From: Anaerotignum sp.
GTDB taxonomy: Bacteria > Bacillota > Clostridia > Lachnospirales > Anaerotignaceae
Length of the DNA stretch: 34,749 nt
NCBI GenBank assembly: GCA_028710085.1
Contig: JAQUSU010000014.1
Span: 1 to 34,749 of the forward strand
Direction of reading: 5' to 3'
Shown here piece by piece: positions 1 through 34,749 of this stretch. The position numbers were made by a program, and so were the translations under genes. The number at the start of each line of letters is the position of its first letter. Positions within the stretch are counted from its first letter, which is position 1. The notes below the pieces were generated by a model. The model was not told the origin of the DNA and ran no database searches. It saw nothing but the letters and a program-made list of their open reading frames with translations.

Positions 1-2
1 GA

Positions 3-470
3 CGGAAAATATTTCTGGAAGGAAACCATGATTATTGGTGGAAGTCTGCTTCAAGATTAGAGAGAGAATATAAGGGAATGCGATTTTTAAAAAATGATTG
101 TGACCGTTATGAAAATATATTTATCTGCGGCACAAGAGGCTGGATATGCCCCAACGATACCCGTTTTACCCCACAGGATAAAAAGCTTTATGAAAGAGAG
201 CAGATCAGGCTAAGGCTTTCTTTAGACAGCGCAATGAAACGGGGAGCGGAGGAAATTCTTTTGATGATGCATTTCCCGCCAGTCAATGACAAACAGGAGG
301 ACTCTGCCTTTTTGGAGATCATAAGGGAGTATCCCATAAGACAAGTGGTGTATGGGCATTTACATGGAAAGCCCAGCCACGATAGTGGCATAAAGGGCGA
401 AAAAGATGGAATCAATTTTCATTTGGTTTCCGCTGATTATCTTGATTTTTGCCCGAAAAAAATAATATGA
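3..470 (+). CDS. calcineurin-like metallophosphoesterase, 5'-truncated by window edge
   Basis: The frame of ORF 78..470 is open back to position 3 and reads KIFLEGNHDYWWKSASRLEREYKG-MRFLKND...; GNHD and GHLHG metallophosphoesterase motifs are present. Confidence 0.85.
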   Translation, partial: RKIFLEGNHDYWWKSASRLEREYKGMRFLKNDCDRYENIFICGTRGWICPNDTRFTPQDKKLYEREQIRLRLSLDSAMKRGAEEILLMMHFPPVNDKQEDSAFLEIIREYPIRQVVYGHLHGKPSHDSGIKGEKDGINFHLVSADYLDFCPKKII

Positions 471-483
471 AGGTATATTTAAA

Positions 484-510
484 AACGGTGATTGTTTTTC
501 AATCGCCGTT
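484..510. repeat. left terminator-like palindrome flanking element copy 1 (AACGGTGATTGTTTTTCAATCGCCGTT)
   Basis: Inverted repeat read directly; matches 685-711 with one difference (GTG versus GCG). Confidence 0.85.
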
Positions 511-684
511 CAGACTGTCGAAAAACCTTGGGCGCCGCCCAAACCTGCTTGCTTTTTGTAAAAAGCAAGACCAAAAACTTATATATAAACCGCATATTCA
601 TGGGGGTTATAACGGGTCAAGGGCGAAACCCTTGTAGGTGTTTGAGGGCAAAGCCCTCAAGGTTTTGACTTTATCGACACACTG
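511..684. mobile_element. MITE-like non-coding hairpin-rich element, copy 1 (174 bp)
   Basis: Imperfect terminal inverted repeats: CAGACTGTCGAAAAACC at the left, CAGTGTGTCGATAAAGTCAAAACC as the reverse complement of the right end. Internal hairpins include TTGGGCG/CGCCCAA, CTTGCTTTTT/AAAAGCAAG, CAAGGG/CCCTTG and TTGAGGGCAAAGCCCTCAA. Related copy at 34372-34604. Confidence 0.75.
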
Positions 685-718
685 AACGGCGATTGTTTTT
701 CAATCGCCGTTTTTTTTA
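685..718. terminator. bidirectional intrinsic terminator between convergent genes (right flank of element copy 1)
   Basis: AACGGCGATTG-TTTTT-CAATCGCCGTT followed by a T-run, located just past the stop of the minus-strand CDS 716..949. Confidence 0.8.
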
Positions 719-949
719 ATCCTCAAAGTCATTTGCAGCTTCCACAATCCGCTTTTTCAATGCGCGTACGTCATAATCCTCTTCCAAATCCAATTCTAAG
801 GAAAAGCTTTCTAATTCGTCTTCATCTGCAAGATAGGTTGCTTCAAAGGCAGTGGTTAAATCATCTTCAAATAAGATTTCCCCTTCGATGGCCCAGCTGT
901 CATCCCCTTTATCGATAGAATAGATATTGAGTTCAGTGATTCGTAACAT
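716..949 (-). CDS. small acidic hypothetical protein (77 aa)
   Basis: Complete ORF with a following intrinsic terminator; acidic composition; family not recognised. Confidence 0.7.
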   Translation of the reverse strand: MLRITELNIYSIDKGDDSWAIEGEILFEDDLTTAFEATYLADEDELESFSLELDLEEDYDVRALKKRIVEAANDFED

Positions 950-990
950 TGCAAAAAATCCTCCCTTAAATTAATCATACAATTTCCTTT

Positions 991-1566
991 TTATTTACTT
1001 GTCTTTTTCGGCTTTTTTACGGAATATCCAAAGGTACCCAATTGTTCACCGAGGGTGAAGTATGCGCCATGTGAATAGCAAACAGGTTCGGCATCATTAA
1101 AGTGAAATTTGCCTGTTTCGTCTAAATATTCATCACTGACGCTAACGGAAACGACTTCTGCCAAAAACATATGATGTGTACCCAAAGGAATGATTTCCTT
1201 TACCTTGCACTCAATGTTTACAGGGCTTTCGTAGATAATCGGTGCGTCTACTTTCTCGCCCTTTTTTGCAGTAAGCTTCATTTCCTTGAATTTATCCATA
1301 TCACGTCCACTTTTTACGCCACAAAAGTCGCAGGCATAGGTCAAGTCTTTCGTGACCAGATTAATTACAAACTCCTTGCTGTTTTTGATTAGCTCGAACG
1401 AGTGACGTGAGGGACGTATGGAGACATAGGTCATTGCAGGGTCACTGTTGATGGTTCCCGTCCATGCAACAGTAATAATATTCGCATTTTCCTCTGTGCC
1501 GCAAGATACCATAACAACAGGTACGGGGTAAAGTACGGTACCCGGCTTCCATATTGCTTTTCCCAT
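991..1566 (-). CDS. flavin reductase family protein (FMN-binding)
   Basis: 191 aa; sequence VVMVSCGTEENANIITVAWTGTINSDPAMTYVSIRPSRHSFELIKNSKEFVINL is typical of the flavin reductase-like family. Confidence 0.85.
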   Translation of the reverse strand: MGKAIWKPGTVLYPVPVVMVSCGTEENANIITVAWTGTINSDPAMTYVSIRPSRHSFELIKNSKEFVINLVTKDLTYACDFCGVKSGRDMDKFKEMKLTAKKGEKVDAPIIYESPVNIECKVKEIIPLGTHHMFLAEVVSVSVSDEYLDETGKFHFNDAEPVCYSHGAYFTLGEQLGTFGYSVKKPKKTSK

Positions 1567-1611
1567 GAAACAACCTCCTTAATTTGAGTGTATTACTAAG
1601 TAACGATATTT

Positions 1612-1640
1612 ATCTTATACGAGAAATGGCACTTTGTAAA
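1612..1640 (-). promoter_or_regulatory. candidate promoter for the flavin reductase gene
   Basis: Minus strand TTTACA-N17-TAAGAT (complement of TGTAAA 1635-1640 and ATCTTA 1612-1617). Confidence 0.5.
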
Positions 1641-1683
1641 GATGAAAAACGGCCTAGATTTCAAATCATTTTTTGGCTATTTC

Positions 1684-1712
1684 TTGTATTCTATGCTATT
1701 TTTCAGTATGAT
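1684..1712 (+). promoter_or_regulatory. candidate promoter for the RNA methyltransferase gene
   Basis: TTGTAT-N17-TATGAT upstream of the ATG at 1744. Confidence 0.5.
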
Positions 1713-1743
1713 ATTATAGAGAGAACGAATTTGGAGGAAAACT

Positions 1744-3081
1744 ATGGAATTACCCATTCAATATGCAGAAAAAATGCAGGAGCTTTTGGGGGAGGAATAC
1801 CAAGAATACTTAGATTCCTTTGCAGAACCCAGATATTTTGGCTTGCGCATCAATACGTTAAAGCTTTCGGCGGAGGATTTCCCAAAGAAAAATATTTATT
1901 CCCTATCGCCAGTGCCCTGGTGCAAAGAAGGATTTTATTTTTCCCAGGGGGAACGTCCGGCAAAGCATCCGTATTATCATGCAGGACTATATTATTTGCA
2001 GGAGCCCAGTGCCATGAGCCCAGCGGCGGTTTTACCCATTGCGCCGGGGGAGCGGGTTTTGGATGTTTGCGCAGCACCTGGGGGGAAATCCACCCAAATA
2101 GGCGCAAAACTTCAGGGAGAAGGGCTTTTGATTGCCAACGATATCAGCGCTGGACGAGCGAAGGCACTGTTGAAGAATATCGAGCTGTTTGGCATTCGCA
2201 ATGGTGTTGTAATGAGCGAACCGCCGGAACGGTTGCAAGAAAGATTCTCTGATTTTTTTGATAAGATTCTCATCGATGCCCCATGCTCGGGCGAGGGAAT
2301 GTTTCGCAAGGAACCCGATATGATCAAAAGCTGGAATGAAGAAATGCTTGCATTTTGCCAAAAGGAGCAGGGAAAAATATTAGAAGCCTGTGCAACCATG
2401 CTGCGCCCGGGAGGAATGCTCCTTTATTCCACCTGTACATTTGCCATTGAGGAGAATGAAAAAAGCATTGCTGATTTCTTAGAACGACACAAGGAGTTTT
2501 CCCTTGTTCCCATTGAGAAAAAATTTGGCTTTTCGGAAGGCATTGGAGAACTGCACCATTGTGCCAGACTATATCCCCATAAAATAAAGGGAGAGGGCCA
2601 TTTTCTTGCCCTACTGCAAAAGAACGGCACGGCAGAGAAAGTTATGCTGGCAGGGGAAATTGGAGAAAAGGAACAGGCTTTGGCACCATTTTTTGAATTT
2701 CAAAAGGAAGTGCTGAAAACAGAGCTTGTGGGAACGTTTAAAATTTTTGGGGAAAGCCTGTACCTTTTGCCACAGGACATGCCCTCCATGAAAGGACTAC
2801 GGATATTGCGCACCGGTTGGCAATTGGGAACACTGAAAAAAGGTCGGTTTGAGCCCTCCCAAGCCTTTGCCATGGGACTTTCTAAAAATGAGGTATCAAA
2901 TACCATGGATTTTTCCTTGGAGGATGACAGGGTGATTCGTTATTTAAAAGGGGAAACTGTGGAAGCAGAGGGAAAGGACGGCTGGACCTTGGTTTGCACA
3001 GACGGATTCCCTTTGGGTTGGGCGAAAAGACAAGGCGGAAGGCTGAAAAATAAATATGCAGTGGGTTGGAAATGGGAATAA
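1744..3081 (+). CDS. RsmB/NOP (NOL1/NOP2/Sun) family SAM-dependent RNA cytosine methyltransferase
   Basis: 445 aa; VLDVCAAPGGKSTQIG, LIDAPCSGEGMFRK and LLYSTCTFAIEENE motifs. Confidence 0.9.
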   Translation: MELPIQYAEKMQELLGEEYQEYLDSFAEPRYFGLRINTLKLSAEDFPKKNIYSLSPVPWCKEGFYFSQGERPAKHPYYHAGLYYLQEPSAMSPAAVLPIAPGERVLDVCAAPGGKSTQIGAKLQGEGLLIANDISAGRAKALLKNIELFGIRNGVVMSEPPERLQERFSDFFDKILIDAPCSGEGMFRKEPDMIKSWNEEMLAFCQKEQGKILEACATMLRPGGMLLYSTCTFAIEENEKSIADFLERHKEFSLVPIEKKFGFSEGIGELHHCARLYPHKIKGEGHFLALLQKNGTAEKVMLAGEIGEKEQALAPFFEFQKEVLKTELVGTFKIFGESLYLLPQDMPSMKGLRILRTGWQLGTLKKGRFEPSQAFAMGLSKNEVSNTMDFSLEDDRVIRYLKGETVEAEGKDGWTLVCTDGFPLGWAKRQGGRLKNKYAVGWKWE

Positions 3082-3116
3082 TTGTCCGTAATTAGTGGAC
3101 AAATGTGTAATTGTGG

Positions 3117-3144
3117 TTGACAAATGACGAAAAATTTGTAAAAT
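3117..3144 (+). promoter_or_regulatory. candidate promoter for thrC
   Basis: TTGACA-N16-TAAAAT upstream of the thrC start. Confidence 0.45.
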
Positions 3145-3187
3145 AAAACTATCGTAAATTTTTAGAATGAGGAAGAAGGAGAAAAAC

Positions 3188-4654
3188 ATGGCAAACTTGA
3201 CATATATGGGAACAAGGGATCAGTCCATTCGGGCAACAGCTTCACAAGCGATTTTGAGAGGGATTTGCCCCGATGGTGGGCTTTATATACCGGAGGTAAT
3301 TCCTACCATGGAAAAATCCATGGAGGAATTAACGAAGCTCAGCTATCAGGAGCTGGCATATGAGGTTTTAAGCTTATTTTTGGATTTTACTGAGGAGGAG
3401 CTAAAGGCTTGTATTCACGGGGCATACGATGAAAAATTTGATACACCAGAGATTGCGCCTGTAGTGCAAAAGGGAGATGCTTTATTTTTGGAGCTCTTCC
3501 ACGGCAGAACCTTGGCGTTTAAGGATATGGCATTGTCTATTTTGCCTTATTTTATGAAAACTGCGGCAAAAAGAGAGGGAATAGACAAGGAAATTGTAAT
3601 TTTAACGGCAACCTCAGGTGATACAGGAAAAGCGGCACTGGAAGGCTTTGCAGGGGTTGAGGGTACGAAAATTATTGTATTTTTCCCAGAGGACGGCGTA
3701 AGCCCTGTGCAAAAATTGCAAATGACCACCCAGGAGGGAGAAAACACTTGTGTTGTTGGGATTTTAGGTAACTTTGACGATGCCCAAAGTGCAGTAAAAA
3801 GTATTTTTACCGATAAGGCTTTAGGAGAAGAGCTGGAAAAGAAGGGCTATTTATTCTCCTCTGCAAACTCCATCAATATCGGGCGCTTGGTTCCCCAGAT
3901 TGTTTATTATTTCCATGCTTATTTGGAAGCGGTAAGGCAGGGTACTTTGAAAATGGGCGAGGAAATAAACTTTACGGTACCCACAGGGAATTTTGGAGAT
4001 ATTTTAGCAGGCTGGTACGCAATGAAAATGGGGCTTCCCGTTGGTCATTTTGTATGTGCCTCCAATGATAATAAGGTGCTCTATGATTTCTTCCGTACCG
4101 GCACCTACGACAGAAACAGAGAGTTTCATGTAACGGTTTCCCCTTCCATGGATATTTTGATTTCCAGCAATTTGGAGCGTTTGCTTAGCCACATGGCAGG
4201 ACAGGACGCCACAAAAGAGGATATGGCGAAGTTGAACAAGGATGGCAAGTATTCCGTTACGATTACAGAGAAGAAAATCAGCGGTGAATTTGCAACAGAA
4301 AAAGAAACCTATGGAGCAATCAGAAATTTCTTTGAGGAAACAGGCTATATCATGGATACCCATACAGCAGTTGCTTATGCCGCTTATCAGAAATACAAAG
4401 GGGAAAGCGGCGACACTAGGCCTATGGTAATTATTTCCACTGCAAGCCCTTACAAGTTTACAAAGGATGTTATGATGGCTTTGGACGAAAAATATGCCAA
4501 GGAGGATGCGTTTGAATTAATGTACGTTTTGGAAAAAATAAGCGGTGTTTCTATTCCGGAACCAATCCAAGGCATTGAACATAGACCCGTTTTACACAAA
4601 AATGTGTGTGAAAGGGATAAAATTAAGGAGTTTGTAAAAGGCTATCTATTATAA
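3188..4654 (+). CDS. thrC: threonine synthase
   Basis: MANLTYMGTRDQSIRATASQAILRGICPDGGLYIP; PLP lysine region HGRTLAFKDMALS; start placed at the second Met (MANL) after GAAGGAG. Confidence 0.93.
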   Translation: MANLTYMGTRDQSIRATASQAILRGICPDGGLYIPEVIPTMEKSMEELTKLSYQELAYEVLSLFLDFTEEELKACIHGAYDEKFDTPEIAPVVQKGDALFLELFHGRTLAFKDMALSILPYFMKTAAKREGIDKEIVILTATSGDTGKAALEGFAGVEGTKIIVFFPEDGVSPVQKLQMTTQEGENTCVVGILGNFDDAQSAVKSIFTDKALGEELEKKGYLFSSANSINIGRLVPQIVYYFHAYLEAVRQGTLKMGEEINFTVPTGNFGDILAGWYAMKMGLPVGHFVCASNDNKVLYDFFRTGTYDRNREFHVTVSPSMDILISSNLERLLSHMAGQDATKEDMAKLNKDGKYSVTITEKKISGEFATEKETYGAIRNFFEETGYIMDTHTAVAYAAYQKYKGESGDTRPMVIISTASPYKFTKDVMMALDEKYAKEDAFELMYVLEKISGVSIPEPIQGIEHRPVLHKNVCERDKIKEFVKGYLL

Positions 4655-4932
4655 AATTTCAAAATCATAGGAAAAATGTGTAAATCTTATGACAACCACC
4701 GTTTTTTGTTATGCAGAAATGACAAGAAAAGTGCTCCTTTGGGCAAAGCCTTTGCTTGTCTTTGAGAAAGTGGGGGCGGAAAGCGGAAAGCCGTTGATTT
4801 TGTTGGTTGAATGCTTTACAATGTATAAGAAACGTACCAAAAGTAACCAAAATGCGTTTCGTAGGCTTCACCATGAAAATGGATGAAAAGCAAAAACAAG
4901 GAATCTAAAAAAGATAAAAAGGAGATATTACC

Positions 4933-5580
4933 ATGAAAATGTTCATCGACACAGCGAATGTGGAACACATCAGAGAGGCAAACGATTTAGGCGTTATTTG
5001 CGGCGTTACAACAAATCCTTCCCTGATTGCAAAAGAAGGCAGGGACTTCGTTGAAGTGGTAAAGGAAATTACAACAATCGTAGATGGCCCAATCAGTGCA
5101 GAGGTCATCAGCCTTGAGCATGAAGGCATGGTAAAAGAAGCCAGAGAACTGGTGAAAATCCATAAAAATATTGTAATTAAAATTCCTATGACATTGGAAG
5201 GCTTAAAGGCTGTAAAAATTTTAACAGCTGAGGGCATTAAAACCAACGTAACCTTGATTTTCTCCGCAACACAGGCGTTGATGGCTGCAAGAGCAGGCGC
5301 AACCTATGTTAGCCCCTTCTTAGGCAGAATTGACGATATTGGTGCGGTTGGTATGACTTTAATCGAAGAAATCGTTGAAATCTTTGAGGTACATGGAATC
5401 CAGACAGAAGTGATTGCAGCTAGTATTCGTAATCCTTTGCATGTTATTGATGCGGCAAGAGTTGGCTGCCATATTGCAACCATTCCTTACAACGTATTGA
5501 TTCAGATGGCAAAGCATCCCTTGACGGATATCGGAATCGAACGTTTCTTGAAGGATTGGGAAAGCGTACCTAAAAAATAA
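4933..5580 (+). CDS. fsa: fructose-6-phosphate aldolase/transaldolase (TalC/FSA-type)
   Basis: 215 aa; [36 protein letters not shown] and IVIKIPMT motif; RBS AAGGAG. Confidence 0.9.
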
Positions 5581-5602
5581 TCTTGTTTACGGAGGTAAAA
5601 GC

Positions 5603-7585
5603 ATGAACCCTATGGATCAATTATCGATTAACACCCTGCGGTTTCTTTCCGCAGAAGCAATTCAAAAAGCAAACAGCGGGCATCCCGGCTTGCCTTTGGG
5701 CGCAGCGCCTATGACGTATACCCTATGGGCAAAGGAAATGAAGATGAACCCCAAGAATCCTGCATGGGATGACAGGGATCGCTTCGTTCTTTCCGCAGGA
5801 CACGGCTCCGCGTTGTTATATTCCTTACTGCACTTGTTCGGCTACGGCTTGACCATTGAAGATTTGAAAAACTTCCGTCAGAGAAATTCTTTGACACCCG
5901 GTCACCCCGAATATAAGCATACCCTTGGTGTGGAAACCACCACAGGCCCATTGGGACAAGGGATTGCAAATGCAGTGGGTATGGCTTTGGCTGAAAGCCA
6001 TTTGGCTGCAAAATTTAACACTCCCGAATTCAAAGTGGTAGACCATTATACCTTTGCCCTTTGCGGTGACGGTTGCTTGCAAGAGGGCGTTGCTTCTGAA
6101 GCGGCTTCCTTGGCAGGAACAATGGGTCTTTCCAAATTGGTTTTATTGTATGATTGCAACAAAATTACAATCGAAGGCAGCACAGATGTTGCATTTACAG
6201 AAGATGTAAAGGCACGTTTCATTGCCTACGGTTGGGATGTATTTGAAGTGGCAGACGGCAATGACGTTGATGTGCTTACCGAAACCATTGCAAAAGCAAA
6301 AGCGACGGACAAGCCTGCTTTGGTAAAGGTAAATACCCAGATTGGTTACGGCGCACCCAATAAACAGGGCAAGGCTTCTGCCCATGGCGAACCCCTTGGT
6401 GCAGATGAAATTGGCTTAGCAAAGGAAAATTTAGGCTGGAAGTATGCAGATGAATTTTTCGTTCCCGAAGAAGTAAAGGCGCATATGGCTGAAATCATTG
6501 CAAACGGGGAAAAAGCAGAAGCGGCTTGGAACGAAATGTTCAAGGCTTACGCTGAAAAGAACCCTGAATTGGCAAAGGAATATGCCACTTGGCATAGCGA
6601 GAAGCTGGCGGTTGATTTGTTAAACGACGAGGACTTCTGGAAAAACGAGGGAGATATTGCAACCCGTGCGGCATCTGAAAAGGTACTGCAGAAGGTGGCA
6701 AAGGCTGTGCCTAACCTGTTCGGTGGTTCTGCCGATTTGGCACCCTCCAATAAGTCCTTGATGAAGGATAGAGAATATTACAGCAAAGAAAATCCCGCAG
6801 GCTCCAATGTTCACTTTGGCATTCGTGAGTTTGCAATGACGGCTATGGCAAACGGCATGGCGGTGCATGGCGGTTTACGCCCATATGTGGCAGGCTTCTT
6901 TGTATTTGCGGATTATATGAAGGCAGGGCTTCGCATGGAATCCTTGATGGGCTTGCCTGTCATCAGCATTTTAACCCACGACAGCATTGGCGTTGGGGAA
7001 GATGGCCCCACACATCAGCCCATTGAGCATTTGGCAATGCTGCGCAGTATGCCCAACTACATTGCGTTTCGCCCTTGCGATACAAGGGAAACAGCCGCTG
7101 GTTGGTATACGGCATTGACAAAAACAAATTCACCCACAGCTTTAATTCTTTCCAGACAGAACCTACCCGCTTTGGAAGGTACAGGCAAGAATGCATTAAA
7201 GGGTGCTTATATTTTGAAGGACTGCGTTGGAACACCTGATGTTTTGTTGATGGCAAGCGGTTCTGAGGTGGAGCTGATTTACAAGGCGTACGATATGCTG
7301 GCTGAAAAAGGCGTAAAAGCAAGAGTTATCAGTATGCCTAGCTGGGATTTGTTCGAGGAGCAAAGCGCAGAATACAAGGAAAGCGTTATGCCCAAGGCGG
7401 TCAGAGCAAGAGTTGCAGTGGAGGCGGCGGCTGATTTTGGCTGGCACAAGTATATTGGCTTAGACGGTGCTGTCATTGCGATGGAGGGCTTTGGTGCATC
7501 TGCGCCCGCAGGCTTATTATTTAAGGACTTTGGCTTTACCGTTGAGAACGTTGTGGAAAAGGCTTTCACACTGGTAAATAAATAA
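5603..7585 (+). CDS. tkt: transketolase
   Basis: 660 aa; [57 protein letters not shown] motifs. Confidence 0.97.
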
Positions 7586-7607
7586 TTCAATAACGAAAAG
7601 TAACGAG

Positions 7608-7663
7608 AAGCGCTCGGGGGGATGAGAGGATTTGGTTTGCTCCATCCCCAAAGGGCTTTTTTA
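7608..7663 (+). terminator. intrinsic terminator after tkt
   Basis: AAGCGCTCGGGGGGATG...CATCCCCAAAGGGCTTTTTT stem and T-run. Confidence 0.6.
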
Positions 7664-7681
7664 TTAGGAAGGAGGGGTGAT

Positions 7682-8236
7682 ATGCGTACGTTTATCGCCA
7701 TTGAGCTATCCCCTGAGGCAAGGGAATATCTTTCAGAGGTTCAAACGGAAACCCAAAAGCATTGCCGCCGAGGAAATTATACGCCCCAAGATAACTTTCA
7801 TGTTACTTTGCATTTTTTGGGCGAAATTAATCCCACGGATGTGGAATATGTAAAGGAAGCCATGTATGAAGCTGCCCAGAGAAATCGTGTTTTTGATTTA
7901 AAGCTGGGGCAAATTGGTTTTTTTGGCAAAGGAGAGCGAGGCGTTCTTTGGGCAGGCTTGGAAAAAAGCGATTCCTTGCAAAGGCTGTTTATGGGGCTTG
8001 AAAAAAGCTTGGAACGACAAGGCTTTGCCCGAGAAAAAAAAGGTCTTAGCCCTCATATTACCTTGGGGCGTGAAGTTGAGCCTCAAAGAAGCTTTTCCGA
8101 TGTGCAAAGAGCGGTTGTCATGGCTGGCAAAAGCTTTACGGTGGAAAAAATCACGTTAATGGAAAGTGTGCGGAGGGGACCAAGGTTAATTTATAAACCG
8201 ATTTATCAGCAGTTATTAAAAGGTTATCGTGCATAA
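7682..8236 (+). CDS. thpR: RNA 2',3'-cyclic phosphodiesterase (LigT/ThpR family)
   Basis: MRTFIAIELSPEAREYL with two HxT/S-type motifs (HVTLHFLG, HITLGR); start at internal Met after GGAAGGAGGGG. Confidence 0.9.
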   Translation: MRTFIAIELSPEAREYLSEVQTETQKHCRRGNYTPQDNFHVTLHFLGEINPTDVEYVKEAMYEAAQRNRVFDLKLGQIGFFGKGERGVLWAGLEKSDSLQRLFMGLEKSLERQGFAREKKGLSPHITLGREVEPQRSFSDVQRAVVMAGKSFTVEKITLMESVRRGPRLIYKPIYQQLLKGYRA

Positions 8237-8358
8237 GGGTAATTTTTCCAATAAAATTGCGTTTATGGGATAAAAATATAAAATTTTATTGTGTAACGAA
8301 AGCTAAGGCAGGTGAAAGGTGCTTTTTGTTTTTCGGATTAATAAGGAGGAAAAAGAAA

Positions 8359-8640
8359 ATGCAGGAAATGGAAAAAGCAGTGATTACCGTATTGGGACAG
8401 GATTGTGTAGGAATTACCGCTAGAGTTTGTACGGTTTTAGCGGAAAGCAACATTAATATATTAGATATTTCCCAAACGATTGTTGGGGGCTACTTTAATA
8501 TGGTGATGGTTGTGGATATTACAAGCATGAAGCTTGGCTATGACGAAATTTCTGAAAAGCTTGATGCCCTTGGTAACGATATGGGGCTTAAAATCAAGGT
8601 TCAGCACACGAAAATCTTTGATGCAATGCATCGCATTTAA
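8359..8640 (+). CDS. ACT domain-containing protein (UPF0237-like)
   Basis: MQEMEKAVITVLGQDCVGITARVCTVLAESNINILDISQTIVGGYFNMVMVVDI; start after AAGGAGGAAAAAG. Confidence 0.88.
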   Translation: MQEMEKAVITVLGQDCVGITARVCTVLAESNINILDISQTIVGGYFNMVMVVDITSMKLGYDEISEKLDALGNDMGLKIKVQHTKIFDAMHRI

Positions 8641-8656
8641 TCAGGGGGGCTGAATA

Positions 8657-10015
8657 ATGATTACAAGAAATGAGATTTTAGAAACCAATCGCATGATTGA
8701 TGATATGAACCTGGACGTTCGAACCATTACAATGGGGATCAGCCTTTTGGACTGTGCGGATGCGGATGTTGATAAATTTAACGAGAAAATATATAACAAG
8801 ATTACCACTTACGCCAAGGATTTGGTGAAGGTGGGGGATGAACTGGCAAAAAAATACGGTGTTCCCGTTGTAAATAAAAGAATTTCCATCACACCCATTG
8901 CAATTGCGGCGGCTGGCTGCAAAACGGACTCCTATGTGAGCATTGCCCAAACCTTGGATCGGGCAGCAAAAGAGGTAGGCGTGAATTTTATCGGCGGTTT
9001 TTCTGCTTTGGTGCACAAGGGCTATACACAAAGCGACAGAAAACTGATTGCATCTATTCCTGAAGCAATGGCTGTCACGGACAGAGTTTGTTCCTCTGTG
9101 AATATTGGAACCTCCAGAAACGGTATTAACATGGATGCTGTAAAGCAAATGGGCGAAATTATTTTGCAGACGGCGGAATGGACAAAGGATGCGGAATGCA
9201 TCGGCTGTGCCAAGCTTGTAATTTTCTGCAATGCCGTTGAGGATAACCCCTTTATGGCAGGGGCATTCCATGGCGTTGGTGAGGCGGATTGTGCCATTAA
9301 CGTTGGTGTAAGCGGTCCCGGCGTTGTGAAAAAGGCCTTGGAGGAAGTGCGTGGCGCAGATTTTGAAACTCTTTGCGAAATGGTAAAGCGTACAGCCTTC
9401 AAAATTACCCGCGTTGGTCAGATGATTGCAGAAGAGGCTTCTGAAATATTGAATGTACCTTTTGGTATCATTGACCTTTCCTTGGCACCCACGCCCGCTG
9501 TTGGTGACAGTATTGCGGAAATTTTTCAGGAAATGGGTCTTGCAGAACCTGGTGCACCGGGAACCACAGCGGCTTTGGCGTTGTTAAATGATAACGTGAA
9601 AAAAGGCGGCGTTATGGCATCCTCCTATGTTGGCGGATTAAGCGGTGCGTTTATTCCTGTCAGCGAGGATCACGGTATGATTGAAGCGGCGGAAAAGGGT
9701 GCGTTGACCTTGGAAAAATTAGAGGCAATGACCTGCGTTTGCTCCGTTGGGTTAGATATGATTGCCATTCCTGGGGATACCCCAGCATCAACCATTTCGG
9801 GAATTATTGCGGATGAGGCGGCAATCGGTATGATTAACAATAAAACCACGGCAGTTCGTCTGATTCCTGTAATCGGCAGAAAAGAAGGCGACCATGTTGA
9901 ATTTGGCGGCTTATTGGGACATGCTCCTGTTATGCCCGTGAATCGTTACAGCTGTGAAGCTTTTATTGCCCGTGGGGGACGTATTCCTGCACCCATTCAT
10001 AGCTTTAAAAATTAA
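8657..10015 (+). CDS. PFL family protein (UPF0210/DUF711-like)
   Basis: 452 aa; [59 protein letters not shown]. Confidence 0.88.
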
Positions 10016-10027
10016 ATATGTAAAACC

Positions 10028-10060
10028 AAAGCGAGCCTTTTGGAAAGGCTCGCTTTTGAG
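10028..10060 (+). terminator. intrinsic terminator after the PFL family gene
   Basis: AAAGCGAGCCTTT-TGG-AAAGGCTCGCTTT perfect hairpin. Confidence 0.8.
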
Positions 10061-10299
10061 GTTTTATAGTTTTGTGGATTTTATCCGTAAAAACGAGTAA
10101 AAAGTTTAATATTTGACATGAAAGGCAAGAAAAATTTTTGTTTGTTTTGCAATTTATAAAATTAGTTTTCTTATATATTCATGCAGAGGTATTGTATATA
10201 TACAAAAGTGTTGTGCAATTTGTTCAAAAAAACAAGGTTTCGACACGCAAAATTTTATGAAAAATCAAAGAAATTTCTCAAAATAATACGAAGAAAAGC

Positions 10300-10328
10300 T
10301 TGCAATTCCAAGCCTTTTCGTGTATACT
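10300..10328 (+). promoter_or_regulatory. S10 operon promoter
   Basis: TTGCAA-N17-TATACT upstream of rpsJ. Confidence 0.7.
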
Positions 10329-10335
10329 AGATTCT

Positions 10336-10584
10336 GTTGTGACATAGAGTGTTGAGGCAGAAGGTTGCCAAAAGCCTGAAAAAACAAGGCTTGCGGGTGT
10401 TTCTGCGGAGCGATGTCCAGTTCAAGAAACCGGGCGACAAGGTCACTGTACTGAATATTAGGGATAGATTACCCTTTCATGGGGTAGTTAGTCGTGTCCG
10501 CCGTTGCAGGATACACCCGGATAAGTGTGCAGTCACCACTTGTCGTGCTGAAATCAAAAGTACGAAAAGGAGGGGACTTTTTTT
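10336..10584 (+). ncRNA. structured 5' leader of the S10 operon (candidate ribosomal protein leader)
   Basis: About 250 nt untranslated; nested helices GCAGAA/TTCTGC (10357-10362/10401-10406) enclosing AAGCCT/AGGCTT (10372-10377/10387-10392), plus TACCC/GGGTA and GTGTCC/GGATACAC hairpins. Confidence 0.55.
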
Positions 10585-10899
10585 ATGGCAAACCCAAAAA
10601 TCAGAATCAGTCTCAAAGCTTACGATCACAAGTTGATCGACCAGTCTGCAGCGCAGATCATCGAAACAGCGAAGAAAACAGGAGCACAGATCAGTGGCCC
10701 GATACCTCTTCCCACAAAGAGAGAAGTTGTGACCATTATCAGAGCGGTACACAAGTACAAGGACTCCAGAGAGCAGTTTGAGATGAGAACGCACAAGAGA
10801 TTGATTGATATTCTCAGCCCTACAGCAAAAACAGCAGATGCTTTAAGCCGTCTGGATTTGCCTGCTGGCGTAGATATCACATTAAAAGTAATGAAATAA
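10585..10899 (+). CDS. rpsJ: 30S ribosomal protein S10
   Basis: [40 protein letters not shown]. Confidence 0.97.
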
Positions 10900-11071
10900 A
10901 TTGAAATGTGAACGGATTGCAACGAACCGAACGTATTTCTGAGAAAGAAAATATCCAAAACTGGTTTATATAAGATGTATACGCTAAAAAATCGGCAACA
11001 GCTCTTATATGAATCTAGAATGATTACCCCGAAGGGGGCAATCCGCTGTAGAAAATTAGGAGGTGCACGGA

Positions 11072-11701
11072 ATGAAAAAGGCTATTATAGCTAAGAAGGT
11101 TGGTATGACACAGGTTTTCACTGAAAACGGCGCGTTGATACCGGTAACAGTTCTTGAAGCGGGCCCTTGCGTTGTTGTTCAGAAAAAAACAACTGAAAAC
11201 GACGGCTATGAAGCAATTCAGGTTGGTTTCGTGGATGCAAAAGCAAAACACGTTACAAAGCCTTTGCAGGGTCATTTTGACAAAGCTGGTGTAACAGCAA
11301 AAAAGTATGTAAAAGAATTCAAATTGGAAGATGCAAGCGCATATGAAATTGGCGCTGAAATCAAAGCTGATGTATTCGTTGCAGGCGATAAGGTAGATGC
11401 AAGCGGCGTTTCCAAAGGTAAAGGCTTCCAGAGTACAATTAAGAGATATAACGCAAGCAGAGGCCCCATGGCTCATGGTTCCAAATCTCACAGAGTTACC
11501 GGTTCTATGGGTTCTTCCGCAACACCTAGCCGTGTTAAGAAGAACAAGAGAATGCCTGGTCACATGGGTAGCGAAAATGTAACAATTCAGAACCTTGAAA
11601 TCGTTCGTGCTGATGCAGAAAAGAATATAATTTTGATCAAGGGCGCAGTTCCTGGTGCAAAAGGTTCTATTCTGGTTATCAAAGACAGCGTAAAGGCTTG
11701 A
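11072..11701 (+). CDS. rplC: 50S ribosomal protein L3
   Basis: [49 protein letters not shown]. Confidence 0.97.
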
Positions 11702-11728
11702 TAAACTTTACGAAAGGAGGAAACTAAC

Positions 11729-12349
11729 ATGGCAAATGTTGCAGTATTAAACATGAAGGGCGATCAGATTGATACAATCGAACTGAACGACGCTATTTTC
11801 GGTATAGAAGCAAATGAACATGTAATGCATATGGCAGTTGTTCAGTATCTGGCTAACCAGAGACAGGGCACACAGAGCACAAAGACTCGCGCGGAAGTTC
11901 GCGGTGGTGGTAGAAAACCTTGGAGACAAAAAGGTACAGGTAGAGCAAGACAAGGCTCCATTCGTTCCCCTCAGTGGGTAGGCGGTGGTGTTGTATTCGC
12001 TCCCAAGCCCAGAGATTATTCCTTCAAGCTGAACAAAAAGGTGAAGAGACTGGCACTTCAGTCCGCTCTTTCCGTAAAAGCAGCAGAAGGCAAAATTATT
12101 GTAATGGATGAATTGACTTTGGCGGAAGTTAAGACAAAAGAAATGATTAACGTACTCAATAACATCAAATGCGGCAAGGCTTTGATCGTTATGGACGGTA
12201 CAAACAGCAATGTAATGCTTTCCGCAAGAAATATTCCTGAAGTAAAAACAGCTTCCGTTAATACAATTAACGTATATGATCTTTTGAAGTACAACACATT
12301 GGTTGTAACAAAGGATGCGGTAGCGAAGATCGAGGAGGTGTACGCATAA
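11729..12349 (+). CDS. rplD: 50S ribosomal protein L4
   Basis: [35 protein letters not shown]. Confidence 0.97.
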
Positions 12350-12648
12350 TGGCTGATTTGAAATATTATGACGTAATCTTGAAGCCCGTTATCACAGAAA
12401 ACAGTATGTCTGTTTTGGATGAAAAGAAATATACTTTCATTGTACACCCTGCTGCAACAAAGGCTCAGGTGAAGGATGCGGTTGAAAAGATGTTTGCTGG
12501 TGCAAAGGTTGCTGCTGTAAACACAATGAACTACGATGGCAAGCCCAAAAGAAGAGGTGTGCACATTGGTTCAACACCTAAGTACAAAAAAGCAGTTGTT
12601 AAACTGACAGCTGACAGCAAGGATATCGAAATCTTCCAGGGAATGTAA
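12349..12648 (+). CDS. rplW: 50S ribosomal protein L23
   Basis: YYDVILKPVITENSMSVLDEKKYTFIVHPAATKAQVKDAVEKMF. Confidence 0.96.
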   Translation: MADLKYYDVILKPVITENSMSVLDEKKYTFIVHPAATKAQVKDAVEKMFAGAKVAAVNTMNYDGKPKRRGVHIGSTPKYKKAVVKLTADSKDIEIFQGM

Positions 12649-12724
12649 TTTCCGGTGGAATGAAACGAAAAGCAAAACACACGGCAACGTGTAGATAGAA
12701 AGAAACTCGAAAGGAGTGCAGAAG

Positions 12725-13555
12725 ATGGCAATTAAAAGATATAAACCATATACACCATCTAGAAGACACATGACAGTGTCCGCTTTTGATGAAATTACAA
12801 AATCAACTCCTGAAAAATCTTTGGTGGTACACCTTAAGAAAAATTCAGGTAGAAATAATCAGGGTAAATTGACAGTACGTCATCACGGCGGTGGCTCCAA
12901 AATCAAATACAGATTGGTAGACTTTAAGCGTAATAAAGACGGTGTTCCTGCAACAGTTCAGGCAATCGAATACGATCCTAACAGAACAGCGAACATTGCA
13001 CTCGTTATTTATGCTGATGGTCAGAAATCTTATGTTTTGGCTCCAGTAGGTTTGCAGGTTGGCGACAAGATCATGAATGGTCCTGATGCGGAAGTAAAAT
13101 TGGGCAACACCTTGCCTATGAGCAAGATCCCCGTTGGTGCCAGCATCCACAATGTTGAAATGAAACCCGGCAAAGGCGGCCAGTTGGTTCGTTCCGCTGG
13201 TAACGTTGCACAGTTGATGGCAAAAGAAGGCAAGTATGCAACAGTAAAGCTTCCTTCTGGTGAAATGAGATTGCTGCCTATCGAATGTAGAGCAACAATG
13301 GGTCAGGTTGGCAATATTGATCACGAATTGATTCATATTGGTAAAGCCGGCAGAAAACGTCACATGGGCGTTAGACCTACCGTAAGAGGTTCCGTAATGA
13401 ACCCTAACGATCACCCTCACGGTGGTGGTGAAGGTAGAGCGCCAATCGGTCGTCCATCTCCTATGACACCTTGGGGCAAGCCTGCTATGGGTTATAAAAC
13501 AAGAAAGAAGCACAAAGCTTCCAACAAGTATATTGTTCGCCGCAGAAACGGCTAA
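12725..13555 (+). CDS. rplB: 50S ribosomal protein L2
   Basis: [49 protein letters not shown]. Confidence 0.98.
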
Positions 13556-13619
13556 TAGATCGGATTGTGTGAAGGCAGCAGCTTAAAACACAAAAACACG
13601 AAACAAGGAGGATTAAAAC

Positions 13620-13904
13620 ATGAGCAGATCACTCAAAAAGGGACCTTTCGCGGATGACCATCTGTTAAAGAAGATTGATGCAATGAATGCAGCAGGCGAA
13701 AAGAACGTAATCAAAACTTGGTCTCGTCGTTCTACAATTTATCCCGATATGATCGGTCATACAATCGCAGTTTACGACGGCAGAAAACATGTGCCTGTAT
13801 ATATTACTGAAGATATGGTAGGCCACAAACTTGGTGAATTTGCACTGACAAGAAGCTACAGAGGTCATGGCAAAGACGCAGAAAAGAAATCTAGAGTTCG
13901 CTAA
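13620..13904 (+). CDS. rpsS: 30S ribosomal protein S19
   Basis: [49 protein letters not shown]. Confidence 0.98.
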
Positions 13905-13932
13905 TATCTGATAACGAAAGGAGGTTTCGTTC

Positions 13933-14322
13933 ATGGCAAAAGGTCATAGAAGCCAAATTAAAAAAGAAAGAAACATTGCAACACAAGAAAAAAGACCCCA
14001 TGCATCTGCAAAATATGTTGGCATCCCTGCCACAAAAGCGAAGATCGTTTTGGATCAGATCAAAGACAAGGATGTTGTTACAGCAGCGGCATTGTTGAAT
14101 TATTCCCCAAGATTCGCTTCCGAAATCATTGCAAAGGTTTTGAAATCCGCAATGGCTAACGCAGAAAATAACTTGGGTATGGACGTAAACAAATTGTATG
14201 TGGAAGAGGTAAGTGCTGATCAGGGCCCCACAATGAAGAGAATCCGCCCTAGAGCACAAGGCAGAGCATATCGGATCCTGAAAAGATCCTGCCATATTTC
14301 CATCATTCTCAATGAGAGATAA
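13933..14322 (+). CDS. rplV: 50S ribosomal protein L22
   Basis: [52 protein letters not shown]. Confidence 0.97.
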
Positions 14323-14333
14323 GGAGGTACGAA

Positions 14334-14993
14334 ATGGGACAGAAAGTAAATCCTCATGGATTAAGAGTCGGTATCATCAAAGATTGGGATACTAAATGGT
14401 ATGCTGAGAAGGATTTCGCTGACTACCTGGTAGAGGACTTTAAAATCAGAAAGTTTATTAAAGCTAAATTATATGCTTCCGGCATTTCTAAGATTGCTAT
14501 CGAAAGAACAGCCGGTAGAGTAAAGGTTACAGTAAACACAGCAAAACCAGGTATTGTTATCGGTAAGAACGGTCAGGCAATTGAAGAATTGAAGGCTGAT
14601 ATTCAAAAAATAACAACACAAAAGGTTGCCGTAAATATTGAAGAAATCAAAAAACCTGAGTTAGATGCACAGCTTGTAGCTGAAAATATCGCATTGCAGC
14701 TGGAAAACCGTGTAACATTCCGTCGTGCTATGAAGCAGTCCATGGGCAGAACCATGAAGTTTGGAGCTAAGGGTATCAAAACAGCTGTTAGCGGTCGTTT
14801 GGGCGGTGCTGATATGGCGCGTACAGAAAGCTATCACGATGGTACCATTCCTCTTCAGACACTGCGTGCAGACATTGACTATGGCTTTGCAGAAGCTGAT
14901 ACAACCTACGGTAAGTTGGGTGTAAAGGTATGGATCTACAAAGGTGAGGTACTTCCTGTTAAAGCAGCGAAAAAGGAAGGAGGCGCTAAGTAA
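14334..14993 (+). CDS. rpsC: 30S ribosomal protein S3
   Basis: [32 protein letters not shown]. Confidence 0.98.
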
Positions 14994-14995
14994 TT

Positions 14996-15433
14996 ATGTT
15001 AATGCCTAAAAGAGTGAAATATCGTAAGCAGCAAAGAGGCTCCATGAAGGGCAGAGCGCACAGAGGCAATAAAGTAACTTATGGTGAATACGGCATTATG
15101 GCTATGGAGCCAACCTGGATCACAGCGAACCAGATTGAAGCAGCCCGTATCGCTATGACAAGATATATCAAGCGTGGTGGCGATGTTTGGATTAAAGTAT
15201 TCCCAGACAAACCTGTATCCGCTAAGCCTATTGGCACTCGTATGGGTTCTGGTAAAGGCGCACCTGAATTCTGGGTAGCGGTAGTAAAACCCGGTAGAGT
15301 AATGTTTGAAATTGGCGGCGTTGCAGAAGAAACAGCAAGAGAAGCATTGAGACTGGCTGTTCACAAGCTTCCTATTAAATGTAAAATTGTTTCCAAGGCA
15401 GAGGCGTTAGAAATGGCAGGTGATCAGCAGTGA
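14996..15433 (+). CDS. rplP: 50S ribosomal protein L16
   Basis: [34 protein letters not shown]. Confidence 0.98.
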
Positions 15434-15639
15434 AAACTAAGGGTTATGTAAATGAATTAATTGGGAAGACTGCAGATGAATTACAGAGAGACCTTGTTTC
15501 TGCTAAAAAGGAATTATTCAACCTGAGATTCCAAAACGCAACGAACCAGTTGGATAATACAGCAAGAATCAAGGACGTTCGTAAGAACATTGCGAGAATC
15601 CAGACAGTGATTACTCAGATGGCTAGGACAGCACAATAA
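15430..15639 (+). CDS. rpmC: 50S ribosomal protein L29
   Basis: 69 aa; [29 protein letters not shown] start overlapping the rplP stop. Confidence 0.95.
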
Positions 15640-15669
15640 TAATCAGGTCTATGAAAGGAGGCACTCTTT

Positions 15670-15927
15670 GTGGAAGAAAGAAATCTTCGTAAAACCAGAA
15701 TTGGTAAAGTAGTCAGCGACAAAATGGACAAGACAATCGTTGTTGCTGTGGAAGATAAAGTAAAACACCCTTTGTACGGTAAAATCGTAAACAGAACTTA
15801 CAAGCTGAAGGCGCACGACGAAAACAATGAATGCGGCATCGGCGACCGTGTAAAGGTTATGGAAACCAGACCTTTGTCTAAGGACAAAAGATGGAGACTT
15901 GTAAGTATTATCGAAAAAGCAAAATAA
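15670..15927 (+). CDS. rpsQ: 30S ribosomal protein S17
   Basis: [40 protein letters not shown] start. Confidence 0.96.
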
Positions 15928-15952
15928 TCCTTTTTGGAGAGGAGGCAATCAT

Positions 15953-16321
15953 ATGGTTCAACAGGAAACCAGATTAAAAGTAGCAGATAATTCCGGAGCA
16001 AAAGAACTCCTTTGCATTAGAGTGCTAGGCGGCTCTACACGAAGATATGCAGGCGTTGGCGACATTATTGTTGCTGCTGTTAAAGATGCAACACCCGGCG
16101 GTGTTGTGAAAAAAGGCGACGTTGTAAAGGCTGTTGTGGTTAGAACAGTACACGCAATAGGCAGAGCCGATGGTAGCTATATTAAATTTGACGAGAATGC
16201 AGCGGTAATTATCAAAGAAGACAAGAACCCTAAGGGGACACGTATTTTTGGACCCGTTGCTAGAGAGCTGAGAGAGAAACAGTTTATGAAGATTCTTTCT
16301 CTGGCACCTGAAGTATTATAA
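15953..16321 (+). CDS. rplN: 50S ribosomal protein L14
   Basis: [37 protein letters not shown]. Confidence 0.98.
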
Positions 16322-16334
16322 GGAGGTGTGCTAG

Positions 16335-16646
16335 GTGGCGAACTTGAAATTGAAAAGCGGCGATAAAGTCGTTATAATTACAGGTAAGGATAAAGGTAAA
16401 CAAGGCAAGATTCTTAAGGTAGATATTAAGAATAACAAAGTCCTTGTGGAAGGCGTTAACATGATTTTCAAACATACAAAGCCCAACGCTAAAAATCAGC
16501 AGGGTGGTATCGTTAAAAAGGAAAATTTTATTGATGCTTCCAACGTTATGTATTTGCACAATGGCAAGGCAACACGCCTTGGTGCGTTAGTTAAAGACGG
16601 CAAAAAAGTAAGAATTGCAAAAAAGACAGGCGAAGTTATCGACTGA
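16335..16646 (+). CDS. rplX: 50S ribosomal protein L24
   Basis: KLKSGDKVVIITGKDKGKQGKILKV KOW motif; GTG start. Confidence 0.96.
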   Translation: MANLKLKSGDKVVIITGKDKGKQGKILKVDIKNNKVLVEGVNMIFKHTKPNAKNQQGGIVKKENFIDASNVMYLHNGKATRLGALVKDGKKVRIAKKTGEVID

Positions 16647-16667
16647 TCCTTGGAAAGGAGGTAAACA

Positions 16668-17207
16668 ATGAACAGATTAAGAGATTTTTATGAAGCAGAG
16701 ATTATTCCTGAAATGATGAAGAAGTTTTCATATACAAATAAAATGGCCGTGCCCAAGCTGGAAAAAATCATCCTTAACATGGGTGTTGGTGAAGCAAAAG
16801 AAAATGCGAAGGTTTTGGACGGCGCGGTAAAAGATATGACGATTATCGCTGGTCAGAAGCCTATTGTAACAAAGGCAAAAAAGTCTATCGCAGCATTTAA
16901 GCTTCGTGAAGGTGTGAACATTGGCTGCAAGGCTACACTCAGAGGCAACAGAATGTATGAGTTTGCTGACAGATTGATCAACATTGCGCTTCCTCGTGTA
17001 CGTGACTTCCGTGGTGTTAAGGCAAACAGCTTTGACGGCAGAGGTAACTACACAATGGGTATCAAAGAGCAGCTGATTTTCCCTGAAATCGAATATGATA
17101 AGGTTGATAAAATCAGAGGCTTGGACATCGTATTTGTTACAACAGCAAAGACGGATGAGGAAGCAAGAGAATTGCTTAAGTTATTTGGTATGCCATTCGC
17201 AAAATAA
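16668..17207 (+). CDS. rplE: 50S ribosomal protein L5
   Basis: [42 protein letters not shown]. Confidence 0.98.
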
Positions 17208-17222
17208 AAGGGAGGGACAGAA

Positions 17223-17408
17223 ATGGCTAAAAGATCTATGATCGTAAAGCAACAGAGAACTCCTAAGTTCTCCACGAGAGCTTATACACGCTGCAGAATA
17301 TGCGGTAGACCACACTCTGTGCTTAAAAAATATGGAATTTGCCGTATTTGCTTCCGTGAATTGGCATATAAAGGTCAGATTCCCGGCGTAAAGAAAGCAA
17401 GCTGGTAA
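17223..17408 (+). CDS. rpsZ: 30S ribosomal protein S14, zinc-binding type (type Z)
   Basis: 61 aa; [38 protein letters not shown] with two CxxC. Confidence 0.96.
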
Positions 17409-17428
17409 ACAGAAAGGAGGAATTCATA

Positions 17429-17830
17429 ATGTCAATGAGCGACCCTATCGCAGATATGCTGACAAGAATCAGAAACGGTAACACAGCAAAACACGATACA
17501 GTAGATGTTCCTTCTTCTAACATGAAGAAAGCAATTGCGGACATTTTGACAACAGAAGGTTATGTAAAAGGCTACGAAGTAATTGAAGATGGCGTAAAAG
17601 CTACAATTCGTGTTAGCTTGAAATATGGCGCAGACAAAAATCAAAAGGTTATTACAGGTTTGAAGAGAATTTCCAAACCCGGCCTCAGAGTTTTTGCTGG
17701 CAAAGAAGAACTGCCTAAGGTTTTGGGTGGATTGGGTATTGCTATCATTTCCACAAGCCAGGGCTTGATGACAGATAAAGAAGCGAGAAAAGTTGGCGTA
17801 GGCGGCGAAGTAATCGCTTTTATCTGGTAA
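17429..17830 (+). CDS. rpsH: 30S ribosomal protein S8
   Basis: [37 protein letters not shown]. Confidence 0.97.
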
Positions 17831-17856
17831 TTAATTATAAATAGGAGGTGCAGACC

Positions 17857-18399
17857 ATGTCAAGAATTGGTAAACTCCCTGTTGCAGTACCTGCTGGCGT
17901 TGAGATTAAAATCGGCGAAGGCAATCTGCTTACAGTGAAGGGACCCTTGGGTACTCTGGAAAGAAAATTGTCCCCTGACATGCATATCGCAATGGAGGAA
18001 GGTCAGATCGTTGTAACAAGACCTAGCGATCTGAAAAAGCATAAAGCATTACACGGTTTGACAAGAACTTTGATCTTCAATATGGTTACCGGTGTAACAC
18101 AGGGCTATGCAAAAAACCTGGAAATCAACGGCGTTGGTTACAGAGCTGCAAAGTCCGGCAAGAAGTTAACACTTACTTTGGGCTATTCTCATCCAGTTGA
18201 AATGGAAGATCCTGAAGGTATTGAAGCTATTGTTGAAGGTACAAACAAAATTACAGTTAAGGGTATTGATAAAGAAAAAGTTGGACAGTTTGCGGCTGAA
18301 ATCAGAACCAAGCGTCCCCCTGAACCTTATAAAGGCAAAGGTATCAAATACGCTGACGAGAAAATTAGACGTAAAGTTGGTAAGACCGGTAAGAAATAA
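17857..18399 (+). CDS. rplF: 50S ribosomal protein L6
   Basis: [38 protein letters not shown]. Confidence 0.97.
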
Positions 18400-18467
18400 T
18401 CAATGCCTGAGCGCTTGAGGTATTTATATCGGAAAGTGACTAATTTTGAGAAACGGAGTGAAATACT

Positions 18468-18836
18468 ATGATTAGAAAGCCATCTCGTGCGGCGGCTCGT
18501 GTGAAAAGACACTACAGAATCCGTAACAATGTGAATGGAACTGCGCAGAGACCTAGATTGGCCGTGTTCAGATCCAATAAGCATATGTATGCACAGATTA
18601 TTGATGATGTTACACATCACACACTGGTTGCAGCTTCCACACTGGAATCTGAAATTGCAAGCAAAGTAGAATTTACTTCTACAGCTGCAGCAGCAGCTGT
18701 TGTTGGTGAAGTAATCGCAAAAAGAGCAGTTGAAAAAGGCATTAATGTAGTTGTTTTCGACAGAGGCGGTTTCGTTTATCAAGGTAAAGTGAAAGCTTTG
18801 GCGGATGCAGCAAGAGAAGCCGGATTACAATTCTAA
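18468..18836 (+). CDS. rplR: 50S ribosomal protein L18
   Basis: [37 protein letters not shown]. Confidence 0.97.
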
Positions 18837-18854
18837 GGCAAGGAGGAAAGTAAG

Positions 18855-19358
18855 TTGAAGAGAATCGATCCAAGCACTTTAGATCTTAAAGATAAAGTAG
18901 TAACTATCAACCGTGTAACAAAGGTTGTTAAAGGTGGTCGTACATTCAGATTTGCAGCTCTGGTTGTAGTTGGCGATGGCAATGGTCACGTTGGTTGCGG
19001 TATGGGCAAAGCGGCTGAAATTCCCGATGCGATCCGTAAAGGTAAGGAAGATGCAATGAAAAACATCATTGATGTTTCAAGAAATGATGCAGACAGCATC
19101 TATCATGATGTAAAAGGCGAATTTGGCAGTGCAAGGGTATTATTGATGCCTGCTGCAGAAGGTACTGGTGTTATTGCCGGCGGCCCCGCGCGTGCGGTAT
19201 TAGAACTGGCTGGCATTCGTAACATCAGAACAAAATCCTTGGGTTCCAACAATAAGCGCAACGTTGTAAGTGCAACAATCGAAGGTCTGTCCAGAGCGAC
19301 AACACCTGAAGCTGTTGCAAAGCTGCGTGGTATTACTGTTGAAGAACTCTTAGGTTAA
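18855..19358 (+). CDS. rpsE: 30S ribosomal protein S5
   Basis: [56 protein letters not shown] start. Confidence 0.97.
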
Positions 19359-19371
19359 GGAGGAATTGACA

Positions 19372-19551
19372 GTGGCTGAAATTAAAATCACATTAGTGAA
19401 ATCAACAATCGGAGCAGTTCCGAAGCATAAAAAGACAGTTCAGGCCTTGGGACTGAAAAAGACAAACAGCAGTGTCGTTCAGCAGGACAATGCGGCTATC
19501 AGAGGTATGATCCAACAGATTAGCCACCTTGTGAAGGTTGAAGAAATTTGA
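19372..19551 (+). CDS. rpmD: 50S ribosomal protein L30
   Basis: [37 protein letters not shown] start after AAGGAGG. Confidence 0.95.
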
Positions 19552-19568
19552 TTTAAGGAGGTGCCAAA

Positions 19569-20009
19569 ATGAACTTATGCGATTTGAGACCCGCAGAAGG
19601 CTCCAAAGAAAGAGCTTGGAGACGTGGTAGAGGTCATGCAACAGGCAACGGCAAAACAGCAGGCAGAGGCCATAAAGGTCAGGGACAACGTTCCGGTTCT
19701 GGCGGTAAGTGCGGTTTTGAAGGCGGTCAGATGCCTTTATATAGAAGACTTCCCAAAAGAGGCTTCACATGCAGAAACAGCAAGGACATCGTTTCCATTA
19801 ATGTTTGCATGTTAAACGTTTTTGAAAATGATACAGTAGTAGATATCGATGCTTTAAAAGCCGTTGGCTTAATCAGCAATCCCAGAGATGGCGTTAAAAT
19901 TCTTGGAGAGGGAGAGCTTGAAAGAAAACTTACAATCAAAGTAAACCAGTTTAGCGAAACTGCACTTGAAAAGATTGAAGCAGCCGGCGGAAAAGCAGAG
20001 GTGATTTAA
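19569..20009 (+). CDS. rplO: 50S ribosomal protein L15
   Basis: MNLCDLRPAEGSKERAWRRGRGHATGNGKTAGRGHKGQGQRSG. Confidence 0.97.
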   Translation: MNLCDLRPAEGSKERAWRRGRGHATGNGKTAGRGHKGQGQRSGSGGKCGFEGGQMPLYRRLPKRGFTCRNSKDIVSINVCMLNVFENDTVVDIDALKAVGLISNPRDGVKILGEGELERKLTIKVNQFSETALEKIEAAGGKAEVI

Positions 20010-21275
20010 TTGTTTAGAATTTTCGTTAATTCTTGGAGAACGAAAGAAATTAGAAACAAAATCCTGTATACTCTAATGATTTTTGCAATTGTTAGATTGG
20101 GTACATTAATCGCACTGCCCGGAATCGATGCTGCGAGTGTAATTGCAGCAAGAGGAGCAACTGGCATGGGTACGCTGTACAGTGTAATTGCCGGTGGCGC
20201 AAACTCAGGATGGTCCCTGTTTGCAATGGGTATCGGACCTTATATTAATGCATCTATTATCATGCAGTTGTTAACGATTGCTATTCCAAAGTTTGAACAG
20301 CTTTCAAAGGAAGGTCCGGAAGGACGCAAGAAGCTACAGTCATATAGCAGATATTTGACAATTGCGCTGGCGTTGATCCAGGGTGGAGGTCTCACATATT
20401 CCTATCAGAATATGTTTGTGGCACATAGCCCGCTGATTTATATTGCATCTGTCACTTGTTTGGTTTGCGGTTCCGCATTTGTAATGTGGCTGGCTGAACA
20501 GATTACGGCGCAAGGTGTTGGAAATGGATCTTCTTTAATTATCTTCATCAACATTGTATCTAGCTTGCCTCAGGGTGTTGCCAGCATGTATTATACAATT
20601 TCTGGCTCCGGCGCAGTTGGTATTGCAAAGGTTGTAGCAGTTTTGGTAGTATTGCTTATTGTATTAGCTTTTATCGTTTGTGTAAATACAGGCGAAAGAA
20701 GATTGCCTGTGCAGTATTCTTCCAAAATGGCAGGTCATAAACAAACGGGCGGAAGTAGTACAACAATGCCCATTAAAGTAAATATTGCCGGTGTAATTTC
20801 AATTATCTTTGCAATTTCGCTATTACAGTTTCCACAGCAAATTGGCAATTTTATGCCCAATAAAGGGGCTACATTTACTAAGATTATTGAAATTCTAAAT
20901 ATGACACATCCCATTGGCGCGTGTTTATATGTAGTGCTTATCATATTCTTCACTTTCTTCTATACTTCGATCGTGATGAATCCAAACGAAATTGCTATGA
21001 ATATGAAGAAGAATGGCGGATTTATCCCTGGTATCAGACCGGGTCAGCCCACAAGCACTTATATTACAAGAGTTTTAAACAGAATCACTTTAGTGGGTGC
21101 ACTTTGTTATGCACTCTTGGCTATGGTACCCGTTGTTTTGCAATGGATATTCAAGATTAATGTCGGCTTCGGTGGTACAACATTGATCATCGTTGTTGGT
21201 GTTGCGCTGGATATCGTAAAATCATTGGAAAGCCAGTTGCTCATGCGCCACTATAAAGGTTTTTTGAGTGAATAA
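20010..21275 (+). CDS. secY: preprotein translocase subunit SecY
   Basis: 421 aa polytopic membrane protein; IMQLLTIAIPKFEQLSKEGPEGRKKLQSYSRYLTI; IPGIRPGQPT; TTG start. Confidence 0.97.
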   Translation: MFRIFVNSWRTKEIRNKILYTLMIFAIVRLGTLIALPGIDAASVIAARGATGMGTLYSVIAGGANSGWSLFAMGIGPYINASIIMQLLTIAIPKFEQLSKEGPEGRKKLQSYSRYLTIALALIQGGGLTYSYQNMFVAHSPLIYIASVTCLVCGSAFVMWLAEQITAQGVGNGSSLIIFINIVSSLPQGVASMYYTISGSGAVGIAKVVAVLVVLLIVLAFIVCVNTGERRLPVQYSSKMAGHKQTGGSSTTMPIKVNIAGVISIIFAISLLQFPQQIGNFMPNKGATFTKIIEILNMTHPIGACLYVVLIIFFTFFYTSIVMNPNEIAMNMKKNGGFIPGIRPGQPTSTYITRVLNRITLVGALCYALLAMVPVVLQWIFKINVGFGGTTLIIVVGVALDIVKSLESQLLMRHYKGFLSE

Positions 21276-21276
21276 T

Positions 21277-21318
21277 CTCAGCCTGCCGGGAAATGCAAAT
21301 GCATTTCCCAGGGTTGAG
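21277..21318 (+). promoter_or_regulatory. long hairpin between secY and adk without a T-run
   Basis: Perfect inner stem GGGAAATGCA-AA-TGCATTTCCC inside CTCAGCCTG/CAGGGTTGAG. Confidence 0.6.
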
Positions 21319-21378
21319 TGGGGAGTTCAGGAGTTCAAAAAGAGAAGGGCTATCTGAAGAAAAGAGGTAATGATTTTT

Positions 21379-22008
21379 ATGAAATTGGTTCTCATTGGTG
21401 CACCCGCTGCAGGGAAAGGAACACAGGCTGCACGATTGGTTAAGCATTACGGTATTGCTCATATTTCTACGGGCGATATGCTGAGAGAAGAAGTTGCAAA
21501 GGGAACAGACTTAGGAAATCAGGCGAAGAGTATCATGGCGTCTGGCGGCTTAGTTTCCGATGAATTAATCATTGCTATTGTAAAAGAGAGAATCCAGAAG
21601 GATGACTGTAAAAGCGGTTTTATTTTGGATGGTTTCCCTCGTACAGTGGTGCAAGCCCAAAAACTTGATGAGATGGTAGCTCTAGATAAGGTAGTTTATA
21701 TTAACGCACCTGACGAGGTAATGCTGGCTAGACTGACAGCAAGAGAAACTTGCCCCAAGTGTGGTGCAACCTACAATAAATTGTTTTTACCTGCAAAGGT
21801 TTCCGGCGTTTGTGATGTTTGCGGTGAAGCGCTGACACAACGCAAGGATGATACAACCCAAGCAGGCCTAGCAAGAATCAAGACATTCCATGAGCAAAGT
21901 GAGCCTTTGGTTGCTTTTTATACAAAGAAGGGCATCTTAATCGAAGTGGATGGTATACGGCCAATAGATGAGATTACCAAGGCTATCGTAGAAGGTCTGG
22001 AGAGATAA
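21379..22008 (+). CDS. adk: adenylate kinase, with zinc-type LID cysteines
   Basis: MKLVLIGAPAAGKGTQAARLVKHYGIAHISTGDMLRE; LID CPKCGATYN...CDVCGEAL. Confidence 0.97.
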   Translation: MKLVLIGAPAAGKGTQAARLVKHYGIAHISTGDMLREEVAKGTDLGNQAKSIMASGGLVSDELIIAIVKERIQKDDCKSGFILDGFPRTVVQAQKLDEMVALDKVVYINAPDEVMLARLTARETCPKCGATYNKLFLPAKVSGVCDVCGEALTQRKDDTTQAGLARIKTFHEQSEPLVAFYTKKGILIEVDGIRPIDEITKAIVEGLER

Positions 22009-22009
22009 T

Positions 22010-22762
22010 ATGTCTATCACGATCAAAACAGAAAATCAGATTGGAAAGATGCGTAAAGCAGGCGAGCTTTTGGCGAAAGTTGAAGCGCTGATTGAAAAAA
22101 ATGTTTCACCGGGTGTGACAACAGCCTATCTGGATCAGCTGGCGGAAGACTATATCCGCTCTCATGGAGGGATTCCTTCTTTTAAAGGATACGGTGGATT
22201 TCCGGCAACACTTTGTACCTCGTTAAACGACGAGGTTGTGCACGGGATTCCCGGTAATAGAATATTAAAAGATGGAGACGTCCTAAGCGTTGATATGGGA
22301 TGCATTCTAAATGGCTATCATGCAGATATGGCTAGAAGTTATGCAGTTGGTGAAATTTCTGCGGAGGCAAAGAATTTGATTGAGGTGACGAAACAAAGCT
22401 TTTTTGAAGGCATAAAATTTGCAAAAGTGGGCAATCATCTTAATGAAATAGGCTCTGCCGTTCAAAAATACGTAGAAAAAAATGGTTTTTCAGTTGTTCG
22501 TGCTTATGTAGGCCATGGAATCGGAACAAAGCTGCATGAACCACCGGAAATTCCGAATTATAAAACGCTGGACAAAGGTGTTCGTTTGCAAAAAGGAATG
22601 ACTTTAGCCATTGAACCAATGGTGAATTTGGGAGATTGCAACGTTCGTGTTTTAAAAGACGGATGGACTGCAGTTACCAAAGATGGCAAGTGCTCGGCGC
22701 ATTATGAAAATACCATACTGATTACAGACGGTGAACCCGAAATTCTTACGTTAGCGCGATAG
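22010..22762 (+). CDS. map: type I methionyl aminopeptidase
   Basis: TENQIGKMRKAGELLAKVEALIEKNVSPGVTTAYLDQLAEDYIRSHG; YVGHGIGTKLHEPPEIPNY. Confidence 0.97.
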   Translation: MSITIKTENQIGKMRKAGELLAKVEALIEKNVSPGVTTAYLDQLAEDYIRSHGGIPSFKGYGGFPATLCTSLNDEVVHGIPGNRILKDGDVLSVDMGCILNGYHADMARSYAVGEISAEAKNLIEVTKQSFFEGIKFAKVGNHLNEIGSAVQKYVEKNGFSVVRAYVGHGIGTKLHEPPEIPNYKTLDKGVRLQKGMTLAIEPMVNLGDCNVRVLKDGWTAVTKDGKCSAHYENTILITDGEPEILTLAR

Positions 22763-22787
22763 ACAAAATATGATTGAGGTGATTGCG

Positions 22788-23063
22788 TTGGAATTTCAAG
22801 TTGGGCAAATCGTTTATTCCAAAGACGGACACGATAAGGGTCAGACAATGATGGTGCTTTCTGTTGAAGATAGATATCTATATCTAGCAAATGGAAAGAC
22901 GCGGATGCTTACAAAGCCCAAGCGTAAAAAAATCATTCACGTTCAGCCCATTAACTATGTGGACGCAGTTATGGCTGAAAAATTGACTCAGAATGAATAT
23001 GTTCTGGATTCGGATATTCGAAAAGCTATAAAGTCGTATCAAGAAAAAGCAGCAGACTGTTAA
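22788..23063 (+). CDS. KOW domain-containing RNA-binding protein (L14e/L6e/L27e-like)
   Basis: [54 protein letters not shown]; probable TTG start after TTGAGGTG. Confidence 0.8.
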
Positions 23064-23076
23064 GGAGGTTCTTGGC

Positions 23077-23295
23077 TTGTCAAAAGATGACGTAATTGAA
23101 GTAGAAGGAACCATACTGGAAAAATTACCGAATGCTATGTTTCAGGTGGAGTTGGAAAACGGCCATCAGATACTGGCACATATTTCCGGGAAATTGCGCA
23201 TGAATTTTATCCGTATTTTGCCGGGTGATAAAGTATTAGTTGAAATGTCTCCCTATGATCTGACAAAGGGCAGAATTATCTGGAGAGCGAAATAA
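23077..23295 (+). CDS. infA: translation initiation factor IF-1
   Basis: [69 protein letters not shown] start after AAGGAGG. Confidence 0.97.
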
Positions 23296-23311
23296 GGAAG
23301 GAGCGATCACA

Positions 23312-23425
23312 ATGAAGGTAAGACCATCTGTAAAACCTATGTGTGAAAAATGCAGAATTATTAAAAGAAAAGGTCGTGTAATGGTCATTTGTGAAAATCC
23401 CAAGCATAAACAGAAACAAGGCTGA
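23312..23425 (+). CDS. rpmJ: 50S ribosomal protein L36 (zinc-binding type)
   Basis: Short ORF absent from the track: [48 protein letters not shown]. Confidence 0.96.
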
Positions 23426-23638
23426 TATATATTATATGACTTATCCAAAGGGAATACCTTTAAGAGTCGTCTATAAATCCGTCAACGTACCGGGAGGAGC
23501 ATACAGTTAATAGCAGAGGCGGCGCGCAGGCTGACGGCTGCTCGCTCTGTTTGTAATGCCCAACGGGTATAAATTTATTTATGCGAATATTAAACGAAGC
23601 GATATATTGATGAAAATTATAGGAGGTGTAAGATATAC
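23426..23638 (+). promoter_or_regulatory. 213-nt structured intergenic leader before rpsM
   Basis: Unusually long gap within the cluster; AAAGG/CCTTT hairpin and a GC-rich stem-loop CAGAGGCG...GCAG/CTGC...CGCTCTG. Confidence 0.45.
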
Positions 23639-24007
23639 ATGGCACGTATTGCTGGTGTTGACTTACCAAGAGAAAAGCGCATTGAAATTGGTCTGACTTA
23701 TGTCTATGGCATTGGTCATCCTAGTGCAGTTCGTATCCTGAACGAAGCTGGTGTAGACCTGAATACAAGAGTAAGAGACTTAACTGATGATGAAGTAGCT
23801 AAAATTCGTGACGTCATTGACAAAACGCAAAGAGTTGAGGGTGACCTTAGAAGAGAAGTTGCATTAAACATCAAACGTCTGATTGAAATCGGCTGTTACA
23901 GAGGCATTCGCCATAGAAAAGGCTTGCCTGTAAGAGGACAAAAGACAAAGACAAACGCAAGAACCAGAAAAGGTCCTAGAAAGACCGTTGCGAATAAGAA
24001 GAAATAA
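23639..24007 (+). CDS. rpsM: 30S ribosomal protein S13
   Basis: [49 protein letters not shown]. Confidence 0.98.
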
Positions 24008-24031
24008 TCGATTTCAAAGGAGGTTTGAATA

Positions 24032-24430
24032 ATGGCTAAGAAAACTGTGAAAAAGACAACTCGCAGACGCCGTGACAAAAGAAAAGTAGAACGTGGCCAG
24101 GCTCACATTCAGTCTACTTTTAACAATACAATCGTTACAATCACTGATGCTGTTGGCAATGCTCTTTCTTGGGCAAGTGCAGGTCAGTTGGGATTTAGAG
24201 GTTCCAAAAAATCCACACCTTATGCAGCACAGATGGCAGCAGATACAGCTGCAAAGGCTGCATCCGACTATGGTCTTAAGACGATTGAAGTTTTTGTAAA
24301 GGGACCAGGTTCAGGCCGCGAAGCTGCAATCCGTGCATTGCAGGCTGCTGGTTTGGATGTTACAATGATTAGAGATGTAACACCCGTTCCTCACAATGGT
24401 TGTAGACCACCTAAACGCAGAAGAGTATAA
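24032..24430 (+). CDS. rpsK: 30S ribosomal protein S11
   Basis: [57 protein letters not shown]. Confidence 0.98.
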
Positions 24431-24450
24431 TCATCAGGAGGTGTAGATAA

Positions 24451-25053
24451 ATGGCAAGAGATAGAGTACCCGTACTGAAGAGATGTAGATCCTTGAACTT
24501 GGATCCCGTTTTCCTTGGTATTGATAAAAAATCGAAGAAGCAAAACTTAAAAACAAACAAAAAAATGAGCGAATACGGCCTTCAGATGAGAGAAAAGCAG
24601 AAAGCAAAATTCATCTACGGCGTTTTGGAAAAGCAGTTCAGAGGCTACTATGCACAGGCTGAAAAAATTGCGAAAAAAGAAGGTATTCCCGGTGAAAACC
24701 TGCTTATGCTCTTAGAACTGAGATTGGACAACGTAATGTTCCGTCTTGGCTATGGCAGAACAAGAAAAGAAGCTAGACAGATTGTTCGTCACAAACACGT
24801 TACAATAAACGGCAAGCCCGTTGACATCCCTTCCTATATTGCTAAGGTTGGCGACGTGATTGAAGTGAAGGAAAAATATAAAACTATTCAGAGATACAAA
24901 GACGTTTTGGCTTCTACTGACGGCAGAATCGTTCCTGAATGGTTGTCCGCTGACCATGATGCATTAAGCGGTACAGTTTTAGCAAAACCCACAAGAGCAC
25001 AAATTGACGTTCCTGTTGAAGAAACATTTATCGTCGAATTGTACTCCAAATAA
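24451..25053 (+). CDS. rpsD: 30S ribosomal protein S4
   Basis: SEYGLQMREKQKAKFIYGVLEKQFRGYYAQAEK; RLDNVMFRLGYGRTRKEARQIVRHKHVTINGKPVDIPSY. Confidence 0.98.
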   Translation: MARDRVPVLKRCRSLNLDPVFLGIDKKSKKQNLKTNKKMSEYGLQMREKQKAKFIYGVLEKQFRGYYAQAEKIAKKEGIPGENLLMLLELRLDNVMFRLGYGRTRKEARQIVRHKHVTINGKPVDIPSYIAKVGDVIEVKEKYKTIQRYKDVLASTDGRIVPEWLSADHDALSGTVLAKPTRAQIDVPVEETFIVELYSK

Positions 25054-25143
25054 TCTGAAACGGTTGTGCAAAAAAGTCAATCAAAAAGCTGCGGGGCAAA
25101 ATGCCCTGCAGCGCCTTAATATAAAAAAGGGAGGTTTGAATGA

Positions 25144-26103
25144 GTGTTTGAATTTGAGAAACCTCGCATTGAGATTGCTGAGATGGCACCGGACGGAACT
25201 TATGGCAAGTTTGTGGTAGAGCCTTTGGAAAGAGGCTATGGCACAACATTGGGAAATTCCCTGAGAAGAATTTTACTTTCATCTCTTCCTGGGGCGGCTG
25301 TCAGCAACGTAAAAATTGATGGTGTGCTTCATGAGTTTAGTGTAATTCCCGGCGTGAAAGAAGACGTCACAGAAATTATCCTGAACTTAAAAGGACTTGC
25401 AATTAAAAACACCAGCGAAGGCAATGAACCTAAAACTGCGTATATTGACGTTGAGGGTGAAGGAGAAGTAAAAGGCTCTGATATTAAAGCCGATAGTGAT
25501 ATTGAGATTTTAAATCCTGATCATCACATTGCAACACTTTCCGGTGGCGCTGGCAGCAAGCTTTATATGGAAATAACCATCAACAAGGGACGCGGCTATA
25601 TTGGTGCAGACAAGAACAAAAAGGATGACCAACCTATTGGCATGCTTCCTGTTGACAGCATTTTCACACCCGTTACAAGAGTAAATTTCCTTGTGGAAAA
25701 TACTCGTGTAGGTCAGATCACTGACTATGACAAATTGTCTTTGGAAGTGTGGACCAATGGCACCATCGCGCCAGACGATGCAGTGAGCTACGGTGCGAAG
25801 ATTTTGAATGAGCATCTAAACCTGTTTATTGATCTTTCGGATAATGCAAAGGATGCTTCTATTATGGTTGAAAAAGAAGAAGGTAAGAAGGAAAAGGTTC
25901 TTGAAATGAGTATTGAAGAGCTTGACCTTTCTGTGCGTTCTTACAACTGCTTGAAAAGAGCAGGCATCAACACAGTAGAGGACTTGGCAAACAAGACGGA
26001 AGAGGAAATGATGAAAGTTAGAAATCTGGGACGCAAGTCTTTGGAAGAAGTATTAAACAAAATGGCAGAGCTTGGCTTGGCATTAAGACCTAGCGACGAG
26101 TAA
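25144..26103 (+). CDS. rpoA: DNA-directed RNA polymerase subunit alpha
   Basis: [32 protein letters not shown]-terminal [47 protein letters not shown] start. Confidence 0.98.
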
Positions 26104-26126
26104 ACCTTTGCCTGTTACTATTATTG

Positions 26127-26186
26127 CCGTACGATTACGCCTTCACATAAGCCCGAGGAGCAGTGGCGGCGGGCACTATCGTATGG
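26127..26186 (+). promoter_or_regulatory. nested stem-loop leader upstream of rplQ
   Basis: 9-bp helix CCGTACGAT (26127-26135)/ATCGTATGG (26178-26186, one G-U) enclosing GCCCG (26151-26155)/CGGGC (26170-26174). Confidence 0.5.
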
Positions 26187-26210
26187 AGATCATCAAGGAG
26201 GATACAAACC

Positions 26211-26753
26211 ATGCATGCATCCGGTTATAGAAAACTTGGGAAAACAACACCTCAAAGAAAGGCGTTGTTGAGAAACCAAGTAACAAATTTGCTGTATCAC
26301 GGCAAAATTAAAACAACAGAAACAAGAGCGAAAGAAGTAAGAAGAATCGCTGAAAAATTGATTACCATTGCTGTAAAAGAAAAAGACAACTTTGAAGAAG
26401 TAGAAGTAACCGCAAAAGTAGCAAAGAAAGATGCTGCCGGCAAGCGTGTGAAGGAAGTTGTAAACGGCAAGAAAGTAACTGTTTATGATGAAGTAAAGAA
26501 AACAGTGAAGAAGGATAAACCTTCCAGACTTGCAGCGAGACGTCAGCTGTTGGCTTACCTTTACCCTGTAACTGAAGTTCCTGCTGATGGCAAGAAGGTT
26601 AGAAGCTTGAGCAAAGAAGTTGACATGGCAGAAAAAATGTTTGATGAAGTTGCTCCTAAGTTTGCAGGCCGTAACGGTGGTTACACAAGAATCGTAAAGC
26701 TGGGCGCAAGAAAAGGCGACGGCGCTATGGAAGTATTCATCGAATTGGTTTAA
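26211..26753 (+). CDS. rplQ: 50S ribosomal protein L17 with central insertion
   Basis: [50 protein letters not shown]...; starts at [10 protein letters not shown] after CAAGGAGG. Confidence 0.96.
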
Positions 26754-26769
26754 TTTAAGTGAATGAAAG

Positions 26770-26810
26770 AGGTATCATCCTACTGCAAGGTGTGGGTGGT
26801 ACTTTTTTTT
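26770..26810 (+). terminator. intrinsic terminator after rplQ
   Basis: AGGTATCATCC...GGGTGGTACTTTTTTTT hairpin plus T8. Confidence 0.75.
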
Positions 26811-26949
26811 AGTTGTTTCGAAAAGGTAGCAGGGGAAAAAGAGGTACTCTTCTGGTAATATCTAGAAATATATGCCATGATGGGTTCAGAGAATTTCAAA
26901 TTTTAGAGGGAGTCAATGCCAATAGAAAATCCTGGATGGAGGTCTTATT

Positions 26950-27327
26950 TTGAAAAAAAGAAATTATTTGATTGCGCTAGCAGTGATTGGTTTCATTTAT
27001 CTTTGGAATCAGGAGCCTCCTGAGGGTATGGGAATGACAAATCGGTTTATTGGTACTTATGCTTGTGAAACAAATCAAGAATGTTATATCACTGTATATT
27101 CTGAGGGCGATTTTTATTATTACGATCAGGGGATTTTTTACTATAAAGGCTATTTTAGAGAATTTACAGAAGACACCTACGAGCTGGCAGGGAAAAAAAT
27201 TAAGCCACAACGAATCACGAGCAAAGATCGTTTTTTTCAATTCTTAGATGCTGAGGAAGAATTGAATTTTAAGAAAATAAGTGACATACCTATGATTACA
27301 GTAACAGTCGAAGAGTTGGCAGAATAA
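26950..27327 (+). CDS. hypothetical membrane-anchored/secreted small protein (125 aa)
   Basis: N-terminal MKKRNYLIALAVIGFIYLW hydrophobic signal/anchor; RBS GGAGGT before a TTG start; followed by a terminator. Confidence 0.65.
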   Translation: MKKRNYLIALAVIGFIYLWNQEPPEGMGMTNRFIGTYACETNQECYITVYSEGDFYYYDQGIFYYKGYFREFTEDTYELAGKKIKPQRITSKDRFFQFLDAEEELNFKKISDIPMITVTVEELAE

Positions 27328-27377
27328 AAAAATCCCGCACAGAAAGCTGTGACTGGGATTTTTATTTTTTATGAGAT
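27328..27377. terminator. bidirectional intrinsic terminator
   Basis: AAAAAAATCCC-GCACAG-AAAG-CTGTG-ACT-GGGATTTTTATTTTTT between convergent ORFs. Confidence 0.8.
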
Positions 27378-27383
27378 GTTTTT

Positions 27384-27563
27384 TTAGTGGAGGACGGAAG
27401 CCAGAGTGGCATCGTCTTCATAGGTTTGTTCAGCATGAATTGCCGTGATGTTCTCCTTCTCGTGTGCATCCTGCACCGCTATGGTCAGAGACATAAATGC
27501 AAAAAAGGAAAGGGAAAAGGCTAAAATCGAAGCACCTGCCAGTTTCAAAAGTTGTTTTTTCAT
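27384..27563 (-). CDS. hypothetical small secreted or membrane peptide (59 aa)
   Basis: MKKQLLKLAGASILAFSLSFFAFMSLTIAVQDAHEKENITAIHAEQTYEDDATLASVLH; RBS GAAGGGAGAG upstream on the minus strand; preceded by a direct-repeat array. Confidence 0.65.
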   Translation of the reverse strand: MKKQLLKLAGASILAFSLSFFAFMSLTIAVQDAHEKENITAIHAEQTYEDDATLASVLH

Positions 27564-27629
27564 AAATATCTCTCCCTTCAAAATAATTTATTTGTATTTA
27601 TATTGTAGCACAAAGATTTTATTAGTAGG

Positions 27630-27678
27630 TTACAGCCCGTTTACGTTGGAATTACAGTCAGCTTACATCTTTATTACG
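27630..27678 (-). promoter_or_regulatory. five direct repeats TTACR-N6 with exact 11-bp period (candidate response-regulator binding array)
   Basis: TTACA 27630, TTACG 27641, TTACA 27652, TTACA 27663, TTACG 27674; adjacent to a minus-strand -10-like TACAAT at 27602-27607. Confidence 0.6.
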
Positions 27679-27825
27679 ATAATATTTCGGGACATTTCCT
27701 ATGCTTTTACTATAGCAGAAAAAATAGAAAACATTTTTAAGATATTATTAGGAAGGGCAGAGAAAAAACAGAAGATTTTATTAAGCGTTGGGGGGCATAC
27801 TTTTTTAGTAGAAAGGGTATTTACC

Positions 27826-27854
27826 TTGACTTTTTGACGGAAAACTCGTATCCT
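27826..27854 (+). promoter_or_regulatory. candidate promoter for the ecf operon
   Basis: TTGACT-N17-TATCCT upstream of ecfA1. Confidence 0.55.
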
Positions 27855-27924
27855 ATTGATAGCTGTGAGCAATCATTGTCATAGACTTAAGAGGAAGAAA
27901 ATTCCTTAAAGAAAAGGTGAAGTT

Positions 27925-28791
27925 ATGAAGATGGTGAAGGCCGAAGGTCTAACGTATGAATATATTAAAATGCTTGAAACAGACCACGGCACTGAAGAAG
28001 AAAAAGTCTCTGCGTTAAAGGCAGTTAATTTGGAAATTGAAAAAGGCGAATTTGTGGTTGTTTTAGGACATAACGGTTCGGGGAAGTCTACGTTTGCAAA
28101 GCACATTAATGCCTTGCTTGAGCCGACGAAGGGGACCTTGTGGATCAAAGGTATGAACACGAAAAATAACGAGTTGGTTTGGGAGATTCGCCAGACAGCA
28201 GGTATGGTTTTTCAAAATCCCGATAACCAGCTGGTGGCAACGATTGTGGAAGAGGATATTGCTTTTGGCCCTGAAAATATGGGTGTTGCGCCGGAGGAAA
28301 TCCGCCAGCGTGTGGATGAAGCGTTAGCCACGGTGCGTATGCAAAAATATGCCACACATTCACCGTCAAAGCTTTCCGGTGGGCAGAAGCAGCGCATCGC
28401 CATTGCAGGTGTCTTGGCAATGAAGCCCGATTGTATCGTTTTCGATGAACCAACGGCAATGCTGGACCCTGTGGGGCGCAAAGAGGTTATGGAAACCATT
28501 GAACGCTTAAATAAAGAAGACGGCATTACCATTATACTGATTACACATTACATGGACGAGGCGGTTCGTGGTGATCGGGTTTATGTAATTGACGATGGCG
28601 AGGTAGTCATGGAGGGAAAGCCGAAAGAGATTTTTTCTCAGGTTGAACGGCTGCAACGCTACGGTTTAGATGTGCCACAGGTAACGGAGGTTGCTCATTT
28701 TTTGCGCATGGAAGGCATTGACATACCAGCAGATATTTTAACGGTGGAGGAAATGGTAGGTGCATTATGTCAATTAAAATTAACCACTTAA
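27925..28791 (+). CDS. ecfA1: energy-coupling factor transporter ATPase EcfA1
   Basis: Walker [10 protein letters not shown], signature [33 protein letters not shown]; cluster position. Confidence 0.93.
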
Positions 28792-29624
28792 CACATATAT
28801 ATAATTCGGGTACTGCCTTTGAAAAAAAGGCTTTGGACGATGTTTCCATAGAAATTAAAAAAGGCGAATTTGTTGGTTTAATTGGGCACACTGGCTCAGG
28901 CAAATCAACTTTAATTCAACATTTGAATGGCATTATTGCCCCCACACAGGGGGAAATTTTACTGGATGGGGAAAATATCCACAAGGATAAGGCAAAGCTG
29001 AAAGAGGTGCGCCGGCGCATTGGCTTGGCGTTTCAATATCCTGAATATCAGCTTTTTGAAATGACGGTATATAAGGATGTTGCTTTTGGCCCTACGAATA
29101 TGCAGCTATCGAAGGAAGAGATCCATGCCAATGTGGTGTCTGCACTGGAAACTGTTGGAATTGCGCCAGAATTATACGAAAAATCCCCCTTTGAATTATC
29201 AGGTGGGCAGAAACGTCGTGTTGCCATTGCAGGCGTATTGGCCATGAACCCCGAGGTTCTGATTTTAGATGAACCAACGGCAGGGCTAGACCCAAAAGGC
29301 CGGGATGAAATTTTGCAGGCCATCAAACGGCTTCATGAGGAACGAGGAATTACAGTGATTTTAGTGAGCCATAGTATGGAAGATGTTGCGAAATTGGTGG
29401 AGCGTATTATTGTAATGCATGAGGGGAAAATTTCAATGGTGGGAACGCCGAAGGAGGTTTTTCGCCATGTAGAGATGCTGGAATCCATTGGCTTGGCGGC
29501 GCCTCAGGTAAGTTATGTTTTTACAGCATTAAAAGAAAAAGGCTATGATGTGCCTTTGGATGTATATACCGTTGAGGAAGCAAAAAAAGTATTATTAGAT
29601 TTTGTAAAGCAGGTGAGCGTATGA
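28767..29624 (+). CDS. ecfA2: energy-coupling factor transporter ATPase EcfA2
   Basis: Walker [50 protein letters not shown]; overlaps ecfA1 by 25 bp. Confidence 0.93.
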
Positions 29625-30445
29625 TTCGGGATATTACCATTGGGCAGTTTTACCCTGTGGATTCCCAAATCCATCGGTTAGATGCCAGAGTAAAGCTTAC
29701 AATGACGTTTATTTTTATCATAACATTATTTATGGTAAACAGTTTTATTGGATATTTTTTTGTGGTTACTGCGTTGTTGGCGGTAATAAAAGTTTCTAAG
29801 GTTCCCATAAAATTCATGCTTAAAGGCATAAAAAGCATCATGATTATCATTATATTTACGGCTGTGATTAACTTGTTTATGACGCGAGGGGAACACATTC
29901 TTTGGCAATGGGGATTTTTGAGCATAACCCTTGAGGGTGTTTTTTTGGCGCTTAAAATGTGTATTCGTTTGGTACTGCTGATTATTGGCTCCTCTGTTCT
30001 TACCCTTACCACTACGCCGATTCAGCTGACAGATGGCATTGAATTTATGCTGCGTCCATTCAAAAAAATAGGGGTTCCGGCCCATGAAATTGCAATGATG
30101 ATGACGATTGCACTGCGCTTTATTCCTACCTTGCTGGATGAAACGGATAAAATCATGAAGGCACAACAGGCAAGAGGGGCGGACTTTGATACAGGGAATT
30201 TAATGCAAAAAGCAAAAAGCCTAATTCCCATTCTTGTGCCGCTGTTTATATCTGCATTTCGCCGTGCAGAGGAACTGGCTATGGCGATGGAGGCAAGGTG
30301 CTATCATGGGGATGAAAATAGAACCAGAATGAACCGTATGATCATGCAACGACGGGATTATCGTGCTTTGATGATAGGGCTAGTGTATATTGTGGCAATT
30401 TTAGGGTTGCGGTATTTGCCTCATTTATTTCCTTTCATAATATAG
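29621..30445 (+). CDS. ecfT: energy-coupling factor transporter transmembrane protein EcfT
   Basis: DITIGQFYPVDSQIHRLDARVKL; AQQARGADFDTGNLMQKAKSLIPILVPLFISAFRRAEELAMAMEARCY. Confidence 0.94.
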   Translation: MIRDITIGQFYPVDSQIHRLDARVKLTMTFIFIITLFMVNSFIGYFFVVTALLAVIKVSKVPIKFMLKGIKSIMIIIIFTAVINLFMTRGEHILWQWGFLSITLEGVFLALKMCIRLVLLIIGSSVLTLTTTPIQLTDGIEFMLRPFKKIGVPAHEIAMMMTIALRFIPTLLDETDKIMKAQQARGADFDTGNLMQKAKSLIPILVPLFISAFRRAEELAMAMEARCYHGDENRTRMNRMIMQRRDYRALMIGLVYIVAILGLRYLPHLFPFII

Positions 30446-30574
30446 CAGATTAAATTTATTTGAATAAGAAGTATTTGTTTTATCCAGCCTATGAAAATAG
30501 CTTTTGGATTAAAAATGGTAGCCGCAAGAGGGAGAGCGTTGCATCTCCTTTTTCAATGAGTTAGGAGGATTTCA

Positions 30575-31351
30575 GTGAAGCGTATACTGTTAACGATTGC
30601 CTTCGATGGAACTGGATATAGTGGCTGGCAGAAGCAATTATCACCGGAGTTAATTACCGTTGAAGGAGAGTTGGAAAGAGCATTACGAGTTCTTTTTCGC
30701 TCACCCGAATTAACCTGTATTGGCGCAAGCAGAACAGATCGCGGGGTTCATGCTTTGGGCCAAAGAGTAACGATAGACGTTGACACAACAATACCGCTGG
30801 AAAAAATTCCGATGGCGACACGTTCCCTGCTTCCGGAGGACATCATAGTGGTAAAAGCGGAGGAAGTACCAGAAGATTTTCATCCACGATATGATTGTGT
30901 GAAAAAAACCTACGAATATCGCATTTGGAATGGACGATTAAAAAATCCCAAGGAAAGGCTGTATTCAACTTTTGTATATCATCCTCTTGATGTGGGGAAA
31001 ATGAGCAGTGCCGCAGAAAAGTTCATTGGCACTTATGATTTTTCTGCTTTTTGTGCAACCGGAAGCTCGGTTTCTTCAACCGTGCGTACAATATTTGATT
31101 GTTTTGTAAGGCAAGAAGGTAATTTAATAAATATTTATGTGACAGGTGATGGTTTTTTATATAATATGGTAAGAATTATGGCAGGGACTTTAATTGACGT
31201 CGGTCATGGAAAGATTTCTCCAAATGAAATTTTAGAGATCATTTTAAGCAAGGATAGGCAGAATGCAGGGCAGACTGCAGAGCCTCAAGGCTTGACTTTA
31301 CAGGAAATTTATTATGATTTCCAAGGGAAATCTGTTGACAGTTTGGATTGA
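30575..31351 (+). CDS. truA: tRNA pseudouridine(38-40) synthase TruA
   Basis: ILLTIAFDGTGYSGWQKQ; GASRTDRGVHALGQ; GDGFLYNMVRIMAGTLIDVG; GTG start. Confidence 0.95.
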   Translation: MKRILLTIAFDGTGYSGWQKQLSPELITVEGELERALRVLFRSPELTCIGASRTDRGVHALGQRVTIDVDTTIPLEKIPMATRSLLPEDIIVVKAEEVPEDFHPRYDCVKKTYEYRIWNGRLKNPKERLYSTFVYHPLDVGKMSSAAEKFIGTYDFSAFCATGSSVSSTVRTIFDCFVRQEGNLINIYVTGDGFLYNMVRIMAGTLIDVGHGKISPNEILEIILSKDRQNAGQTAEPQGLTLQEIYYDFQGKSVDSLD

Positions 31352-31363
31352 ATGTACTATAAT
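31335..31363 (+). promoter_or_regulatory. consensus sigma-A-type promoter for rplM-rpsI
   Basis: TTGACA (31335-31340)-N17-TATAAT (31358-31363), overlapping the truA 3' end. Confidence 0.8.
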
Positions 31364-31434
31364 AATAAAGCTGTATTTTATTTTGATATTAAAACCATTT
31401 GGTTTTAAATATAATTTTCTCAAGGTGGGATCCA

Positions 31435-31534
31435 ACAAGTTATGTGAAGCACATAATGGAGATTGACCGTTTTGTTCCCGTAAAACGGCAAAGTCAACGG
31501 ATCAAACAAAATAATGAATAGGGAGGTAGAAACC
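31435..31534 (+). ncRNA. candidate L13-type ribosomal protein leader
   Basis: Hairpin TTATGTG-AAG-CACATAA followed by TTGAC-[CCGTTTT-GTTCCCGT-AAAACGG]-GTCAA nested stem upstream of rplM. Confidence 0.5.
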
Positions 31535-31972
31535 ATGAGAACAACTTACATTGCGAAGGAATCTGATGTAGTAAAAAAGTGGTATGTAATTGATGCTGCT
31601 GACATGACCTTAGGTCGTATCTCTACGGAAATCGCAAACATTTTAAGAGGTAAGAACAAACCTCAGTATGCACCTAACGTTGACATGGGCGACTATGTTG
31701 TCGTGATCAATGCGGAAAAGGTTGCTGTAACAGGCAAGAAATTGGAACAGAAGGTTTATTATCATCACTCCGGCTATACAAGCGGTTTGAAAACAATCAG
31801 ACTTGACAAAATGCTGGATACACACCCTGAAAGAGTAATTGAACATGCTGTAAAAGGTATGCTTCCCAAAAATGCTCTGGGTAGAAAAATGTTCGCTAAG
31901 CTGCATGTATATGCAGGTACAGAACATCCCCATGCAGCACAGAAACCCGAAAAATTAGATATTAAATTTTAA
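31535..31972 (+). CDS. rplM: 50S ribosomal protein L13
   Basis: [63 protein letters not shown]. Confidence 0.97.
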
Positions 31973-31990
31973 TAGGAGGAGGAAAGCATA

Positions 31991-32383
31991 ATGGCAGCAG
32001 CTAGATATTACGGTACAGGCAGAAGAAAATCTTCCGTAGCAAGAGTATATTTGGTACCCGGCAACGGCAAAATAACAGTAAATAAAAGAGATATTAATGA
32101 ATATTTTGGTCTTGAAACACTGAAGCTGATTGTTCGTCAGCCTTTGGAATTAACAGCAACATCAGCGAAATTTGATGTTTTGGTTAATGTAAATGGCGGC
32201 GGTTTTACAGGTCAGGCAGGTGCAATCAGACACGGTATTTCCAGAGCTTTACTTCAGGCAGATGGCGATTTCAGACCCGCTTTGAAAAAAGCAGGATTCT
32301 TAACTCGTGATCCTAGAATGAAAGAAAGAAAGAAATATGGTCTCAAGGCAGCAAGACGTGCGCCTCAGTTTAGCAAGAGATAA
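31991..32383 (+). CDS. rpsI: 30S ribosomal protein S9
   Basis: [30 protein letters not shown]-terminal [16 protein letters not shown]. Confidence 0.98.
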
Positions 32384-32403
32384 TAAATTTACTAATATTA
32401 CAC

Positions 32404-32434
32404 AGCCTAAGAGCTTTGCTCTTAGGCTATTTTT
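32404..32434 (+). terminator. intrinsic terminator after rpsI
   Basis: AGCCTAAGAGC-TTT-GCTCTTAGGCTATTTTT. Confidence 0.85.
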
Positions 32435-32965
32435 ATTGGATGAAGTTTTTTATATTGTGAAAATGTGATATTTATAAAATTTTTTGGAAAATATGAAATT
32501 ATTATGTACAAATGTGTACAAAAAGTATAGAATAGTAAGGCAAATGACGTTAAAGGTAAATAATGGAATGAAAAATATGCTAGTGAGTCATTAGATTCTG
32601 GGGTATGGTAACGTGTGTTGCATCTTAGAGATAATGAAACATTATTTTTTACTTCATTGTGCTTTATGAGCCTATTCGTCATGCAAAATGTTTAGGGAAG
32701 CACTGATGAATCAAAAGTTAATCATTCCTATGGAAAGAAGGTGTTCAAAGTGAAAAACGATAAAGAATTGTATTTAAATCCCCCATAATTTAATTTCAAA
32801 TGAATGAACAAATTAGTTTGCTGCCAAAATGTGGGAAGAGTGCAACGAACTGTTTTCATTTAACGCAAGCGTGGTACGATTGCAATATGTGAATAAAAAA
32901 TAGTAAGTGTAATTTGAATTATGATTTTAAATAAGGTTAAGAGTTGATAAAAAAGGAGATTTACG

Positions 32966-34180
32966 ATGTCAAACAATAATTCGAAACAGTATTTTGCAAT
33001 TTTCATTTTAGTATTAGCAATTTTCATTTCTTTTGCTCTTACTGCTAAATTCAATATAAATGTTGCTCAATCATTTGAATCTATAAATGCGCAGCAGCTG
33101 GTGTTGAGTAAGAATGATATTGCATATTCAACTATATTAGATACATTACAATATAATCGTTCGATACACGTATTATTAATGCTATTAGCAGGTTTTGGTT
33201 TTTTAATGGTTGTTATAAGGGGGCATGGCTTTCAGGCGATTACAGCAACTTTTTTAATGGTAAGTTTAGCCATTCCACTTTACATATTGATAAAAAGTTT
33301 TGGTGGAGAGCATTTCGCTATGGATGCAATTAACATTAAAACACTTCTGTTCGCAGAGTTTGCAGCAGCTAGTTTACTGATTGCAATAGGGGCTCCTTTA
33401 GGACGATTAAGTATGGATCAGTACCTAGTCTTAGGGTTGATGTTTATTCCGGTATATATATTTAATGAATGGCTTATTTTAGAAAGTGGTTTATTTATTG
33501 GCCTTCTTGATACAGGCGGATCTATTGCAATTCACGCATTTGGTGCATATTTTGGTTTGGGTGTCATAACAAATAAAGTTCATAAATACAAAACGAATAT
33601 TGAATGGCATGCAGATGAGACCAGTAATGAGTTTAGTTTATTAGGAAGCGTATTGCTTTGGATATTTTGGCCATCATTTACAAGTGCAATTGTAGAACCG
33701 CAGTTAGTAGTGCTTACAGCATTCAATACAATATTTGCTTTATGTGGTTCAACTTTGGCAACATATGTTGTAAGCAAAATTTTGCGTGGTAAAGTTGGTA
33801 TTGAAGACATTGCAAATGCTTCTTTAGCTGGTGGTGTTGCTATCGGCTCGATATGTTCAAGTACAACAATTGGATTCGCAATGCTAGTTGGTATTATGGC
33901 AGGTGTTTTAAGTACAGTTGGTTATAATATAATAGCGCCTAAACTGGAAAAATTGATTAAAGGAATTGATAGTTGTGGAATAAATAATCTTCATGGTATG
34001 CCAGGTGTTTTAGGCGGGGTTGTTGCTGCATTTATCACAGGAAATTTTGTCATTCAAATAGGTGGAATTATTACTACTGTAGTTGTAGCTTATGTTACTG
34101 GAAATATTGCAGGGAAAGTGATTAGTTTATTTAATAATAAAGAACAGATTTATTCCCATGTAGATGAATTTGTATATTAA
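32966..34180 (+). CDS. Amt/Rh superfamily ammonium transporter, Rh-like
   Basis: 404 aa polytopic; LLDTGGSIAIHAFGAYFGLGVITNKVHK, LLWIFWPSFTSAIVEPQ, ASLAGGVAIGS, DSCGINNLHGMPGVLGGVVAA are Rh50-like motifs; RBS AAGGAG. Confidence 0.85.
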   Translation: MSNNNSKQYFAIFILVLAIFISFALTAKFNINVAQSFESINAQQLVLSKNDIAYSTILDTLQYNRSIHVLLMLLAGFGFLMVVIRGHGFQAITATFLMVSLAIPLYILIKSFGGEHFAMDAINIKTLLFAEFAAASLLIAIGAPLGRLSMDQYLVLGLMFIPVYIFNEWLILESGLFIGLLDTGGSIAIHAFGAYFGLGVITNKVHKYKTNIEWHADETSNEFSLLGSVLLWIFWPSFTSAIVEPQLVVLTAFNTIFALCGSTLATYVVSKILRGKVGIEDIANASLAGGVAIGSICSSTTIGFAMLVGIMAGVLSTVGYNIIAPKLEKLIKGIDSCGINNLHGMPGVLGGVVAAFITGNFVIQIGGIITTVVVAYVTGNIAGKVISLFNNKEQIYSHVDEFVY

Positions 34181-34342
34181 GCATTTTAGTATTTCGTTTG
34201 ATTGACTGAGAATAATTAGAGTTGTTTTAATATTATTTAGAAATTCTAAGAATATGCGAAAATACATTAATTAGTAACACACTAGTAACCAACTCATAGT
34301 TGGTGGAATTTGATATTGGCTTTGCCATGTTTGTAAGAATAA

Positions 34343-34371
34343 AAGTAGGTACCTATTCGGGTACCTACTTC
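34343..34371. repeat. left terminator-like palindrome flanking element copy 2 (AAGTAGGTACCTATTCGGGTACCTACTTC)
   Basis: Inverted repeat AAGTAGGTACC/GGTACCTACTT; duplicated in expanded form at 34606-34646. Confidence 0.85.
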
Positions 34372-34604
34372 CAGACTGTCGAAAAACCTTGGGCGTCGCC
34401 CAAACCTGCTTGCTTTTTGAAAAAAGCAAGAACAAAAACTTTTATTTAAACCGCATTTTTATGCGGTTTCTAAAGGGTCAAGGATGCAATGGCAAAGAAG
34501 TGCCATCTGTCCGTAGGACAGCTTTGCTGTGCAAAGTGCTGAACGAAACCCTTGTGGGTGTTTGAGGGCAAAGCTCTCAAGGTTTTGACTTTATCGACAC
34601 ACTG
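34372..34604. mobile_element. MITE-like non-coding hairpin-rich element, copy 2 (233 bp)
   Basis: Same ends and internal hairpins as 511-684, same orientation, with an extra block of about 60 bp at 34484-34543. Confidence 0.75.
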
Positions 34605-34605
34605 A

Positions 34606-34646
34606 AAGTAGGTACCTATTTGGGTACCTATTTGGGTACCTACTTC
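34606..34646. repeat. right palindrome flanking element copy 2, with an extra 12-bp unit
   Basis: AAGTAGGTACC-TATTTGGGTACC-TATTTGGGTACC-TACTTC. Confidence 0.8.
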
Positions 34647-34656
34647 TTTGACAACC

Positions 34657-34749
34657 CTAAATATTTTCTCCCTTTGCCTTTGATTCGCAGTAAATACAGC
34701 GATACACCCTGTTTTCACGGTCAGTGAGCTTAAAAATATGGTCAATTTC
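34657..34749 (-). CDS. C-terminal end of an unidentified minus-strand CDS, truncated by window edge
   Basis: Reverse complement reads EIDHIFKLTDRENRVYRCIYCESKAKGENI* in an open frame; stop lies just before the duplicated palindrome. Confidence 0.45.
   Translation of the reverse strand, partial: EIDHIFKLTDRENRVYRCIYCESKAKGENI

Follow-up and report, generated by a model that had tools for sequence, protein, structure and literature searches.

The window considered here, the whole stretch of DNA that was analysed, comprises 34,749 nucleotides of a contig from Anaerotignum sp. Near its left edge lie two convergent genes, ORF 3-470 on the + strand and ORF 716-949 on the - strand, and between them is a strongly self-pairing segment (481-714; MFE as RNA -105.5 kcal/mol, z -9.9). 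Its core is a 174-bp element without an ORF of its own (511-684, + strand), delimited by a left terminal inverted repeat, CAGACTGTCGAAAAA (511-525, + strand), and a right one (670-684, - strand; reverse complement CAGTGTGTCGATAAA). Abutting these repeats, and bracketing the element exactly, are two 27-bp copies of a terminator hairpin, AACGGYGATTGTTTTTCAATCGCCGTT, which are 26/27 identical and form a direct repeat (D4; 484-510 on the left, 685-711 on the right, neither assigned to a strand). The right copy, also detected by a terminator scan, is followed by a + strand T-run that extends to 717, and the left copy retains the A-run 481-485, a T-run when read on the - strand; the outer half of a bidirectional terminator thus survives on either side.

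The second locus, near the other end of the window, has the same architecture with a different hairpin, AAGTAGGTACCTATTCGGGTACCTACTT, whose copies again form a direct repeat. Its left copy (34343-34370, no strand assigned) is separated by one additional C from a 233-bp form of the element that carries an extra internal 59-bp module (34372-34604, + strand), and the right copy (34605-34645, no strand assigned) has one additional internal repeat unit. The first-pass annotation, made from the sequence alone, had described the first locus as a non-coding element with terminal inverted repeats and a terminator palindrome on each side, and the second as flanked by another, likewise duplicated palindrome; all of this is borne out. 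Its remark that only the right copy has a T-run is correct for the + strand. Elsewhere in the window there is an S10-Clostridia ribosomal protein leader (10344-10440; Rfam RF03136, 47.4 bits).

Counted by pattern search only, the element core has 78 occurrences in the draft genome (2.47 Mb), and the reversed pattern gave none, which excludes chance. Both ends could be placed by the terminal inverted repeats in 45 copies. When the 50 bp to the left of each of these was compared with the 50 bp to its right, the flanks matched (alignment score of at least 12) in 30/45, against 2.0% for pairs taken from different loci. A hairpin with its foot at the junction (score of at least 8) was seen on the left in 25/45 copies and on the right in 30/45, the corresponding figures being 1-5 of 43-45 at positions shifted by 60-400 bp and 1-2 after shuffling; hairpins on both sides together with a direct repeat were found in 21 copies. 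T-rich tails follow 25 of 31 right hairpins and A-rich heads precede 21 of 27 left ones. The hairpin sequence itself differs at every locus. Flanks that match each other, are palindromic and are specific to their locus were just what the annotation had anticipated, and the outcomes it had named as fatal, one palindrome common to all loci or a majority of copies without duplicated palindromic flanks, did not materialise: duplicated flanks, for the most part palindromic, accompany the majority of copies whose ends are recognisable. A clear duplication is missing in about one third of the copies, some of which consist of a single hairpin fused to the element end; decay, end-hairpin fusion or recombination between copies accounts for these.

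The copies in this genome are modular. In L014, L018, L019, L023, L027, L030, L031 and others, either an extra hairpin module of ~59 bp (TGCAATGGCAAAGAAGTGCC...) or another module of ~60-90 bp (CTCACTGCCCAAGATAGGGCAGAC...GCAAAAGTGATGACC) lies at fixed internal places; some copies have no terminal inverted repeats. Near-identical hairpins, GGTGTCGACTTTGTCGACACC, are moreover scattered over 15 places in the genome, and the similarity of their arms to the element end (GTCGATAAAGTC) raises the possibility that some terminators originated from such ends.

At each of the three loci examined in sister genomes (the window locus, L026 and L020), there is an orthologous empty site with one hairpin. For the window locus, a single hairpin stands between the two genes in G004 and G007 (AAACGGCGATTGGCTTACAATCGCCGTTT and AAAACGGCTATTGATAATCAATAGCCGTT), at the place matching the duplicated pair. 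For L026, a single hairpin of the AGGCGGACA..TGTCCGCC type is present in G004, G005 and G007, and for L020 a single hairpin is present in G003. The hairpin therefore belongs to the host and was doubled upon insertion. The view that the flank is not part of the element and is a target duplication of an entire terminator hairpin is in this way confirmed by the locus-specific hairpins and the single-hairpin sites in close relatives. Other genomes are occupied at the same hairpins: at the window locus, G001 and G005 carry other subtypes of the element and G006 another insertion, and in G003 an intact right hairpin stands next to a decayed insertion and a decayed left hairpin; at L026, G001 has a different element with the common CAGACTGTCGAAAAACC end. 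Different elements at one hairpin across sister genomes indicate that the terminator has been targeted repeatedly. Being short (174-233 bp), non-coding, multicopy, ended by inverted repeats and accompanied by a target duplication and by empty sites in relatives, the element is a MITE. With a terminal inverted repeat and a target duplication present, it is neither a group IIC intron of the kind found at terminators (the window also has no Rfam group II match) nor an IS200/IS605-derived PATE, which by definition has subterminal palindromes and neither of those features (PMC3119063).

An autonomous partner with the same ends, which the annotation had proposed to look for, exists both in this genome and in a sister species, and belongs to the IS1182 family. 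The Anaerotignum genome contains IS1182-family transposase fragments. At C84 the IS starts at CAGACTGTCGAAAAA, directly after the hairpin AAGCCGCGATATTTTATCGCGGCTT, and the IS ends at C59 and C72 carry the same terminal repeat; each of the three abuts a different hairpin. In C84 and C59 the ORF is interrupted, close to its start, by the same in-frame stop. The draft genome yielded no intact full-length IS, and all three copies are broken off at contig ends. The sister species Chakrabartyella piscis BP5G (G002), to whose genus the analysis assigns the draft genome, has 11 full copies at 10 distinct sites, each 1483-1484 bp long with the terminal inverted repeat CAGACTGTCAAA and a 473-aa transposase; its terminal repeat CAGACTGTCAAAAAA was counted with the ends shared by MITE and IS1182. 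The transposase (P0001) matches NF033551 (IS1182, NCBIfam) with 378.5 bits against a cut-off of 270 and contains the DDE domains PF13751, PF05598 and PF01609. Every one of the 11 lies between two copies of a terminator hairpin, which are identical in nine cases (20-31 bp); of the inexact pairs, that of L111 matches at 33/35 positions and that of L112 has small offsets, with 18/23 matches in ungapped register. Two of the copies, L101 and L103 (at 18 kb and 47 kb), lie ~29 kb apart with identical flanks, so that the surrounding region is either duplicated or repeated by the assembly. Judging from the matching ends, an IS1182-family element is the likely transposase source for the MITE. The IS1182 relative L095 in G005 was rejected as a partner, the first half of its protein being only 24% identical to P0001. 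Also set aside were ISEfa7-like elements of enterococcal plasmids: L271 has a CAGACTGTAGACAAAG end and no clear duplication, and L269 is without convincing ends.

The same behaviour extends to relatives in the Clostridia. At 38 distinct IS sites the direct repeats are 20-41 bp long (median 29) and are the hairpin itself: they are centred on the dyad, 91% of the foot-aligned positions are paired, and the length of the duplication tracks that of the hairpin over the whole range. In many cases further A:T pairs could extend the stem past the end of the duplication, which implies that the cut is not placed at the outermost possible base pair. A staggered cut followed by fill-in predicts duplicates in direct orientation, and these were found at 39 of 41 IS loci (none inverted, two ties) and in 29/29 MITE copies. 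The automatic repeat finder favours long repeats, but the identical script returned 7-9 bp non-palindromic direct repeats for another IS1182 subgroup with terminal inverted repeats like GAGGGCACTGAAAAAC (L234, L236, L242, L244), and so it does not force hairpins. In the transposase tree the hairpin-duplicating elements fall within a single 73-row branch (SH-aLRT 96), apart from the doubtful L238 and some rows with wrongly chosen ORFs (L142, L207, L212), whose branches are very long; the assignment to one clade is based on the remaining rows. The GAGGGCACTGAAAAAC-type subgroup is on a separate branch. The IS1182 relatives L149, L159, L160, L169, L170 and L194 have complete ends but a left hairpin unlike the right one, a pattern that recombination between IS copies would produce. 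In L202 and L212 the right-hand loop is the left-hand loop in reverse complement (AGAT / ATCT), which suggests that the hairpin copies occasionally undergo conversion or inversion.

We consider it very likely that the window element is a MITE of a hairpin-targeting clade of the IS1182 family, inserted by a DDE transposase that is supplied in trans and duplicates the whole terminator hairpin. Such a transposase would position the ends of the element at the dyad of a terminator palindrome that has probably been extruded as a cruciform, and would link the 3' ends of the element to the hairpin's 5' foot, one on each strand. The joining points would then be one whole hairpin apart, so that gap filling would copy the entire stem-loop and leave one complete terminator on each side of the element; convergent genes would each keep a terminator, and the insertion should be nearly neutral. 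The sequences show that whole hairpins of no common sequence are duplicated directly, over a length that follows the hairpin and is centred on its dyad, and they also show the empty sites and a matching autonomous IS. The cruciform substrate, the attack at the 5' feet, the mobilisation of the MITE in trans by an IS1182-family transposase and the near neutrality are what we infer from it. The enzyme seems to recognise the shape of the DNA rather than its sequence; the structure-recognising mechanism suggested in the first-pass annotation is in this sense strongly suggested. With rather less assurance, we think it probable that the stagger is set by the target throughout this IS1182 clade, whose transposases would measure from one foot of an extruded DNA hairpin to the other and always duplicate one complete stem-loop, copying terminators as the elements spread and insulating both neighbours. 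The MITE copies without a clear duplication and the related IS loci with unlike hairpins on their two sides require secondary recombination or decay.

Hairpin extrusion would be unnecessary if the transposase read a short sequence, or the A-tract/T-tract context, and cut with a long, variable stagger. Many duplications do begin with A and end with T, and A:T pairs are common at the foot of the hairpin, but the duplication is centred on the dyad and its length tracks that of the hairpin across the range of 20-41 bp, and several sites (L163, L165, L207) have no A:T pair at the foot; we regard this explanation as unlikely. It is more improbable still that the element inserted between pre-existing tandem terminators, or beside one terminator with gene conversion later making the second copy. 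The paired hairpins of a locus evolve together in sister genomes, and hairpin plus terminal inverted repeat make up a long inverted repeat able to convert; however, the empty sites hold one hairpin, which rules out pre-existing tandem terminators, exact direct repeats end at the element ends in 9/11 C. piscis copies and at most other IS sites, and the inverted loops that conversion between inverted copies would yield are preferred in 0/68 informative pairs. Replacement of the stem-loop with loss of the target hairpin, as in IS1272/TnSha1, would involve the same IS family and a similar kind of target, but here the hairpin is kept and doubled, the opposite outcome, which refutes this reading for the present copies. 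Finally, although the palindromes abut the terminal inverted repeats at most copies with recognisable ends, the idea that they are part of the mobile element can be practically dismissed, as the hairpin differs at every locus and is present without the element at orthologous empty sites.

Duplication of the target hairpin, our preferred reading, suggests a natural route for placing DNA between genes with a terminator left at either end, as well as a way in which terminators are multiplied in Clostridia genomes. The usual description of DDE transposases gives them a fixed stagger and hence a target duplication of fixed length. Here the secondary structure of the target would dictate that length, which makes structure-dependent target choice directly testable, with the IS of C. 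piscis and its insertion sites available as substrates.

With respect to known systems, the SMR-A elements of Haloquadratum (PMC3119063) resemble the present MITE in being short (~110 bp), in having terminal inverted repeats and in inserting into palindromes; they differ in that they produce no target duplication, have no known related transposon and target IS605/PATE palindromes instead of terminators. The GAGGGCACTGAAAAAC-type subgroup belongs to the same NCBIfam family and is set apart by its short, non-palindromic repeats and its separate branch. The first-pass annotation had considered the behaviour unusual and knew of no named family that shows it. The parent family, IS1182, is known, and within it IS1272 is already known to target terminator hairpins, which it deletes. 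IS1272 and TnSha1 share with the present elements an IS1182-family transposase and inverted-repeat targets of no primary sequence specificity, several of them confirmed terminator hairpins (PMC5678879, PMC4923244). Wan 2017 and Furi 2016 cite Siguier et al. for IS1182-family members with palindromes as targets (according to Wan, with no detailed data given), and the exact duplication rule may already stand in Siguier or ISfinder; according to a 2025 paper, target duplication or deletion can accompany the action of IS1182 transposases or be absent, and these enzymes may recognise a DNA structure. Whole-hairpin duplication is thus a variant of known IS1182 behaviour, of which earlier database notes may exist. 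The principal difference is one of outcome: IS1272 removes the hairpin wholly or in part and leaves no target duplication (Wan 2017, PMC5678879), a deletion at terminator hairpins likewise reported by Furi 2016 (PMC4923244), whereas the elements described here duplicate the whole hairpin, providing evidence for a pathway that Wan et al. (PMC5678879) had only sketched, as a hypothetical pathway b in their Fig 13.
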